NCBI GenBank assembly: GCA_018660685.1
Contig: JABJJW010000018.1
Coordinates: forward strand, 1 to 64,000
Direction of reading: 5' to 3'
Source: Flavobacteriales bacterium
GTDB lineage: Bacteria > Bacteroidota > Bacteroidia > Flavobacteriales_G > Salibacteraceae
DNA length: 64,000 bases
The position numbers and the translations under genes are program-made. Shown here piece after piece: positions 1 to 64,000 of this stretch. Position 1 is the first letter of the stretch. Each line of letters starts with the position of its first letter. The notes under the pieces are model-generated. The model searched no databases, was not told where the DNA came from, and saw only the letters and a list, made by a program, of their open reading frames with translations.

Positions 1-1125
1 ACATGTATGTGAGCTAATCAATTTCCACTTTGGATACGTGCCTTTTGCTGATCTGCCAGTCTTTGGGTTCATCAGGTTTCCTTCTGTTGGTTCATCAACC
101 CCCACCAACTTACAGACCTCCTTTACATATCTATTGAACAGAGCAGAAGCACTATCAGGAGAAGCCCCGAAAGACTCTGGAAATTCTCCCCCACGAGAAC
201 TAAGAATATCCCTAACAATAGGATGAATAGGAATCTGTACCAGCTTATCTGTTTTAACCTGATTAAGCACAATAAACTGATGACCTTGAATCTCTTGAAT
301 CATGCTAGAATTCATACGTAGGAGATCACTTACTCTTTGACCAGTATAACAACCTATTATTAGCCAATCTCTAGCTCTTTCCAGAGTATTTGAATCAAGA
401 TCAAGAGAGTGAATGGAACTAAGCTCAGAGGGGCTTAAAATGACTTTAGGAACATCTTCTGTATACCCCCTTATATCGTCGATCATTGGACTAACATCAA
501 GACCATTCTTTCTAGCATCTCTCAGAATGGTTTTAACCATTTTCACGTACTTCCCAGAGGTATTTGGTTTTAATCCATCAACATTGTCCAAATAGTCACT
601 AAATTCTTCTCCAAACCTCCCCGTAACATCAGAAAGTTTTATGGTTCGATGAATATGTTGTTCATAAGCAACCAGCTTACCTAAGACCGTTCGATACTTC
701 TTCTTGGTTCTCTCACTTGTGCCCTTGCTCTGTTTTCCTTTTTTGTGGGAGACTTTAGAGTCAAGTCTTGAGATGTAGTTCGTTGCGTAGTCAATCAACT
801 CAGTAATTTGCTCATCTTCCTTTTGGCCTCGATTATAGAACTCCGCAATAACAGACTCTAACCAAAAACCATCAATCTCCAGACCTGCCATCTGATCTTT
901 ATTATGGACGTTAAATACATACTCTTCTAGAGTCGTCAGATTCGTATTGATAGCCTTTGCCGTAGAATTCCTTCCTAGCATCCTTCCTCGATCATTATCC
1001 CACAACTCAGGATTTACTGTCAATCCCGTCTTCCGTTTATAGTTAATTTGCCTTCCTGCTGAAAGTCGGCAGTAGATAGGAGAGTGTGGTCTATCGGATT
1101 GTAAAAGGAACTTGATGGAGGCCAT
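1..1125 (-). CDS. Tyrosine-type site-specific integrase, 3' end beyond window
   Basis: The reverse strand is open for 375 codons from an ATG at 1125 to the window edge. The N-terminus (about residues 1-85, with IYCRLSAGRQINYKRKTGL) resembles the arm-DNA-binding domain of Bacteroidota phage/transposon integrases. It is followed by a SAM-like core-binding part (about 105-225) and the catalytic domain. The first catalytic arginine is visible in GCYTGQRVSDLL (Arg264). The last residues seen, ISSHTC, carry the catalytic His373; the paired Arg and the Tyr nucleophile lie outside the window. The gene diverges from rlmF, a housekeeping gene, so the element it mobilises most likely extends leftwards. 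Whether it is a phage, an integrative element or a lone integrase cannot be told from here. Confidence 0.93.
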   Translation of the reverse strand, partial: MASIKFLLQSDRPHSPIYCRLSAGRQINYKRKTGLTVNPELWDNDRGRMLGRNSTAKAINTNLTTLEEYVFNVHNKDQMAGLEIDGFWLESVIAEFYNRGQKEDEQITELIDYATNYISRLDSKVSHKKGKQSKGTSERTKKKYRTVLGKLVAYEQHIHRTIKLSDVTGRFGEEFSDYLDNVDGLKPNTSGKYVKMVKTILRDARKNGLDVSPMIDDIRGYTEDVPKVILSPSELSSIHSLDLDSNTLERARDWLIIGCYTGQRVSDLLRMNSSMIQEIQGHQFIVLNQVKTDKLVQIPIHPIVRDILSSRGGEFPESFGASPDSASALFNRYVKEVCKLVGVDEPTEGNLMNPKTGRSAKGTYPKWKLISSHTC

Positions 1126-1170
1126 ATCTAGATTCTATTTAGACAACAAATATAAATTTTAGTCAACGTT

Positions 1171-1276
1171 ATTCAATCACATTCAATAGACTCGTTAATC
1201 TTATTATTCTCTGTATTGTAGAAATACTAACACTTTCACACTGAAACAAGGGAAATTGAATAATATCAAATTGAAT
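1171..1276. repeat. Four ATTGAAT heptamers beside the integrase gene
   Basis: In the 185-bp gap between integrase and rlmF, ATTCAAT occurs at 1171-1177 and 1181-1187, and its reverse complement ATTGAAT at 1255-1261 and 1270-1276. This gives two tandem pairs in inverted orientation. Tyrosine integrases commonly bind short directly repeated arm-type sites next to their own gene, so this may be an attachment-site arm region. AT-rich chance repetition is the alternative. Confidence 0.4.
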
Positions 1277-1310
1277 AGTTGTAGTACTGGCGGGGCTACA
1301 ATTCCACCTC

Positions 1311-2309
1311 ATGCCACGACCCAGAATAAATCGAAGCGAACATAAACCGATTCCCGTTGAAAAAGCGCCATTTCACGAAAGAAATAGGCACAGTGGAGAA
1401 TACAACTTTGAAGACCTCATTGAATCCAATTCGATGTTAAGGGAGCATGTCATTCAGAATGAGCAAGGAACGGCTACCATTGACTTCTCTGATCCAGCAG
1501 CAGTAAAAGAGCTGAATCGGTCATTGTTAATGCACGATTACCGGCTTAAATCCTGGGATGTGCCAAATGGATATCTGATTCCACCAATTCCAGGAAGAGC
1601 CGACTACATTCATTACGCCGCTGATTTAATGTCAGGAAACTACCCAAAAAAGACAACTGATCCCATTCCCACAGGGACGCAAATACGCTGCCTCGATATT
1701 GGTGTTGGTGCCAGTTGTGTCTATCCAATAATTGGTCAAAAGGAGTATGGGTGGAAGTTTGTGGGCGCCGACATTGATTCAAGAGCTCTGAATGCTGCCC
1801 AAACAATTATAGATTCAAATGGACTTGATCGGTCCATTGAACTTCGGATTCAGGATGATGATCAATTCAAGTTTAAGGGTGTGGTCGCCAAAGGGGAATT
1901 CTTTGATCTGAGTATCTGCAATCCTCCATTTCATGCATCACAAGAAGAAGCTGATAAAGCAACAAAACGTAAGGTTCAAAACCTGAAAGGAGAGCCCACT
2001 AAAAATGTTACTTCGAATTTTAGCGGCACTCAAACAGAACTTTGGTGTGAGGGCGGCGAGATCAAATTTGTGACTGACTACATTGATGAGAGCAAATTAT
2101 TCGGTGACCAAATTCTATGGTTCACAACCTTGATTTCCAAAAAAGAAAATGTGCACCTGGCTCTAAAGAGACTAGAAAACCTGGACGCTCTGAATGTTCA
2201 GGTCATTGAGATAAACCATGGGAACAAAAAGAGCAGGCTAATAGGTTGGTCTTTTAAAAACAGAAAAGGAAGGAAGACTTGGCATCGAACTCGATGGGAA
2301 GTTGCCTAA
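1311..2309 (+). CDS. rlmF: 23S rRNA (adenine(1618)-N(6))-methyltransferase RlmF
   Basis: This 332-residue protein matches the RlmF/YbiN family, which methylates N6 of A1618 in 23S rRNA using S-adenosylmethionine. The SAM-binding motif I is DIGVGASC (about residues 129-136), followed by an acidic loop (GADID). The N6-adenine methyltransferase signature NPPF with HAS after it lies at about 203-209. The family-typical tail with TRWEVA is present. Length is normal for the family. It stands alone between the integrase and a decayed region. Confidence 0.93.
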   Translation: MPRPRINRSEHKPIPVEKAPFHERNRHSGEYNFEDLIESNSMLREHVIQNEQGTATIDFSDPAAVKELNRSLLMHDYRLKSWDVPNGYLIPPIPGRADYIHYAADLMSGNYPKKTTDPIPTGTQIRCLDIGVGASCVYPIIGQKEYGWKFVGADIDSRALNAAQTIIDSNGLDRSIELRIQDDDQFKFKGVVAKGEFFDLSICNPPFHASQEEADKATKRKVQNLKGEPTKNVTSNFSGTQTELWCEGGEIKFVTDYIDESKLFGDQILWFTTLISKKENVHLALKRLENLDALNVQVIEINHGNKKSRLIGWSFKNRKGRKTWHRTRWEVA

Positions 2310-2320
2310 TCTGTTTCTCG

Positions 2321-2443
2321 AGAATAAAGCCGAACGCCTACCGAATTGACCTCGAAGACTTGACAAATGGCGCATACCTCATAAAGGTCTATGATTTCTC
2401 AAGTCCAGCAAGGTTCCAAAACTTGATCAAGCAATGGAACTAG
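2321..2443 (+). pseudogene. Remnant of a T9SS-type C-terminal sorting domain
   Basis: There is no full gene between rlmF and the ORF at 2559, but one frame reads a peptide containing YRIDLEDLTNGAYLIKVYDF and ends at a TAG at 2441-2443. The pattern of a hydrophobic strand, 'L-x-NGAYLIKV' and a short tail is what the last strands of type A T9SS sorting domains look like. No start codon or upstream body of the protein is visible, so I read it as the stub of a deleted secreted-protein gene. The identification rests on one short motif. Confidence 0.4.
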
Positions 2444-2558
2444 CCCATATTGGATTGGAGCGAACTATTCATTTGTTCGCGGCTTTCTGTTTGAATTCTG
2501 CGGTACGACCGAATTAAGCGTCGAGCATAAAGACGGCCATAAAGTCAAGGTTGTCCAT

Positions 2559-3275
2559 ATGAGTAAAGGAGATGGTTCTATGAGTCAAGAAGAAATGGAT
2601 GAAATGGTTCAGGAAATGAGAATTCGTCACGCAGAATCTGCTGATGGTTCAGATGGTGAAGAAATCGTCATGAAGAAGGTAATCCACATCGACAAACGAA
2701 AGGACCATGAAGGTGAAGGACCAGAAGACGAGGTAGAGATTCGCGTTAAAATCGAAGATGGAGTCGAAATCATTGAAGCCACCAAAAATGGAGTAGAGCT
2801 CAGCGAAGTAGAGGCTCGAGAGCTTCTCGATAAAGAGAACATTCATGTGGTTGGTGATGGTGCTATTCAAAAGGAAATGATCTTTATTTCTGAAGAAGAA
2901 ATCTCCGACGGAGAAAATGTATTCATCCAAAAGCATGAAATACGGACTAATGATGAAACTGAAAATATGGCCATCGCCATCATCAAGGAGTTCGCCGCTA
3001 TGGGAACAGAGGAAGCGATAGATGCCAAAACCAGTCGGCTCAGCATTTATCCAAATCCCGCCACCGAAGAAATCAAGGCACAATTAGAAGGCGTTGAGGG
3101 AAAGTATACTGTTACCCTCACAAATCTCGCTGGTCAGATGATTCGAAAAGAAGTCGGAAATGCTAGCAATAGCGCACAGCACACAACCAATTTAAAAGGT
3201 GTTCCTGCTGGAACATATATTCTCAGCATTGATCACGAAGGGGGACTGAAGTCCGAAAAATTCGTAGTCGAATAA
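2559..3275 (+). CDS. Acidic protein with T9SS type A sorting domain, no signal peptide visible
   Basis: The 238-residue product has a long, highly acidic region (about 1-160) rich in Glu, Asp and Lys, with IHIDKRKDHEGEG- and VEIRVKIEDGVEII-like strands. A C-terminal type A sorting domain follows: SIYPNPATEEI (about 164-174) then LAGQMIRKE and GVPAGTYILSI. Such proteins normally have an N-terminal signal peptide, but none is found at this ATG. The frame is open upstream only to 2427, again without one. The 5' end is therefore probably lost or shifted; a neighbouring frame at about 2434-2510 encodes a mildly hydrophobic stretch. Function unknown; the gene may be decaying. Confidence 0.6.
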   Translation: MSKGDGSMSQEEMDEMVQEMRIRHAESADGSDGEEIVMKKVIHIDKRKDHEGEGPEDEVEIRVKIEDGVEIIEATKNGVELSEVEARELLDKENIHVVGDGAIQKEMIFISEEEISDGENVFIQKHEIRTNDETENMAIAIIKEFAAMGTEEAIDAKTSRLSIYPNPATEEIKAQLEGVEGKYTVTLTNLAGQMIRKEVGNASNSAQHTTNLKGVPAGTYILSIDHEGGLKSEKFVVE

Positions 3276-3293
3276 TTGCTGTTTAGTTAGGTT

Positions 3294-3323
3294 AAAAGGC
3301 TGCCTTCACGGGCGGCCTTTTTT
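3294..3323. terminator. Rho-independent terminator between convergent genes
   Basis: AAAAGGCTGCC at 3294-3304 pairs with GGCGGCCTTTT at 3311-3321 (one T-G wobble, 6-nt loop), followed by further T residues. It lies 19 bp after the stop of the T9SS protein and touches the stop of the convergent hemerythrin-like gene, so it may serve both. Confidence 0.8.
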
Positions 3324-4086
3324 ATTGCCCTTTCTCGAGTTGTAACACTTTTGACAGAAAGACCCGCTCTTCGATCAGGTGGTGTATTTTCAGGTCAACC
3401 CCCAGTTGTGCCAGAAGAGTTCGAAAGGCGCGAAAGGAAAATGATTGAGCAACTTCCGGATATTCCTTTTCTACCAATGGGATGATTTTAACGAGATCTG
3501 ACTCGATAGAATGGTCGTGCTGAAGCATGAACGTGCTAATGGAATAATCACTTCGTCGATGCCCTTGGGCCAGTTCATTCGCATACGGAAATAGCTTTGA
3601 CTCCTCCAATTCAATGTGTTCCAAAAGTTCATTTCGATATCGATGGAAAAAATGCTCCAAAATCGCTGATATTGGATGATCAGGAAAGTGCCTAGTTACA
3701 TTGGCAATAGCCATTTCAATTTTGGGAAGCATCCGATTCGTGTACAAACCATGGGTTCGATTCAGATAATCCATAACCTCGGAAAGCTGATACTTTTCGA
3801 ACACGCTCAAATCAAGTGTTTGATCAGCGTAGAGCCGAACTAAATCCAACACAAAGTCTTGGTTCTCTACCTTCCCTGTTGCGCGATCTATAAACTCCTT
3901 TTCTTCCGAGACTGACACGTATCTTTTCAAAGCAAGCGATGCAATTGGATCGAGATGCAAGGCTTCGATATAATTTGGATCTGAGGTAATCATAGCTTCT
4001 GCATTGAGTTTTCCGAAGCTAAAGCAAATCAGACATTTACCGTATCCCCCAAACATGGTAATTCCTCGGTAGTTATGAAATGACAT
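3322..4086 (-). CDS. Hemerythrin HHE-domain protein (Fe-S cluster repair-like)
   Basis: The 254-residue protein has an all-helical C-terminal part with the spaced His/Glu residues of hemerythrin-like domains: YLNRTHGLYTNRMLP, ELLEHIELEESKLFPYA, LQHDHSIESDL and KIHHLIEERVFL, suggesting a di-iron site. This is the arrangement of the RIC/YtfE and HHE families, linked to repair of iron-sulfur centres or sensing of O2 or NO. The N-terminal part (LHLDPIASLALKRYVSV) is uncharacterised. The start is uncertain: ATGs at 4086, 4056 and 3993 are all possible, and the first includes a Cys-x-x-Cys stretch (KCLICF). It is transcribed alone, divergent from the small membrane gene at 4187. Confidence 0.75.
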   Translation of the reverse strand: MSFHNYRGITMFGGYGKCLICFSFGKLNAEAMITSDPNYIEALHLDPIASLALKRYVSVSEEKEFIDRATGKVENQDFVLDLVRLYADQTLDLSVFEKYQLSEVMDYLNRTHGLYTNRMLPKIEMAIANVTRHFPDHPISAILEHFFHRYRNELLEHIELEESKLFPYANELAQGHRRSDYSISTFMLQHDHSIESDLVKIIPLVEKEYPEVAQSFSFRAFRTLLAQLGVDLKIHHLIEERVFLSKVLQLEKGQ

Positions 4087-4186
4087 TGTTTACATCACAG
4101 ACTACTTTTGATTATCAAGATTTTTCGCCTTAAAGGACAAGTTCAATTATCCAAATGGACTATTTTCGTCCTCAAATCAAGAGACT

Positions 4187-4324
4187 ATGTCAGGACAAGA
4201 TCATCAGCCCGAAAAACCACAAGGTTTTCTAAACACAGTTTTTGATGAGACAATGGGAGGATTCGGAATTCTATTGGTGTCGATTCTACTTGTAGGAATT
4301 TTTCTTATTCTCTTTTTAGGTTAA
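4187..4324 (+). CDS. Small single-span membrane protein, 45 residues
   Basis: An ATG at 4187 opens a 45-codon frame ending at TAA 4322-4324. The N-terminal half is polar (SGQDHQPEKPQGF, then NTVFDET) and the C-terminal half is one clean hydrophobic helix (GILLVSILLVGIFLILFLG), so a single-pass inner-membrane peptide with the N-terminus in the cytoplasm is likely. It fits exactly between a divergent gene and hisC (34 bp downstream). I do not recognise a family. The hydrophobic layout and use of an ATG support it as real, but it is short. Confidence 0.55.
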   Translation: MSGQDHQPEKPQGFLNTVFDETMGGFGILLVSILLVGIFLILFLG

Positions 4325-4358
4325 ACACCAGCGGTTAAATTAGTGCATCTTTAGCACT

Positions 4359-5441
4359 GTGGTAATCATACCAAAAAACATTCAGGAGCTCGTTTCTTAT
4401 AAGCCGGGCAAACCCGTTTCTCAAATTATTGAAGAGTTAAGCCTAAAAGAATGGGCCATTCTCTGGAACAACGAAAACAATCTCGGGCCCTCACCAAAAG
4501 CTTTGGAGCGCATCCAGCAGACGCTAAATAATTCTCACTTATATCCAGATCCAGCTGCAACCCAGCTTTGTGCGATGATCGCAGAGCGGAACGACTGTAC
4601 TCCGGATTTTGTGACCGTTGACAATGGTTCAGAATCTGTTTTTGACTGTCTGTTCCGAGCCTTTTTTGAAAAGGGAGATGAACTCCTTACATGCGATGGA
4701 ACGTTCGTCGCGGTCTATATCTGGGCCAAGTCCAACAAAACGGAATGCCAGCGAATTCCGCTCGCTCGTGGATACCAGTTTGACATCGATCGGTTAGTAG
4801 ACGCTGTCACACGAAATACCAAGGCCATCTACGTGGCCAATCCTAACAATCCCACTGGCGCGATGATTTCGCAAGCGCAGCTGGAACATTTGATTGACAG
4901 CGTTCCAAAGGATGTGCTGATCATCATTGATGAAGCCTATTACGAGTATGCTCACGCAATCACGGAAGAGTATCCGGACAGCTTCAAGATGCGGCAACCA
5001 AATGTGATCACATTGAGAACCTTCAGTAAGGCATATGGGATTGCCGGAATCCGCGTTGGGTACGCCCTTGGTGATCCAAGTTTGATTGAGGCGATCAGGA
5101 AGGTGAGAATGACATTCGCTCCCTCTAACATTGCTCAGGCTGCAGCAATCGGTGCTCTAGAAGATGAGCATCACGTGAAGAAAGCAGTAACGCTCAACAA
5201 AACGGCGCTTCAACAATTCTACAATGCCTTCCACGAGGCTGAGTTGGAATACGTGCCTTCTTATGGGAACTTCGTCATGTTGGATTTGGGGACAGAAGAT
5301 GTGGCCAAGAAATTCACTGAACAAATGCTGCAAAAGGGAGTCTTTCTGCGACACTTGCGCGCCTTTGGGCTTCCGCACTGTGTGCGAATTTCGACGGGAA
5401 CGCCGGAGGAGAATGAACTGTTGGTTCGATCCATCGATTAA
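4359..5441 (+). CDS. hisC: Histidinol-phosphate aminotransferase-like, PLP-dependent
   Basis: The product (360 residues, GTG start; a stop codon lies just upstream in frame at 4341, so no earlier start fits) is a fold-type I aminotransferase of the HisC group. HisC converts imidazole-acetol phosphate to histidinol phosphate with glutamate in histidine biosynthesis. Visible features are NENNLGPSP near the start, DNGSESVFDC, the NPNNPTG loop, IIDEAYYEYA and the PLP-lysine motif TFSKAYG (Lys224), plus RVGYALG and RISTGTPEEN at the end. It is not within a his operon here. A related aromatic or other HisC-like transaminase role cannot be excluded. Confidence 0.85.
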   Translation: MVIIPKNIQELVSYKPGKPVSQIIEELSLKEWAILWNNENNLGPSPKALERIQQTLNNSHLYPDPAATQLCAMIAERNDCTPDFVTVDNGSESVFDCLFRAFFEKGDELLTCDGTFVAVYIWAKSNKTECQRIPLARGYQFDIDRLVDAVTRNTKAIYVANPNNPTGAMISQAQLEHLIDSVPKDVLIIIDEAYYEYAHAITEEYPDSFKMRQPNVITLRTFSKAYGIAGIRVGYALGDPSLIEAIRKVRMTFAPSNIAQAAAIGALEDEHHVKKAVTLNKTALQQFYNAFHEAELEYVPSYGNFVMLDLGTEDVAKKFTEQMLQKGVFLRHLRAFGLPHCVRISTGTPEENELLVRSID

Positions 5442-5543
5442 AGGATTAGAGGATTAGAGGATTAGAAAATTGGGATTTAATTACTCTAGTACTTCGATGA
5501 TGACAGAATATTCTAACCTTCTAATTTTATAATCTTCTGATCA
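5442..5543. repeat. Tandem AGGATTAG units and inverted counterpart between convergent genes
   Basis: Right after the hisC stop, AGGATTAG is repeated three times head to tail (5442-5449, 5450-5457, 5458-5465), then AAAATT. About 50 bp later the complementary-type sequence CTTCTAATTTTATAATCTTC (5519-5538) reads as AGAAGATTATAAAATTAGAA on the other strand, giving an imperfect inverted repeat. It fills the space between hisC and the E1 gene and may act as a two-way terminator or be a dispersed intergenic repeat. Confidence 0.5.
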
Positions 5544-7634
5544 GTAACTAAGCGTCCGCTCAATCGCCGCCCTCACCTCTTCTGCATTCGGTAGGTAAGT
5601 CTGCTCCATAACTTCGTTGAGAGGAATGGCAGGTGTGTTCTCTGAACCAATAACCAAGACAGGAGCGTCAAGACTCTCGAAACAGTCATCCACAATGCGT
5701 CCGGCGATTCCTTGACCGAAAGAGCTTCCTCGTGGTTCTTCTGTAACGACAATGACCTTACTGTGCTTTCGTGTTGCTCCGAAAACTGCCTCAGCATCCA
5801 CAGGTGTGATACTTCTTAAGTCCAATATTTCGACTTGTCCTGGGAAATGTTCTGCGGCTTCCGTGCTCCAGTAAACTCCCCGACCATAGGTCATAATGAC
5901 GAGGCTTTCGCCAGCGTCAATTCGACCTTGATCAGCTTCTTGAACGATTCGTGCTTTCCCGAATGGGACTACATAGTCCTCATCAGGCTCGGTAGTTTTA
6001 GCGGCTTCGGTTCCCTTGATCTTTGACCAGTACAAACCCTTGTGTTCAAGCAGTACACAAGGATTTGGATCGTAGTAGGCTGCCTTCAAAAGTCCTTTCA
6101 GATCAGCGCCCGTACTCGGGTACGCTACCTTGATTCCACGTATCCCTGACAAGACTGTTTCTATCGATGAGCTGTGGTAAGGGCCACCGCTTCCGTACGC
6201 ACCAATTGGAACTCTAATCACACAACCAACTGGCCACTTCCCATTACTCAGGTAGTTACTTCTACTCACCTCGGTAAATAGTTGATTCAATCCAGGCCAG
6301 ATATAATCTGCAAATTGAACTTCAACTATCGGTTTCAGTCCAACTGCGCTCATCCCGACTGTTGAGCCAATGATGAAGGCTTCTTGAATTGGCGTATTGA
6401 AGACTCGGTTTTTTCCAAATTGCTGCGCTAAAGTCGCCGCTTCCCGGAATACTCCACCTAAACGATGACCAACGTCTTGTCCATACAGCAACGCCTCTGG
6501 GTGTTTTTCTAATATTTCACGCATAGCAAACAGCGCGCTGTCAACCATTACAGTCTTTTCTTTACCCGCTGGATTACGCTCTCCCTTTTCTTCGGTAATT
6601 GGAGTTGGCGCAAACATGTGATCAGTTAGATCCTCTGGTCTCGGATCCTCGGCTTGCTGGGCCCTTTTGAAGTCTTCCTCAACAATGGTTATGGCCTTTT
6701 TCTCTATTTCGTCAAGCTCATCAGCCTTAAATCCTAAATCAAGCAATTGATTCTTGAAATATGGGTAAGGGTCGCGTTTCTGATCATCTTCCAAATCATC
6801 ACGATACCATTCCATTCTCACTCCCGAGGTATGGTGACTCAACAGCGGAACTTTCAAGTGGATTAAGAATGGTCGACGCTCCTTACGCATCGTGGTAATG
6901 ACCTCTCTTATTGTTTTGTAGCACTCGATGAAGTCATGCCCGTTCTCAACGGTTCGCACTCCCAAGCCGGCAAAGCCCTTGGCATATCCGGTTGCATCTT
7001 GAGCGCGAATTTCATCGGCACTCGCACTGATATCCCACTCATTGTCTTGAATGAAGTACATGATGGGCAATTTCTTGAGAACCGCCATTTGAAATGCTTC
7101 TGCGACTTCACCCTCTGTGATTGAAGCGTCACCTAACGAACAAACGACAATGGGTTTGTCATCGCCATGGTCTTCAGCGATTCCTTGCAATTCTTTGTAC
7201 TGAATACCCATTGCGACACCCGTTGTAGGAATGGCCTGCATACCTGTAGCTGAAGATTGGTGTGGGATTTTCGGTTTGTCAGGGTCGTTTAATGATGGGT
7301 GAGAATAGTAGGTTCTTCCACCAGAGAATGGGTCGTCTCTTTTGGCGAAAAGTTGAAGCATGAGGTCATATGGCTTCATTCCAATCGCTAGGAGCATTGA
7401 ATCATCTCGATAGTACGCGCTGAGGAAGTCTTGTGGTTTTAATTGAAGTGCCAATCCCAGTTGAGCGGCTTCATGTCCTCGACTTGTAGCGTGTACATAT
7501 TTCGAAGTGACTTGGAGGTTCTCATTGTAGAGATTACTCATCCTCTTCGCGGTACACATAAGCTCCCAAGCTTGGAGCAGTGTTTCTTTCGTTACTTGGG
7601 TTTGCTTTTGCGCCGCTTTCGTTGTCTCGCCCAT
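5541..7634 (-). CDS. Fused 2-oxoacid dehydrogenase E1 (alpha-beta), branched-chain type
   Basis: This 697-residue protein joins the alpha and beta subunits of a thiamine-diphosphate E1 dehydrogenase. The alpha half (about 1-360) has YYRDDSMLLAIG, the ThDP motif GDASITEGEVAEA with QDNEW, and LLSHHTSGVRMEWYR. The beta half (about 365-697) has LYGQDVGHRLGGVFR, NTPIQEAFIIGSTVGM, VEVQFADYIWPGLNQL and LRSITPVDAE. Such fusions are common in Bacteroidota and act in branched-chain 2-oxoacid (or related) dehydrogenase complexes, decarboxylating the oxoacid and passing the acyl group to E2. No E2 or E3 gene is adjacent. Substrate is inferred from family resemblance only. Confidence 0.92.
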   Translation of the reverse strand: MGETTKAAQKQTQVTKETLLQAWELMCTAKRMSNLYNENLQVTSKYVHATSRGHEAAQLGLALQLKPQDFLSAYYRDDSMLLAIGMKPYDLMLQLFAKRDDPFSGGRTYYSHPSLNDPDKPKIPHQSSATGMQAIPTTGVAMGIQYKELQGIAEDHGDDKPIVVCSLGDASITEGEVAEAFQMAVLKKLPIMYFIQDNEWDISASADEIRAQDATGYAKGFAGLGVRTVENGHDFIECYKTIREVITTMRKERRPFLIHLKVPLLSHHTSGVRMEWYRDDLEDDQKRDPYPYFKNQLLDLGFKADELDEIEKKAITIVEEDFKRAQQAEDPRPEDLTDHMFAPTPITEEKGERNPAGKEKTVMVDSALFAMREILEKHPEALLYGQDVGHRLGGVFREAATLAQQFGKNRVFNTPIQEAFIIGSTVGMSAVGLKPIVEVQFADYIWPGLNQLFTEVSRSNYLSNGKWPVGCVIRVPIGAYGSGGPYHSSSIETVLSGIRGIKVAYPSTGADLKGLLKAAYYDPNPCVLLEHKGLYWSKIKGTEAAKTTEPDEDYVVPFGKARIVQEADQGRIDAGESLVIMTYGRGVYWSTEAAEHFPGQVEILDLRSITPVDAEAVFGATRKHSKVIVVTEEPRGSSFGQGIAGRIVDDCFESLDAPVLVIGSENTPAIPLNEVMEQTYLPNAEEVRAAIERTLSY

Positions 7635-7898
7635 GTTACTTCAATTGAAGCTCAAAGATAGTATACAGCTCAGGGATGAGCGAATGTGTGGAAGGCAGTC
7701 TACAACGCTGGTAAATCGGAAATCTTTTGCATTTTAGTCAGCTACTAAAACGCATGGAAAGCCTAGTCTTGGAGATCGTCACATTTGCCTCAGTCTGGTT
7801 CAAGAAAAGACCGCGAAAAAGCGAAATAGAAAGATCACAAAACAGGCTGCAAAGGCACTCAAGTCAATTCTCTTAAATTAGTGATCTACCCATAATAT

Positions 7899-9161
7899 AT
7901 GTCTGCATACTCCCTCGTTATCGCTGCATCAGCGATCGTCATTCTTAGCTACTTCTATAACTTAATAGCAAAGAAGACGAACATACCTTCCGTTCTTCTA
8001 CTCATTGCCACTGGAATTGTAGTAAAGCAAGCGATGAACTACTTCGAAGTCGTTCGAATCGATTGGTTTCCATATTTAGAGTTGCTTGGCATTGTTGGGC
8101 TGATTATGATCGTGTTGGAAGCCGCTCTTGATTTAAAACTTGAGCGAAAAAAGATGCCCCTCATAGGGAAGTCTCTCCTTGTTTCCCTCCTTGGTTTGAT
8201 CACCTCTTCCTTTGCAGCAGCATTCATTATTCACTTGATACTCCCTGATTTTACTTGGATTCAGTCGATGATTTATGCGGTCCCGTTATCAATTCTCAGC
8301 AGTGCCATCATCATTCCATCGGTAATTTACCTTCCTGAAAAAAAGAAGGAATTCATGATCTATGAATCAACCTTCAGTGACATTCTTGGAATCATGATGT
8401 TCTACTTCCTCATTTCGCTTGCTGAGCCTGGTTCTAATCAAGAAGCCGTGGGTAATTTTGTTTGGAGCTTTCTTCTAACCATTGTTATCAGTGCAGTAGT
8501 GAGTTATGGCTTGATCTACATTTTTCAAAATATCAAGACGCAGGTCAAGACTTTCCTGCTGATAGCCATCCTGATACTACTGTATGCGATAGGAAAGCAA
8601 TTCCACTTGTCCAGCCTCATCATTATTCTCGTTTTTGGTCTCGTCATCAGCAATTCAAATCTCTTCTTTCCTGGATTCTTAAAACGAACACTCAAGGTAG
8701 AAAGCGTTCAATCATTGTTTCACGAATTGCACATCGTCACTGGCGAAACCGCATTTATAGTCCGGACATTTTTCTTTGTGATTTTCGGAATCACGATCGT
8801 GTTGAGTTCGCTGCTTAGCGTGAAAGTGATTCTGGTATCTGCCTTGATTCTCGCTTCTATTTATGGACTCCGGTTCGTTATGTTTCAGATCTTTTTAGGT
8901 CGAGACATAATGCCAGAAGTTTACATCGCCCCGCGAGGATTGATCACTGTACTCCTCTTCTTTGCTATCCCATCACACCTTCAAGTTGCCTCCTTTGACA
9001 ATGGAATACTTCTGTTTGTCATCATCGCTACAGGCATCATAATGACATGGGCTATGATTCGATCCAGCGACAAGGATGTTGAAGATGAAGTGCTTGATAT
9101 GCTCGAGGATGACAAAAATGATGCTCTTGCCAAGAACGACGAGTTGCCTCTAAATGAATAG
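7899..9161 (+). CDS. Cation:proton antiporter, CPA1/NhaP-like
   Basis: A 420-residue integral membrane protein with about 12 hydrophobic segments, starting SLVIAASAIVILSYFYNLIA and followed by NIPSVLLLIATGI, the usual first motif of CPA-type Na+/H+ exchangers. The transport Asp is probably in ESTFSDILGIMMF, and ETAFIVRTFFFVIFG and APRGLITVLLFF match later conserved helices. The tail (about 385-420) is cytoplasmic and very acidic. It would exchange Na+ or K+ for H+ across the inner membrane. It is divergent from the E1 gene and convergent with the MerR regulator. Ion specificity cannot be read from sequence. Confidence 0.85.
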   Translation: MSAYSLVIAASAIVILSYFYNLIAKKTNIPSVLLLIATGIVVKQAMNYFEVVRIDWFPYLELLGIVGLIMIVLEAALDLKLERKKMPLIGKSLLVSLLGLITSSFAAAFIIHLILPDFTWIQSMIYAVPLSILSSAIIIPSVIYLPEKKKEFMIYESTFSDILGIMMFYFLISLAEPGSNQEAVGNFVWSFLLTIVISAVVSYGLIYIFQNIKTQVKTFLLIAILILLYAIGKQFHLSSLIIILVFGLVISNSNLFFPGFLKRTLKVESVQSLFHELHIVTGETAFIVRTFFFVIFGITIVLSSLLSVKVILVSALILASIYGLRFVMFQIFLGRDIMPEVYIAPRGLITVLLFFAIPSHLQVASFDNGILLFVIIATGIIMTWAMIRSSDKDVEDEVLDMLEDDKNDALAKNDELPLNE

Positions 9162-9185
9162 AAGATTATTCCAATCATTCTGGCT

Positions 9186-10091
9186 CTAGCCCTGGGATGT
9201 CAAGACCAGGTCTCTATCAATGATAGCCGTCAAATGAGATATGGTCTCAACGAAAATTAAATCCTTGGACAATTGCTTGTCCATTTGATTGAGTTGGTTT
9301 CCGCTTACCAGGACGTTCGCCTTTTTGGAAAACTTCAGCAGTTCAGACTCCACTTTTTTGAAATTTCTATCACTAATTTTTGAAACGAAAGTTGTGACGA
9401 CTAAATCTGGACCAATTTTGTTAAAGGCCTCCTTGACCTCCAGAATTGGCACTTTTTGTCCAAAATAATGACACAAATAGCCGGCTTTTTTCAAAAGATA
9501 ATAGAATAGTAAAATGCTGAACTCATGTTCTTCAGTATCGTGCAAAAACAGAATAGCAGCCTTGTCCGATTCTCCTTTACTTCCCAACCTACCAATATTG
9601 TAAATCAAGAACTCCCTAAAAATATTCGAGAAATAATGCTCGTGAATAATATCGATGGAATCAACCTGCCAGAGCTGCCCTATGCGCTTAAACACGGGCA
9701 CTATTGTCTTTTCATAAAACTCATCAATCGTACACTCCTCTATCGCAAGCAGCATTTGAGATTTAATTTTCTCTCCATTGAAATCCAAAATTGACAAGGT
9801 GATACTATCCACAAGAGATTGGTCTTGTGCTTGGTTGGTGATCAAGTCTTTAGAAGCTTGCACAATTTCAGATTCTGACAGAGCAGCTATGCTGGATATT
9901 TTGTGACCCGACTTGTAGAGGAGATGAATGTTCAATATTTTCTTTAAGTCTTCATCATTGTAGTATCGAATGTTCGTTTCTGTCCTCCTAGGAGTCAAGA
10001 GACCATATCGTTTTTCCCAAATCCTAATTGTATGAGCTTTTATCTGCGTGAAATTCTCAAGATCTCGGATACTATAACTTAATTCACTCAT
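9186..10091 (-). CDS. MerR-family regulator with cobalamin-binding-like domain
   Basis: The 301-residue protein has an N-terminal MerR winged helix (YSIRDLENFTQIKAHTIRIW, then EKRYGLLTPRRTETNIRYY, about 5-47). A helical bundle follows with the IIHEHYFSN motif, then a Rossmann-like B12-binding domain. This is the LitR/CarH layout, in which adenosylcobalamin makes DNA binding light-sensitive. The usual D/E-x-H-x-x-G signature appears as EEHEFS: Glu and His are kept but the Gly is replaced by Ser, so cobalamin binding may be weakened. It ends a minus-strand series with glutathione peroxidase, SOUL and fasciclin genes, which are plausible targets. Confidence 0.85.
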   Translation of the reverse strand: MSELSYSIRDLENFTQIKAHTIRIWEKRYGLLTPRRTETNIRYYNDEDLKKILNIHLLYKSGHKISSIAALSESEIVQASKDLITNQAQDQSLVDSITLSILDFNGEKIKSQMLLAIEECTIDEFYEKTIVPVFKRIGQLWQVDSIDIIHEHYFSNIFREFLIYNIGRLGSKGESDKAAILFLHDTEEHEFSILLFYYLLKKAGYLCHYFGQKVPILEVKEAFNKIGPDLVVTTFVSKISDRNFKKVESELLKFSKKANVLVSGNQLNQMDKQLSKDLIFVETISHLTAIIDRDLVLTSQG

Positions 10092-10168
10092 TCTTATTCG
10101 ATTCCTTTACACCACATAAAATTAGAATTCTTTCATTGAGTCTGATGATAACTTCTGAACCGGCTTGA

Positions 10169-10741
10169 TCACTTAACTAAACTCGTTATCCGATCATCCA
10201 TCGGGTCGACATTTGAAGGAAAAATCTCAAGCAACCTTCCGGTTTCATCGACTAAGTATTTTTGGAAATTCCAGTTTACTTTCGAGTCGACACTTCCATT
10301 TTGAGAAGCACTCGTGAGCCATTTATAGAGTGGATGTTGGTTGCTGCCTTTAACATCGACCTTTTCGGTGATTAAAAATGATACCCCATAATTTCTCTCA
10401 CAGAATTCCGCAATTTGTTCATTTGACCCTGGTTCCTGATTCATGAATTGATTGCATGGAACTCCTACCACAATTAGTTGGTCTTTGAATCTTTCATGAA
10501 GTGTTTGCAGAGCTGAATACTGCCTTGTAAATCCACATTTTGAAGCGACATTCACAAAAAGAATCTTTTTGCCCTTAAACTGAGAGATATTAATCGCCTC
10601 TCCTTCGATGGATTTAACCGAGAGATTATAAACCGACTCAATGGGCTTCACCAATTTTGTGATTGATGGTGTCATGGACATTAGCATATATCCTAAAAAT
10701 CCCAAAAATGGGATACTGTAGGTAATTGATTTACTGATCAT
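10169..10741 (-). CDS. Glutathione peroxidase family protein with membrane anchor
   Basis: This 190-residue thioredoxin-fold peroxidase carries the family motifs NVASKCGFTRQYSALQ (cysteine, not selenocysteine, in the active site), VPCNQFMNQEPGSN and WNFQKYLV, with Gln and Trp of the catalytic tetrad. A hydrophobic N-terminus (YSIPFLGFLGYMLMSM) suggests a membrane anchor or signal. It reduces peroxides, in bacteria probably with thioredoxin. Its start lies 2 bp after the stop of the SOUL gene, so the two are co-transcribed; the MerR gene follows 77 bp later. Confidence 0.92.
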   Translation of the reverse strand: MISKSITYSIPFLGFLGYMLMSMTPSITKLVKPIESVYNLSVKSIEGEAINISQFKGKKILFVNVASKCGFTRQYSALQTLHERFKDQLIVVGVPCNQFMNQEPGSNEQIAEFCERNYGVSFLITEKVDVKGSNQHPLYKWLTSASQNGSVDSKVNWNFQKYLVDETGRLLEIFPSNVDPMDDRITSLVK

Positions 10742-10743
10742 TA

Positions 10744-11334
10744 CTATTGATTTATTAATTTGACGATCACCTCATTTCTTCTATTGATAAGCTGATAAGG
10801 AGGATTGTAACCCAGATAGCTATAACTATCCTCATACTTCAATTGTTCTTCCTCAAGGAGGGTTTTCAATTCCTCAAATTTGGATTCAAGAACCTTTTTC
10901 GATGCCCATCCAGAGAACTGGATAACCGCAACTTTTTTTGCGGGTTCGACTTGAATTCTTACATCGCTCCGATCTGGAACGGGTAACTCGCTTATCAAAT
11001 ATTCCGGAGGCAGATAAAAACTCATCGAACTGCTATCGCTCATGTCCATCTTAACAGGTGATGTCATTGAAATTTTTTTGCCTGAACTGTTCTTACCAAA
11101 TATGTAGGATGCAATTCTGGAGAACCCAGTTCTTGCCATTTCGCTGTATGAAGAGCGTTCCAATTCCGTTGTGGCCACCGTTAAGTCAGGGTAGCTTCGA
11201 ATCTCATATTTATCCATTTTAGACAAGATTTCATATGTGATTGTATTGGTTTCTGAAGTGCTTTTAATAACTCTCAGTTGTGCAATGACTCCAGTAGTCA
11301 CGAGAATAAAAAAGACGATTAATAATTGATTCAT
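10744..11334 (-). CDS. SOUL heme-binding family protein, exported
   Basis: A 196-residue protein with an N-terminal hydrophobic signal or anchor (QLLIVFFILVTTGVIAQL) and a SOUL/HBP domain: TYEILSKMDKYEIRSYPD, FSRIASYIFGKN, KISMTSPVKMDM, MSFYLPPEY and VAVIQFSGWAS. SOUL proteins bind heme or porphyrins. The gene is immediately upstream of glutathione peroxidase and downstream of the fasciclin gene. The context suggests handling of tetrapyrrole-linked or light-linked oxidative stress in the periplasm, which is an inference. Confidence 0.88.
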   Translation of the reverse strand: MNQLLIVFFILVTTGVIAQLRVIKSTSETNTITYEILSKMDKYEIRSYPDLTVATTELERSSYSEMARTGFSRIASYIFGKNSSGKKISMTSPVKMDMSDSSSMSFYLPPEYLISELPVPDRSDVRIQVEPAKKVAVIQFSGWASKKVLESKFEELKTLLEEEQLKYEDSYSYLGYNPPYQLINRRNEVIVKLINQ

Positions 11335-11352
11335 AGCAATCGGTTATTTGAT

Positions 11353-11377
11353 AAAAGGGGGGCCAAAATCGCCCCCC
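11353..11377 (-). terminator. Terminator downstream of the fasciclin gene
   Basis: GGGGGGC at 11357-11363 pairs with GCCCCCC at 11371-11377 around a 7-nt loop; on the minus strand a TTTT run follows. It sits in the 64-bp gap between the fasciclin stop and the SOUL start, so it may reduce rather than abolish read-through into SOUL-gpx. Confidence 0.7.
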
Positions 11378-11398
11378 TAATTAATTATCATGAGCATA

Positions 11399-12946
11399 TT
11401 ATAGAATTTGCAGTCTTTGAACGCTGTTTACTTTTTCGCCTGAAAGTTCAAGCAAGTACATTCCACTTTCGAGGGATTGAACATCCACTGAGCTGTTTGC
11501 CGTCAGAGCAGTTTGCAAAATGACTTGTCCTTTTATATCATAAATGGTTGCATTATCAATTTCATATCCCTGTCTGTCAATTCGTAGATAATCTACGGCA
11601 GGATTTGGATAAACTTTGAAATTGAAGTTGAAGGATTCCTCAATCACAGTGGGAATTGGAGTCAAGACTCCATCGATCACGTGAACAACACCATTATCCA
11701 CTTCAATATCCGCGATTGTGACATTGGTATTGTTGATTTTAACTCCAGAGTTAACATCTACGTTAATATCGTTTCCATTCAACGTTGAAACGGCCCCGTT
11801 CGTTAGAGCTGTAGATAACACGTTTCCCGCAACCACATGATAAAGTAGAATGTCAGCTAGATCTTCACTAGCCAGAAGGCCTGCTAAATCGGTATTCAAG
11901 GATGTAGCAAAGTTCAAAAAGGCATCATTGGTAGGTGCGAACACCGTATATTCAGCTAGTGGATCGCTCAACGTGGCCAGTAGCTCCGCTTCAATGACTG
12001 CTGAGGTCAACGTTGTGAAGCCATTGTCAATTGCTACATCGACTACCGTTTCTACAGGCAATACCACCTGGTCAAGTACATGAACAAGTCCGTTGTCTGA
12101 TGCTATATCTACAGCTGTAATTTGCGCTTGATTTAGATAAGCATCGCCCGATTCCGTAAGCGATAGTTTCAGCGAATTTGTTGAACTAAGTGGTTCTACA
12201 ATCGCGCCATTCGAAATTGACGATGATGCTACTTCCATTCCTATCACATGATAAGTCAAGATGTCTGCTAGATTAGAAAGTGCCAGAAGACCATTTATGT
12301 CGGTATTCAAAGCAGAAGCCAAATCAGAAAACGCATCGTTTGTAGGAGCAAAAACCGTGTAACTAGAAAGTGGATCGGTTAACGCTGGAAGTAATTCGGC
12401 CGTTATAACTGCGGTGGTCAAGGTAGAGAACCCATTGTCTATCGCAACATCTACTACCGTTTCCACTGGAAGAACTATTTTATCCAGTACGTGAACCATT
12501 CCATTGTCAGCACTAATGTCAGCCGCTACAACTTGAGCTTGATTCACATATACATCACCAGCTCCGGATACCGTTAATTTTAAGGTGTTCGTGCTACTTA
12601 CAGGATTGACAATGTCACCATTGGTTATTCCTGTCGAAGCAACAGAGGCTCCCAAAACATGGTAGGTAAGAATATCAGTGAGATTTGGGAGCGCCAAAAG
12701 CCCTGTGATATTTGTATTGAGTGCAGCAGCTAAACTGTCGAATGCAGCGTCGTTTGGAGCAAAGACTGTTAGCTGAGCAGAATCATCTTGAAGTACCCCT
12801 TCGAGTCCTTCCTGAAGTATTGCGGCCTCTAAATATGTGTGATTCGGACTGGCCGCGATTATGTCGTCGAAGACATTAGTTTGTGAGTTTGCACTCAAAT
12901 TGAAAAATATCAGTGCTGTTGTTACAGCATAAACTATTCGTTTCAT
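11399..12946 (-). CDS. Three-repeat fasciclin (FAS1) protein with T9SS type A sorting domain
   Basis: The preferred ATG at 12946 gives a clear signal peptide (MKRIVYAVTTALIFFNLSAN); the frame is open 13 codons further upstream but that would spoil it. Three FAS1 domains follow (about 25-150, 160-290 and 300-425), each with LTVFAPNDAAF-type and HVLDKIVLP-type motifs. Repeats 1 and 2 are especially alike (both contain VETVVDVAIDNGF at the boundary), suggesting internal duplication. The end is a type A T9SS domain (FKVYPNPAVDYLRI, then SLESGMYLLELSGE), so it is probably a secreted or surface adhesion protein. It heads the SOUL-gpx-MerR series. Confidence 0.92.
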   Translation of the reverse strand: MKRIVYAVTTALIFFNLSANSQTNVFDDIIAASPNHTYLEAAILQEGLEGVLQDDSAQLTVFAPNDAAFDSLAAALNTNITGLLALPNLTDILTYHVLGASVASTGITNGDIVNPVSSTNTLKLTVSGAGDVYVNQAQVVAADISADNGMVHVLDKIVLPVETVVDVAIDNGFSTLTTAVITAELLPALTDPLSSYTVFAPTNDAFSDLASALNTDINGLLALSNLADILTYHVIGMEVASSSISNGAIVEPLSSTNSLKLSLTESGDAYLNQAQITAVDIASDNGLVHVLDQVVLPVETVVDVAIDNGFTTLTSAVIEAELLATLSDPLAEYTVFAPTNDAFLNFATSLNTDLAGLLASEDLADILLYHVVAGNVLSTALTNGAVSTLNGNDINVDVNSGVKINNTNVTIADIEVDNGVVHVIDGVLTPIPTVIEESFNFNFKVYPNPAVDYLRIDRQGYEIDNATIYDIKGQVILQTALTANSSVDVQSLESGMYLLELSGEKVNSVQRLQIL

Positions 12947-12954
12947 AATAACTT

Positions 12955-13025
12955 TGTTTAATGTTTGTTTTAAAAGTTTAAACAAATGTATATTATGTTT
13001 AACGTTTATCGTTTTTTTTTAAACA
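12955..13025 (-). promoter_or_regulatory. Fasciclin-gene promoter with clustered TGTTTAA-like sites
   Basis: On the minus strand TACATTTG (12990-12983) matches the Bacteroidota -7 element, but no TTG is found at the right distance upstream. Around it TGTTTAA-like words recur: 12955-12961, 12966-12973, GTTTAAAC at 12976-12983, TGTTTAAC at 12996-13003 and TTTAAACA at 13018-13025. TTTGTTT and AAACAAA (12964-12970 and 12980-12986) also form an inverted repeat. This looks like a multi-site operator, plausibly for the nearby MerR-type regulator. The rest of the gene-free stretch up to about 13230 is AT-rich with nothing I can name. Confidence 0.5.
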
Positions 13026-13231
13026 AAAAATGTCACTAAATATCAATTTTTCCTGTATTTGTCTGTTTTTCAAGTATTTACATTTTTGTTTTTTTTCTTT
13101 TCGATTCCCTTAATCTGTCTAAATTGTCTCTAAACCTTCTTGGATACTATTTGTTCACACCCCAAATCTCTTAGAATACTATTCGAATTGAACTGTGGTA
13201 TAGAGATGACCTTAGACCAGTATCAGCAATA

Positions 13232-13268
13232 TCAATATACTAATAGGACATATTGATGTACATACATC
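13232..13268. promoter_or_regulatory. Two overlapping inverted repeats upstream of the nitroreductase gene
   Basis: TCAATAT (13232-13238) and ATATTGA (13250-13256) form a 7-bp inverted repeat, and GATGTA-CA-TACATC (13255-13268) a second one, 40-75 bp before the nitroreductase start. They lie in a 361-bp gene-free interval and could bind a dimeric regulator. A TATATTTG word follows at about 13284-13291, resembling a -7 element. Confidence 0.35.
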
Positions 13269-13307
13269 TATTGTATGAGAATATATTTGAGTTCAAATTA
13301 GGAACAT

Positions 13308-13883
13308 ATGCATATTAAAACGGCAAACACCAAAACGAACGTCCACGACTTGATCAAAAAAAGATGGAGCGCGAGATCATTTTCACCGAAGCAGCTTTCG
13401 GAAGATGACGTTCAAACGATTCTTGAAGCTGGCACTTGGGCGGCGAGCAGCATGAATGAACAGCCCTGGAAATATCTGTACGCCATGAACGGCACAAAAG
13501 GGTTTGATCGAATGCACAGTTGTCTCATGACAGGTAATCAACCTTGGTCTAATAATGGGTCTGTTCTCATGATCTCATTAGCTAAGAAGAACTTTGAATA
13601 CAAAGGGAGAATAAATCGGCATGCCATGCACGATATGGGCGCAGCTAATTCCACACTTTTGCTCCAGGCAGCGGATATGGACGTTTATGGCCATATGATA
13701 GGAGGTTTTGATATGCAAAAAACGCTGGAGGAGTTTAATATCGATTCCGAAAAATGGGAGATCGCCTGTTTCATTGTATTGGGCTACCTTGACGACGCTG
13801 AAAAGCTCGATGAACCGTTTCTATCAAGAGAAAAGAAGGCACGGACAAGGCGCTCAGTAAGTGAGATCTCAACCAAAATCTAA
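13308..13883 (+). CDS. Nitroreductase-family FMN oxidoreductase
   Basis: A 191-residue protein with the nitroreductase fold: KKRWSARSFSPKQLSEDDV at the start (FMN-phosphate-binding Arg-x-x-R/S pattern), AGTWAASSMNEQPWKY, HDMGAANSTLLLQAADM and the CFIVLGYLDD end strand. Members are NAD(P)H-dependent reductases of nitro compounds, quinones or similar substrates; the true substrate is unknown. A GNAT gene begins 2 bp after its stop, so the two form an operon. Inverted repeats upstream may mark its operator. Confidence 0.88.
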   Translation: MHIKTANTKTNVHDLIKKRWSARSFSPKQLSEDDVQTILEAGTWAASSMNEQPWKYLYAMNGTKGFDRMHSCLMTGNQPWSNNGSVLMISLAKKNFEYKGRINRHAMHDMGAANSTLLLQAADMDVYGHMIGGFDMQKTLEEFNIDSEKWEIACFIVLGYLDDAEKLDEPFLSREKKARTRRSVSEISTKI

Positions 13884-13885
13884 CA

Positions 13886-14170
13886 ATGGAATTTACTCAT
13901 AACGAAGAAGGGGCAAAAGGACTGTTTGAGCTTTTCAAAGACGGAGAGTGCATTGCTAACATGACATATTCCCGCATTGATGCAAACAACATAATTGTTA
14001 ACCACACAGCAGTTCACCCAAGTCAAAAAGAAAAAGGTACAGGCAAGCGTATTGTCTCAGAAATGGTTGCATGGTGCCGAGCGAATGATCAGAAGGTACT
14101 TGTCCTTTGTCCGTTTACCAAAGGGGTAATTGAGCGCATTCCTGAATATCAAGACATTCTAAGAAAGTGA
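13886..14170 (+). CDS. Small GNAT-type N-acetyltransferase (YjdJ/NATD1-like)
   Basis: A 94-residue single-domain protein with the short-GNAT features: IVNHTAVHPSQKEKGTGKRI contains the acetyl-CoA-binding loop, followed by VAWCRANDQKVLVLCPFTKG. The length and motifs fit the YjdJ/NATD1-like subgroup. It probably uses acetyl-CoA, but the acceptor is unknown. It is translationally close-coupled to the nitroreductase gene (2-bp gap). Confidence 0.85.
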   Translation: MEFTHNEEGAKGLFELFKDGECIANMTYSRIDANNIIVNHTAVHPSQKEKGTGKRIVSEMVAWCRANDQKVLVLCPFTKGVIERIPEYQDILRK

Positions 14171-14213
14171 CATAGACTTATTGCTCGATGCATCTCCTTA
14201 ATATTGTGCTTGG

Positions 14214-14954
14214 ATGAACAATGACATCATGATATATGGACTTCAGCGTTCCGGAACGAACTACGTTGAAGCACTTCTCGTTGAAAATTTTGAAGGTGTC
14301 CAGATTTGGAACGAGCACTACCCAGACTGCCTTCCAACCCAAAAGCATTTCAGGCTGTATGATGAGAAGCATCTCATTCCGAGCCTTCAATTTCAGAACA
14401 ATTTTCTGTACGATGGATTCTCGGATTTCGACAAACACGTTTCAAGGCTAACAGAGAAATCTCAGTTGTCATACGTAGTTGTGGTTAAGCATCCACTATC
14501 ATGGTATCTCAGCTATTTCAACTGGGCATCTAAAAAGCACCACATTGATCATCGAAAAAAGGACGTGAACGGTCACTTCATCTTAGAATGGAATTTGTTT
14601 ATGAAGAAGTGGCTTGCGTTTCAAGCTGAAGCTCCAGGAAGGGTACACATTGTCAAGTACGAGGATTTAATTGCAGATCACGATACAAGCCTCGAAGCAG
14701 CAAGCTCATATCTTAAGCTGACCAAACGGCATTCCGACTTCTTCATTCCAGAAAAAGTAGGAATGAGCAAAGGCTTTGGGAAGAAGCGCCTTGACTATTA
14801 TAAGAAGAAGTCATATTTAGATGAACTTCCTGAAACTCATTATCGCGTGATTCGAGAGCTTGTTGACGATAATGTTTTGAGTGATTTGGGATATGAGATG
14901 AAAGATTCTCAGCCCACGTATTCGCATCAGAAGAATTACAAGGCGACTAGCTAG
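14214..14954 (+). CDS. Sulfotransferase-like protein
   Basis: A 246-residue protein with a P-loop-like PAPS-binding start, IMIYGLQRSGTNYVEALL (5'-phosphosulfate loop), and a second motif VVVVKHPLSWYLSYFNWA that resembles the 3'-phosphate-binding strand and helix of sulfotransferases. Later HIVKYEDLIAD matches the family's YEDL pattern. It would transfer sulfate from PAPS to an unknown acceptor, perhaps a surface glycan. It is preceded by a 43-bp gap after the GNAT gene and ends against a convergent barrel-protein gene. Confidence 0.75.
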   Translation: MNNDIMIYGLQRSGTNYVEALLVENFEGVQIWNEHYPDCLPTQKHFRLYDEKHLIPSLQFQNNFLYDGFSDFDKHVSRLTEKSQLSYVVVVKHPLSWYLSYFNWASKKHHIDHRKKDVNGHFILEWNLFMKKWLAFQAEAPGRVHIVKYEDLIADHDTSLEAASSYLKLTKRHSDFFIPEKVGMSKGFGKKRLDYYKKKSYLDELPETHYRVIRELVDDNVLSDLGYEMKDSQPTYSHQKNYKATS

Positions 14955-14955
14955 C

Positions 14956-15843
14956 TTACTTCACCCCATCCATTTCCTTCTGCTTACCAATGTCGGTAGG
15001 CATGAATAAGCCATCCTTCGTTCTCACTGGAGTGCAATCCAACGTGTTAGCTGGACGCATGAGCAGAACGCGTAAACTGAAGATTATCGGTCGATATCTG
15101 CTTCCAAAAAAACCAGTTGCTGAGCGAGGTGGTTCAAATGGCATCAGATTAAAAATCGGTGTTTCAAGCGCAGGAATCAAAATCCAGTTACCTCTCATTT
15201 TGATTCCAAAGCCCAGCTTGTAATGCAATTGTGCGCTGATTTTTCCTGGGTTCATGGTTTCAGGAGCAACCGTTCCTCCACCAAAATTTGCATTGAATGC
15301 GTAACCCGCATTGGCGCCGAGCGAATGCTGAAGAAAATTGTACTTCCCTAAACGCCAGTTGTGATTGAAATTCACAAATGCCTCTGCGAAGTGATATCCA
15401 AATGTTCCAGAAGTGGAATTAAACGTTCCTGCGATCGGTGTCTCGTTAGGCAATGTCACGTACTGACCTTCCGAACTCTCGCGCCCTCTGAGTCCTTTGT
15501 ATGAGATTCCATAGTCCATGTACTTGAACACTTTCCAATATGGCAGCATGTGATATCTTCCAATTTCTGCGTACGCCGCTGGTCTACCAAGTGCTTTAAG
15601 CTTGACATCATATCGAGAGACATCAGTTTCATCAAACTTCTTGTTGATAGGAACAAACGGGGTGAGCATGTACGTAGCCCCAGGACCGAAGAACCAGCCG
15701 CTCATTTTGTACTGCGGAGAGTAAGGCATTATATCCTTGTAATGCTTTTGAAATGTGACTGGCTTGTGCTTCCCACGGCGCTTCTGGGCATACCCGAAGT
15801 TGAAGGAAATTCCAAAGATGAGAAGGACAAGTGCAAAACGCAT
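14956..15843 (-). CDS. Secreted protein, possible outer-membrane beta-barrel
   Basis: A 295-residue protein with a signal peptide (MRFALVLLIFGISFNFGYAQ). The mature part is rich in alternating aromatic and glycine strands (GWFFGPGATYMLTPF, MDYGISYKGLRG, GTFGYHFAEAFVNFNH, YKLGFGIKMRGNWILIPA), as in small outer-membrane barrels. It ends in a non-barrel tail with two separated cysteine/proline patches. I do not recognise the family. It is convergent with the sulfotransferase gene, whose stop lies 1 bp away. Confidence 0.6.
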   Translation of the reverse strand: MRFALVLLIFGISFNFGYAQKRRGKHKPVTFQKHYKDIMPYSPQYKMSGWFFGPGATYMLTPFVPINKKFDETDVSRYDVKLKALGRPAAYAEIGRYHMLPYWKVFKYMDYGISYKGLRGRESSEGQYVTLPNETPIAGTFNSTSGTFGYHFAEAFVNFNHNWRLGKYNFLQHSLGANAGYAFNANFGGGTVAPETMNPGKISAQLHYKLGFGIKMRGNWILIPALETPIFNLMPFEPPRSATGFFGSRYRPIIFSLRVLLMRPANTLDCTPVRTKDGLFMPTDIGKQKEMDGVK

Positions 15844-15925
15844 AGATCAAAAGTAACTTAGAAAAAGTCCTGTTTATTATGTGAATCATAGTTTTACCTC
15901 CACCCATTGTGAACAACAACATCAA

Positions 15926-16252
15926 ATGAAAGTCATAATAACAGGAGCGACAGGAATGGTCGGCAAAGGCGTTTTACTCGAATGTCTTGACCATCCAGAC
16001 GTGACAGAGGTACTAGTAATTGGCAGAAGATCAACCAACGAAACACATCCAAAATTGAAAGAACTGGTCCACCAAGATTTCACTGACTTTTCTACGGTTT
16101 CAGATCAACTGCATGGTTATGATGCCTGTTTCGCGTCTATGGGAGTCAGTGCTGCAGGAATGAGTTCGAGCATCTTCTGTTCAACCTCGTCGGAATCCCA
16201 ATTACTTTCAATCCCCTCAGTCGCCATCACTTCATCCATGATCTTTTGTTGA
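15926..16252 (+). pseudogene. Truncated NAD(P)-binding Rossmann-fold (atypical SDR) gene
   Basis: From the ATG at 15926 the product begins MKVIITGATGMVGKGVLLE, the Gly-rich dinucleotide motif of NAD(P)H-binding epimerase/dehydratase-like proteins, then VLVIGRRST and YDACFASMGVSAAGMS. Full-length relatives continue well beyond this point. Here the homology stops at about 16163, and the next 30 codons are simply the antisense of the kmo 3' end before a stop. The gene therefore lacks most of its length and is almost surely inactive. It overlaps the convergent kmo gene by 136 bp, consistent with a deletion joining the two genes. Confidence 0.75.
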
Positions 16253-17490
16253 CGCTGGCCTTCTTCCCATGCTACAGAATAGCGGATGTCGCTGAAAGTG
16301 GTCATGCTGTAGAGTGGCATCCATTTTTCAGGGTGTCGCTCAGAAAAACGGGCTTCGATCCTCTTCTGAAGTAAAAATCGCGGATCAGCCACATGATCTC
16401 GCATAACATGATAGTTGTGTAATGACAAATCCTGAAGGCCGTCGCCATCTGGTTTCCTGAAGGCGCTGTATTCTTCTAATATTTTATCCCAGTCATGATT
16501 ATGCTTAATCATGAGGTCATTCATTACAGTACAGTCTTCGAATCCGGCATTCATTCCCTGTCCATAAAATGGCACAGTCGCGTGAGCAGCATCACCCATC
16601 AACGCCATTTTACCATGATGCCATGGAAAGCATCTGGTGATAGCAAGAGAGGATAGAGGATGATCTTCCCAAGCCTCTCCAATATTTGGCATCATCGTAT
16701 AGAAGTCCGGAAAAGTCTCCTTGAAAAAGTCGTCGACATCTGCCCTGCTCTTTAGCTGACTAAAGCTCTTCTCTCCTTCAAACGGCATGAATAGCGTGCA
16801 GGTGAACGATCCGTCCTCATTAGGCAACGCAATCAGCATGAACCGGCCTCGCGGCCAAATATGGAGTGCCTTTTTCTCCAGCTTGTACGAGCCATCTTCA
16901 TTGGCCGGAAGCAGAATTTCTCGATATCCATCCTCAATGTACATCTGACTGTAATTGAATCGATCGAGCTTTTGCATCGCATTGTATCTGACCGCCGAAA
17001 ATGCCCCATCACAAGCAAATATCAAATCAGATTTAATCGACGTTTTCTCACCTGTATTGGTGTTTTCAAAGTGGCAGATTCCTCCTTCTAGATCCGCACC
17101 AGTACATTTCATACTGTAGAAAATTTTGGCGCCGCCCACTTTTTCTGCGATGTCCATCATTCGCGCATTGATTCCTCCTCTTGATACCGAATTGATGGCT
17201 TGCCCTTCTTTTCCGTACGCCTGGAAGGTTAGGTTTCCTTCGAGGTCATGCATCATTCTACCGGGCATCGGGATAGCAATTTCTCGAATCAAATCTCCGA
17301 CTCCTACCGCATCGAGTGCCTTGAACCCTCTGTCTGACAATGCGAGGTTTATGGACTTCCCTGCTGAAATATCAGCTCTACGGATGTCTTCTCTCCGTTC
17401 GAAAATCTTGACCTTATATCCTGCTTTACTCAGGTAAACTGCCCACAATGAACCGACTAATCCAGCCCCTACAATCGTTACTTCTTTCAT
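16117..17490 (-). CDS. kmo: Kynurenine 3-monooxygenase
   Basis: A 457-residue FAD monooxygenase of the kynurenine pathway, hydroxylating L-kynurenine to 3-hydroxykynurenine with NADPH and O2. The FAD-binding motif VGAGLVGSLWAVYLSKAG is at residues 6-23, then KSINLALSDRG, and the second FAD motif LMGDAAHATVPFYGQGMNAG with FEDC. The C-terminal tail (about 15 residues, IPAALTPIDAKQAS) is encoded on the antisense of the truncated Rossmann-fold gene, so the native terminus seems to have been replaced. The core is intact. Its start overlaps the kynU stop by 4 bp. Confidence 0.95.
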   Translation of the reverse strand: MKEVTIVGAGLVGSLWAVYLSKAGYKVKIFERREDIRRADISAGKSINLALSDRGFKALDAVGVGDLIREIAIPMPGRMMHDLEGNLTFQAYGKEGQAINSVSRGGINARMMDIAEKVGGAKIFYSMKCTGADLEGGICHFENTNTGEKTSIKSDLIFACDGAFSAVRYNAMQKLDRFNYSQMYIEDGYREILLPANEDGSYKLEKKALHIWPRGRFMLIALPNEDGSFTCTLFMPFEGEKSFSQLKSRADVDDFFKETFPDFYTMMPNIGEAWEDHPLSSLAITRCFPWHHGKMALMGDAAHATVPFYGQGMNAGFEDCTVMNDLMIKHNHDWDKILEEYSAFRKPDGDGLQDLSLHNYHVMRDHVADPRFLLQKRIEARFSERHPEKWMPLYSMTTFSDIRYSVAWEEGQRQQKIMDEVMATEGIESNWDSDEVEQKMLELIPAALTPIDAKQAS

Positions 17491-18758
17491 CTTAAAGCGG
17501 CTTGAAGAGTTTGACCAAATCGATATACATCCCCAAATGAATTATACAGGGGAACTGGTGCCATTCGAATGACGTTAGGTTCACGCCAATCAGCGATGAC
17601 TCCTTCTGCTGTTAGTTTGTCAAATAGATCTTTCCCATAGCCATGCGCCACAACGCTTATTTGACAGCCCCGCCTCTTCTTTTCTTTAGGCGTAATAATT
17701 TCAAGATTGGCCGCTGTCTCATTGGCAACGCTCTCAATTACGAATTCAAGGTAATCTGTCAACTTCCGGCTTTTATCCCACAAACGCTCCATTGTAGCTT
17801 CTTGAAAGATTTCTAATGATGCGAGGTAGATTGCCATGTTAAACACTGGAGCATTGCTCACTTGCCAGGCTTCAGCGCTGTTCATTGGTTCAAAGTCTGG
17901 TTCCATTAAAAACCGTTTGTCTTTATCATGTCCCCACCAGCCAGCTTGAATGACCATTTTTCGGCGATGGTGATTTTCATGGACGAACAATCCTCCAACA
18001 GATCCGGGTCCGCTGTTTAAATATTTGTACGTGCACCATGCAGCAAAATCAACTTGCCACTCGTTCAATTTCAACTCAATATTTCCCATGGCGTGGGCTA
18101 AATCAAAGCCGCACATTGCGCCCACTTTATGCGCTGCGTCCGTGATCATCTGCATATCGAAAACCTGGCCGCTGTAATAATTGACTCCTCCGATCATGAC
18201 CATGGCTAATGAATCCCCAAGTTCAAAAATCTTTTCGATCACTGCTGAATCCGTGATCGTGGCTGCTCCTGTCCCGGGCGCTATTTCAACGATAACATCC
18301 TCGGGATTTAATCCATGCATCTTCGCTTGAGCTTGTAGCGCATAGGTGTCAGATGGAAATGCCTTCTGCTCGCACAAAATGATGTTGCGAGTCGCTGTAG
18401 GTCGATAAAACGATGTCATAAGTGTGTGAAGGTTTCCGGTTAGGGAACCCATTGCTACGACCTCAGATTCCTTCGCTCCAGCAACATAGGCCATCCCTTT
18501 GCTGAAGAACTCATGATAGCTGTACCATGGTCGTCGTGCTTCAAAGTGTCCTTCTACTCCATACTTTCTCCAGTCCTCGAGTTCTTGTTTTAGATACTCC
18601 TCAGCCTTTTTCGGTTGCAGACCTAAACTGTTTCCTGTAAGGTAGATAACGTCGTCCCCATTGTGCTGAGGGAAATAAAATCTGTTTCTAAATGAGGCCA
18701 ATTCATCTTGTGAATCTTGCTCGCTCGCGTATGCAGGTGTAAATTCCAATCTATTCAA
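17487..18758 (-). CDS. kynU: Kynureninase
   Basis: A 423-residue PLP enzyme cleaving kynurenine or 3-hydroxykynurenine to (hydroxy)anthranilate and alanine. Diagnostic stretches are YLTGNSLGLQPKKAEEYL near the start, GSLTGNLHTLMTSFYRPT, GFDLAHAMGN (PLP-contacting Asp) and the lysine motif WCTYKYLNSGPGSVGG. It is co-transcribed with kmo (ATGA overlap of 4 bp), giving two consecutive steps of tryptophan breakdown or de novo NAD synthesis. Tryptophan dioxygenase and 3-hydroxyanthranilate dioxygenase are not in this window. Confidence 0.96.
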   Translation of the reverse strand: MNRLEFTPAYASEQDSQDELASFRNRFYFPQHNGDDVIYLTGNSLGLQPKKAEEYLKQELEDWRKYGVEGHFEARRPWYSYHEFFSKGMAYVAGAKESEVVAMGSLTGNLHTLMTSFYRPTATRNIILCEQKAFPSDTYALQAQAKMHGLNPEDVIVEIAPGTGAATITDSAVIEKIFELGDSLAMVMIGGVNYYSGQVFDMQMITDAAHKVGAMCGFDLAHAMGNIELKLNEWQVDFAAWCTYKYLNSGPGSVGGLFVHENHHRRKMVIQAGWWGHDKDKRFLMEPDFEPMNSAEAWQVSNAPVFNMAIYLASLEIFQEATMERLWDKSRKLTDYLEFVIESVANETAANLEIITPKEKKRRGCQISVVAHGYGKDLFDKLTAEGVIADWREPNVIRMAPVPLYNSFGDVYRFGQTLQAALR

Positions 18759-18827
18759 TTCTTCTATGCAATTTTAAGTAATGCCCAATGATTGACCCAC
18801 TCAGAAAGGGATTGATAAATTTGATTC

Positions 18828-19883
18828 ATGTCAGGATCTCAATCGCTGCTCATCGGACTTCTTATTATTACGGCGGCTTGCTCAACCTCAACTCCTCCTC
18901 CAGAGGAAGAAATTGAAGAATCAGTTCCTGAATGGGATCTGGTTGACCGACCGAGTCGAGCCAGTCTTCGTGGTCTTGACGTGGGTGCGGATGGATCTAT
19001 TTGGGCGAGCGGAACTGAAGGAATAGTGCAACGATCTATCGACTCCGGAAAGACTTGGCAGGTATGGAGCATCCAAGGAGCGGGCGAATTAGATTTCAGA
19101 GATGTAGAAGCCTTTGACGCCAACCGGGCAAGTGTGATGAGCTCAGGACAAGGCGTGGAAGCTTATTTCACCAGTGATGGAGGTGTTACTTGGAATTTAG
19201 CCCACAGAGATGATGACACGCTCAAATTTTTTGATGGCATGGACTTTTTAGATGGTTTGGGGTATGCTTTCGGCGACCCAATCGACGGAAAACTCCAAAT
19301 TCTCAAGTCGATAGATTCAGGTCAAACTTGGATCGAACTTCCACCAATGAATTTACCGAACACCATTCCAGGTGAAGCAGGGTATGCTGCTAGCGGAACT
19401 GGAATCGTGATGCAAGCCAATGCCTTGCTCATTGCCACGGGCGGTGGTAAAAATTCTCGCCTCTTGTCGAAAACATCGGATAGTGAATGGCAAGCCATGA
19501 ATGTGCCAATAAACAGCGCAGCAGGATCTGGTATATTCTCCATGGCCGTGTCCAAAGGAGGCGAAATAATTGTGGTTGGTGGAAGCTATGTTGATTCAAC
19601 GAACTCGGGTTCGAATGCGGCTATATCGGTCAATGGAGTCGATTGGACAGTCCCGAACAAGCGTCCAAATGGGTACCGATCATGCGTAACTATATCTGAT
19701 AATCAAGAGCTGGTGTTTGCTTGTGGCAGAACAGGTTGCGACTTCAGTAGAGATCTTGGAAACGTTTGGCATCCACTAACTACGGATGGCTTTTTTGCCT
19801 GCACATCTCTCGGAACCAAATTGATCGGTGTTGGGAGAAACGGTAAAGTCGGGGTCCTCGATTTCAAAGAATTGATGAAATAG
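18828..19883 (+). CDS. Lipoprotein with YCF48/BNR-like beta-propeller repeats
   Basis: A 351-residue protein whose start, LLIGLLIITAACSTSTPPPE, is a lipoprotein signal with the lipobox cysteine, followed by a Pro/Glu-rich linker. The rest is built from propeller blades of the 'SIDSGKTWQVW', 'TSDGGVTWNLA', 'SIDSGQTWIEL' type, typical of Asp-box or YCF48/HCF136-like proteins. It is probably anchored in the outer or inner membrane facing the periplasm. Function unknown; such proteins often serve as protein-binding scaffolds. It is divergent from kynU with a 69-bp gap. Confidence 0.75.
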   Translation: MSGSQSLLIGLLIITAACSTSTPPPEEEIEESVPEWDLVDRPSRASLRGLDVGADGSIWASGTEGIVQRSIDSGKTWQVWSIQGAGELDFRDVEAFDANRASVMSSGQGVEAYFTSDGGVTWNLAHRDDDTLKFFDGMDFLDGLGYAFGDPIDGKLQILKSIDSGQTWIELPPMNLPNTIPGEAGYAASGTGIVMQANALLIATGGGKNSRLLSKTSDSEWQAMNVPINSAAGSGIFSMAVSKGGEIIVVGGSYVDSTNSGSNAAISVNGVDWTVPNKRPNGYRSCVTISDNQELVFACGRTGCDFSRDLGNVWHPLTTDGFFACTSLGTKLIGVGRNGKVGVLDFKELMK

Positions 19884-20036
19884 CTGGCTTCGACTCTAGG
19901 GCTACATTCTTCAAACGACTTGTTTTCAGAGACTTAATCTCGACCCCCAACCGTTCACCCTAAAGACAACGGCCCACCAATCGCCGGCAATGTCCTCGTC
20001 TTTCAGACTCTACTTTAGTCAATAGAATTTAGCATC

Positions 20037-21041
20037 ATGAAAACTTCAATTATTTTAATCGGATTAGCAACCCTGGCCTTTTACCCCACGAAACTTGGAG
20101 CACAAGGAATTACTACACCTCGTACTCCCAGTCCTGCATCAACTGTTAGTCAAACGATAGGGATATCTCAAGTAGCAATTGCTTACTCACGACCCGCGGT
20201 TCGAGACCGCGATATTTGGGGCGCCCTCGTTCCATATGGTTGGAATGTTCAGGGATTTGGACTTGGAAACTCTGCTCCTTGGAGATCTGGAGCGAATGAA
20301 AACACAACCATTACTTTCAGCCATGACGCTTCGGTTCAAGGATCGAAAGTTCCTGCAGGGACATACGGCTTATTTTTCGAGATAAACGAAGACAACACCG
20401 GCGAAGTGGTTCTTTCAAAAGACACTAAAAGTTGGGGTAGCTTCTTCTACGATCAAGCGAGTGACGTCCTCCGCGCACCCATCACGATAATCGATCATGA
20501 CTTTACTGAACTTCTGACTTACGATTTCGAAAACATTGCTAAAACCAGCGCTGATCTCGTGCTAAATTGGGAGAAAAAGCAATTCCCTGTTAAGGTCGAG
20601 TTTGACGTGGACAACATCGTAATGAGCAATGCTGAGGATCAGCTGAAAGGCTCCACCGGTTTTAGTTGGCAAGGATTCTCAAGCGCAGCCAACTATGCCT
20701 TGCAGAACAACACGAATCTCGATCAAGGGCTAAAATGGATTGATCAAGCTATTGCCCAAAATAAGAGCTTCACAACCCTCAGTGTGAAGTCAGGGATACT
20801 GCGTGCCCAAGGAAATGAAAAGGAAGCAGACGACATTCTTGAAGATGCCTTCAACACTGCTACAGAAGCAGAACTTAATGTTTATGGCTATCGAATGGTA
20901 AATAATGGCAAGAATGATGAAGCCCAGCGGGTGATGAAAATCAATACTGATCGCCATCCTGAAAGTGCTAATGCCTGGGATAGCTTAGGTGAGGTGCATG
21001 TGTTGAGTGGAAATAATGATGAAGCAATCAAGTATTTCTAA
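20037..21041 (+). CDS. DUF2911 and TPR protein with a premature stop near the end
   Basis: A 334-residue product with a signal peptide (ILIGLATLAFYPTKLGAQG), then a DUF2911 domain (SQTIGISQVAIAYSRPAVRD, YGWNVQGFGLGNSAPWRSGA, VPAGTYGLFFEI, about 35-190) and C-terminal TPR-like helices (NLDQGLKWIDQAIAQ, ANAWDSLGEVHVLSGNNDEA). The frame stops at TAA 21039-21041 within a TPR helix. Reading on past it gives KSLSLEPAANVKANSEKY and then LKQLGAL before a TAG at 21117-21119, exactly the expected remainder. One base change (for example AAA to TAA) explains this. Truncation is small, so the protein may still work. DUF2911 function is unknown. Confidence 0.85.
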   Translation: MKTSIILIGLATLAFYPTKLGAQGITTPRTPSPASTVSQTIGISQVAIAYSRPAVRDRDIWGALVPYGWNVQGFGLGNSAPWRSGANENTTITFSHDASVQGSKVPAGTYGLFFEINEDNTGEVVLSKDTKSWGSFFYDQASDVLRAPITIIDHDFTELLTYDFENIAKTSADLVLNWEKKQFPVKVEFDVDNIVMSNAEDQLKGSTGFSWQGFSSAANYALQNNTNLDQGLKWIDQAIAQNKSFTTLSVKSGILRAQGNEKEADDILEDAFNTATEAELNVYGYRMVNNGKNDEAQRVMKINTDRHPESANAWDSLGEVHVLSGNNDEAIKYF

Positions 21042-21115
21042 AAGTCGTTGAGCTTAGAACCTGCCGCCAATGTGAAGGCTAACTCAGAGAAATATCTGAA
21101 GCAGCTCGGCGCCCT

Positions 21116-21511
21116 CTAGTCATCCTTCAAATACCACTCTGGGTCCAAAAATTTGTGAGCCATCTCACCGTATGACTTTGAACGTTCCTCTGATATTTGA
21201 AATGTAGCTTGATCGCCGTATATGGCGGAGAAGATGATGGTATGTTCTTCCCCGTCTTCAGTCTGCATGAATATGCGGACCATATCCTTGTCCTTCTGGT
21301 AGTCGAGTGACCCTTTACAACTGGGACAATAGAAGTTTGTCTTCTCTCCTTTTTGAAGGTTCAGAGAAGGATGATGATGAACATTGTAATCTCCGAGTGT
21401 ATCACTCATCAGCACAACTCCGTGACGGCCGTCTGAGGTTTTAATGGCTAGGACAAGTCTTCCATCCACATTCAAATGAACAGAACAGTTTGGGCAGGTG
21501 TAATGGTTCAT
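21116..21511 (-). CDS. Zinc-ribbon-like hypothetical protein
   Basis: A 131-residue soluble protein with two Cys pairs, YTCPNCSVHL at the N-terminus and FYCPSCKGSL in the middle, spaced as in a zinc ribbon. A beta-rich second half follows (MVRIFMQTEDGEEHTIIFSA) with a charged tail (FLDPEWYLKDD). The fold suggests a small metal-binding structural protein; function unknown. Its stop overlaps the ancestral stop of the DUF2911 gene through a shared CTAG, which supports 21119 as the original end of that gene. Confidence 0.7.
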   Translation of the reverse strand: MNHYTCPNCSVHLNVDGRLVLAIKTSDGRHGVVLMSDTLGDYNVHHHPSLNLQKGEKTNFYCPSCKGSLDYQKDKDMVRIFMQTEDGEEHTIIFSAIYGDQATFQISEERSKSYGEMAHKFLDPEWYLKDD

Positions 21512-21593
21512 GGGAAGGAAAACTAAAAAAAGTCAGTTAATTGATCAAGACTGAGCTTAGAAAATTCTTCCTCCAACATCCTAAAATGCAAAC

Positions 21594-21621
21594 GCCCCGG
21601 GGTCTGAAGACCTTCCGGGGC
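21594..21621 (-). terminator. GC-rich hairpin downstream of the HU gene
   Basis: GCCCCGG (21594-21600) pairs with CCGGGGC (21615-21621), with an inner GGTCT/AGACC stem. It lies about 30 bp past the HU stop on the minus strand. T-rich tracts occur on both sides; the longer is on the plus strand, so polarity is not certain. Confidence 0.65.
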
Positions 21622-21652
21622 ATTTTATTTTTGTGTAAGTTGACTAGGCGAC

Positions 21653-21922
21653 TTATACCTTAGAATTAAGGTCAGCTCCAGCTTTGAACTTAACTACATT
21701 TTTTGCAGCAATCTTAATTTCTGCACCTGTTCTTGGGTTACGTCCTGTTCTAGCAGCTCTGTTAGAAACTGAGAAAGATCCGAATCCCACTAGTGATACT
21801 CTATCACCTTTCTTAAGTGCTCCACCGATAGCGTCGATAGTAGCGTTCAATGCTGATCCAGCGTCAGCTTTTGACAAACTTGCTCCGTCAGCAATCGCGT
21901 CAATCAATTGTCCTTTATTCAT
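21653..21922 (-). CDS. HU-family DNA-binding protein
   Basis: The ATG at 21922 gives the usual 90-residue HU/IHF protein: [20 protein letters not shown] at the start, the [20 protein letters not shown] strand region and the DNA-binding arm [12 protein letters not shown], then FKAGADLN. The frame is open 17 codons further upstream but that extension is not part of the family. HU bends and wraps DNA as a nucleoid protein. It is monocistronic, with a hairpin terminator downstream. Confidence 0.95.
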
Positions 21923-22089
21923 AATTCTATTTTTTTTAATTGTGTTAATGGGACCGAAAAGCAGCAATAGCAAGCCTTTCGATTGTTAGCGTCACAAACC
22001 TAACATCCAAATCGGAAAATCAAAATGATAGTTATTAAGAATGTATATTGGATAATCATACGGCTACATTGTCTCTAAAATCAACACTC

Positions 22090-22467
22090 ATGAAACTTCG
22101 CTACGCCAGACATACCAAAGATTTGAGTCAAATTGTAAGTTTCTACACAGAAATTGTTGGATTGACGATTTCAGGAAGTTTTCAAGATCATGACGGCTAT
22201 TCTGGGGTGTTTTTAAACACGCCAAAAAGCGCTTGGGAGCTTGAATTCACTCAGAGTGAGAGAAAAACTGATCACAAGAGTGATCCAGATGATGCTTTGG
22301 TTTTCTATTCGAAAACGCTCGCGGAGTGGGTAGAATTGAAAGAGCGCCTGAAGAATTTCGGAATCGATTTAGCGAGTTGCCCCAATCCATATTGGAACGA
22401 GCATGGACTTTCATTTTTAGATCCAGATGGATTCTCAGTGATTATCGCAAAACCAAAGATTTCTTAG
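22090..22467 (+). CDS. VOC-family (glyoxalase/dioxygenase fold) protein
   Basis: Starting at the ATG at 22090 (MKLRYARHTKDLSQIVSFYT) the 125-residue protein has the two beta-alpha-beta-beta-beta units of the vicinal-oxygen-chelate superfamily: FYTEIVGLTISGSFQDHDGY at the front and NEHGLSFLDPDGFSVIIAK at the end. The latter carries the LDPDG motif and a metal-ligand candidate Glu/His. Substrate unknown. The gene's stop overlaps the stop of a convergent small membrane gene by 2 bp. Confidence 0.85.
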   Translation: MKLRYARHTKDLSQIVSFYTEIVGLTISGSFQDHDGYSGVFLNTPKSAWELEFTQSERKTDHKSDPDDALVFYSKTLAEWVELKERLKNFGIDLASCPNPYWNEHGLSFLDPDGFSVIIAKPKIS

Positions 22468-22643
22468 AATGAATGTTTATCAAACAGCGAATTGTGATAG
22501 CTAAACGCATCGTTGAAATCTTGAGCGAATTGATTTAATCGCGCATAACTTTCGAGAAACAGCCAAAGGAGACTCATCACACCAACTACTACGGCATAAA
22601 CGAGAATAGTATCATTCGAATGGGCTGTGCCAAGGAATATCAT
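22464..22643 (-). CDS. Small single-span membrane protein, 59 residues
   Basis: An ATG at 22643 on the minus strand opens 59 codons ending at TAA (22466-22464). The N-terminus MIFLGTAHSNDTI precedes one hydrophobic helix (ILVYAVVVGVMSLLWLFLES), then a polar, Asn/Gln/Asp-rich tail (YARLNQFAQDFNDAFSYHN). No known family comes to mind. It fills the space between the convergent VOC gene and a terminator, lies downstream of the PadR/GldL-like operon on the same strand, and starts just after that terminator. Confidence 0.6.
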   Translation of the reverse strand: MIFLGTAHSNDTILVYAVVVGVMSLLWLFLESYARLNQFAQDFNDAFSYHNSLFDKHSF

Positions 22644-22647
22644 TTTT

Positions 22648-22679
22648 TAAAAATAAAAAAAGCCCTCAAATTGAGGGCT
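22648..22679 (-). terminator. Terminator of the PadR operon
   Basis: AGCCCTC (22661-22667) and GAGGGCT (22673-22679) form the stem, extendable with AA/TT, and on the minus strand the stem is followed by a long T tract (A-run at 22648-22660 on the plus strand). It lies about 30 bp after the stop of the 22710-23975 gene. Confidence 0.85.
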
Positions 22680-22685
22680 TTATCT

Positions 22686-22736
22686 CATGATGAAATTCAT
22701 CATGTGCGCTCAGCCTCCGCTTGGCGGATCGGAGGC
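22686..22736. repeat. Two palindromic patches around the 3' end of the GldL-like gene
   Basis: CATGATGAAATTCATCATG at 22686-22704 is a perfect palindrome around one central A. Next to it GCCTCCG (22713-22719) pairs with CGGAGGC (22730-22736), with an alternative inner hairpin TCCGC-TTG-GCGGA. The second patch is GC-rich against its surroundings and encodes the last residues (SDPPSGG) of the GldL-like protein, as if a palindromic repeat had been inserted at the gene end. Confidence 0.5.
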
Positions 22737-23975
22737 CGCGGGCTGACTTAAAAGGTACATCAGAACTTGATATTCAGCCTGACGAATGTCGATTTGTAAC
22801 TTGGAAATATGACCAATAACGCCAATCAATGGCCTTTGATAGAAATGAAAGGTTTCCCAGTCTACACTCTGGCCATTGTGATCAAACATGATTGATAAGT
22901 CGGCTGTCAACGAAGAATTCACTAGTGGTCTCACTTCTTCACTGTACACACCTTGTAACCCGTCGTCAACTTTTCGCAAGGCCTCACCTATGGCTCCAAT
23001 ATTAAACTCAGAACCTTCATCACCAAACAGGATGTGAGTTGGAATATCGTAGTTGTACTTTTTGCCCATGTGTGCCAGTGGCATTGTCTGAGCCTCAGCA
23101 CGACTTATTCCCTCGGCTGTAGTGATTAAATGAATCTTGATCTCTTCTAGTTGTTGCCAACCACTCTGGGAAACGCTCTTTATGTCTGATGCAGCAGAAA
23201 CATCTTCCAAAGCAACATACATCTTGGTGGATCTGTCTGTGTAAGAGTCGGTCATCGATTGCTGCTCAGCAAAGGCTAATCCCTGATCGAACTTTACGCT
23301 TGAATTTACATTTACCAAAGCGAACACAACGACTAGACAAGTCAGTGCAACTAATGAGGTAGTCAGAGTTATCGGCTTATTTACTGACGTCTGGTACTTC
23401 TTGAAATAGTAAATAGGAACATAAATGAAACCCAAGAATGCCAAACCTGCTATCAACATTACTCCTGCTCCTGGCCAGTGCATTATTTTGAATAGTGCGC
23501 CTACGGTTGCCAATGACATCCCTAAGTAGCCTGCCACATGAACAAGGCGTTCATTGGATGGCGATTCTTTCAATTTATGATACAAGACCATCGGTAAATA
23601 CCCAGCAGCCAGCAGTCCTGCACCGACCACGATCATAAGACCGGCACCAAACCAATGTTGTAGTTTAAAAATAGTCCCCGCCAAGAGAAGAAAGGTAGAA
23701 GTCAGCCCGAATAAAAATGTTACTTTTTTCATTGTTTCATTCATTTCGGTTAATAATTCAAACGTTTGTTGTTGGACCTGTTTTAAGCCCCCAGGTCCGA
23801 ATAGCTTTATCGTTTGTTCAAATGCATCTTCAAAGTTTTTTCCGTCGTCCATTAATCTTTCGATTGACGTACAGACATGGTCAAGTAAATCGTCATGCAA
23901 TTCATCTTGCGCAATGCCATGCTGTTTTATATATGCGCTTATCAGCGCTACCTGCTGCTCGCTCAATTCAGACAT
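22710..23975 (-). CDS. PadR-partner membrane protein with GldL-like HWPGA repeats
   Basis: With the ATG at 23975 (MSELSEQQVALISAYIKQHG) the protein has 421 residues. The N-terminal cytoplasmic helical domain (about 1-80, HDDLLDHVCTSIERLMDDGK) resembles those found in PadR-linked membrane proteins. Then come two pairs of membrane helices, each holding a GldL-type motif (GTIFKLQHWFGAGLMIVVG and GALFKIMHWPGAGVMLIAG), a fifth helix, and about 200 residues outside. GldL is the proton-channel part of the gliding/T9SS motor, but this is a distant relative in an operon with a regulator, so a sensor or transport role is only possible. The last residues come from a GC-rich palindrome. It overlaps the PadR gene by 8 bp. 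Confidence 0.7.
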   Translation of the reverse strand: MSELSEQQVALISAYIKQHGIAQDELHDDLLDHVCTSIERLMDDGKNFEDAFEQTIKLFGPGGLKQVQQQTFELLTEMNETMKKVTFLFGLTSTFLLLAGTIFKLQHWFGAGLMIVVGAGLLAAGYLPMVLYHKLKESPSNERLVHVAGYLGMSLATVGALFKIMHWPGAGVMLIAGLAFLGFIYVPIYYFKKYQTSVNKPITLTTSLVALTCLVVVFALVNVNSSVKFDQGLAFAEQQSMTDSYTDRSTKMYVALEDVSAASDIKSVSQSGWQQLEEIKIHLITTAEGISRAEAQTMPLAHMGKKYNYDIPTHILFGDEGSEFNIGAIGEALRKVDDGLQGVYSEEVRPLVNSSLTADLSIMFDHNGQSVDWETFHFYQRPLIGVIGHISKLQIDIRQAEYQVLMYLLSQPAASDPPSGG

Positions 23976-24318
23976 TATACTGTGGCTTATAAATGAATGA
24001 GTCAATGAGTTTTCCCATGGTTTGGGTGAATTCTTTGAATTCAGCCACGAGCGATCCGGCTGTTTCAGAACCGGTTTTGGTAAGCTTATAATACTTACGC
24101 ACGCGCTTTCCTATGTTCACCTTCTCAGTCAACAAAAGGCCATCCGCCTCTAATCGATGAAGAAGAGGATAAAGTGCTCCTTCGGTTAATTGAATTTTTC
24201 CGCCGGTTTGTTCCTTGACGTGTTGGGTAATCTCATAACCATACATCCTGCTGTGCTTTGCTAACAAGCTCAGCACAATGGTTTTAAGCGTTCCTTTTAC
24301 GAGTTCATTCGAATACAT
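23968..24318 (-). CDS. PadR-family transcriptional regulator
   Basis: The start at 24318 gives a 116-residue protein of normal PadR length, MYSNELVKGTLKTIVLSLLA; an upstream extension in frame runs through the operator and is unlikely. The winged-helix core shows YGYEITQHVKEQTGGKIQLT and EGALYPLLHRLEADGLL, then KYYKLTKTG. PadR proteins usually repress their own operon, here including the following membrane-protein gene, which starts 8 bp before its stop. Three ATACCTAA half-sites upstream are the likely operator. Confidence 0.94.
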   Translation of the reverse strand: MYSNELVKGTLKTIVLSLLAKHSRMYGYEITQHVKEQTGGKIQLTEGALYPLLHRLEADGLLLTEKVNIGKRVRKYYKLTKTGSETAGSLVAEFKEFTQTMGKLIDSFIYKPQYNV

Positions 24319-24339
24319 AAAGCAAATATACATTGGTAT

Positions 24340-24408
24340 CTTAGGTATATGCAAATCAATACCTAAGTTTTTTAGGTATTGCCGTGTAACTACCTGATTT
24401 CGTAGGTA
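24340..24408. promoter_or_regulatory. PadR operator: repeated ATACCTAA half-sites
   Basis: CTTAGGTAT (24340-24348) and ATACCTAAG (24359-24367) form a perfect 9-bp inverted repeat. ATACCTAA (24359-24366) also pairs with TTAGGTAT (24372-24379), and TACCT (24391-24395) with AGGTA (24404-24408). All lie within 90 bp upstream of the padR start and between it and the divergent lipoprotein gene, so they may control both directions. Confidence 0.75.
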
Positions 24409-24454
24409 AAAAATAATTGAACTCCCATTTTTACGAATTATACTTTTGGACCTC

Positions 24455-24964
24455 ATGAGATTATTCGCGCTCATTTTAGTCATTGTCGTTGCTGGATGTC
24501 AAAGCCAAACAATGAATTTTACGTGCTGCAAATCCGAGTATAAGATCATTACTCAGAACTATAATGCAAGCAACGATTTTGACATTTGGATACCTCAGGC
24601 TTTTACGCCCAATGGAGATGGAATCAATGACGTCTTTCAAATTCACGTTACGGAGGGTGGGCGTGTTGAACGCCTGACGGTTAAAAAAGGATTGCGGACC
24701 ATCTATGATAGTTCAGACTTCTTTGTGGTAATTTGGGATGGTAGTAACGAAGATGATGGCAGGTATCGATACACCGCGGAGATTCGAACAGATGAGGGAG
24801 ACGTTATCGAGCTCAAGGGTAAAGTCTGCCTTATGCGCCTCAATACAATCAACCTTGACATTCTTGAAAATCAAGAAAATAAAATCTGTGACTGTGTCAT
24901 GCCAGACATGATTGACGCACGCAGAGGAATCATATATAACTCTGTCGAATGTCCGACCAACTAA
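24455..24964 (+). CDS. Lipoprotein with internal CHU_C-like (T9SS type B) domain
   Basis: From the ATG at 24455 (a TTG 9 bp earlier is in frame) the 169-residue product begins MRLFALILVIVVAGCQSQTM, a lipoprotein signal with lipobox Cys. Residues about 45-125 match the gliding motility-associated C-terminal fold: IPQAFTPNGDGINDVFQI, then VVIWDGSNEDDGRYRYTAEI. In normal cargo this fold ends the protein and serves as the type B sorting signal; here about 45 further residues with several Cys (KICDCVMP) follow. The module is therefore probably a plain structural domain. The gene overlaps the next (DinB) gene by 16 bp. Confidence 0.7.
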   Translation: MRLFALILVIVVAGCQSQTMNFTCCKSEYKIITQNYNASNDFDIWIPQAFTPNGDGINDVFQIHVTEGGRVERLTVKKGLRTIYDSSDFFVVIWDGSNEDDGRYRYTAEIRTDEGDVIELKGKVCLMRLNTINLDILENQENKICDCVMPDMIDARRGIIYNSVECPTN

Positions 24965-25407
24965 TACTAGGCGACCTCATCACGCTTATTCAGCGCGATC
25001 TTTCAAGACTGAAACGCGAACTCGAACTATTCAACGACGAAGCAAACATTTGGAAGAATACAGAAGGCGTGACCAATTCAGCGGGAAGCTTAACGCTACA
25101 CATTTGCGGCAATCTTGATCATTTCATCGGATCGGTCGTCGGTTCCACTGGATATGTTCGAGACCGAGAAGCTGAATTCAACGATCACAGCAAGTCTCGA
25201 GTTGATCTTTATCTAACCATTCAGGACACCGGTGAAATGGTAGAAGCAATTCTATCGGCGAAAGCCGAAGAAGAACTCGCTGCAGTTTATCCAATTGAAG
25301 TCTTCAATTCTCAAATGACGCTAAGATTCTTCTTTCAGCACCTCTACGGTCACCTCAACTACCATCTCGGACAAGTCAACTATTTGCGACGGATATTAGA
25401 GCCGTGA
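24949..25407 (+). CDS. DinB-like four-helix protein
   Basis: A 152-residue helical protein of the DinB/DUF1572-like superfamily. The first metal-ligand His is in GSLTLHICGNLDHFIG, and the later pair is in FFFQHLYGHLNYHLGQVNYL, as in metal-binding thiol-dependent members. Substrate unknown; relatives include bacillithiol or mycothiol S-transferases. Start overlaps the preceding lipoprotein gene by 16 bp, so the pair is probably one transcript. Confidence 0.8.
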   Translation: MSDQLILGDLITLIQRDLSRLKRELELFNDEANIWKNTEGVTNSAGSLTLHICGNLDHFIGSVVGSTGYVRDREAEFNDHSKSRVDLYLTIQDTGEMVEAILSAKAEEELAAVYPIEVFNSQMTLRFFFQHLYGHLNYHLGQVNYLRRILEP

Positions 25408-25441
25408 TGTAATTCTCATCTTTAGTGTTGATTATTTATTC

Positions 25442-27028
25442 GTGCGTATCGCATTACTCATAATATGTATTGGTTCTTCGCTGATTGGCGAAGCACAAAC
25501 ACGCACCGATCGTGCTCAGCTAGAATGGGGTGATGAATTCAGGACAATGAAACGCATTGTTCAAAAAGGACTGGTATTATCTGACCAATCCGGATACTAC
25601 AATTTGGTATTGGAGGGCATTGGTAGCAAACCGGTCCTTCAAAAGTTTGACAACAGTCTTCGCCTTGTACAGTCACAAGAGCTTTTGTTGAGCTCAGATG
25701 AGTCTGCCTTGTCATTCAAGTTCATTCAATCTCTAGGAAATAAGATTTTCGCTTTCGGTGGGCAACACGATTCGAAGACATTAAAATACGCCCTCTATTA
25801 TTCCTCCATTAATAAGGACACATTAGAAAAAAATGAGGATTGTCATTTGGTCATGGAGCTCGAATATGAAAAGACTGAATTGGATTTTAACTCTGGGAAA
25901 TTTCAGCATGTCGTATCCAAAGACAACGCTAAGTTGCTCATTCACTATCGCAGACCAACGCATCACGGGGAAAATGAGCGCTTTGGTTTTAAGATATATG
26001 ACCAAGATATGGAGCTCATCATCGAGAAAGATGTCGAACTTCCTTATCCAGAAGAACATTTTGCCTTAGAAACAGTCAAGTTGGGAATTGACGGTACTGT
26101 ATACATTGTTGGAAAAGTCTTTGATCAGACGAGATCTCAGACGCAGAATGGAGATGCAAACAACCACTTCGCTGTCGTGGCATATTATCCAGATGCAATT
26201 ACCGGAAAGGTGTATCCCATTTCTCTAGAGGAGAAGTACATCTCCGATATTCAAATCACCATCCAAGAAGATCTGGATATTGTCTGCGTAGGCTTCTATT
26301 CTGAAAAAGGCACTAATTCACTTCGAGGCACCTACTACCTTAAAATTGACAGAAAGACTGCCTCACCCGTAGATCAAAGTGTTCGGGATTTCAGCGTTGA
26401 ATTTCTCAACCACGGATTGCGAGAACGAAAACTGGCTAAAAATGGTAAGAAGGTAATTCGAAAAGAAAACGCTGAATCCTATCAGCTCGAATTAAGCGAG
26501 ATTATCACAAGAGATGATGGAGGGGCCATACTTGTAGGTGAACAATCTTGGATTAACATGGTCACCACAGCTTCAGGTGGTGCCAACGGTTCGGGAAGCA
26601 CCATAACAACTTACTTCTATAATTACCTAGACATTTTTGTAGTGAGCATCAACCCAGAAGGATATATCGAATGGTATCAGAAGGTTCCGAAAAAACAAAT
26701 TACATCGAATGACGGTGGAATGTTTTCATCCTATGGATTGAAGGTGGTCAAGAATAATGTCTTCTTCATATTTAATGATCATCCAGAGAATTTGTTTTAC
26801 AGCCAAGGCGAACCGGCAACATTCTCAGCGAACAAAAGGCGGTTTTTGCCAATGTTCATCTCCATTGACATGAACGGCAATGTCGAGCGCGAAGCGCTCA
26901 TGAACCAAAGCGACGGTGATCTTTACCTACGACCAAAATCAATGGTTGGAAGGGCCAAAAACGAACTTATATCCTACGGTCACGGCAAGCGAAATCACCG
27001 ACTGGCAAGAATCAAATTCATTCCCTGA
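25442..27028 (+). CDS. Secreted protein of unknown function, 528 residues
   Basis: A GTG start gives a signal peptide (MRIALLIICIGSSLIGEAQT). The mature protein is a series of beta-rich segments (YYNLVLEGIGSKPVLQKFD, KYALYYSSINKD, GDLYLRPKSMVGRAKNELI) with repeated 'V-V-G-F/K' strand patterns, as in a multi-bladed propeller. No sorting domain, lipobox or transmembrane segment is visible beyond the signal, so it is probably periplasmic or outer-membrane-associated. I do not recognise the family. A 51-bp gap separates it from hemL. Confidence 0.6.
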   Translation: MRIALLIICIGSSLIGEAQTRTDRAQLEWGDEFRTMKRIVQKGLVLSDQSGYYNLVLEGIGSKPVLQKFDNSLRLVQSQELLLSSDESALSFKFIQSLGNKIFAFGGQHDSKTLKYALYYSSINKDTLEKNEDCHLVMELEYEKTELDFNSGKFQHVVSKDNAKLLIHYRRPTHHGENERFGFKIYDQDMELIIEKDVELPYPEEHFALETVKLGIDGTVYIVGKVFDQTRSQTQNGDANNHFAVVAYYPDAITGKVYPISLEEKYISDIQITIQEDLDIVCVGFYSEKGTNSLRGTYYLKIDRKTASPVDQSVRDFSVEFLNHGLRERKLAKNGKKVIRKENAESYQLELSEIITRDDGGAILVGEQSWINMVTTASGGANGSGSTITTYFYNYLDIFVVSINPEGYIEWYQKVPKKQITSNDGGMFSSYGLKVVKNNVFFIFNDHPENLFYSQGEPATFSANKRRFLPMFISIDMNGNVEREALMNQSDGDLYLRPKSMVGRAKNELISYGHGKRNHRLARIKFIP

Positions 27029-27079
27029 TTCCTATCTACGTCCATTTATCTTTGCCGCCCGCTGATAATCGAGTCTTGC

Positions 27080-28381
27080 ATGATAAACCGAAGTAGATCC
27101 AACCAACTTTTTGAAGAAGCAAAGAAATATCTCCCTGGAGGAGTTAACTCGCCAGTTCGAGCATTTCGATCCGTGAATGGCTCACCGCTCTTCATGACCA
27201 AAGGAAAAGGAAGTAAAATCTGGGATGAAGATGGAAACGAGTACGTGGATTTTTGTTGTTCATGGGGACCACTCATTTTAGGACATGCAAATGACGATGT
27301 CCTCTCCCTCGTAAGCAACGTCATGGCGGATGGAACATCCTTCGGGACACCGAATGTTTATGAAACGGAACTGGCCAAACTTATCGTGGACAATCACAGA
27401 TTTGTAGACAAAGTGCGATTCGTAAGCTCGGGAACAGAAGCGGTCATGAGCGCCATTCGACTCGCCCGTGGATTTACCGGAAAACCAAAGATTATAAAGT
27501 TTGAAGGATGTTATCACGGACATGCAGACAGCCTTATGGTCAAGGCCGGAAGTGGATTGGCGACTTTAGGAACCAGTACCTCAGCTGGAATTCCTGAAAG
27601 TTTTGTGGAAGAGACAATTGTTCTCCCTTTGAACAACGAAGGAGCAGTGGATGAGGCAATCAAAAAATTTGGCGGAGAAATAGCTTGCATCATTATTGAG
27701 CCGATCCCTGCCAATAATGGCCTTCTTCTACAGAGCAAAAGTTTTCTTGAATTCCTTCGAAAACGATGCGACGAAACGAGTATTCTCCTCTTCTTCGACG
27801 AAGTAATTTCGGGGTTCCGAGTTGGCTTTGAAGGAGCCAGCGGATACTTCGGAATAAAACCGGATATTCTGTCATTTGGGAAGATTATCGGGGGCGGATT
27901 TCCAGTTGGAGCATATGGAGCACGCGCTGAATTGATGGACTGTGTTTCGCCCGACGGTCCAGTTTATCAGGCAGGAACGTTGAGTGGAAATCCTGTAGCC
28001 ATGGCAGCCGGCGTCGCACAACTCCAAGTCTGCCTACAGGATGGGTTTTACGATTCTCTTAAGGAAAAAACTTCTAGACTAACCAGAGAAATTCAAGCAT
28101 TCGCTGACGACCAAAATATTCCATTCCACATCTTTCATATTGGTTCCATTTTCTGGGCTTCATTTTCCAATAAAAACCGTGTCGCGACGGCGGATGATAT
28201 TGACGCAGAGGCACCTGAGAAATTCAAGATGTTCTATGATGAACTTCTCGAACAAGGAATTTACATCGGCCCTTCTAGTTACGAAGTTGGATTTGTCTCT
28301 GCTGCTCACTCTGAATCTGATATCGATAAGACTATCGATGGAATGAAAAAAGCACTGAGCAAGGCCTATGATCGAAACTAA
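27080..28381 (+). CDS. hemL: Glutamate-1-semialdehyde 2,1-aminomutase
   Basis: A 433-residue PLP enzyme converting glutamate-1-semialdehyde to 5-aminolevulinate, the C5 entry to heme synthesis. Visible landmarks are YLPGGVNSPVRAF near the start, FCCSWGPLILGH, FVSSGTEAVMSAIRLARG, the EGCYHGHADSLMVKAGSG loop, LLFFDEVISGFRVG and the PLP lysine in FGKIIGGGFPVGA (Lys268). The length matches the family. The following methyltransferase gene overlaps its end by 14 bp, suggesting an operon, although no other heme gene is near. Confidence 0.97.
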   Translation: MINRSRSNQLFEEAKKYLPGGVNSPVRAFRSVNGSPLFMTKGKGSKIWDEDGNEYVDFCCSWGPLILGHANDDVLSLVSNVMADGTSFGTPNVYETELAKLIVDNHRFVDKVRFVSSGTEAVMSAIRLARGFTGKPKIIKFEGCYHGHADSLMVKAGSGLATLGTSTSAGIPESFVEETIVLPLNNEGAVDEAIKKFGGEIACIIIEPIPANNGLLLQSKSFLEFLRKRCDETSILLFFDEVISGFRVGFEGASGYFGIKPDILSFGKIIGGGFPVGAYGARAELMDCVSPDGPVYQAGTLSGNPVAMAAGVAQLQVCLQDGFYDSLKEKTSRLTREIQAFADDQNIPFHIFHIGSIFWASFSNKNRVATADDIDAEAPEKFKMFYDELLEQGIYIGPSSYEVGFVSAAHSESDIDKTIDGMKKALSKAYDRN

Positions 28382-29039
28382 GAAAATTGGAAAAGGTTAT
28401 GATCGGGTCTCTAGAATATATGACAGAACCGTCAATGTTGTTTTCGGAAAGAGCATTGACGTCTTTCAAGCAAAATCGATCAGTTCCTTAAACCGGTCAA
28501 AACACACCTTGATCCTGGGAGGAGGAAGTGGCAGGATTTTGCTTCAAGCACTCGATGCAAACCAATCCGCTTTTTTCACTTACTTTGAAGCCTCTCAAAA
28601 CATGCTCGATTTGTCTAGACAACGGGTTTCCGAAACGGAGAAGAGCAGGATTCGCTTCATCCAGTCATTAGACGAAAGCATAGGTAATTTTGATACCGTC
28701 ATTCTCCCTTTCGTCCTAGACTGCTATCGGAAAGAATCCATCAAAAGTCTTTTGGAACAAATCATAAATAGATGCGAAGCAGATTGTGAGTTTTTGGTGG
28801 TCGATTTTTCCAAATCGTATGACGCGCCATTTCTGTCAAAGAGGTTGCATTCGTTTCTGATTTGGATGCTCTATCAATTCTTCTTCAATATTGGAGCAAC
28901 AGAAACGAAAACACTCCCAAATATTGATGCAGTTTTATCTTTCAGTGGTCTTCAAAAGAAGAGTGAAAAAGTTCTCTACTCTGGTTGGATTTCAGCAAGT
29001 CAATGGAGGTATGCCGAGACAATGATGGCAGCAGAATAA
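28368..29039 (+). CDS. Class I SAM-dependent methyltransferase
   Basis: A 223-residue protein starting YDRVSRIYDRTVNVVFGKS, like the UbiE/ubiquinone-type methyltransferases. Motif I is TLILGGGSGRILLQAL, followed by FEASQNMLDLSRQR (acidic ribose-contact Glu). A late strand is CEFLVVDFSKSYDAPF, and the C-terminal part is hydrophobic (FLIWMLYQFFFNIG). Substrate unknown; a lipid or quinone acceptor is possible. It overlaps hemL at its start and the convergent UbiA-like gene by 40 bp at its end. Confidence 0.75.
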   Translation: MIETKKIGKGYDRVSRIYDRTVNVVFGKSIDVFQAKSISSLNRSKHTLILGGGSGRILLQALDANQSAFFTYFEASQNMLDLSRQRVSETEKSRIRFIQSLDESIGNFDTVILPFVLDCYRKESIKSLLEQIINRCEADCEFLVVDFSKSYDAPFLSKRLHSFLIWMLYQFFFNIGATETKTLPNIDAVLSFSGLQKKSEKVLYSGWISASQWRYAETMMAAE

Positions 29040-29866
29040 CCTGCGATCAATCCTTCGAAAACTAAGGTATAGCTCAAGTTTTTCCAGTTTGGGTTCAACC
29101 GGAACAGGCCGCCAATAAGTATGGCACATAATCCAGCCTGCAAGAGCATATATTCGATAGAATAATTCCGAAAGAGAGCATTGATTGCAAATGAGATGGC
29201 CCAGACTGAGACCACCACTCCGCATAATCGCTTCGATGCATTAAAACCGAGTTCAGTGCCGACCGTTTCAAGGCCCGCATCCTTATCATTTACAATATCT
29301 CTCAAATCAAATGGAATTGTCACCGCTAGGATAAAAAGCATCCTTTCTCCGAACAACCCGATAAGGCCGGGATCTAAGATTGACTCAATTCCCCATGCTT
29401 CGAAAATTGGATAGCAAAGCGTGAGGTATGTCACCACAATCGAAATGATGAGAGGCTTGATGAACGGAATATCCCTTAGCCGATTCCAACCGTTTTTAGC
29501 AGGAATCAACGGGATCGTGTATGCCAGTGAAAATATTGCCGCGGGAATCAACCAAATGATCGTCTCATGATTATAGTTCGGAAGTAAGACCATAAACACC
29601 AAAACTGAAAAGCTCATCACAAGCTTCATTATGTTGGCATTTCTGACCACCCAAAGATGACGTTCGGCAAGTTGGTTTTTCGGAATGAAGTCTATTTTAT
29701 ACAGCCTGTGAAATGAATAGAGAACCAGACTGCCCAAATAGATGCTCAATGGCACGTACCATTTAAAAGGAAGTCCTTCAACAATGTAGTAGGTTGAAAG
29801 AGAAAGGAGTGCTAAGACTAAAGCAACAAATGCATTCGAGTAAACGAGCACTTTTAAAATCCGCAT
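29000..29866 (-). CDS. UbiA-like prenyltransferase-family membrane protein
   Basis: A 288-residue polytopic protein with about eight membrane helices. It keeps the second Asp-rich motif of UbiA enzymes (DLRDIVNDKDAGLETVG), but the first Asp motif after helix 2 is replaced by LYSFHRLYKID, lacking the usual N-D-x-x-D-x-x-x-D. The magnesium-diphosphate chemistry of standard UbiA members may therefore be altered or lost. Convergent overlap with a methyltransferase gene hints at, but does not prove, a shared quinone or lipid pathway. It is followed on the same strand, upstream, by a secreted protein gene 5 bp away. Confidence 0.65.
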   Translation of the reverse strand: MRILKVLVYSNAFVALVLALLSLSTYYIVEGLPFKWYVPLSIYLGSLVLYSFHRLYKIDFIPKNQLAERHLWVVRNANIMKLVMSFSVLVFMVLLPNYNHETIIWLIPAAIFSLAYTIPLIPAKNGWNRLRDIPFIKPLIISIVVTYLTLCYPIFEAWGIESILDPGLIGLFGERMLFILAVTIPFDLRDIVNDKDAGLETVGTELGFNASKRLCGVVVSVWAISFAINALFRNYSIEYMLLQAGLCAILIGGLFRLNPNWKNLSYTLVFEGLIAGYSAAIIVSAYLH

Positions 29867-29871
29867 GTGAT

Positions 29872-30498
29872 CTACTTAAAAGCGGACTGCCCAATCGCAA
29901 ATCCAATAGCAGTGCCAACAATTCCTGAAACCAACGATTTGGAAACCCTCTTCGTTCGAGCAGCATGCTCATACCCTAGCACGTAGGCAGGTTCAGAAGC
30001 CAATGTTGGAGACGAAATTCGGCTCGTTTTAATCTTGTACTTCGGGATACTCAATGCGACCATAGTCACGGCAGGTACGAGAAAGATGAAAATGCTCGAT
30101 GACGCGGCCAAGCCTGCGCCAACGGCAATTGGAATTCCAATGAAAAAAGTCCAATTGGCTTTATACGTCCTCATAGCATCTTGTTCACCTTGGATATAGA
30201 AACGCATTTCATCAACACTGAAAAAGTTACCTAACGCAGTGTCCATGTAGTAGATCACCTCTTCTTCCCCATCTTGGTTGTAGACGGCAAATACGCGTTC
30301 CATGTCGATCTTCCTCCCTTCTTTGACTTTGCCGCTGTTCTTGTGCAAATCGTAGTGCATATAAATACTATCCCTACTCACAATTTTTGCCTTGATTTTC
30401 TTTCCACTCATGAGCAAAATCTCTTGCGGAGATGTTTGCGAATTCACATGAGATGTGGAGGCAATTAGGAGAACAGCAATAACGAAGGCTCGCAGCAT
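29872..30498 (-). CDS. Membrane-associated hypothetical protein with signal peptide
   Basis: A 208-residue product beginning MLRAFVIAVLLIASTSHVNS, a signal peptide. The first half is a beta-rich soluble domain (EILLMSGKKIKAKIVSRDS, IYYMDTALGNFF) of the kind that opens with a 'metal-tolerance' SGK/IVSRD strand. The second half has two to three hydrophobic segments (FFIGIPIAVGAGLAA, SIFIFLVPAVTMVAL and LVSGIVGTAIGFAIGQ). The topology resembles small envelope proteins seen in Bacteroidota. Function unknown. It lies 5 bp upstream of the UbiA-like gene in the same direction. Confidence 0.6.
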   Translation of the reverse strand: MLRAFVIAVLLIASTSHVNSQTSPQEILLMSGKKIKAKIVSRDSIYMHYDLHKNSGKVKEGRKIDMERVFAVYNQDGEEEVIYYMDTALGNFFSVDEMRFYIQGEQDAMRTYKANWTFFIGIPIAVGAGLAASSSIFIFLVPAVTMVALSIPKYKIKTSRISSPTLASEPAYVLGYEHAARTKRVSKSLVSGIVGTAIGFAIGQSAFK

Positions 30499-30576
30499 GC
30501 TGCAAACATTACAAAAAACCTTGAACTAATGAGAACCCGCTTGAAGCATCTGTACACAATAACTGTCATGCGCAAG

Positions 30577-30584
30577 TATATTTG
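30577..30584 (+). promoter_or_regulatory. Putative -7 element (TATATTTG) of gcvP
   Basis: TATATTTG matches the Bacteroidota TAnnTTTG consensus 20 bp before the gcvP ATG at 30604. A matching TTG-type upstream element at the proper distance is not evident. Confidence 0.4.
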
Positions 30585-30603
30585 CAAGCTTTAATTGAGA
30601 GAT

Positions 30604-33468
30604 ATGAACCGACACGATTCCTTCCAGGACCGGCATATTGGGCCACGCATTGGGGAGACCAAAGAGATGCTGAAAACAGTAGGTGCTGATTCTCTGGACG
30701 ATTTGATCAATCAGACAATTCCAGAGTCCATCAGACTTAGTTCAGAACTAAACCTCGCAGAAGGGTTGAGCGAATATGAGTACAGCCTTCATGTTCAGGA
30801 GCTTGCAGCAAAGAACAAGGCGTACAAAAATTTTATTGGGCAAGGATATTACGGAACTATAATCCCGGCACCGATCCAACGAAACGTACTCGAGAATCCA
30901 GGGTGGTATACGGCGTATACACCATATCAAGCAGAAATATCTCAAGGAAGATTGCAGGCCCTTCTGAACTTTCAAACGGTGATCTCTGACCTCACTGGTT
31001 TACCGATAGCCAATGCGAGCTTGCTTGACGAAGGAACGGCGGCAGCTGAAGGCGCTCTGATGCTCTATCATTCAATGAGCCGAGCAAAAGCAAAGTCCGG
31101 AGCGGACAAGTTCTTTATTGACAGCCGTTGTTATGACCAGACCATTGCTGTGGTGAAAGCAAAAGCGGAAGCAAGTGGGATTAAGGTGGAAATAGGCGAT
31201 GTGTTTCAATCCAATTTGGATGCAAGCTACTTTGGAATCCTACTCCAGTACCCAGACAAAAGCGGTTCTATAAATGACTTCAGAGATGTAGTTGATGCCG
31301 CAAAACAGCACGAAATAAAAACCGTAGTTGCGACAGACTTAATGGCCCTAACACTCCTAACACCACCTGGTGAATGGGGAGCAGATGTGGTTGTAGGTAA
31401 TTCACAACGATTCGGAGTGCCAATGGGATTTGGTGGTCCACACGCCGGATTCTTTGCAACACAAGAAGATTTTAAAAGAAACATTCCAGGAAGAATAATC
31501 GGCGTGTCTGTTGACCGCGGTGGTCGCCAAGCACTTCGAATGGCGTTGCAAACGAGAGAGCAGCACATCCGAAGAGATAAGGCCACCAGCAACATATGCA
31601 CGGCCCAAGCTCTGTTGGCAGTAATGGCATCCATGTATGCTGTTTACCACGGCCCTCAACGACTAAAATCAATCGCTCTTGAAATTGCTGGAAAAGCGAA
31701 GGGTCTTGCAGATACTTTGGCAAGCTATGGTGTCAGCATAAAACAAGATTCTTACTTCGACACCATCAGCATAAGTGGAGTAGATATAAATACGCTGAAG
31801 CAAACAGCTGAAAAGCATGAATGTAACTTTTGGTATCACGAAGACGGAACCGCTACGATAAGCGTAGATGAAACTACAAGGCTCGCCGATCTAAATCTTG
31901 CCTCGAGCATTGTCGCTGAGGTAACTGGTAAAGATTTTACTGAAGTTTCTATCGGAACTGCAAATTCAATCACTGAATCATTCAGTCGCAACTCTGAATA
32001 CCTCACGCATCCAATTTTTAATTCTTATCAGAGCGAAACTGACTTGATGCGGTACATCAAATCTTTAGAGAACAAGGATATCTCTCTGACTCGAAGCATG
32101 ATATCACTGGGAAGCTGCACGATGAAATTGAATGCAGCGAGCGAGCTGTACCCAATTACGAATCCTTCGTTCAGTAACGTTCATCCATTTGTTCCTCTAG
32201 AACAAGCCGATGGCTACGTAGAAATGATCAATGAGCTTGAAAATTCGCTAGCAGAAATCACTGGATTTGACCGCGTTTCATTTCAGCCAAATTCTGGTGC
32301 TCAGGGAGAATACGCTGGGCTAATGGTAATTCGTGAATTCCATCAATCAATGGGTAATCATGATAGAAACATAGTACTGATTCCTTCGTCTGCACATGGG
32401 ACGAATCCGGCAAGTGCAGTAGTAGCAGGAATGAAAGTAGTCGTTGTAAAATGCGATGAACAAGGGAACATTGATGTTGAAGATCTAAGGGCCAAAGCCG
32501 AAGAACACAATGCCAACCTAGGTGCTTTGATGGTAACGTATCCGTCCACACACGGTGTGTTTGAGGAAGGCATTAAGGAAATGACCCAGATTATCCATGA
32601 CAATGGAGGTCAGGTTTATATGGATGGTGCTAACATGAATGCGCAAGTAGGCTTGACAAATCCTGCAACAATCGGGGCAGATGTATGTCACCTCAATCTT
32701 CACAAAACATTTGCAATTCCGCATGGAGGCGGCGGGCCGGGAGTTGGACCGATTGGTGTAGCGAAACATTTATCCCCTTTCCTACCCGGACACCCTTTCA
32801 CAAAGACTGGTGGCGGAGAAGCGATTGGACCAGTATCAAGCGCTCCATTCGGCAGCAGTTTGATTCTACTGATTTCCTATGCCTATGTGAAAATGCTCGG
32901 ACGATCTGGACTGACCGATTCGACCAAATTCGCCATTTTGAATGCGAACTACCTTAAAGAACAATTGAAAGATCATTTCCCTGTTCTCTACACGGCGCCA
33001 AATGGACGTGTTGCTCACGAAATGATTCTAGATTGTCGTCCTTTCAAAAAATCTGCACACGTAGGGGTCACTGATATAGCCAAACGATTAATTGATTTCG
33101 GATTCCACGCACCGACGGTTTCGTTTCCCGTTGCGGGAACGATAATGGTTGAGCCGACTGAGAGCGAATCAAAGGCAGAATTGGATCGATTCATTGATGC
33201 GCTGAAAGAGATCAAAAATGAGATCGTCAAGATAGAGGCTGGTGAACGATCAGTAGAAGAAAGCGCCTTGAGAAATGCCCCACATACTGCAGACATTCTC
33301 CTCACTGACCATTGGGATAAACCTTATTCGAGAGAAGAAGCAGCATTCCCAGTCGATTGGGCAAGGAACAATAAATATTGGGTTCCTGTTGCTCGAATCG
33401 ACGATGCCTTCGGTGATAGAAACTTGGTCTGTGCTTGCCCTCCGACTGAAGAGTACGCCGAAGTCTAG
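30604..33468 (+). CDS. gcvP: Glycine dehydrogenase (decarboxylating), P protein
   Basis: A single-chain P protein of about 954 residues from the ATG at 30604 (an in-frame TTG lies 9 bp earlier), beginning MNRHDSFQDRHIGPR. It decarboxylates glycine and passes the aminomethyl group to H protein in the glycine cleavage system. Typical stretches are YTAYTPYQAEISQGRLQALL and SLLDEGTAAAEGA in the N-terminal half, IKSLENKDISLTRSMISLGS at mid-protein, and the PLP lysine in HLNLHKTFAIPHGGGGPG (Lys701). No gcvT or gcvH gene is adjacent. The following intergenic space is short. Confidence 0.98.
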   Translation: MNRHDSFQDRHIGPRIGETKEMLKTVGADSLDDLINQTIPESIRLSSELNLAEGLSEYEYSLHVQELAAKNKAYKNFIGQGYYGTIIPAPIQRNVLENPGWYTAYTPYQAEISQGRLQALLNFQTVISDLTGLPIANASLLDEGTAAAEGALMLYHSMSRAKAKSGADKFFIDSRCYDQTIAVVKAKAEASGIKVEIGDVFQSNLDASYFGILLQYPDKSGSINDFRDVVDAAKQHEIKTVVATDLMALTLLTPPGEWGADVVVGNSQRFGVPMGFGGPHAGFFATQEDFKRNIPGRIIGVSVDRGGRQALRMALQTREQHIRRDKATSNICTAQALLAVMASMYAVYHGPQRLKSIALEIAGKAKGLADTLASYGVSIKQDSYFDTISISGVDINTLKQTAEKHECNFWYHEDGTATISVDETTRLADLNLASSIVAEVTGKDFTEVSIGTANSITESFSRNSEYLTHPIFNSYQSETDLMRYIKSLENKDISLTRSMISLGSCTMKLNAASELYPITNPSFSNVHPFVPLEQADGYVEMINELENSLAEITGFDRVSFQPNSGAQGEYAGLMVIREFHQSMGNHDRNIVLIPSSAHGTNPASAVVAGMKVVVVKCDEQGNIDVEDLRAKAEEHNANLGALMVTYPSTHGVFEEGIKEMTQIIHDNGGQVYMDGANMNAQVGLTNPATIGADVCHLNLHKTFAIPHGGGGPGVGPIGVAKHLSPFLPGHPFTKTGGGEAIGPVSSAPFGSSLILLISYAYVKMLGRSGLTDSTKFAILNANYLKEQLKDHFPVLYTAPNGRVAHEMILDCRPFKKSAHVGVTDIAKRLIDFGFHAPTVSFPVAGTIMVEPTESESKAELDRFIDALKEIKNEIVKIEAGERSVEESALRNAPHTADILLTDHWDKPYSREEAAFPVDWARNNKYWVPVARIDDAFGDRNLVCACPPTEEYAEV

Positions 33469-33520
33469 TCGTCTGATAGCAATCAAATTTGCTTTTATTC
33501 GTTAAGCTCGTCTATTAAGT

Positions 33521-36500
33521 ATGCGCCAATTAATCATCTTCATATTTCTAACTGTATCGCTAGCTGCTTTTAGCCAAAAAGTATCTGGGCCTACATATGG
33601 TCAGGGCAATGCGAGATGGACGGACGATGTTCCAGAGGGTGTCATATTCTATGAAGGGTTTGAGGGCGTCTCCTTACCACAGCTTCCCAACGGATGGACG
33701 TCTCAAAGTGTGTCCCAAGAAGCATTCAAATCCGGTACGGCAGGAACTGCCCTTGGCCAAACAAATTCAAACGGTTATTGGCCAGTACCAGCGCATGGAA
33801 TTTTCGCAATGACTAATGATGACGAGTGCAATTGCAACAAAAGTTTTGATCGATTAACCAGCAGACTCTTTGATGGTTCCGGATTGAGTTATCTCAAAAT
33901 TCTATTTGAAGCATTTCAAAATGGAAGCTCCGGACAAGAAGCATGGCTTGAAATCAAAAAGGATAATGGACCCTGGACGAAAATTTATGAGATCCGTCCT
34001 TCCTCAAGGTGGCAAACACATGAGACTGTAATACCCGGTTCATTTCTCCAAGAAGGCTTTCAGTTTCGCTTTCGCTATTCGGATAATTGCAATTATGCTT
34101 CTGGCCTTGCTTTGGACAATATTTATTTGATCAATCAACCCACATCGGCCTTTAGACTCGACGAGTTTTTCTCTATCGATGGCGATGTCCCAGGGTCAGG
34201 TCAAGGATATGAATTGATGCCACTCAGACAGGCGCAATATGCACGGCTTCGATTTGGAGGTTTAGTCTTGAATGATTCAGAAATTCTAAAAAATGTTAAT
34301 CTGAAGGTCTCTATTCAGGGTCCGATGAATTATACGGACAGCTCTGGAAATTGGAGTCTAGCACCTTTAACGGAAGACTACGTCACATTTACTAGTCGGA
34401 ACAGGTTTACGCCATTCTTAAGTGGGGACTACAATATTTCCGTTTCTCTCAGGACCGATTCTTCGGACTTAAACGACAATGACAATCATGCTGAAATGCA
34501 TTTGGGAGTCGGCGACAGTATTTATGCTCGGTTGAAAGATGGCACAGATGGCACAGGTATTTGGCTTGATGAGTCAGGAGATAGAGTTGGTTCGGTTTTT
34601 CAGTTTCATCACGGAGACACTCTGAAATCTATCAACGTAAACATTCATCCTGCAAGCGTTGTCGGATCGAGGTTTCGAATAAAGCTGTTCAGTTATGACA
34701 CACTAACTTCTTCCCTCTTTAGCAGTTCTCCGATCCAGATTACGCAAAACGATCTTGGTTCGTACAAGAGAATTGATATCAATGAGCATATAGGAGCCGG
34801 TAAAATATTGGTGGCACTTGAAAATGAGACTGGCTCGTTGATTTTTTACGGTAACACAAAAGTCGTTGCGGAGAGGGGCAATGCTTTATCATTTCAAGCT
34901 GGTTCACCTTGGAAAGCATTCCCTTACTTCGTTGATCTCCAGTTGATCACTACAACGATAAGTGAAAGTTGTCCAGGTCATTTCCAATATGAAGTGGATG
35001 ATCAAAGTTGTCCCGGTTTGAACGACGGGAAAATCAAAGCAGAAATCCATGACGCAAATCTGCCATGGACCTATAGTTGGTCAAACGGAGCAGGGAATGT
35101 TGATAGCATTGATAACTTGAGCCCAGGATCATACCAACTCATAGTCACGGATGCAAACAGTTGTATTTATGAAAAGTTGTTTCACGTTGGGCCGGCAGAC
35201 AGTATCGAAATCAATCCGACCATAGTTGCTGATAGTTGCGGAACTCATGAAGGGAGAATTGACTTAAATATTTCGGGCGGCACAGGCCCTTATGCCATCA
35301 ATTGGAATGGTGCCAACGGACTCAACTTCCAAGATGATTTGACGAAGGGGAGCTACTCTATTGAAATAATAGACATTAATGAATGCTCATTTCAGGAAGA
35401 TATCTCTCTTCCCGGTACGGATCAGCTTGGAATTGCCTTCACGATTTTTGCATCTGGATGTAATGACTCAAACGGTTTTGCGGCAATCACGCCATTTGGA
35501 ACCGGCCCTTTCAGCTACTCTTGGATAAATGGGGAACAATCCGACACCATTACTGGACTCAAAAGTGGCGTATACACGATAACACTTAGCGACTCGATTG
35601 GATGTATGACAGTTGGTCGCGCATTTGTGCCCGATTCAAATGCTCCTAGTGTATCGGTTCAATCTGTTGCTGACATAGTTTGCTCAGATAGCTCTAATGG
35701 TAAAATCAACATTAACGTGAGTGGAGGTCTACCCAACTACACCTATGATTGGAGCAATGGAACCACCGATGAAGACCTTGTCGGCCTGTCAACTGGCATT
35801 TATGACCTGAGCATCACTGATGCTAATGGGTGTAAGAACTTCTTCTCCCAATCTGTCTCAAATTTGTCGTCGCCGATTATTTTGGACCTATTTGCGAAAG
35901 GGAATTACTGCGATGGAGATAGTAATGGTCAAATTCAATCACTCGTGAATGGGGGAGCACCCATGTATTCCTACTTATGGTCCACAGGTTCCGACAGTAA
36001 CAAACTAGATCATTTAGGTCAGGGAACTTACTCGATCACTGTAACCGATAACAATGGTTGCGAATCCATTAATGAAATGAATATCGCCTCAGGAAATGTC
36101 ATATTAATAGATGTTGACACGATAGAATATGATACTGGCGGAAGCATTTTATTCGAAAACAAAATATTTGTGAGCGTTTTCGGCGGAGTTCCTCCATTTT
36201 CCTATTTGTGGAATGATAGTGTAGCATCCAAAGACTTAATAAATGTCGATTCTGGCCGCCATCAATTGGTCGTCACGGATCAACTAGGCTGCGAAAAAGC
36301 ACTCAATGTTGACATTGGAGATGGTCCTTCTGGAAAAAAGGAAATTTTATTTCAACCTCTCAAAGTCTATCCTAACCCGTTGAAATCTGGAGTTTCCATG
36401 ACCTTCAAATCGAATGAACCGATACGGCGTATTCAGTTCGTTAACGTACAAGGCCAAACCGTTTACTCGATCGATCCAACCGAAACCTCGGACTCCATCC

Positions 36501-36595
36501 GTCTTACCTCCCCTACCCTTTCGTCAGGTTTATACCTTGTCCGAATTAGTACTGAGACCACCACTCGGGCCAAAAGAATCTTGTATTACCAATAG
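33521..36595 (+). CDS. Large T9SS-secreted adhesin-like protein with SprB-type repeats
   Basis: A 1024-residue protein: signal peptide (MRQLIIFIFLTVSLAAFSQ), a cleaved-adhesin or MAM-like domain (about 40-215, GVIFYEGFEGVSLPQLPNGW, then WLEIKKDNGPWTKIY), a connecting region, and six SprB-type repeats from about residue 480 to 935 (pattern C-x-G-x-x-D-G ... PYTYDWSNG ... LSTGIYDLSITDANGC). A type A sorting domain ends it (LKVYPNPLKSGVSM, LSSGLYLVRIS). SprB is the gliding adhesin of Flavobacterium; this smaller relative is probably displayed on or released from the cell surface via T9SS. It has its own short upstream region after gcvP. Confidence 0.88.
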   Translation: MRQLIIFIFLTVSLAAFSQKVSGPTYGQGNARWTDDVPEGVIFYEGFEGVSLPQLPNGWTSQSVSQEAFKSGTAGTALGQTNSNGYWPVPAHGIFAMTNDDECNCNKSFDRLTSRLFDGSGLSYLKILFEAFQNGSSGQEAWLEIKKDNGPWTKIYEIRPSSRWQTHETVIPGSFLQEGFQFRFRYSDNCNYASGLALDNIYLINQPTSAFRLDEFFSIDGDVPGSGQGYELMPLRQAQYARLRFGGLVLNDSEILKNVNLKVSIQGPMNYTDSSGNWSLAPLTEDYVTFTSRNRFTPFLSGDYNISVSLRTDSSDLNDNDNHAEMHLGVGDSIYARLKDGTDGTGIWLDESGDRVGSVFQFHHGDTLKSINVNIHPASVVGSRFRIKLFSYDTLTSSLFSSSPIQITQNDLGSYKRIDINEHIGAGKILVALENETGSLIFYGNTKVVAERGNALSFQAGSPWKAFPYFVDLQLITTTISESCPGHFQYEVDDQSCPGLNDGKIKAEIHDANLPWTYSWSNGAGNVDSIDNLSPGSYQLIVTDANSCIYEKLFHVGPADSIEINPTIVADSCGTHEGRIDLNISGGTGPYAINWNGANGLNFQDDLTKGSYSIEIIDINECSFQEDISLPGTDQLGIAFTIFASGCNDSNGFAAITPFGTGPFSYSWINGEQSDTITGLKSGVYTITLSDSIGCMTVGRAFVPDSNAPSVSVQSVADIVCSDSSNGKININVSGGLPNYTYDWSNGTTDEDLVGLSTGIYDLSITDANGCKNFFSQSVSNLSSPIILDLFAKGNYCDGDSNGQIQSLVNGGAPMYSYLWSTGSDSNKLDHLGQGTYSITVTDNNGCESINEMNIASGNVILIDVDTIEYDTGGSILFENKIFVSVFGGVPPFSYLWNDSVASKDLINVDSGRHQLVVTDQLGCEKALNVDIGDGPSGKKEILFQPLKVYPNPLKSGVSMTFKSNEPIRRIQFVNVQGQTVYSIDPTETSDSIRLTSPTLSSGLYLVRISTETTTRAKRILYYQ

Positions 36596-36696
36596 TTAGC
36601 ACAAACTGTTGTATTAAATTTGGATTCTTTTTTAAAAAACTCGCACCATTCAACCGATTGGTTAGGGAAAAACTTAGTTGAATTAAATCACAAACA

Positions 36697-38802
36697 ATGA
36701 GAAATAAGTACTTACTTCTTTCCTTCTTGATGATCTCTACCGGAAGCATACTCGCACAAGATGTGAAGAATATTGCACCATCATTCCAAGCAGAGAACCA
36801 AGAACAATTTATCACTAAAGATCATGGCGCAAGCCGCTACCATAGTAGTAGTCAACTTCTTAATCTTTCAATGGTTAATGAGCTTTGGTCTAGTGACTTC
36901 AGCAATTCTGGCCAATGGTCAATAAACAACGGGTCATCTGAAGGATGGAGCGTGGAATCATCAGTAACTGTATGGTTCTACAACGCATTCGGATCAGGAT
37001 CTGGCGCGCCATTCGCGCAAATGGACAATGGTGATGCCACCGCTGGTGGAACAACTGCTGCAGAGCACACCATGCAAAATGATACTGCAATTGACGTTAG
37101 CGGAGTAGCTGGCGGTGCAATTGTTTCATTTCAGCAGAGAACTTCTAGATTCTTTGATAGCTACTACATCGAAGCTAGTAATGATGGATCTAATTGGGAA
37201 ATTGTTGGTGTGAACGATCACGTGCATCCACGAACTGCGAGTAACAACACTCCAGGAACTCCTAATCCAGAATATGTTGCATACTACATCCCGTCAACCG
37301 TTACAGGTACTGGGAACAATGATCTATATATCCGTTTTCGATGGGTTGATGATAACAGTGGTATCGCGTATGGTTGGTTGATTGACGACGTTGTCGTTTA
37401 TGAGGCTCCTACCAATGATTTGGATTTGGCTCGTGCGTACAACTTCGGAGCTACCGATAGTGCTGCTTATATGCTCTATTCAAGGATTCCTTTGAAGCAA
37501 GCTGAAGCAAGTACTTTCCGTCCTGCTGCTGCTGTTATTTCTAATGGAACAGCAACTCAATCTGATGTTCAGGTAACAGTTACTGAATCAAATACTGGAT
37601 ACAGCTCGACTTCATCTACTTTCTCTTTGAACGAAGGTGAATTCGCAATTGTTGAAACGGCTGACGATCTAGTGCTTAGCGGAACTGGTAACTACAGCGT
37701 TACATACTCTACGGCCAGCAGTAACGCTGACGCGCTTTCAGATAACGATGAGATGGACTGGGACTTCCAAGTCACGGACAACATTTATGGTTACGATGAC
37801 AACGAAGCCCAAGGACAAAGCTGGTTTGGAAGTGCTGGATATACTCAGTGCCTTTATTTCGACAACTTCACAAATGACACTGTTGTTGGAGTTGATGTCA
37901 TGTTCCCATTATTCAATGGAGCGAACGGTGACTACGGTCTAACATTCGGACAAACTGTTGGAGCTTCAATCTGGGATAACACATTGGAAAATGAATTAGC
38001 CAGCAACGGTTTCTATACTGTTGATTTTGGAACTTCAGGTAACTATGTCGACGACTGGATCACTATTCCAATGGAGTACGCATTGGATCCAGGAACAGTG
38101 GATAGCTACTATGCTTGTTTCAAGGTGTACGATGATGAGATTCCATATGCATACGATTTTGGAGTTAGCGGATTCTCATTCGTTGATCCAGACAATGCAG
38201 GTGAGTGGTTTAACCCAGTTTCATTCTTCCATCATGACACGCTTAATTTGACGCCTTACATCCGAATGAGAATGTATGATTATCAGAAGTGTGCCAACAC
38301 CAACATCGTTATTGACGGTACCGTAAACGATATCAAGCCTGACGAGTGGGATGCTGATATCACCATTACGGTTCTTACTGGTGGTGATGGTCCGTACACT
38401 TTCGCATGGTCTGGCCCAGGCGGATTCATTTCGACAGATCAAGATCTTTCAGGTCTGACCCTCAAAGGTGACTACGTCTTGACTGTTACTGATGTAAATG
38501 GTTGTGATCAGTCGATCACTTTCACTGTTGACGGAATTGTTGGTCAAAATGCTATTGAGAATGTTGCATTTGATGTATTCCCGAATCCAGCTAAGGACTT
38601 CGTAAATGTTTCTGTTGCAGAAGCAGGAAACTACACCATTGAAGTTTCAAACCTCAAAGGTGAGTTGGTTTCTAGCGAAATTGTTGCAGTTGGAGCTGGA
38701 GAAACTCGTACAATCAATGTCGAGTCTCTTTCCACTGGAGTTTACATGATCAAAGTTGTCGGTGAAAACACTTCATCGGTAAAAGAAATTATCGTCGAGT
38801 AA
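36697..38802 (+). CDS. T9SS-secreted protein with adhesin-type domain and one SprB-like repeat
   Basis: A 701-residue protein with a signal peptide (LLSFLMISTGSILAQD) and a cleaved-adhesin/MAM-like domain (about 65-240, NELWSSDFSNSGQWSINNGS, then IRFRWVDDNSGIAYGWLIDD). A middle beta-rich region of about 300 residues follows, with one SprB-like repeat at about 555-612 (GGDGPYTFAWSGPGGFIST, VTDVNGCDQSI) and a type A sorting domain (FDVFPNPAKDFVNVSVAEAG, STGVYMIKVV). It resembles the preceding gene in order of domains but differs in sequence. Probably a surface or extracellular protein. A clear terminator follows. Confidence 0.88.
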   Translation: MRNKYLLLSFLMISTGSILAQDVKNIAPSFQAENQEQFITKDHGASRYHSSSQLLNLSMVNELWSSDFSNSGQWSINNGSSEGWSVESSVTVWFYNAFGSGSGAPFAQMDNGDATAGGTTAAEHTMQNDTAIDVSGVAGGAIVSFQQRTSRFFDSYYIEASNDGSNWEIVGVNDHVHPRTASNNTPGTPNPEYVAYYIPSTVTGTGNNDLYIRFRWVDDNSGIAYGWLIDDVVVYEAPTNDLDLARAYNFGATDSAAYMLYSRIPLKQAEASTFRPAAAVISNGTATQSDVQVTVTESNTGYSSTSSTFSLNEGEFAIVETADDLVLSGTGNYSVTYSTASSNADALSDNDEMDWDFQVTDNIYGYDDNEAQGQSWFGSAGYTQCLYFDNFTNDTVVGVDVMFPLFNGANGDYGLTFGQTVGASIWDNTLENELASNGFYTVDFGTSGNYVDDWITIPMEYALDPGTVDSYYACFKVYDDEIPYAYDFGVSGFSFVDPDNAGEWFNPVSFFHHDTLNLTPYIRMRMYDYQKCANTNIVIDGTVNDIKPDEWDADITITVLTGGDGPYTFAWSGPGGFISTDQDLSGLTLKGDYVLTVTDVNGCDQSITFTVDGIVGQNAIENVAFDVFPNPAKDFVNVSVAEAGNYTIEVSNLKGELVSSEIVAVGAGETRTINVESLSTGVYMIKVVGENTSSVKEIIVE

Positions 38803-38824
38803 TATCTTCGATCTAGTTCTTAGG

Positions 38825-38854
38825 AAGCCTTCCCAAACGGGGAGGCTTTTTTTT
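38825..38854 (+). terminator. Terminator of the T9SS adhesin gene
   Basis: AAGCCTTCCC (38825-38834) pairs with GGGGAGGCTT (38839-38848) around AAAC, followed by an eight-T run. It ends the 36697-38802 transcript and abuts the stop of the convergent gpmI. Confidence 0.92.
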
Positions 38855-40364
38855 ATCCCAAAAGTGAAGTTCCAGTCATCTCGGATGGCTGTTCGAGAGA
38901 AAGGATCTCACAGACTGTTGGAGCGATATCAGCTAATATCCCATCGTTCACTTGCTCAACGTTGGGAGAAATAACGATGCAAGGAACCAGGTTCAACGTG
39001 TGCGCCGTATGTGGATTCCCATTCTTTTCAAATGCCTTATCAGCATTTCCGTGATCCGCAATTACAACAAAGGAATACCCTTGTTCCAATCCTGCTTCCA
39101 CCACTCTACCTAAGCATTTGTCTGTAGTCTCCACCGCTTTTTTTATGGCTGCATACACTCCAGTATGACCTACCATATCAGGGTTGGCATAGTTCAGACA
39201 AATAAAGTCTGGTTGGTGTGTATTTAATGCGTGCACAACCTTATCGGTGACTTCGTAGGCGCTCATCTCAGGTTGCAAATCATAAGTTGCCACCTTCGGT
39301 GAATTAACCATGAGCCGTTGTTCTCCTTCAAATCTAACCTCTCGCCCTCCAGAGAAGAAGAATGTGACATGGGGGTACTTCTCAGTCTCTGCGATTCTCA
39401 ATTGGGTCAGACCCGAATTTGAAACGACCTCCCCAAGTGTATTTACGAGATTATCCTTTTCGAATAAAACGGAGATTCCTTGGAACGACTCAGCATATCG
39501 GGTCATCGTGACAAAGTGAAGAGGCAATGTGCTCATCTTCCAATCCGGAAATTCCTCCTGGGTTAGTGCAGTTGTAATTTGCCGACACCTGTCAGTCCGA
39601 AAATTAAAACAGATAACAATGTCATTCGCTCTAATCCTTCCTTCTCGAGATTTCAAGATTGATGGCGTGAAAAATTCATCCGTGATGCTCTCGTCGTAAA
39701 ACTCGTGACAGCAATCCACAAAATCTTCTGTGGATTCTCCTACTCCATGTATAAGAAGGTCATAGGCAATCTTGATTCGTTCCCATCGTTTGTCCCTATC
39801 CATGGCGTAGTAGCGACCGATCATCGAAACAAGCTTAGCTGGGCTGTTCTCCAATCGGGCTAGGAGTTCTTTCATACAATCTGCTGCATTCTTAGGAGCA
39901 GTATCTCGCCCATCCGTGAATGCGTGTATGTAAATCGGAGAGTCTGCTTTCGCTTCAAGAATATCGAGCATTCCATGCAAGTGTTGTTGACTTGAATGGA
40001 CACCACCATGACTAACCAATCCCATGAGATGAATAGAGACGTTCCTCTTTTTGGCAGTTTCAATTGCTTCCAAGAGCACCTTGTTCATTGCAAAAGAGCC
40101 ATCCTCAACGGCTTGGTTGATTCTCACCAAATCTTGATAAACAACCCGCCCCGCACCGATGTTTATATGCCCTACCTCACTGTTTCCCATTTGCCCATCA
40201 GGAAGACCTACGTTTTGGCCATAAGTCTTTAAAGTAGAATGCGGATGAGCCTCCATCAATGAATCAAACACAGGAGTCTCTGCCTGGGCTATAACATCCG
40301 CCTCAGAGGCATCGCCAATACCCCATCCGTCTAATATTATTAGTGCGGCTTTTCTCTGACTCAT
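38853..40364 (-). CDS. gpmI: 2,3-bisphosphoglycerate-independent phosphoglycerate mutase
   Basis: A 503-residue metalloenzyme of the alkaline-phosphatase superfamily that interconverts 3- and 2-phosphoglycerate in glycolysis and gluconeogenesis. Asp12 (LIILDGWGIGDAS) and the phosphorylated Ser62 (GQMGNSEVGHINIGAGR) are present, as are HAFTDGRDT, GRYYAMDRDKRW, NFRTDRCRQI, LNYANPDMVGHTG and VIADHGNAD with its metal ligands. Length is standard. Its start overlaps the stop of the upstream histidine kinase gene by 4 bp, an unusual partner. Confidence 0.97.
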   Translation of the reverse strand: MSQRKAALIILDGWGIGDASEADVIAQAETPVFDSLMEAHPHSTLKTYGQNVGLPDGQMGNSEVGHINIGAGRVVYQDLVRINQAVEDGSFAMNKVLLEAIETAKKRNVSIHLMGLVSHGGVHSSQQHLHGMLDILEAKADSPIYIHAFTDGRDTAPKNAADCMKELLARLENSPAKLVSMIGRYYAMDRDKRWERIKIAYDLLIHGVGESTEDFVDCCHEFYDESITDEFFTPSILKSREGRIRANDIVICFNFRTDRCRQITTALTQEEFPDWKMSTLPLHFVTMTRYAESFQGISVLFEKDNLVNTLGEVVSNSGLTQLRIAETEKYPHVTFFFSGGREVRFEGEQRLMVNSPKVATYDLQPEMSAYEVTDKVVHALNTHQPDFICLNYANPDMVGHTGVYAAIKKAVETTDKCLGRVVEAGLEQGYSFVVIADHGNADKAFEKNGNPHTAHTLNLVPCIVISPNVEQVNDGILADIAPTVCEILSLEQPSEMTGTSLLG

Positions 40365-41338
40365 CTCAATTTCAATTTTGCCGTAAAGCGCGTTCCCGTT
40401 GGCTGATTTTCTTCAATTCTCAATTTACCACCATGCTCGTGGGTTAATTGAGCCACAATATACAGACCGAGTCCGGTGCCTTTTTGTGTCCTCGTCTCTT
40501 CGTTTTCAATCCGATAAAATTTCTTAAGAATTAAGGCTCGTTGCTCAGCTGGAATTCCTGGACCAAGATCTCCCACCTCCAAGGCCAAGTAATCGGATTC
40601 GATCATAGCCTTAATGGAGACCGGGCCAGGTGCATATTTCAAGGCGTTTTCAATCAAATTACTCAATATGGATTGAACAGCCGCCCTATCCACATTCGCT
40701 TCCAGATCCTCTGGACATGTGAAAACCAACTCGCTCTTGGCCTGCTCGGCAAGGGGCTTAAATTGGCTTATTAGGATGAATATAATATCATGAAGATTTG
40801 CCTTTTCTCGAAGCAGCTCCAGTTTACCAGTATCCAATCGTGATGCAACAAGAATATTGGAAACAAGGTTTTCGAGCCTCTGGTTTGCCTGAAGGGCTGA
40901 ACTAGCGATGTTTTTGAGCTGATCTGAATCCAAGTCTCGTTTAATGAGCGTCTGAAGATTGAGTTTCATGGCAGCCAAAGGCGAATTGAATTCGTGCGTT
41001 GTCGCCATGAGAAAATTACGTTCTCTCCTAGTCATCTGTTCGTTCTTCGCTATATATTTGGATAGAAAATAAGCCCCAAACAATAATAAAACTAGGAAGA
41101 CAACACCCTCACCAACCACCATGTACAGCTTACTGTTCAATACATCCTCGATCGGTTCAGGAGATTCTCCTTGCAATGACTGAATTTCAAATTGCGCAAT
41201 CGCGATGTCACGGTTCAGACTGTAAATAGAATATCCCCACCAAGCGAATTGGGCAAAGACGTAGCCCAGCAATAGGTATAAAAGGAGTAAGGTTCGTGAA
41301 GTTTTTTTCACCGCGCAAAGATACTTCACTGTACGCAT
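40361..41338 (-). CDS. Orphan membrane sensor histidine kinase
   Basis: The ATG at 41338 gives 325 residues (the frame is open 27 codons further up but those include no family features). Two transmembrane helices (TLLLLYLLLGYVFAQFAWWG and GEGVVFLVLLLFGAYFLSK) flank a roughly 45-residue periplasmic loop. The phosphoacceptor histidine is in ATTHEFNSPLAAM (His115), followed by N-box NLIENALKYAP, G1 VGDLGPGIP and G2 GTGLGLYIV. No response regulator is adjacent. It ends in gpmI with an ATGA overlap of 4 bp, so the two are translationally coupled. Signal and partner unknown. Confidence 0.9.
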   Translation of the reverse strand: MRTVKYLCAVKKTSRTLLLLYLLLGYVFAQFAWWGYSIYSLNRDIAIAQFEIQSLQGESPEPIEDVLNSKLYMVVGEGVVFLVLLLFGAYFLSKYIAKNEQMTRRERNFLMATTHEFNSPLAAMKLNLQTLIKRDLDSDQLKNIASSALQANQRLENLVSNILVASRLDTGKLELLREKANLHDIIFILISQFKPLAEQAKSELVFTCPEDLEANVDRAAVQSILSNLIENALKYAPGPVSIKAMIESDYLALEVGDLGPGIPAEQRALILKKFYRIENEETRTQKGTGLGLYIVAQLTHEHGGKLRIEENQPTGTRFTAKLKLR

Positions 41339-41497
41339 TTTGGCCCTTTGATAGTCACCTTTAAACGTTGGTGAACGGGATGAATAGAGCCACAAGTTTC
41401 CATGAAGTCTCAGCTCCATATTGTGGCGTTTGTAAAAATTACCTCACCACTTGTTATGATTGAACTAATAACCACACTTTTTCTGGCCAAAGGACAT

Positions 41498-41527
41498 AAA
41501 AAAAGCCCCGAGTTTCCTCGGGGCTTT
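41498..41527 (-). terminator. Terminator after tRNA-Phe
   Basis: AAAGCCCCGAG (41502-41512) pairs with CTCGGGGCTTT (41517-41527) around TTTC; on the minus strand a T run follows (A7 at 41498-41504 on the plus strand). It lies 13 bp beyond the tRNA 3' end. Confidence 0.93.
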
Positions 41528-41539
41528 GGTCCCACTTCG

Positions 41540-41612
<73 letters not shown>

Positions 41613-41653
41613 TTATGTTTGCAAAGGAGTTCGCTGTGCTAACAATGGGGCGG

Positions 41654-41684
41654 CAAATGTAAAAGTTTATACAATTCCAACAAC
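41654..41684 (-). promoter_or_regulatory. Promoter of tRNA-Phe
   Basis: On the minus strand GTTG (41684-41681), a 19-bp spacer and TACATTTG (41661-41654) fit the Bacteroidota TTTG/TAnnTTTG primary-sigma consensus, placed about 40 bp upstream of the tRNA 5' end. Confidence 0.7.
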
Positions 41685-41702
41685 GATTTTTAGACTCTTC
41701 CA

Positions 41703-42431
41703 ATGAACCTCATCATAGACGTCGGAAATACAAGAATCAAAGCAGGAGTTTTTGACGGTGATGAGCTCATCGAAGTTCACACTGAGAAGCTTAATACCAT
41801 CGATGTTCTGATCGAAAAAATTGCTCCAGGCCGAGACTGGTCAGCTGCAATTGCATCCGTTTCAGTAGAGTTGAGTAAGGTGAACTTTCTTTCTGATCTT
41901 AAATCCGTTTTACATGTCAACCACAAAACTCCTCTCCCTATAGAGTCCAACTACGAAACTCCTGAGAGTTTAGGAATTGACCGAATCTGTGGGGTAGTTG
42001 CTGCGAACATCAAATTCCCGAACCAAAATTGTCTGGTTATCGACATCGGAACGTGCATCACATATGATGTGATTGATGATCAAGGGTATTATCAAGGAGG
42101 TGGGATATCTCCAGGGTTTGAAATGAGGTTGAAGGCAATGAATCATTTCACTCAACGTTTGCCTCTGGTGAATCCAACATCCGAGTTCCCTTCACTGGGT
42201 CAAAGCACCGAAGGCTCACTACTTTTTGGGGCAGGAAGAGGAATGGCGGCAGAAATCAATGGTATTATCAACACTTTTAAAGCTGACTACCAAGGACTTA
42301 AGGTAATATTAACAGGAGGTGGCTCGGCCAACTTTGAACCGCACCTTGAAAATCCCATTTTTGCAGCCCCTAATCTCATTTTGAAAGGGTTAAACAATAT
42401 ACTTCTGCACAATCAAGGGCTTCATGCTTAG
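41703..42431 (+). CDS. coaX: Type III pantothenate kinase
   Basis: A 242-residue ASKHA-fold kinase performing the first step of coenzyme A synthesis (pantothenate plus ATP). The phosphate-1 motif is IDVGNTRIKAGVFDG (residues 4-18), with LGIDRICGVVAAN, phosphate-2 VIDIGTCITYDVID and GGGISPGFEMRLKAM; the adenosine motif is VILTGGGS. It opens the coaX-barrel-TPR-lptC-CNNM cluster, divergent from tRNA-Phe. The next gene overlaps its end by 8 bp. Confidence 0.95.
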   Translation: MNLIIDVGNTRIKAGVFDGDELIEVHTEKLNTIDVLIEKIAPGRDWSAAIASVSVELSKVNFLSDLKSVLHVNHKTPLPIESNYETPESLGIDRICGVVAANIKFPNQNCLVIDIGTCITYDVIDDQGYYQGGGISPGFEMRLKAMNHFTQRLPLVNPTSEFPSLGQSTEGSLLFGAGRGMAAEINGIINTFKADYQGLKVILTGGGSANFEPHLENPIFAAPNLILKGLNNILLHNQGLHA

Positions 42432-43755
42432 AACCTTATTCGCCACTCTTCTGGTATTAATTTCTTGTGCAGGTATATCTCAAACTAGCACACTGTCTCC
42501 GTATTCATTATTTGGTCTAGGCGATGCACCAGCAAGCTCCCTGAGTTCTCAGGCTGGAATGGGGCACACGAACCTCGGGGTTCTCAGCACAACCAACATC
42601 AACTTCGCCAATCCTGCAACCCAGACATTCGTCAACAGACCTACTTTCTCATTCGATTTGAGAAATGAATTCCTCAGCCTAAATGATGGCATTCGTTCTC
42701 AGTCTAATAGCCTTTTCGCAATTGACAACCTAAGTTTTGGGTTTCCATTGATCAATAACTTTAAGAAGAAAAGAAAAGCTGCTCTAAGTTTCGGTCTTCA
42801 GCCGAGAACTCGGCAGGGTTATGATGTGGTAACATCTCAATCTTTAGCAGATATAGGGAATGTAGACTATTACTTCTACGGCTCTGGCGGCTTGAATAAT
42901 GTAAACCTCAGCGCCGCTTTCGACTTAATCGCAGATAGCGGCAGAGTGCATACATTATCTATCGGCGTTACAGCTTCCTACGTGTTTGGAAAACTTGCTC
43001 GTAACAGAGCCACCGTCGTTGACTCAAATGCTGGTGCAAGCGATATTTTCAGAACAGAAGCATTAGAACTCAGTGACATTGACTATCGATTAGGGCTGCT
43101 GTATTCTCAGAGACTATTCTTTAAAAAAGGGACTGATGATGAAAAAAATGGTAGTATTTCGATCGGAGCATACATCAAACCACAAGCGTCTCTACGGACC
43201 TTTTCGAAGTCATACGCAATCACATTTTTAGGCCCTTATTATGACCCGTATGCCATAGATACTCTCGACAAATCAAGTGGAGAAAGCACAACGGAATTAC
43301 CATTAAGCTATGGCGCTGGCGCCAGTTTCAGGTACGCAAGCCAATGGACATTTGCTGTGGATTTCTCATCAACAGCCTGGTCTAGCTTAGTGGTCAACGG
43401 AGGCACGGCAGGCTTGAACGATGAAACGAGATTTTCAGCGGGGGTTGAATACATTCCTGATTATACGGCTGTGAAAAAGGTTTTCAAAATAATAAGATAT
43501 CGCACTGGATTCAGTTTTGAGCAGACCAGAGTTAACATAAATGGCTCACAGCCAACTAAGTTGGGTATCCATGGTGGCTTCGGAATACCGATAATTGCAT
43601 CTCGTTCATCGAGCTTGTTAAATTTTGGCACCGAATATGCAATTAGAGGAGGCAGCGGATTACCCCTGTCAGAGCGGTTTTGGAATATTCACATTGGAAT
43701 GACAATTACGCCGAATCAATTTGACAGATGGTTCCAAAAAAGGAAATACGACTAA
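42424..43755 (+). CDS. Outer-membrane beta-barrel protein, function unknown
   Basis: A 443-residue protein with a signal peptide (MLRTLFATLLVLISCAGISQ) and barrel-like alternation throughout: YSLFGLGDAPASSLSSQAGM at the front (as in FadL/PorV-like barrels), then RKAALSFGLQPRTRQGYDVV, YFYGSGGLNNVNLSAAFDL and WTFAVDFSSTAWSSLVVN. It ends FWNIHIGMTITPNQFDRWF, an aromatic terminal strand. Position between coaX and lptC is shared in many Bacteroidota, by my recollection. Function in envelope biogenesis is only inferred. Confidence 0.7.
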   Translation: MLRTLFATLLVLISCAGISQTSTLSPYSLFGLGDAPASSLSSQAGMGHTNLGVLSTTNINFANPATQTFVNRPTFSFDLRNEFLSLNDGIRSQSNSLFAIDNLSFGFPLINNFKKKRKAALSFGLQPRTRQGYDVVTSQSLADIGNVDYYFYGSGGLNNVNLSAAFDLIADSGRVHTLSIGVTASYVFGKLARNRATVVDSNAGASDIFRTEALELSDIDYRLGLLYSQRLFFKKGTDDEKNGSISIGAYIKPQASLRTFSKSYAITFLGPYYDPYAIDTLDKSSGESTTELPLSYGAGASFRYASQWTFAVDFSSTAWSSLVVNGGTAGLNDETRFSAGVEYIPDYTAVKKVFKIIRYRTGFSFEQTRVNINGSQPTKLGIHGGFGIPIIASRSSSLLNFGTEYAIRGGSGLPLSERFWNIHIGMTITPNQFDRWFQKRKYD

Positions 43756-43769
43756 CGAACAAGGAGAGT

Positions 43770-45089
43770 ATGAAAAGGATATTGTTGGTATTGGTAATTG
43801 TGGGGTTCGGAATTTCGAGTTCAAATGCACAAATAAGGACTTACACAAGCAATGCTGAGGATAGCATGGCTTGCCTTCAAAACCTCAGTTTATACATTGA
43901 GTTTTTCAAACAAAAAAACTACCCTGATGCGGTACGAGGATGGAGAAAAGCCTCAGTGATGTGCCCAAAAACGAGCGAATCAATCTGGGTCAACGGTGTT
44001 AAGATCTACCAGAACTTAATTAAGGCTGAGGAAGACAAAGCAAAAAAAGCGGCCTTGATCGACACATTGTTTCAAGTGTATGATGAGCGAATTATCCATT
44101 TCCCAGTGAAAGAAGGCTATGTGTTAGGTCGAAAAGGCGCAGACCTGATGAAATACAAAAAATCTGAGCCAGAACTTGCTTTTGAATCCCTTATGAAGTC
44201 CCTCGAAATTCAAGGAAAAAAAATGGAGCCAGGGGCCATCATATTCTTGTACAAGTCTGCTTACGATCAACTCAAGCATGACAAGATTGAAAAGACTGTT
44301 TTATTTGATCTATATCCAAGGTTGAGTGACATCGCTGATTACAACAGGAAAAATCAGAAAAACGAAAAGCTAGTTGAAGCGTACAAAAAAGCACAAGAAA
44401 ACGTAGACAAGATGTTCAGTACGGTTGCTGAGTGCCCAGATTTAGTGGAAATTTATGGTGCAAGAATTGAAAGCACTCCAAATGACGAAGACCTTCTGAG
44501 ACAGATTTTAAAAGTCTTTGACAAGAGAGATTGTACCGATGAAGCAGTTTATCAAGAAGCGGCTAAGAACCTATATGCAATCGACCCTAGCCCTGAAGCT
44601 GCTTATGCGATTGCAAATGGAGATGCTAAAAAAGGAAATCTAAGTGCAGCTCTTGAGTATTACACTAAAACGTTTACTCAGACGGAGGATGTTGAGTTGA
44701 AAACGAAAGCATTGACCGCGGCAGCCAAAACTGCTCTTGCCAGTGGCAGCTTTATCAAGGCAAAATCTTTAGCCCTCGAACTTTTAAAGCTCAATGGCTC
44801 AAACGGGGAAGCATACATTATTATCGGTGATGCTTACGCTGAAGGGGGAAAAGGCTGTGGTGACAACGATTGTACAAACCGTGCTGCATATTGGGCCGCA
44901 GTTGACAAGTATGCAAAAGCAAAAGCTGTTGATGGATCAGTAGCGAGTCAAGCTCAACAAAAAATCAACGCTTACACCGCGCAATTCCCAAAAAAGGAAG
45001 ATTGCTTCTTCCATGGGCTCACCGAAGGCGGAAGTTATACTTTAGATTGCTGGATCGGAGAGACCACAACCATCCGGGTTCGGGAATAA
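43770..45089 (+). CDS. Periplasmic TPR-repeat protein
   Basis: The ATG at 43770 is preceded by AAGGAG (43761-43766), a strong ribosome-binding site that decides the start over an in-frame ATG upstream. It gives 439 residues with signal peptide MKRILLVLVIVGFGISSSNA. The mature protein is alpha-helical with TPR-like units (FKQKNYPDAVRGWRKASVMC, NGDAKKGNLSAALEYYTKTF, SFIKAKSLALELLKLNGSNG), and a CGDNDCTNRAAYWAA cysteine loop near the end. Probably a periplasmic scaffold for the envelope cluster. Its stop and the lptC ATG are contiguous. Confidence 0.82.
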   Translation: MKRILLVLVIVGFGISSSNAQIRTYTSNAEDSMACLQNLSLYIEFFKQKNYPDAVRGWRKASVMCPKTSESIWVNGVKIYQNLIKAEEDKAKKAALIDTLFQVYDERIIHFPVKEGYVLGRKGADLMKYKKSEPELAFESLMKSLEIQGKKMEPGAIIFLYKSAYDQLKHDKIEKTVLFDLYPRLSDIADYNRKNQKNEKLVEAYKKAQENVDKMFSTVAECPDLVEIYGARIESTPNDEDLLRQILKVFDKRDCTDEAVYQEAAKNLYAIDPSPEAAYAIANGDAKKGNLSAALEYYTKTFTQTEDVELKTKALTAAAKTALASGSFIKAKSLALELLKLNGSNGEAYIIIGDAYAEGGKGCGDNDCTNRAAYWAAVDKYAKAKAVDGSVASQAQQKINAYTAQFPKKEDCFFHGLTEGGSYTLDCWIGETTTIRVRE

Positions 45090-45665
45090 ATGACACCCAC
45101 AACAAGAAAATATCTGAGCATCCCAATCATTTTAATGGTTGGGATGTTTGTTTTTAGTTGCCAGAATGATTTGGAAGAAATCAATCGGGTTACTGAAAGC
45201 GTCGACCTTCCAGTACAGACAATTCGCAATGCTCGAATAAGCTATTCGGATTCTGGCCATATTCAATTTCTGATTGAAGCCGCGCAAGTTGACCGGTATC
45301 CTGGGGAAGAACCAAGAGATGAATTTTCAGGAGGGTTTAAGGTAACATCCTACAATTTCGATGGTGAGATTGAATCTGAGATTACCGCTGAGGAAGCTAC
45401 CAACTATCCAGAAAAACACCACATGATTGCCCGAGATTCTGTCATGCTCAAAGACAAGGAGGGTAAAATCCTTCAGACAGAATTGCTTACTTGGGATGAA
45501 GAGACGGATAGAATATTCACAGATAAATTTGTCAAGATCACAACGCCTACTGAGATTTTATATGGCGACGGGCTTGAAGCAAATCAAGACTTTACGCGGT
45601 ATGAGATTAAGAATATTAAGGGCCGCATCAAGATCGAAGACGGAGAAAAACAGAACGAAGAATGA
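45090..45665 (+). CDS. lptC: LPS export periplasmic protein LptC
   Basis: A 191-residue protein with a hydrophobic N-terminus and lipobox-like Cys (LMVGMFVFSCQND), followed by the beta-jellyroll of LptC: IRNARISYSDSGHIQFLIEA, FKVTSYNFDGEIESEITAEE, MIARDSVMLKDKEGKILQTE and ILYGDGLEANQDFTRYEI. LptC joins LptB2FG in the inner membrane and hands lipopolysaccharide to LptA. It overlaps the next small gene by 4 bp, and its position in this cluster supports the call. Confidence 0.88.
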   Translation: MTPTTRKYLSIPIILMVGMFVFSCQNDLEEINRVTESVDLPVQTIRNARISYSDSGHIQFLIEAAQVDRYPGEEPRDEFSGGFKVTSYNFDGEIESEITAEEATNYPEKHHMIARDSVMLKDKEGKILQTELLTWDEETDRIFTDKFVKITTPTEILYGDGLEANQDFTRYEIKNIKGRIKIEDGEKQNEE

Positions 45666-45874
45666 ATAAGTATCACAAGATCAGCGAGAAGGTTTGGCTC
45701 GTCATTGCCGTCCTAACTTTTGTTTTTGCTGTTTATAAAATTGGACAGGTTGGGATTTCAGACGCCCTCGTCTACCTAGTGATGGCAGGCGCCGCAGCGA
45801 CAATGTACACTCTGCGTTACTACTCTAGAAAGCGCTTGGAAAAACACCGGGATAACGACAATGAAATTGGCTAA
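45662..45874 (+). CDS. Small membrane protein, 70 residues
   Basis: A 70-residue protein with two hydrophobic helices (VWLVIAVLTFVFAVYKIGQ and ALVYLVMAGAAATMYTLRYY) and a very polar end (RLEKHRDNDNEIG). It overlaps lptC by 4 bp and is followed 20 bp later by the CNNM/CorC gene, so it belongs to the same operon. Unknown function; likely an inner-membrane accessory of the envelope cluster. Confidence 0.75.
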   Translation: MNKYHKISEKVWLVIAVLTFVFAVYKIGQVGISDALVYLVMAGAAATMYTLRYYSRKRLEKHRDNDNEIG

Positions 45875-45894
45875 TTTTGATTGACTAGCACCCG

Positions 45895-47181
45895 ATGGAC
45901 GACCCCAGTTTTCTCCTCATTCTGCTTTCCATTCTAGGAGCACTCGTGCTCTCAGCTTTTTTTAGCGGCCTCGAAATTGCTTTTGTTTCTTCAAACAAAT
46001 TGAAGATCGAACTGGACAAAAAACAAAACATCCTACCTGCGAGGATCTATTCCTACTTTCTTAAGCATCAATCCAAATTCATCAGTACGCTTCTTTTAGG
46101 GAACAATATTGCCTTGGTAGTTTACGGTATCCTGATGGCAGTCATTCTGGAAAACCCCATTCGAAGCTCGCTCTCATTTTTGCCGGAAACAGGTTTTGTT
46201 GAAGTTCTCGTTCTCTTCATTCAAACCATTATTTCTACGCTCATCATTTTAGTGTTTGCTGAGTTTTTGCCCAAGGTTATTTTCAGGATCAATCCAAACA
46301 GAAAGCTTGAGCTTTTCACAGTCCCTGTCTTACTTCTCTGTGCACCATTATTTGTGGTTGTGCTTATCATTTTCACCATGATTGCATACCTCTTGAAGAT
46401 ATTCAAAATTTCATTTGAGGAGAGCGAATACACTTTCGGAAAGATTGATCTCGACCACTATGTTAAGGAAGCTGCTTCGGGGACTTCAGAAGAACAAGAG
46501 TTGGAAAATGAGCTCCAAATCTTCCAAAACGCACTGGAGTTTAACAATATCAAGGCCCGGGAATGCATGGTCCCCAGAAATGAAATTGAAGCCCACAACC
46601 TCTACGACTCAATCGACGAAATCACAAGGACATTCGTGAAAACTGGGTACTCAAAAATCTTAATTTACAAGGAGAACATTGACAATGTGATTGGCTACGT
46701 CCACTCTTTCGAACTCTTCAAAAAGCCGGGAGCCTTAAAGAATATCCTCCGTCCGTTAGCCATCATTCCTGAAACAACTACCGCCGATAAAGTCTTGAAA
46801 ACGTTAATTCAACAAAAGAAAAATGTAGCGTTGGTGGTCGATGAATATGGCGGAACCTCTGGAATGCTTACCCTCGAAGATATAGTCGAGGAAATTTTTG
46901 GCGAGATCGAAGACGAGCACGACTCAGAAGAGCTGGTCGAGAAGAAACTAGATGACAAATCGTATCAATTTAGCGCGAGACTCGAAATTGACTACCTCAA
47001 TGAAGAGTATGATCTAGAGCTTCCTGAAAGTGAAGAATACGAAACTCTTGCTGGCTTGATTATCGAGCTAAATGAAGACATTCCTGCTGAGAGGGATGCC
47101 ATACTTGTGGCCGGTTACAACATTGAGATTACCAAGGTAAGCGAAAACAAAATCGAAGAGGTTATTCTACGGCCCTCTTAA
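45895..47181 (+). CDS. CNNM/CorC-type membrane protein (DUF21-CBS-CorC)
   Basis: A 428-residue protein: DUF21 region with about four helices (1-190, including FFSGLEIAFVSSNKLKIELD), two CBS domains (about 210-330, RECMVPRNEIEAHNLYDSID and VALVVDEYGGTSGMLTLED) and a CorC/HlyC C-terminal domain (ARLEIDYLNEEYDLELPESE). Members export Mg2+ or Co2+, and the Bacteroidota paralogue GldE is a gliding/T9SS factor. It could be GldE or a general CNNM exporter; no gldD is beside it, so I keep the wider name. Confidence 0.9.
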   Translation: MDDPSFLLILLSILGALVLSAFFSGLEIAFVSSNKLKIELDKKQNILPARIYSYFLKHQSKFISTLLLGNNIALVVYGILMAVILENPIRSSLSFLPETGFVEVLVLFIQTIISTLIILVFAEFLPKVIFRINPNRKLELFTVPVLLLCAPLFVVVLIIFTMIAYLLKIFKISFEESEYTFGKIDLDHYVKEAASGTSEEQELENELQIFQNALEFNNIKARECMVPRNEIEAHNLYDSIDEITRTFVKTGYSKILIYKENIDNVIGYVHSFELFKKPGALKNILRPLAIIPETTTADKVLKTLIQQKKNVALVVDEYGGTSGMLTLEDIVEEIFGEIEDEHDSEELVEKKLDDKSYQFSARLEIDYLNEEYDLELPESEEYETLAGLIIELNEDIPAERDAILVAGYNIEITKVSENKIEEVILRPS

Positions 47182-47252
47182 ACTGGAAATTAGCCGCATT
47201 TATTTCGATTCAAACTGTATTTTCGCGTCCCATTTGTAAAAGCTAGTATTAG

Positions 47253-49376
47253 ATGGCAGCTATTGGAACTATTAGGAAGCAATCAGGATTGCTTATTGTG
47301 TTAATTGGTATGGCGATGGTGCTATTCCTCTTGGGTGACTTCTTCAGCCAAGGAACCAACTTTTTAACTGGAGAGAGTCAGGATGTTGGAGTGATTGGCG
47401 GTGACGCCATTTCCTTGCAGGATTTTGAGATTCGAGTCCAGGAATCAATTGATCAACAATACGGTGCAGAAGGCGCGAATGAGGAAGCACGCAAAACCCT
47501 TCGTACACGCGTTTGGCAACAAATGATCATGGAGCGGACGCTTGAACCTGAATACAACCAGCTCGGGCTATCTGTTAGCGCTGATGAGCTTCTTGACAAT
47601 GTAAAGAACATTCAACCTGGATCCATCCTTTATCAATATTTCACAGATCCTCAGTCAGGACAGGTAATTGAACAATTCAGAGACCCTCAAACTGGTGGTT
47701 TGAACTCAGCCAGAGTTTTACAAGCAATTCAGAATCTGATCAACAGCGAAAATGCACGAGATTGGTTGCCTATCGAAAATGCAATTAAGCAGGACGTACT
47801 TCAAAGCAAGTACATCAGCTTGTTATCCAAAGGCCTAATTATTTCGGGTGTTGAGGCTGATCAAATTTTTGAGGAACGCCAGAGAGTTGTTTCAGTGAGC
47901 TATGTTGTCAAGGAATATTCAGCAATTGATGATTCTGAAATTGACGTTACTGAAGCGGACTATCAATCGTATTTTAATGAGCACTCAGAAGAAGCTCGTT
48001 TCGCAGTCGAAGAAGAGGCGAGAACAGTTCGAATTGTTGAATTTGCCGTAAACGCCACTGAAGAAGATATTGAAGAAATTAGATTAGAGTTAGATGATCT
48101 CCGTGAGGATTTCGCCAACGATTCAAACGACACTGCATTTGTCGCGGAAAATTCTGAAACTCCAGTTGAAGGAGCAATCGTTTACGTTCCTGTGGATATT
48201 GTAGATCCAGTGATTCGCGATTCTGTTGTAAATGGTGAGGTCGGTGAAGTCCACGGTCCATACCTAAGCTTGGGGCGGTACTTCCTGACAAAACTTCTTG
48301 ACACAAAGGCGACTCCAGACTCTGTAAAGGCAAGTCACATTCTCTTGACAACTGAAGAAGGTGACACAGCAGGAATCGAATTAGCGAAGGCCAAACTTGA
48401 CTCCATTAAGACCGTTGCTCAGCGATCAAGAAATTTTGCTGATTTAGCAACTGAGTTCAGCGAAGATTTCGGTTCGGCTCAAAAGGGTGGCGATTTGGAT
48501 TGGTTCACAAAAGGAAGAATGGTGCCCGAATTTGAAGCGGCCAGTTTTGATGGGAAAGTTGGAGACATGCCAATCGTCGTATCTCAATTTGGTGTTCACT
48601 TGATATATATCACGGAACAAACTGAGGCTAAGATGAACTACCTTCTGGCAAACGTAGATCGCACCATCGAACCTTCAAAGTCGACGTCCGATGAGATGTA
48701 CAAGGGAGCAAGCAAGTTCTCGATCGAACATAATACCATGGACAAGTTCACAACGGCTGAAGGCGTTGATGTGAAAGCTCCATCCACAATCATTTTCAGT
48801 GATGAAGGGCTTCGAGGTTATACGAACTCAAGCGATATTAAACGCTGGATTTTTGAGGCCAGCGCCGGTGATATTTCAAGTCCATTTGAGAACGGTAATC
48901 GATTTCTGGTTCTCGCTCTTGAAGACATTTCTGAAAAAGGCAAAATGACTCTCGAATCTGCCAAAGGGTTAATTGAGCAGGATGTAATGAATGCCTTAAA
49001 GGCTGAGCGAATCCTCAGTGAGCTGGCCGATGTTACTTCTCTAGACGACGCAGCTTCAAAGTTTGAATCTCAACTACAGAAAATCGAAACATTGAGTTTT
49101 GCAGATGGTGCAATGAGTGGCGGTTTAGGAAGAGAAACTGAATTTATTGGAACGATCTTCTCAACCGAATCTGGATTTATTTCGAAGCCAGTTGTTGGAA
49201 ACAGAGGAGTGTTTGTGGCTCGCGTTGACAATATCATTGATGCTCCAGCTGAACGAGATCTCACGACAGTCAAGCGAGAGGAATCAGCTAACATGTCGAG
49301 CCGGGTGAATGGGCAGTTTTTCAAGGCCCTTCAGGATGAGTATGGCGTTGAAGATAATCGGGCACGATTCTATTAA
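47253..49376 (+). CDS. Membrane-anchored peptidyl-prolyl isomerase (PpiD/SurA-like)
   Basis: A 707-residue periplasmic chaperone. The N-terminus (LLIVLIGMAMVLFLLGDFFS) is a signal anchor, then a SurA_N-type helical region and a parvulin domain at about residues 350-450 (ASHILLTTEEG, GGDLDWFTKGRMVPEFE, SQFGVHLIYI). The C-terminal half resembles the SurA/PpiD chaperone arm. It would help outer-membrane and secreted proteins fold. It closes the coaX-lptC cluster and sits just upstream of the surface operon. Confidence 0.9.
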   Translation: MAAIGTIRKQSGLLIVLIGMAMVLFLLGDFFSQGTNFLTGESQDVGVIGGDAISLQDFEIRVQESIDQQYGAEGANEEARKTLRTRVWQQMIMERTLEPEYNQLGLSVSADELLDNVKNIQPGSILYQYFTDPQSGQVIEQFRDPQTGGLNSARVLQAIQNLINSENARDWLPIENAIKQDVLQSKYISLLSKGLIISGVEADQIFEERQRVVSVSYVVKEYSAIDDSEIDVTEADYQSYFNEHSEEARFAVEEEARTVRIVEFAVNATEEDIEEIRLELDDLREDFANDSNDTAFVAENSETPVEGAIVYVPVDIVDPVIRDSVVNGEVGEVHGPYLSLGRYFLTKLLDTKATPDSVKASHILLTTEEGDTAGIELAKAKLDSIKTVAQRSRNFADLATEFSEDFGSAQKGGDLDWFTKGRMVPEFEAASFDGKVGDMPIVVSQFGVHLIYITEQTEAKMNYLLANVDRTIEPSKSTSDEMYKGASKFSIEHNTMDKFTTAEGVDVKAPSTIIFSDEGLRGYTNSSDIKRWIFEASAGDISSPFENGNRFLVLALEDISEKGKMTLESAKGLIEQDVMNALKAERILSELADVTSLDDAASKFESQLQKIETLSFADGAMSGGLGRETEFIGTIFSTESGFISKPVVGNRGVFVARVDNIIDAPAERDLTTVKREESANMSSRVNGQFFKALQDEYGVEDNRARFY

Positions 49377-49418
49377 TCTCACCTTCTTTTTTATTCCTCT
49401 CTTTTTAACGGTAAAATA

Positions 49419-49449
49419 ACCCGAATTCGGGTGCCGAAATTTACATTTG
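49419..49449 (+). promoter_or_regulatory. Promoter with palindromic operator of the surface operon
   Basis: ACCCGAATTCGGGT (49419-49432) is a perfect 14-bp palindrome placed 9 bp before TACATTTG (49442-49449), a Bacteroidota -7 element. Transcription would start about 7 bp later, practically at the ATG at 49457, giving an mRNA with little or no leader. No TTG-type -33 element is seen; the palindrome occupies that place and may bind an activator or repressor. Confidence 0.6.
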
Positions 49450-49456
49450 ACATCCC

Positions 49457-51652
49457 ATGATCCGCTGGTTCATAATAACGGTTTGTATAATCTGGATTGC
49501 TCCAGTATTTGCTCAAGAATCATTCGACGAAAAGCAGACCTCTGTTTCGAATGTCAGGATGACAATCAACAATGTTGGCACTTTTGGGAATGCGTTCAGA
49601 GGAAGCTACGATGTGCTTGGGTATTCATCGGCAGAATTTCCTGCAAATACGGGTATTGAACATTTATTCGAAGGTGGAATTTGGGTTGGTGGCAAGGTGA
49701 ATGGTTCCTTGATCGCAGTTTCAACTGCTGCATATGATCAAACTGCAGGTTACAGTGCCGGCCGAGCAGGATATGAATTTACTGCTGAAATCGGAGGTCA
49801 ATTCATCGAACGTTCATCCCTCATCGACAATCCAAGTTATTCTGTAGAAGCAGTTTCTCATCAGGATTTCATAGGAGACTTCAGTGATAGAAACGTCCTA
49901 GTTCCGGGGACTCAAATCCAAATCTCAAATCATGACAATCCGATGGAAATTGACATCCATATGGAGTCATATAATTGGAACTATGCCTTCAGTGACTTCA
50001 TGCTCATCTGTAATTACGAGTTGACCAACACTGGCAACAACACGCTCAATGATGTATTCATTGGGATGTGGTCAAATGAAGTGGTAAGAAACACGAACAT
50101 CACCCCAGCAGGTCAAGGAGGAAGCGCATTTTATGATAAAGGCGGGAATGGATTTATTGACTCCCTCGGACTGGCGTACTGTTATGATGCCACAGGTGAT
50201 GAAGGATTCACCGATAGCTATGTCGGACACAAATTTTTAGGCGCTGAAGACAACAGCGGATTTCATCATCCTTCTCTAGACACGGCATTCAAAATGAACT
50301 ACCAAACATGGCAATTCAACTCCGTTGGGCAGCCGGTCTTTTTCTTTCCAAATAGTGAACTTCAGCGTTACACCAAAATGGAGGATGGGCTCAACCAATG
50401 GCCATGTTGGACTGAAACTGGATCGCTTGATCCTCGATGCGGTCAGTTTCAATCTCAGACGATTCAGGAAGTAATCAATCAATCTGGAAATCGAAGCGAC
50501 CTTGTTTCTGTGGGACCATTTAAATCCATCGAACCAGGTGAAACCATTCAATTTGCTTGGGCCTGGGTTTTCGCCAAGAAGAATGAAGATGGAAATCCGA
50601 ATTCGGATAATAATGTTGTTCAACGAGCCAATTTGTTGGAAAATGCCCTCTGGGCGCAGACGGCGTATAATGGAGAAGATGCCAACTTCAATGGAGAGTT
50701 AGATGAAGGCGAAGACGCGGATGGCGATGGTGAAATCACCCGATTCATTCTCCCTACTCCACCAGACATTCCCAAGACAAAAGTCGTGGCAAGAAATGGC
50801 GGGCTCGACATGTATTGGTCTGATAATGCTGAAGCTTCTGTTGATCCCATTTCGCAGGAAATGGATTTTGAAGGATACAAGATTTACTTGACGAAACTGG
50901 GATTCGACGTCACCTCGGTTCAAGATCTTAGTTCAGATTTAAAGCTTGCAGCAACCTATGACGTTGAAGGAAACGGCCTCTTCTATGACACTGGGCTTCG
51001 AGCAATTCGCCTTGAAGAACCTGCCACTTTTGATGGGGACAGCATTATCTATGCTTACCGATATTCCATTGACAACCTTGTCAATGGATGGCAATACGTA
51101 ATCGCGCTTAGCGCCTTCGATCGAGGAGACGAAAGCAACAGTCTAGAGTCGTTAGAAAGCAGCTTCTTATCAAATTCATGGGCAGTGTTTCCAGGGACTG
51201 ATGTTAATGTGAAATTCGAGGAGTATGCCTCCCTCATTACTCCGTTGAAATCGGTGATCAACCAAGATCTGAAAGACAGCCTTGAACAATACCGACCATT
51301 CGCCTACCCAAATCCGTATTACAGCGGAGCTTCTTGGGAAGGAACCACCGCATTCGAGGAGGATCGAAAAATCACTTTTGCCAATCTGCCGAAGAGTTGT
51401 ACCATTCGAGTATTCACGCTGTCTGGAGATCTAATCAAAACAATTGATCATGACGACTCTTACGCTGGTGATGAAATCAGGTGGTATGAAACATTCTCAA
51501 ACCCGGAAAAAACTGTTTTCTCTGGATCTGAACACAGCTGGGACTTATTGAGTGATGCGGCTCAGATTATTGCACGAGGAACTTATATATTTTCAGTCGA
51601 AGACCATGAGTCCGGCAATCACTGGAAAGAACGCTTTGTAATCATAAAATAA
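49457..51652 (+). CDS. First gene of surface operon: large secreted protein, 'EHLFEGG' type
   Basis: A 731-residue protein with a signal peptide (MIRWFIITVCIIWIAPVFAQ). The mature start VSNVRMTINNVGTFGNAFRG leads into TGIEHLFEGGIWVGGKVNGS, a pattern I associate with secreted proteins of Bacteroidota and Ignavibacteria. An acidic DANFNGELDEGEDADGDGE stretch (about 415-433) looks like a dockerin/calcium-type loop. The C-terminal domain (YPNPYYSG ... LPKSCTIRVFTLSGDLIKTI ... RGTYIFSVEDHESGN) is a FlgD-like or variant T9SS sorting domain rather than the usual short type A. Surface or extracellular role inferred. Confidence 0.72.
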   Translation: MIRWFIITVCIIWIAPVFAQESFDEKQTSVSNVRMTINNVGTFGNAFRGSYDVLGYSSAEFPANTGIEHLFEGGIWVGGKVNGSLIAVSTAAYDQTAGYSAGRAGYEFTAEIGGQFIERSSLIDNPSYSVEAVSHQDFIGDFSDRNVLVPGTQIQISNHDNPMEIDIHMESYNWNYAFSDFMLICNYELTNTGNNTLNDVFIGMWSNEVVRNTNITPAGQGGSAFYDKGGNGFIDSLGLAYCYDATGDEGFTDSYVGHKFLGAEDNSGFHHPSLDTAFKMNYQTWQFNSVGQPVFFFPNSELQRYTKMEDGLNQWPCWTETGSLDPRCGQFQSQTIQEVINQSGNRSDLVSVGPFKSIEPGETIQFAWAWVFAKKNEDGNPNSDNNVVQRANLLENALWAQTAYNGEDANFNGELDEGEDADGDGEITRFILPTPPDIPKTKVVARNGGLDMYWSDNAEASVDPISQEMDFEGYKIYLTKLGFDVTSVQDLSSDLKLAATYDVEGNGLFYDTGLRAIRLEEPATFDGDSIIYAYRYSIDNLVNGWQYVIALSAFDRGDESNSLESLESSFLSNSWAVFPGTDVNVKFEEYASLITPLKSVINQDLKDSLEQYRPFAYPNPYYSGASWEGTTAFEEDRKITFANLPKSCTIRVFTLSGDLIKTIDHDDSYAGDEIRWYETFSNPEKTVFSGSEHSWDLLSDAAQIIARGTYIFSVEDHESGNHWKERFVIIK

Positions 51653-51672
51653 ACGGACATATCTTAACAATC

Positions 51673-54090
51673 ATGAAAACACGAATACTCACTTTTCTAT
51701 CAATCTTGATCTTGTCTTCGGCGTATGCGCAGTACCCTGTAGTTAGCATCGAGGATATTCAAACAGTTACCCAAACGGCACTTGGAAACTGTGACGACCA
51801 AACCTTTTACCTCGACGACACGGTAATCGTTCGCGCCAAAGTGGTAATGGATGGCAACTTAGCCGTTCCAAGTGGTGCAGGTGCGACGAACGGACACAAA
51901 AACCTTTGGCTCCAACAGGGCGATGGTGGTCCATATAAAGGGATCGATCTCTTTAACTTGTCCGGAGTCAGCGTGTCTGAGGATCCACACAATCTCATCG
52001 CAGGTGATTCTGTAGAGGTGATTGGTGTCATTGATGATTACAATGGTGAATCTGAAATCATGCCTCTTGAAGGCACTTCCATTACCATTCTAGGTCAAGG
52101 ACAATCAATTACACCAACAGTCATTGATATTTCTGACCTCAACGATCCAGACAGAAATAACATTCTAACAACAGGAGAGCAATGGGAAGGAGTCTATGTT
52201 GAAATCCATGGCGCAACCGTTGCGAGCGTTGATTTCTTCTCAGGAGGAAGCCGGGTGAGCTTCAATATTGAGGACCAATCTGGAAATTTGGTTAATGTCT
52301 CCGATAGGTTTCTAGTTCAAAAACTTCCAGGGGAAGGCGGGACTTTCGTCGCCCCTAACGTTGGAGATCAGCTTGACACTCTCCGGGGAATAATTCTTCA
52401 CAGCAAGAACAATTGTCCAGGTTTCAGCGGTCGAGGTTATGAGCTCCACCCATTTCAAGAAAGTGACTACGTGTATGGCGCATCAGCTCCAAGAATCTTC
52501 AATATTGGAAGATCACCGCTCGTTCCATCTTCATCACAGACGGTTGATGTGGATGCTGAGATCACGGATAATGATGGAAACGTAGTGTCGGCCACGGTCT
52601 ACTATGCTACAGGCGCTACCGGCGGAACATTTACATCCGTATCGATGACGAATTCTTCTGGAGATGATTTTGAGGCTTCACTGCCAGCACAGGCTGACGG
52701 GACCTTGGTGCGATGGTACATAACGGCAACCGATGATAGTGGATTGGTCACGACGCTTCCTAATTCAGATCCTGCTACGCTCACATACCTCTACCGAGTA
52801 CGAGATAATGGCTTAAGCATATTTGATGTCCAGTACACTCCATTTTCAAGTGGAACAAGCCCATACGTTGGGCAAACTGTGTCGGTGGAAGGTGTTGTTA
52901 CATCGAGTATAAATAGTCAAGACACTGGCGATTTAGGTTATGTATATATTCAACAAGAAAACCAATTGACCTATGCCGGCCTATGGTTGCAGCAAGGATC
53001 GACACTCACGTCATTATCTCGCGGAGACAAAGTTGAAGTAGAGGGAACAGTCGTCGAAAGTTTCGGAATGACAGCCTTAACAGATATTTCCTCCATATCA
53101 AATACAGGATCTGGAACGATCAGTCCTTTAGTCTTAAACCCAGACAGCTTTTCAATCTATAATCCTACAAATCAGGAGCAATTTGAAGGCATGTTGGTTC
53201 GCTATGAGCATCCAACCGGTGGAGAACGACTCTATGTTGTCGAGAAGAATGCAGATGCAGTCACTGGCAATAATTATGCTGAGTACAGAATTGGCACCGA
53301 CGAATTCAACCCGAGTGAAGGATCCAGAATTATTACTGGACGTCTAAGTGGAAATAGCTCGCTGTATGTATCCTATGTAAACGATTCAATTTGGGAAACG
53401 AGCAATGGAACGATGAACGTTCCAGTATATGCAGTCAACTATGGAAATAGCATGGAGTCAATATCGGGCATCCTTTACTACAGTTTTGGAGCCATGAAAC
53501 TGCTTCCAAGAAATAACAACGATGTTGTAGGTTATACGGGCGCTGTTCATGCTTGGTTCGACGTTTCTGATAGCCTTGTTTGCCTCGGGGATACTATTCA
53601 GTTCTTCAACCAATCATCCATCATTGCAGACCAATTTGAATGGACATTCGGTGATGGTGGAACATCCAATGATGAAAACCCCATGTATGAATACACTGAT
53701 GGTGGAAGTTTCCCATCATACTCTCCAATGTTGATTGCGGAGAATACGGAAGACGGAACCAGAGATACGATTACCATGAATAACATCGTGTGGGTTGACA
53801 CAGGAGAAGCGCTTTGCGGGGTCGGCATTGCTGATCGTCCAGCCTCGGTTCAACCAGTAGTATATCCTAATCCATCTCAAGACTTCGTTAAAATTGAAAC
53901 TCAGTTTGACGGCAGGACGACGTATACTATCCACGTCATTGACTTGCAAGGTCGCGAGCTTCTCAAGCGAATTACCAGACGAAATACTGAGACCATCAAT
54001 CTCAATTCGTTTGAGGCCGGACAGTACTTCATTGAAGTACGTGACGAATCAGGAGCTTCGGTTGACGTTGTGCCAGTCGTGAAATACTAG
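51673..54090 (+). CDS. T9SS type A secreted protein with OB-like and PKD domains
   Basis: An 805-residue protein 20 bp after the previous gene. Signal peptide LTFLSILILSSAYAQ; then two OB-fold-like regions (about 30-255 with AGDSVEVIGVIDDYNGESEI, and about 395-505 with VGQTVSVEGVVTSSIN and RGDKVEVEGTVVESFGMTAL), as also found in secreted nucleases. An FN3-like domain lies between them (about 275-375), and a PKD domain follows (about 625-710, CLGDTIQFFNQSS, FEWTFGDGGTSND). A type A sorting domain ends it (VVYPNPSQDFVKIETQF). No catalytic motif is seen, so binding of DNA or polysaccharide is a guess. Confidence 0.82.
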   Translation: MKTRILTFLSILILSSAYAQYPVVSIEDIQTVTQTALGNCDDQTFYLDDTVIVRAKVVMDGNLAVPSGAGATNGHKNLWLQQGDGGPYKGIDLFNLSGVSVSEDPHNLIAGDSVEVIGVIDDYNGESEIMPLEGTSITILGQGQSITPTVIDISDLNDPDRNNILTTGEQWEGVYVEIHGATVASVDFFSGGSRVSFNIEDQSGNLVNVSDRFLVQKLPGEGGTFVAPNVGDQLDTLRGIILHSKNNCPGFSGRGYELHPFQESDYVYGASAPRIFNIGRSPLVPSSSQTVDVDAEITDNDGNVVSATVYYATGATGGTFTSVSMTNSSGDDFEASLPAQADGTLVRWYITATDDSGLVTTLPNSDPATLTYLYRVRDNGLSIFDVQYTPFSSGTSPYVGQTVSVEGVVTSSINSQDTGDLGYVYIQQENQLTYAGLWLQQGSTLTSLSRGDKVEVEGTVVESFGMTALTDISSISNTGSGTISPLVLNPDSFSIYNPTNQEQFEGMLVRYEHPTGGERLYVVEKNADAVTGNNYAEYRIGTDEFNPSEGSRIITGRLSGNSSLYVSYVNDSIWETSNGTMNVPVYAVNYGNSMESISGILYYSFGAMKLLPRNNNDVVGYTGAVHAWFDVSDSLVCLGDTIQFFNQSSIIADQFEWTFGDGGTSNDENPMYEYTDGGSFPSYSPMLIAENTEDGTRDTITMNNIVWVDTGEALCGVGIADRPASVQPVVYPNPSQDFVKIETQFDGRTTYTIHVIDLQGRELLKRITRRNTETINLNSFEAGQYFIEVRDESGASVDVVPVVKY

Positions 54091-54105
54091 CGTTTCAAGC
54101 AATCC

Positions 54106-55560
54106 GTGTTTAGATATCAAGTCATTAGATCAGTAAGCGCGAGCGTCTCCGGGATGCTTGCGCTTTTATTGATTGCTGGGGGTTGCAAGAAAGGTGAACC
54201 GTTGCCAAATCAACGACCCGACACTCACATCTCCATTCAAGCAATCAACCTCACCGGATCCGACAGGCTGAACAGTCTGGTCGAATTAAAATGGTGGGGA
54301 AGTGACGCCGATGGTTATGTCAAAGCTTATGAATTCAGCTTTGATCAAGTAGATTGGATTCTGAGCGAGAATCAAGATTCAACTTTTCTATTTTCAATTG
54401 ATGCAGGGAGCGATACAATTGACATTGACTTTTGGGTGAGAGCAATCGATGACAAAGATGAAAGGGATGAGTCCCCTGCTTATTTACGAATTCCTCTTAA
54501 AAACACTCCTCCACTGATCGAGTTCGATCTTGATCTGATTCCTTCTGACACGAGTCATAATCTTTTGACTTTGACTTGGGACGCAAGCGATTTAGATGGC
54601 GATCAGACCATAGAAGAAATCCAACTTAAAATCAATAACTCCGAATGGACCAGTATTTCTCCAGCCATCAATCTTGTCTCTATTGTTCCTGATAATCCAA
54701 AGGCAACCGGGCTAGTATCGAGTACTTTATACCTCGACTCAAAGACCACTGCATCAAGCATTGATGGATTAATTATGAATGATACCAATTCGATCTACCT
54801 CAGAGCGATCGACATTGCTGGCTCAGTTAGCACTGAAGACACAGTATCGAGTGTATACGTCAAGTCTCAAACTGAAGACCTACTAGTTATTGGCGCAAAT
54901 ACTGGAAGCCCGAATTCCTTCTATCAAAACAACCTGAGCGGCCTCGGAATTAGCCATGACTTCATAGATTTTGTAGCAAACGATGCTGCGAATCAGCCTA
55001 GAATTTGGTCTCCAACTTTTGGATTGTTGTTAGCGCAGTATGAAGAAGTGCTCATGATTACCAACGATGTGAATTTTACGAATGTTCAGACAAATGCAGA
55101 GGAAATTATCTTGGAATTCGCCGCTTCGTCCATCCAAGCTTACGTTGACAATGGAGGGAAGATCATGCTTACGAGTAGTTTCCCGAATGGATTTAGTACT
55201 GGTTCGGCTCTATTTGGAGTACTGCCAGTAGATAGCTTCAGCACCTCAGTTGGTCAGGCACGACTCCCAATCGATTCGTTGGCTGAAGGAATTGAAAACG
55301 GCTATCCTGATCTAACCTGCGGAGCATTTATTTCTGGACTGGATCCCTTTTATCCTTCAAGCGACGCGACCCCACTTTATACCGCCCAGCTAACAAAGAA
55401 TAATGGTTGGGAAGGACCAAATATCATCGGTGCTAAACGATCTAATGGTGGACAAACAAACATGGTTCTATTGAGCGTCGAACTGCATAAGTTGGATGCC
55501 GACCCTACCGCTGTTCAAGTGTTGCTCGACAAAATATTCAATGATGAATTTGCTTGGTAG
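54106..55560 (+). CDS. Surface-operon lipoprotein with FN3-like domains
   Basis: A GTG start 16 bp after the previous stop gives 484 residues with a lipoprotein signal (LALLLIAGGCKKGEPLP). Two FN3-like regions follow: LVELKWWGSDADGYVKAYEF and LLTLTWDASDLDGDQ. Then a Rossmann-like or class-I-amidotransferase-like C-terminal half starts near DLLVIGANTGSPNSFYQNNL and includes VDNGGKIMLTSSFPNGF. Its lipid anchor places it on the periplasmic or outer side of the envelope. Function unknown. It overlaps the TonB receptor gene by 20 bp. Confidence 0.75.
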   Translation: MFRYQVIRSVSASVSGMLALLLIAGGCKKGEPLPNQRPDTHISIQAINLTGSDRLNSLVELKWWGSDADGYVKAYEFSFDQVDWILSENQDSTFLFSIDAGSDTIDIDFWVRAIDDKDERDESPAYLRIPLKNTPPLIEFDLDLIPSDTSHNLLTLTWDASDLDGDQTIEEIQLKINNSEWTSISPAINLVSIVPDNPKATGLVSSTLYLDSKTTASSIDGLIMNDTNSIYLRAIDIAGSVSTEDTVSSVYVKSQTEDLLVIGANTGSPNSFYQNNLSGLGISHDFIDFVANDAANQPRIWSPTFGLLLAQYEEVLMITNDVNFTNVQTNAEEIILEFAASSIQAYVDNGGKIMLTSSFPNGFSTGSALFGVLPVDSFSTSVGQARLPIDSLAEGIENGYPDLTCGAFISGLDPFYPSSDATPLYTAQLTKNNGWEGPNIIGAKRSNGGQTNMVLLSVELHKLDADPTAVQVLLDKIFNDEFAW

Positions 55561-58375
55561 ATCAATAATCAGCACGCTTCTGTTGTTGGGGATTGCTTCT
55601 CATGCAATCGCTCAATCAGGCTCGCTGAAGGGAACCATCTATGATCATGAATCTGGAACGACGCTTCCGGGAGCGACCATCGTGCTCGTTGGAACATACA
55701 TGGGAGCAAGCTCCGACATGGACGGGAATTATGAAATCACCGACATCAAGCACGGAGACTATTCCGTCAAGATTAGCTTCATCGGTTACAGCGATCAACT
55801 CGTAAATGGCATAACTATAAAGGATGGCGAGGTAACTACACTAGACAGTAAATTGAAATTGAGGTCAAATACGCTCCAGGAAGTTATTGTAGTTGGCGAA
55901 CGCGTGATCGACCTTGAAAGTGGTAAGAGCGAAATCAACATTTCAAGGGATGACATCCAAGAAATGGTTGTTCGAGACGTGAAGGATATTGTAAAAATGC
56001 AGGCCGGAGTTAGTGAGAACCCAGATGGCATTCAAATTAGAGGTGGCCGAGTCTACGAAACTCAATATGTCGTGGACGGAATCTCTGCGCAAGATCCGCT
56101 GGCAGGAACAGGTTTTGGAGTAAACGTTTCTTCCTCAGCGATAAGCGACGTCAAAGTTGTGACCGGCGGCGCAGGTGCTGAGTTTGGCGATGGCTCTTCA
56201 GGTGTTATTTCAACAAGAATTAGAGAGGGCGGAGATAAATTCGAAATGAGCGGAAATTGGTTGACAGACAATTTCATGACTCATAAAAATGGAGGGTCGG
56301 CTTGGAACACCGACATCTGGGAATTTTCGTTAGGAACACCCATTCCATTCACCAATAAAAAGCTCACTTTTTTTACTACTACAAGCGTGAACTGGAGTGA
56401 CACCTATTTTAGAAATACGGCAGACCAACTTCATTCTTCTCTTTTCACCAAGAATGATTCAATGTGGGCTCCTCGTCAAGACAATAGGTGGTCGAACACC
56501 ATCAAGTTGGCCTATTCAGTGAAGCCTGGATTCAAGTTATTCCTCACGAATCAGCACTCACTGAACATCAATCAAAACACCCGGTCTCTCCAAATTGTCG
56601 GATTTGACGCGGTGGTTAGACCTGGTTATCAGTATCGATTTGAAAATGATTTAGACAATGCGACAACGTACACTCATCAATCAAATTTGACAGTGCTCGG
56701 AGCGACATATTCTTTCCCAAACAACAAATGGAATCTCAAAACACACATTGGCCGCTTGTTCACCAATTTAAGGGCAGATGCCAATGGCAAGCCTTTCAGA
56801 GAAAAAACCATTGATCAGATTTATGACCCTGAATCAATCATCACGGATCCAATAAGTCTGTTCAACCCTTCAGACTCAATTATCTACGCGAACGCCCCAT
56901 CGGGTCTTGTAAACAATGGTGGAATATCGACTACCTGGCACGATCATTATGTTCAAGAATACACCGTGAAAAATGTGGTTCACTATTATCCTGAGAGCAG
57001 AATTCATCAATGGTCTTTCGGTCAAGAACATAAAGAAACACAGTATCAGTGGGCTGATGTGACAAGTCCATGGGTTGGGGCTCCAATTCAGATCAATGAT
57101 ACCCTCACGACACCTTCGATTAGTGTCGGCTCCAGCAATGATATTTGGCTAGCCAATGCTGCAAGTGGAGGATTGTTTGTCGAGGACAATGTTGTTTACA
57201 AGGGAATAAATGCAACACTCGGAATACGTCTGAATTATTGGGCCTTTGGAAGCTTTGTTGACGATGCTATCGAAGATGAGGAAGCACTTATCATTGATGA
57301 GGTCCGAAACCAATATCGAGATCGTACGCTTCCAATCGCTGGCAGGAGGTTTCAAGCGAGAGTTCTCCCACGACTGAATGTTTCATTCCCGGTGACCGAG
57401 AATAATGTTCTCTACTTTAACTATGGACACAGCATGCGTTTGCCGCATCCGAGGTTCATTTATGCAGGACTGGATCCTGTTTACCAAGATCGAGGTTACT
57501 TGAGTCGACTGGGTAATCCGAACCTCAAACCTGAAACGACTGTTTCTTACGAAATGGGAATCAAGTCACAGGTAACTAAACATTTAGGGGTCACTTTTAC
57601 CGCGTTCAACAACGACAAATACGATTACATCGTCACGAGAACCATCGTGATTGAAGATCAAACCGGACGACTCGTTGATCGCACAACAAGCATCAATCAA
57701 GACTATGCTCGAATATTAGGACTGGAGCTCGGAGTGAACTACCGTTTGGCCAAGAACATCCGAACATTCTTTAACGGTGCTTACCAAGTCGCCACCGGAA
57801 AATCAAACTCTGCAGCTGAGTCACTATTACAAATCCGACAAAATGGATTTGTGAATACCACGAAAGAGCAATATTTAGCTTGGGATAGACCTTGGGACTT
57901 TAAAGCAGGATTCATTTTCACACCAGACAGCACAATCAAAATTCGAAAGTTCAGCCTACAAGGTTTTAGGGTCTTTATTGCAGGTAACTTCAAGTCAGGA
58001 CTGCGCTACACGCCCCATGTCTTGGTTGGTTCAAATGATATCGGAAGACCTCTCTTCTTCCCTATTAACGACCAGCCATATGCCGAGATTGGTGAATCAT
58101 GGAAGTGGGTTGACTTCAAATTATCGAGAGACATCGTCACGAAAAAGAATCGCGGAGTGTCCCTGAGTATTGAAATAAAAAACGTGTTCAATAATCGAAA
58201 CAGCCAAATCATAAATCCTGTAACAGGTATGGCTTATGAGGTTGGTGATCCAGTTCCTGAAAGTTGGCGAGACCTCGCCTACCCCGACCCGTTAGATCGA
58301 AGCGTGCCACCAACGGATCCTGCACGATACACCCAACCACGGCAAATACTATACGGAATGTCTTTCCGATTTTAA
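55541..58375 (+). CDS. TonB-dependent receptor with carboxypeptidase-regulatory-like domain
   Basis: From the ATG at 55541 (or 55544) the protein has about 944 residues with signal peptide GRSIISTLLLLGIASHAIAQ; a longer frame from 55496 would lack one. An N-terminal CarboxypepD_reg-like domain (SLKGTIYDHESGTTLPGATI, KISFIGYSDQ, about 25-110) precedes a plug (VVGERVIDLESGKSEIN, RGGRVYETQYVVDGIS, GDGSSGVISTRIREGG) and a barrel with FRF terminus (QILYGMSFRF). It imports or relays something using TonB energy; no SusD-like partner is adjacent, so it is not a standard glycan system. It abuts the PorV-like gene (TAATG). Confidence 0.9.
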   Translation: MMNLLGRSIISTLLLLGIASHAIAQSGSLKGTIYDHESGTTLPGATIVLVGTYMGASSDMDGNYEITDIKHGDYSVKISFIGYSDQLVNGITIKDGEVTTLDSKLKLRSNTLQEVIVVGERVIDLESGKSEINISRDDIQEMVVRDVKDIVKMQAGVSENPDGIQIRGGRVYETQYVVDGISAQDPLAGTGFGVNVSSSAISDVKVVTGGAGAEFGDGSSGVISTRIREGGDKFEMSGNWLTDNFMTHKNGGSAWNTDIWEFSLGTPIPFTNKKLTFFTTTSVNWSDTYFRNTADQLHSSLFTKNDSMWAPRQDNRWSNTIKLAYSVKPGFKLFLTNQHSLNINQNTRSLQIVGFDAVVRPGYQYRFENDLDNATTYTHQSNLTVLGATYSFPNNKWNLKTHIGRLFTNLRADANGKPFREKTIDQIYDPESIITDPISLFNPSDSIIYANAPSGLVNNGGISTTWHDHYVQEYTVKNVVHYYPESRIHQWSFGQEHKETQYQWADVTSPWVGAPIQINDTLTTPSISVGSSNDIWLANAASGGLFVEDNVVYKGINATLGIRLNYWAFGSFVDDAIEDEEALIIDEVRNQYRDRTLPIAGRRFQARVLPRLNVSFPVTENNVLYFNYGHSMRLPHPRFIYAGLDPVYQDRGYLSRLGNPNLKPETTVSYEMGIKSQVTKHLGVTFTAFNNDKYDYIVTRTIVIEDQTGRLVDRTTSINQDYARILGLELGVNYRLAKNIRTFFNGAYQVATGKSNSAAESLLQIRQNGFVNTTKEQYLAWDRPWDFKAGFIFTPDSTIKIRKFSLQGFRVFIAGNFKSGLRYTPHVLVGSNDIGRPLFFPINDQPYAEIGESWKWVDFKLSRDIVTKKNRGVSLSIEIKNVFNNRNSQIINPVTGMAYEVGDPVPESWRDLAYPDPLDRSVPPTDPARYTQPRQILYGMSFRF

Positions 58376-59379
58376 TGAAGCGAATCGCTTTCCATATTGC
58401 CTTGATCCTATTCAGCCAAAATTTAATAGCCCAGCTTCTACCTAATCTAGGAGGACAACGAGCGGGAATATCTACGTTGACATTTTTAAAAAATGACGTC
58501 AGTCCAAGGTCAATGGCGATGAGTGGAGCAAATCTCACGCTCAGCGCGGATGGAATGTCAACATTTCACAATCCGGCTACCATGGCTCAAGCAAAAGGAA
58601 TGCATTTTACAGCCAATGACCTTCTTTTAGGAGCAGGCATTCATCAGAGTTGGTTTTCGGCGCTCATTCCTATGAAGTCAAGCACCAGTGCTCTCGGTTT
58701 TAATCTGAACTATTTATCAAGTGGTGCTATGAAGGTTCGGACCGAATTCCAACCGCTTGGAACAGGTGCGTATTTTTATGCAAATCAGTTGGCTGGGGGG
58801 CTCGCTTATAGCAAACTACTCAGTGATCGGTTCAGTTTTGGAGCCAATCTTAAAGTGATACATGAACGACTTGCACAGTATACCAATACCACGATTGGAG
58901 CTGATTTGGGATTTCTATACACCACTGACATACGGGGTCTCAAATTTGGAATTGTGGTTCAAAATTTTGGCGGGAATTCTGCCTTGTCAGGAGACTTTCT
59001 GGAAGTTGATTTCAATCGATCAAATGTCAATCTTGACAAGTATGCCATGCCCACAGTCTTCCGACTCGGTGCGTCCATCAACGCGCTCGATCAAGAAGAT
59101 CAAAAAATCGTTGTGGCTGTGCAGCTCGAGCATCCAAACGACAACAGTGAGAACCTAAGAATCGCGAGTGAGTACAACTTCAAAGAATTGCTCTTTGTAA
59201 GAGGAGGCATTAAAATCAATGTTCAGGGTCAAAGACTCCCGACTCTCGGTCTAGGTTATCGGGCTCGACTCGGACGAAATGCCATCATGGTTAACTATGC
59301 GATTAATTCGACCCAATACTTAGGAACCCTTCATGCTTTTGGACTAGATCTTATGATTAACAACGACAAGCGAGAATGA
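58375..59379 (+). CDS. PorV/PorQ-family outer-membrane barrel
   Basis: The ATG at 58375 (shared A with the receptor's TAA) gives 334 residues with signal peptide KRIAFHIALILFSQNLIAQ. The mature start FLKNDVSPRSMAMSGANLTL followed by STFHNPATMAQAKGMHFTAN is the typical PorV/PorQ/UPF0164 pattern, as are GFNLNYLSSGAMKV and YSKLLSDRFSFGANLKVIHE. PorV escorts T9SS substrates from the SprA translocon to the attachment complex. A paralogue in this operon could serve the operon's own secreted proteins. It overlaps the next gene by 4 bp. Confidence 0.85.
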   Translation: MKRIAFHIALILFSQNLIAQLLPNLGGQRAGISTLTFLKNDVSPRSMAMSGANLTLSADGMSTFHNPATMAQAKGMHFTANDLLLGAGIHQSWFSALIPMKSSTSALGFNLNYLSSGAMKVRTEFQPLGTGAYFYANQLAGGLAYSKLLSDRFSFGANLKVIHERLAQYTNTTIGADLGFLYTTDIRGLKFGIVVQNFGGNSALSGDFLEVDFNRSNVNLDKYAMPTVFRLGASINALDQEDQKIVVAVQLEHPNDNSENLRIASEYNFKELLFVRGGIKINVQGQRLPTLGLGYRARLGRNAIMVNYAINSTQYLGTLHAFGLDLMINNDKRE

Positions 59380-60560
59380 AGAACTTCCTATTCATATCGA
59401 TAGCGCTAATATTCCTCACAGGGTGTGAAGGCTTCTTTGGATCGAAGACTGATCTGAGTTTCATTGACGCACCAGAATTTCAAAATCGAGATGTAGCATA
59501 CGTTCCTATCCAACCAATAATTGAAAACTTTCTAGAACCAAATGACGTCATCGCTGGATTTGATGAGCTGATCTACGTTGTTGATGAGGGCACCCAAGAA
59601 ATCATCTCACTGGATCAAGCTGGACGGGAACTTGGGCGGTATACATTACCTGGAGTTACGCGAATCATGCAGGATAGACAGATGAACATTTTGGCAATCG
59701 GAAATTTCGATACCATCATCAACGACAATCCATACACCCTCTCAACAATCTATCGTTTGAAGCTGAATTCTGGCTCTTTTTATGGAATTCAATATGCGAG
59801 GGTGATCAATAAAATTGTTCATCCGTTTTATTTCAAAAGCAGCTTCAGCTCAGTCGATGCCGAAGTCCAATTCACTTCTGTAGACATCATGGGCGACAAC
59901 AAGTTCTACGCAACCCGAACAGGCCCACGGGATAATGCAAACCAAATCGGCGGACCAGACGATGGCATAGTCTTATTTGATGAGGATGATGAATATGTGT
60001 CCAATGTTTTTGTGAGCACCAATGTTGGGTTTTTCAGAGATTACTTCAAGTCTCCTTCGTGCATTACCACTCAAGCAAAACCGCGTCAAAGCCCTTCAGT
60101 AAGTGCAAGCAGCAATTTCTTTGTAGCAATGTTGAGCGCAGAAGTCCCAATCAAGGTGCAGTCAATTCAGTTCAATGAAACGGAGTTTGGTTCATCCTAT
60201 AACGTCCAATTGCTCAGCTTCACTGACACTGCGGAAGCCAATGACTTTCTATATCGTCCTGGACGTTTCAGCAATCCAACTGATATGTGGATGACAGGCG
60301 ATGGAACTAACTATTTATTTGTGATCGATTCAGAAAAGGATTCACTCTATCAATTCACGACGACTGGATTCGAAGGTGCCAATCCACCCCCCGGATCATC
60401 AGAAAAGAAGAATATCATTGCAAGCTTTGGCGGAAATGGACAAGGCGCTACTCAATTTAACAATCCGACAGCTGTGGCCTATCTGGATCGGATCGTCTAC
60501 GTGGCTGATAAAGGAAACGGTCGTCTCCTTCGATTTAAACTGACCACTGATTTTGACTAA
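59376..60560 (+). CDS. Surface-operon lipoprotein with NHL-like propeller
   Basis: A 394-residue product with lipoprotein signal (FISIALIFLTGCEGFFGSKT). The body has repeated propeller-type segments: NDVIAGFDELIYVVDEGTQE, IISLDQAGRELGRYTLPG, FSNPTDMWMTGDGTNYLFVI, and a final NHL-type repeat NNPTAVAYLDRIVYVADKGN. It is anchored to an envelope membrane and probably binds a protein or sugar partner. It overlaps the PorV-like gene at its start by 4 bp and is 1 bp from the endonuclease gene. Confidence 0.8.
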   Translation: MKNFLFISIALIFLTGCEGFFGSKTDLSFIDAPEFQNRDVAYVPIQPIIENFLEPNDVIAGFDELIYVVDEGTQEIISLDQAGRELGRYTLPGVTRIMQDRQMNILAIGNFDTIINDNPYTLSTIYRLKLNSGSFYGIQYARVINKIVHPFYFKSSFSSVDAEVQFTSVDIMGDNKFYATRTGPRDNANQIGGPDDGIVLFDEDDEYVSNVFVSTNVGFFRDYFKSPSCITTQAKPRQSPSVSASSNFFVAMLSAEVPIKVQSIQFNETEFGSSYNVQLLSFTDTAEANDFLYRPGRFSNPTDMWMTGDGTNYLFVIDSEKDSLYQFTTTGFEGANPPPGSSEKKNIIASFGGNGQGATQFNNPTAVAYLDRIVYVADKGNGRLLRFKLTTDFD

Positions 60561-60561
60561 C

Positions 60562-62802
60562 ATGAACAAATCTCTACTCCTCCTTTTATTATCTGCAATC
60601 TCGGTTTCGAGTTTTGGTCAGACCACCTTGCCAACAGAATGGGATTTTGCAACAACCCCTTCAACCCTACCAACAGGTTGGTCAACAAATACAAGTGCGA
60701 GTTACTCGAGTGGATTGCCGGATAATTCTGGTGGCACTAGCCGAGCCGGTAAACTTCAAGCTCAGGCACATCATTTCACCATCGAGTTTTATGACGAGCC
60801 CGGATTTGTGACGTACAACCTCCGCGCATACAGCTCGAACGGATCAAATTTCATGGGAACCTTCTCGGTAGAAGAAAGTGAAAATGGATCATCATGGACC
60901 ACATTGCACACATTTACAAGCAACGATTTCGGCAACTCATGGACTCAAATTACTGATACACCAGATGTAGACACTCGACACATTAGATTCTATTTCACAA
61001 CCAAAGTGAGCGGCGTAAATGTGGGACTTGACGATTTGGAAATCGGTGAATTCATTCCAACTTCCCAAGAGATAAACGCTGTATTCGAAGGAGACAATGT
61101 TCCGAGTGGAACAGGCATTCAATTTAGTGGTGCACTTAGTTCAACCGAAGAGATCAAAATAGGAATTGAAAACCTCGGCTCTCAAGGAACCCTAATGCTC
61201 AGCACTATAAACTTCACCGGCACCGCAGCTACTGACTATGCCTTAGGAAGTGCTCCTACAAGCATCAACCCTCAATCGGCTGATACAATTGTAATTGAAT
61301 TTTCACCTTCAAGCAGCGGTAGCAGACCGGCAACAGTATCAATCGGAAACAACGACTCTAATGAGGATCCGTATCTCATCGACTTGGATGGAATTGGAGG
61401 AGGTTCTGCAACAGAACCAACCACCAATCCTTCTACGCTCTCGGTTCCAATGAACAAAACGTACAGGATTAAAGGAAGCTTTGACAACGTCGGTGCTGAC
61501 GGCTATTTAGTTTCTGTTTCCAAAAATCAAAGTTCAACCTGGGCTCCAACCGACGGCGATGAATACGAAACTGGTCAAGGAGTTGGAAATGGTAAAATCG
61601 TCAAATTGGGTTCGGGCACGGGATTCTTCATCAAAGAGGCAATGGCTAACGATACTTTTTTCGTCAAGGTGTTTGCATTTAACGGAAGTGGGGCATTCAT
61701 TAACTATCGAAATGACCAACCACTGGTGGACAGCATCATATCCCCAGTTTCAATGCAGTCTTCCGGATACTATAACGGCGTAGATGCCTTGCAACCGGAT
61801 TTTGTGGATGATCTGCACGATGCGATCAACCCTCATCAAGTAAGATTCTACAGCAATTATGGCCCAGACATGATTCCCCCTCTCGTAGCACGAGACACCG
61901 TTGGAGGCGATGAAGCTATCACCTGCGTTTATTCAGGAGAAAATGTAGTTTATTCTCCCCCATTTGGATGGCCAGAAACTGGCATGAATAGAGAACATAC
62001 GATGCCTGCAAGTTGGATGCCTTCTGCTGGAAACTCCGGAACGGCTGAGTATCAAGATTACCATCATCTATTCCCGACTATTTCTACCCCGAACAGTCAG
62101 AGAAGCAATCATCCGCTCGGCAATGTTGTCAATACCACCAATTCATATGGGGCAGGAAAGGTTGGAACTGATGCGAATGGGAATACGGTTTACGAACCCC
62201 GAGACGCCCAAAAAGGTGATGCCGTAAGAGCCATTTTCTACATGCAAACTGCCTATCATGATCCATCAAGTGGTGATAGCTGGGCATTCGATGACCTCCA
62301 AAGTAATGGCCCAAATCAGAAAACAGGTGTCCTCTTAAATTGGCATTATGAAGACCTCCCAAGCGCCTTTGAAATGGCACGGAATGACTATTTGGATTCG
62401 CTCCAACAAAACCGAAATCCTTTTGTAGACAGCGCTCATTGGGTCTGTTATATCAACTTCAAAACGATGGCATACATCTCGACTCCCGATAGCGGTTGTC
62501 TCGCAAAAACGGAGCCGGCGATAACCCCGGTTGACACTTCCGATTCAACGATTGGGTTGAACGTAGTGGAAGGATTAAATTGGATTCACTATCCAAATCC
62601 GGCCAGTGATAACTGGACCGTCGGAAATAGCGACGGTGAGCCGTTCGAACTTCTCATTTTAAGTTCAAGAGGCGAGCTCATCATGCAGCGGCAGATTGAA
62701 GGTTTAGAATCATTTGATGTCGGTCAACTTCCATCCGGATTCTATTTGGTCAGGATGTTTCATGAAAATGAACAGTACGCCTTCCCGCTGATGATCAACT
62801 AG
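60562..62802 (+). CDS. T9SS-secreted endonuclease I family nuclease
   Basis: The ATG at 60562 is chosen over an in-frame TTG at 60553; signal peptide MNKSLLLLLLSAISVSSFGQ. The N-terminal region carries a MAM/adhesin-like beta domain and an Ig-like repeat (SGTGIQFSGALSST, about 180-270). The endonuclease I domain (about 400-640) shows CVYSGENVVYSPP, the catalytic REHTMPASWMPSAG, YHHLFPTISTPNSQRSNHPL and GDAVRAIFYMQTAYHD. Tail: sorting domain WIHYPNPASDNWTV, LPSGFYLVRMF. It should cut extracellular DNA or RNA with Mg2+. It is the last gene of the surface operon. Confidence 0.88.
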   Translation: MNKSLLLLLLSAISVSSFGQTTLPTEWDFATTPSTLPTGWSTNTSASYSSGLPDNSGGTSRAGKLQAQAHHFTIEFYDEPGFVTYNLRAYSSNGSNFMGTFSVEESENGSSWTTLHTFTSNDFGNSWTQITDTPDVDTRHIRFYFTTKVSGVNVGLDDLEIGEFIPTSQEINAVFEGDNVPSGTGIQFSGALSSTEEIKIGIENLGSQGTLMLSTINFTGTAATDYALGSAPTSINPQSADTIVIEFSPSSSGSRPATVSIGNNDSNEDPYLIDLDGIGGGSATEPTTNPSTLSVPMNKTYRIKGSFDNVGADGYLVSVSKNQSSTWAPTDGDEYETGQGVGNGKIVKLGSGTGFFIKEAMANDTFFVKVFAFNGSGAFINYRNDQPLVDSIISPVSMQSSGYYNGVDALQPDFVDDLHDAINPHQVRFYSNYGPDMIPPLVARDTVGGDEAITCVYSGENVVYSPPFGWPETGMNREHTMPASWMPSAGNSGTAEYQDYHHLFPTISTPNSQRSNHPLGNVVNTTNSYGAGKVGTDANGNTVYEPRDAQKGDAVRAIFYMQTAYHDPSSGDSWAFDDLQSNGPNQKTGVLLNWHYEDLPSAFEMARNDYLDSLQQNRNPFVDSAHWVCYINFKTMAYISTPDSGCLAKTEPAITPVDTSDSTIGLNVVEGLNWIHYPNPASDNWTVGNSDGEPFELLILSSRGELIMQRQIEGLESFDVGQLPSGFYLVRMFHENEQYAFPLMIN

Positions 62803-63557
62803 CCAAGGAAGTCCAAAACTGCAGTGACGAATTCCTGTGGCTTTTCAGCGTGCAGCCAATGGCCAGCATCGTCAATCGTCTCCAAATATGCATTTGGATA
62901 TAGCGTCTTTATGTCCGCCCAATCCTCATCAAGCACATAGTTAGAACTGCCTCCGCGTATGAATAGGGTCTCGCCATCAAATCCCAATTCATCTACACTT
63001 TGACCCACCTCATGAAGGTTTCGTTCGATTGCCTCAAGGTTAAATCGCCAATCAAAACTGCCGCGATCAGGGTGAAAAAGACTTTTCATCAGAAACTGCC
63101 TGACTCCAGGTTCTGGAATGTACTTTTCCAAATAAGGTTCAGCGTCCGACCTTCTCTCTAGCTCATCCAGAGGAACAGACTTCAATCCAGCAATGATTTG
63201 TTCGTGATGAACTGGATATTCCTTAGGGCCGATATCCGCAACTACCAATTTGTTTACTCTCTCGGAATGCTCCTCTGCAATTTTCATGGCAACTTTACCA
63301 CCCATCGAATGTCCCAGAAGATGCGCTCTTTCGATTTTCAGAGTATCCATCAATTGGATGACATCGGCCGACATCAAATCATAGTTGTGCTCATCAGAAT
63401 TCTGCGAATGACCGTGATTTCTTAAGTCAACGATGTAGATCAGAAATTTGTACTGCATCAACTTTGCAGGTCCTTGCCAGTTATCTAGCATTCCCAAGAG
63501 GCCGTGTAGGATGATTAAGGGTTCCCCTTCCCCGAAAGCTTTGTAGTTGAGATTCAT
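62799..63557 (-). CDS. Alpha/beta hydrolase, YbfF-like esterase
   Basis: A 252-residue hydrolase with oxyanion-loop LHGLLGMLDNWQGPAKLM, YIVDLRNHGHSQNSDEHNYD, nucleophile elbow LLGHSMGGKVAMKI (Ser in GHSMGG), catalytic Asp region FIRGGSSNYVLDEDW and His in IDDAGHWLHAEKPQ. This is the YbfF-type esterase fold acting on short acyl esters; substrate unknown. It overlaps the preceding endonuclease gene tail to tail by 4 bp, and overlaps pdxJ by 4 bp in the same direction. Confidence 0.9.
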   Translation of the reverse strand: MNLNYKAFGEGEPLIILHGLLGMLDNWQGPAKLMQYKFLIYIVDLRNHGHSQNSDEHNYDLMSADVIQLMDTLKIERAHLLGHSMGGKVAMKIAEEHSERVNKLVVADIGPKEYPVHHEQIIAGLKSVPLDELERRSDAEPYLEKYIPEPGVRQFLMKSLFHPDRGSFDWRFNLEAIERNLHEVGQSVDELGFDGETLFIRGGSSNYVLDEDWADIKTLYPNAYLETIDDAGHWLHAEKPQEFVTAVLDFLG

Positions 63558-64000
63558 GATAGCTTCGACAAATACATCTGAACTGTGTTTTCCAATCCGA
63601 AGTACAAAGCGTCAGATATCAAGGCATGTCCAATTGAAACTTCATCCAAGTGTGGTAGCGAATCCTTGAAAAATCTCAAATTTTCGAGATTTAGATCGTG
63701 GCCTGCATTCACACCCAAACCCACATCGTGAGCCGTCTTCGAAGCCGAGCTGAATGCTTTCACAGATTCATGTTTATCAGAACCGAATCGATCAGCGAAT
63801 GGCTCAGTGTAAAGTTCAATTCTATCCGAACCTACCTCTTTGGCCTTTTCGATCAGTTCCTTTTCGCATCCAATGAATATGGAAGTGCGAATACCATTTG
63901 AGCTTAGTTCATTCAGTACTTCTTTTAAAAAGTCGGCATGCTCGATGGTATCCCACCCGGCATTGCTCGTCAGAACTCCTGGCGGGTCAGGCACCAAAGT
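63554..64000 (-). CDS. pdxJ: Pyridoxine 5'-phosphate synthase, 3' part only
   Basis: The right window edge cuts this gene; 148 codons of the C-terminal part are visible, beginning TLVPDPPGVLTSNAGWDT, the classic PdxJ stretch. The rest shows ELYTEPFADRFG, VGLGVNAGHDLNLENLRFF and EVSIGHALISDALYFGLENT, which form the phosphate-binding loops. PdxJ condenses 1-deoxyxylulose 5-phosphate with 3-amino-1-hydroxyacetone phosphate to make vitamin B6. It is followed by the hydrolase gene with a 4-bp overlap. Confidence 0.96.
   Translation of the reverse strand, partial: TLVPDPPGVLTSNAGWDTIEHADFLKEVLNELSSNGIRTSIFIGCEKELIEKAKEVGSDRIELYTEPFADRFGSDKHESVKAFSSASKTAHDVGLGVNAGHDLNLENLRFFKDSLPHLDEVSIGHALISDALYFGLENTVQMYLSKLS

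Follow-up and report, generated by a model that had tools for sequence, protein, structure and literature searches.

Four genes on the minus strand of the window, the 64,000-nucleotide (nt) stretch of Flavobacteriales DNA analysed here, probably form a carotenoid-free CarH-type regulon for photo-oxidative and porphyrin defence, run by the product of its own last gene. In transcription order they encode a fasciclin protein, a SOUL protein, a glutathione-peroxidase-family protein (GPx) and a MerR-type regulator; they span positions 9186–12946, in a host genome of 2.58 Mb that is 96% complete in 28 contigs. All four genes named in an earlier, sequence-only reading of this DNA are present and carry the expected Pfam domains (Table 1). 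The fasciclin protein matches PF02469 (E 3.3e-79) and, at its C terminus, PF18962 (Por_Secre_tail). As read from the sequence, the N termini of the SOUL and GPx proteins are hydrophobic, that of SOUL resembling a signal peptide. The intergenic gaps are 64 bp (fasciclin–SOUL), 2 bp (SOUL–GPx) and 77 bp (GPx–MerR), and the operon is bordered on the opposite strand by a converging cation antiporter gene on one side and a diverging nitroreductase gene on the other.

Table 1. Coordinates of the operon genes and of the elements in and around their promoter
Feature	Positions in window	Strand	Details
Operator 1, TGTTTAA-N16-TTAAACA	12996..13025	-	Exact match; upstream half of bipartite site; overlaps expected -33 region
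Operator 2, TGTTTAA-N16-TTAAACA	12955..12984	-	Exact match; overlaps -7 element and reaches nearly to the start codon
Candidate -7 element, TACATTTG	12983..12990	-	Fits TAnnTTTG; from sequence and position relative to operator 2
Fasciclin protein, three FAS1 domains and T9SS C-terminal sorting domain	11399..12946	-	515 aa from ATG
GC-rich hairpin between fasciclin and SOUL genes	11356..11378	-	8-pair stem, -20 kcal/mol, z -2.2
SOUL haem/porphyrin-binding protein	10744..11334	-	196 aa; PF04832, E 1.5e-47
Glutathione-peroxidase-family protein (GSHPx)	10169..10741	-	190 aa; PF00255, E 1.5e-39
MerR-type regulator with CarH-like B12-binding module	9186..10091	-	301 aa; Pfam MerR_1 and B12-binding_2

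We infer a mechanism of repression, adenosylcobalamin (AdoCbl) binding and light release, with roles for the proteins, as follows. The four genes would be one transcription unit under the CarH/LitR-type repressor encoded at its end. In the dark, the AdoCbl-loaded regulator would occupy both TGTTTAA-N16-TTAAACA sites, bracketing the core promoter and blocking transcription; in the light, breakage of the Co–C bond would release the regulator and switch the operon on. Its products, predicted to be envelope or secreted proteins, would act against photosensitised damage, with SOUL binding free porphyrin or haem, GPx reducing lipid hydroperoxides and the secreted fasciclin protein having a protective role.

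The same families recur in singlet-oxygen responses elsewhere. Passages on Chlamydomonas count SOUL2, SOUL1, FAS2 (fasciclin-like) and GPX5 among the singlet-oxygen genes that depend on SAK1 (PMC4067076), and passages on Rhodobacter describe induction by singlet oxygen of the fasciclin gene RSP_1409 in the R. sphaeroides RpoE set and of a GPx–cryptochrome operon beside rpoE–chrR in R. capsulatus (PMC7074977). These sources bear out the earlier view of SOUL and GPx as stress genes, and add fasciclin to them. The SAK1 and RpoE–ChrR regulons resemble the window operon in the families induced, but, in the parts of these papers considered here, their regulators are unrelated and their genes are dispersed instead of forming one operon. 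Because three singlet-oxygen families are united here, under an operator that relatives use for carotenoid, photolyase and rhodopsin genes, the comparison supports, by analogy, a photo-oxidative role for the window operon and points to fasciclin and SOUL proteins as photo-oxidative defence in bacteria.

The putative operator consists of two sites at a 41-bp spacing that flank the fasciclin promoter, with TACATTTG matching TAnnTTTG, which we take to be the Bacteroidota -7 element consensus. With spacers of 15–17 nt allowed, the 2.58-Mb genome has no further exact copy, and the reversed control pattern is absent from it. Taken singly, the 7-mer TGTTTAA is no commoner in the window than expected (10 copies against 12.2), so that it is informative in paired form only; four of the ten copies lie within 71 bp (12955–13025), forming two inverted pairs that both have an N16 spacer. 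A relaxed scan of the same genome (at most two mismatches, N16) returned nine places besides the window pair. As this total of 11 is lower than the 27 of the reversed control, we claim none of the nine. From location and co-occurrence, we infer that the operator is paired with the regulator encoded in the operon.

The best solved relatives of this regulator are Thermus CarH and LitR. Its N-terminal DNA-binding domain matches PF13411 (E 1.4e-13), and in an AlphaFold2 model (mean pLDDT 83.5) the B12 module, a predicted four-helix bundle followed by a Rossmann fold, superposes on that of CarH with Z of about 18 and an rmsd of 2.3–2.6 Å over about 193 residues; the predicted fold matches AdoCbl-bound CarH. 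Full-length superpositions give large rmsd values, which probably reflects a different placement of the domains. Trp141, Glu151, His152 and His189 align to CarH Trp131, Glu141, His142 and His177, and the adenosyl-capping motif Wx9EH is present as W141...E151-H152. This motif and ExHx2G..SxV/T..GG make up the CarH signature as given in passages of a review (PMC8156234). Of the second motif the regulator has the Glu and the axial His, reads ExHxxS for ExHxxG and lacks SxT and GG; in 38 Bacteroidota homologues the Gly is kept in 33, SxT/V in one and GG in three.

The regulator also departs from CarH at His132, where it has Gln142, a register shown by alignment to an H132A chain. None of the 38 homologues has this His, whereas Trp is present in 37, Glu in 38, the His that follows it in 37 and the axial His in 38. 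In Thermus CarH, His132 completes light release through a bis-His light state, and the H132A variant was mostly tetrameric after aerobic light, whereas an earlier report saw disassembly, according to the passages of PMC10442372 considered here. The regulator scores 75 bits against a cut-off of 400 for the NCBIfam CarH equivalog. The window genome encodes a cobalamin adenosyltransferase. On present evidence the regulator is predicted to work like CarH, short of full family membership, and sequence and predicted fold alike uphold its earlier description as LitR/CarH-like.

The closest named loci to the window regulator are in Crocinitomicaceae metagenome-assembled genomes. In a tree of 38 proteins it groups with the regulators of two of these, L150 and L151 (support 100/100, branch length 2.23), and falls outside the clade of its own genus, to whose MerR proteins it is only 33–38% identical. 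L150 has the order double operator, fasciclin, SOUL, TspO, TonB receptor, site, MerR, and L151 the order double operator, fasciclin, TonB receptor, site, MerR; neither fasciclin operon showed a GPx gene. The L150 regulator has Arg for the His of Wx9EH (ER instead of EH), and Trp, Glu and the axial His are retained in all three clade members. We had considered that the close relatives might all be carotenoid-free and rejected this, as a search for phytoene synthase found none in the L150 genome but one in that of L151, whose crt cluster, over the 19.9 kb read, shows neither a MerR gene nor a site.

It is possible, though in our judgement unlikely, that the regulator retained the operator while its response to light and AdoCbl was lost or altered, and that it would repress a porphyrin/peroxide stress operon in response to redox state, oxygen or tetrapyrroles. 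The degenerate B12 motif without a His132 equivalent and the long branch that sets the three regulators apart are compatible with such a change, as are SOUL and TspO, two tetrapyrrole-linked families, within the L150 operon, and LitR classes that lack B12 and have other inputs are known (class II, LOV partners; passages of PMC9758184). However, the conserved Trp, Glu and axial His and the fit to AdoCbl-bound CarH argue against it, as do the family's operators elsewhere, which front rhodopsin, carotenoid and photolyase operons. More tentatively, and short of what we would call probable, Bacteroidota may have a distinct, His132-less branch of B12 photoreceptor-repressors, of which one clade would control a carotenoid-independent singlet-oxygen and porphyrin kit; as the His132 ligand is absent, these proteins would release DNA by a different light chemistry. 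If true, the kit of this clade (FAS1, SOUL, GPx or TspO) would comprise the same protein families as the green-algal singlet-oxygen regulon.

The same site recurs across the family. We found 53 exact copies in 35 family genomes, against 7 for the reversed pattern, with at least one in 29 of the genomes. Assigned by position relative to MerR and crtB matches, 35 belong to the MerR/carotenoid locus, two are those of the window and 16 fall elsewhere; we read all 16. Four of these precede fasciclin genes (genomes G007, G012, G020 and G032), three precede Pfam-checked rhodopsin genes (G001, G016 and G031), two TonB-receptor genes (G004 and G013), two ECF genes (G015 and G016), and one each a TetR–SDR operon and an SRPBCC gene (both G031); the remaining three, inside or overlapping reading frames in G002, G013 and G027, are probably chance. 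A shared operator, which the sequence-only reading had looked for, therefore exists, and in relatives it fronts carotenoid, pterin and photolyase operons. Sites with at most one mismatch occur in 34 of 35 promoters (26 ECF and 9 fasciclin, a set that excludes the fasciclin ortholog of G008, where no site was found), compared with a mean of 0.2 in a Markov control.

The geometry of these promoters is also shared. Of the 26 ECF promoters between MerR and the carotenoid genes, 20 have their two sites at a spacing of 62–65 bp, and in 19 the second site begins 6 nt past the start of TAnnTTTG. The second site has this 6-nt offset in the window, L150 and L151 as well. The site-to-site spacing there is 41, 44 and 44 bp, placing the first site about two helical turns closer, over the -33 region. 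Six other fasciclin promoters have one site, without TAnnTTTG at that offset. In the group that we name here the Bacteroidota B12-MerR regulon, to which the window operon belongs by this feature, the position of the bipartite site relative to TAnnTTTG thus appears mostly fixed.

The link to fasciclin extends beyond the clade, and that to SOUL is sparser. Fasciclin orthologs (best hits with at least 55% identity) occur in seven relatives, and in five of them a site with no more than one mismatch immediately precedes the start codon; the G002 ortholog has one half-site only, and the stretch read upstream of the G008 ortholog has none. Of the 25 regions read upstream of SOUL genes, three (G020, G040 and G049) contain a site with one mismatch or none, the one in G040 being exact. 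The SOUL gene of G020 has its own site and diverges from an ECF–carotenoid–photolyase operon, and in G033, G040 and G041 the SOUL gene adjoins photolyase or is close to it. Eleven genus-mates have a SOUL gene, and in none of them does it carry the operator. A further apparent fasciclin–SOUL pair from BLAST, L133, was rejected: its first gene shares the T9SS tail only, and the upstream region showed no site.

GPx and fasciclin families are widespread, and the genus-mates' SOUL genes do without the site, as would be expected if this were a general oxidative-stress or envelope operon with MerR as a mere neighbour and with sites that belong to another factor, such as an ECF sigma or a global regulator. 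We consider this improbable, since in many relatives the site fronts both MerR and the gene next to it, in L150 and L151 it stands before MerR itself, and it is absent in exact form from both family genomes that lack a MerR match (n = 2; chance 0.025), although an exact site is likewise missing from 4 of the 33 genomes that do have such a match.

In most genus-mates, the only B12-MerR gene is flanked by uvrC on one side and on the other by an operon for an ECF sigma, CrtI, CrtB, a 160-residue protein, isopentenyl isomerase (NUDIX), PTPS, GTP cyclohydrolase (folE), an SDR and photolyase. Matches to phytoene synthase and photolyase occur in each of the 12 genus-mates, whereas the 96% complete draft of the window genome has neither, which carries the earlier remark that photolyase and carotenoid genes are absent here to the whole draft. 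Both crtB and the photolyase gene could be located in its missing part, but two unlinked losses by chance of draft gaps are unlikely. With no detectable phytoene synthase or photolyase, the operon would be the visible light-defence output of this species. A search for rhodopsin gave no match in its genome, and likewise none in the control genomes.

The sequence-only reading had taken the operon for a reduced version of a light regulon. Simple decay is not borne out, as MerR belongs to a separate, long-branched clade of fasciclin operons and the operator accompanies the fasciclin gene in genus-mates too. That the genus carotenoid regulator was relocated and is drifting after losing its main targets would account for the missing crtB and photolyase matches, but is very improbable given the tree, which places the window MerR with L150 and L151 outside the genus clade, the intact 301-residue frame, the two perfect operators and the conserved operon partners. 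The tree placement and the gene orders of L150 and L151 favour placing the window operon in a small clade of fasciclin-linked MerR loci over reading it as the decayed form of a carotenoid locus.

Compared with the CarH/LitR systems of Thermus, Bacillus and Myxococcus, the window regulator has the same MerR domain and predicted four-helix bundle and Rossmann fold, the same Trp, Glu, His and axial His, a gene beside a putative photoprotection operon and an operator over the core promoter. It differs in having two long inverted repeats where theirs are tandem 11-bp direct repeats, in the partly kept B12 motif without His132, and in an output of fasciclin, SOUL and GPx in place of carotenoids. The class II LitR proteins of Pseudomonas (PplR/PmlR2) likewise use paired promoter-flanking sites and have photolyase and folE targets, but their site is TGTACA-N12-TGTACA, their B12 module is reduced to its four-helix half and PmlR2 has a LOV partner (passages of PMC9758184). 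In open-licence literature, searched partly with narrow word combinations, we recognised no description of the TGTTTAA-N16-TTAAACA operator or of this operon. The passages of PMC5241685 on a Vibrio cholerae MerR in blue light do not mention fasciclin or SOUL, and those of PMC7064467 describe a strain with light-induced carotenoids in which no car or lit genes were found and the mechanism is called unknown. Our analysis offers a testable operator and regulator for Bacteroidota light responses, would separate CarH-type light control from carotenoids, and raises the question of how light could release DNA without a bis-His state.

The hairpin between the fasciclin and SOUL genes is possibly a partial terminator or a processing stem, and may lower or stop read-through into the downstream genes. 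No hairpin was found where we looked for one after the fasciclin gene of L150; that of L151 is followed by a stronger one.

Members of one family of TonB-dependent receptors either carry the operator TGTTTAA-N16-TTAAACA, the predicted site of the B12-type MerR regulator, or lie inside the fasciclin–MerR operon. The receptor in genome G004 (L189) shares 52–53% identity with those of two MAG loci, L150 and L151, and we guess that the family's substrate is a porphyrin or cobalamin. Two of the three operons of the MerR clade (those in the window and in L151) have a strong hairpin just past the fasciclin gene, which could leave the fasciclin product in excess of the downstream products.

Positions of receptor genes and post-fasciclin hairpins
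Feature	Locus	Position	Placement
TonB-dependent receptor	L189 (G004:C8)	824-3235	
TonB-dependent receptor	L150	2582-5008	
TonB-dependent receptor	L151	5507-7936	
Strong hairpin	window	11356-11378	directly 3′ of fasciclin gene
Strong hairpin	L151	5437-5468	directly 3′ of fasciclin gene

L138 (G049:C41) has two further exact operator copies, at 10015-10044 and 11160-11189. They lie near two genes upstream of the MerR gene, one coding for an exported protein of 319 aa and the other for a protein of 219 aa, which suggests both as candidate additional regulon members. An exact operator at 3460-3489 of L185 (G031:C87) precedes an SRPBCC-type protein gene and, after it, a gene of 207 aa; across the operator lies an uncharacterised 259-aa gene. 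In other relatives, similar genes of 154–161 aa are found close to crt or photolyase genes. Behind the B12-MerR gene of L152, a Sphingobacteriia MAG locus, stand two near-identical tandem ECF sigma genes (at 9179 and 10293), each with its own operator copy.
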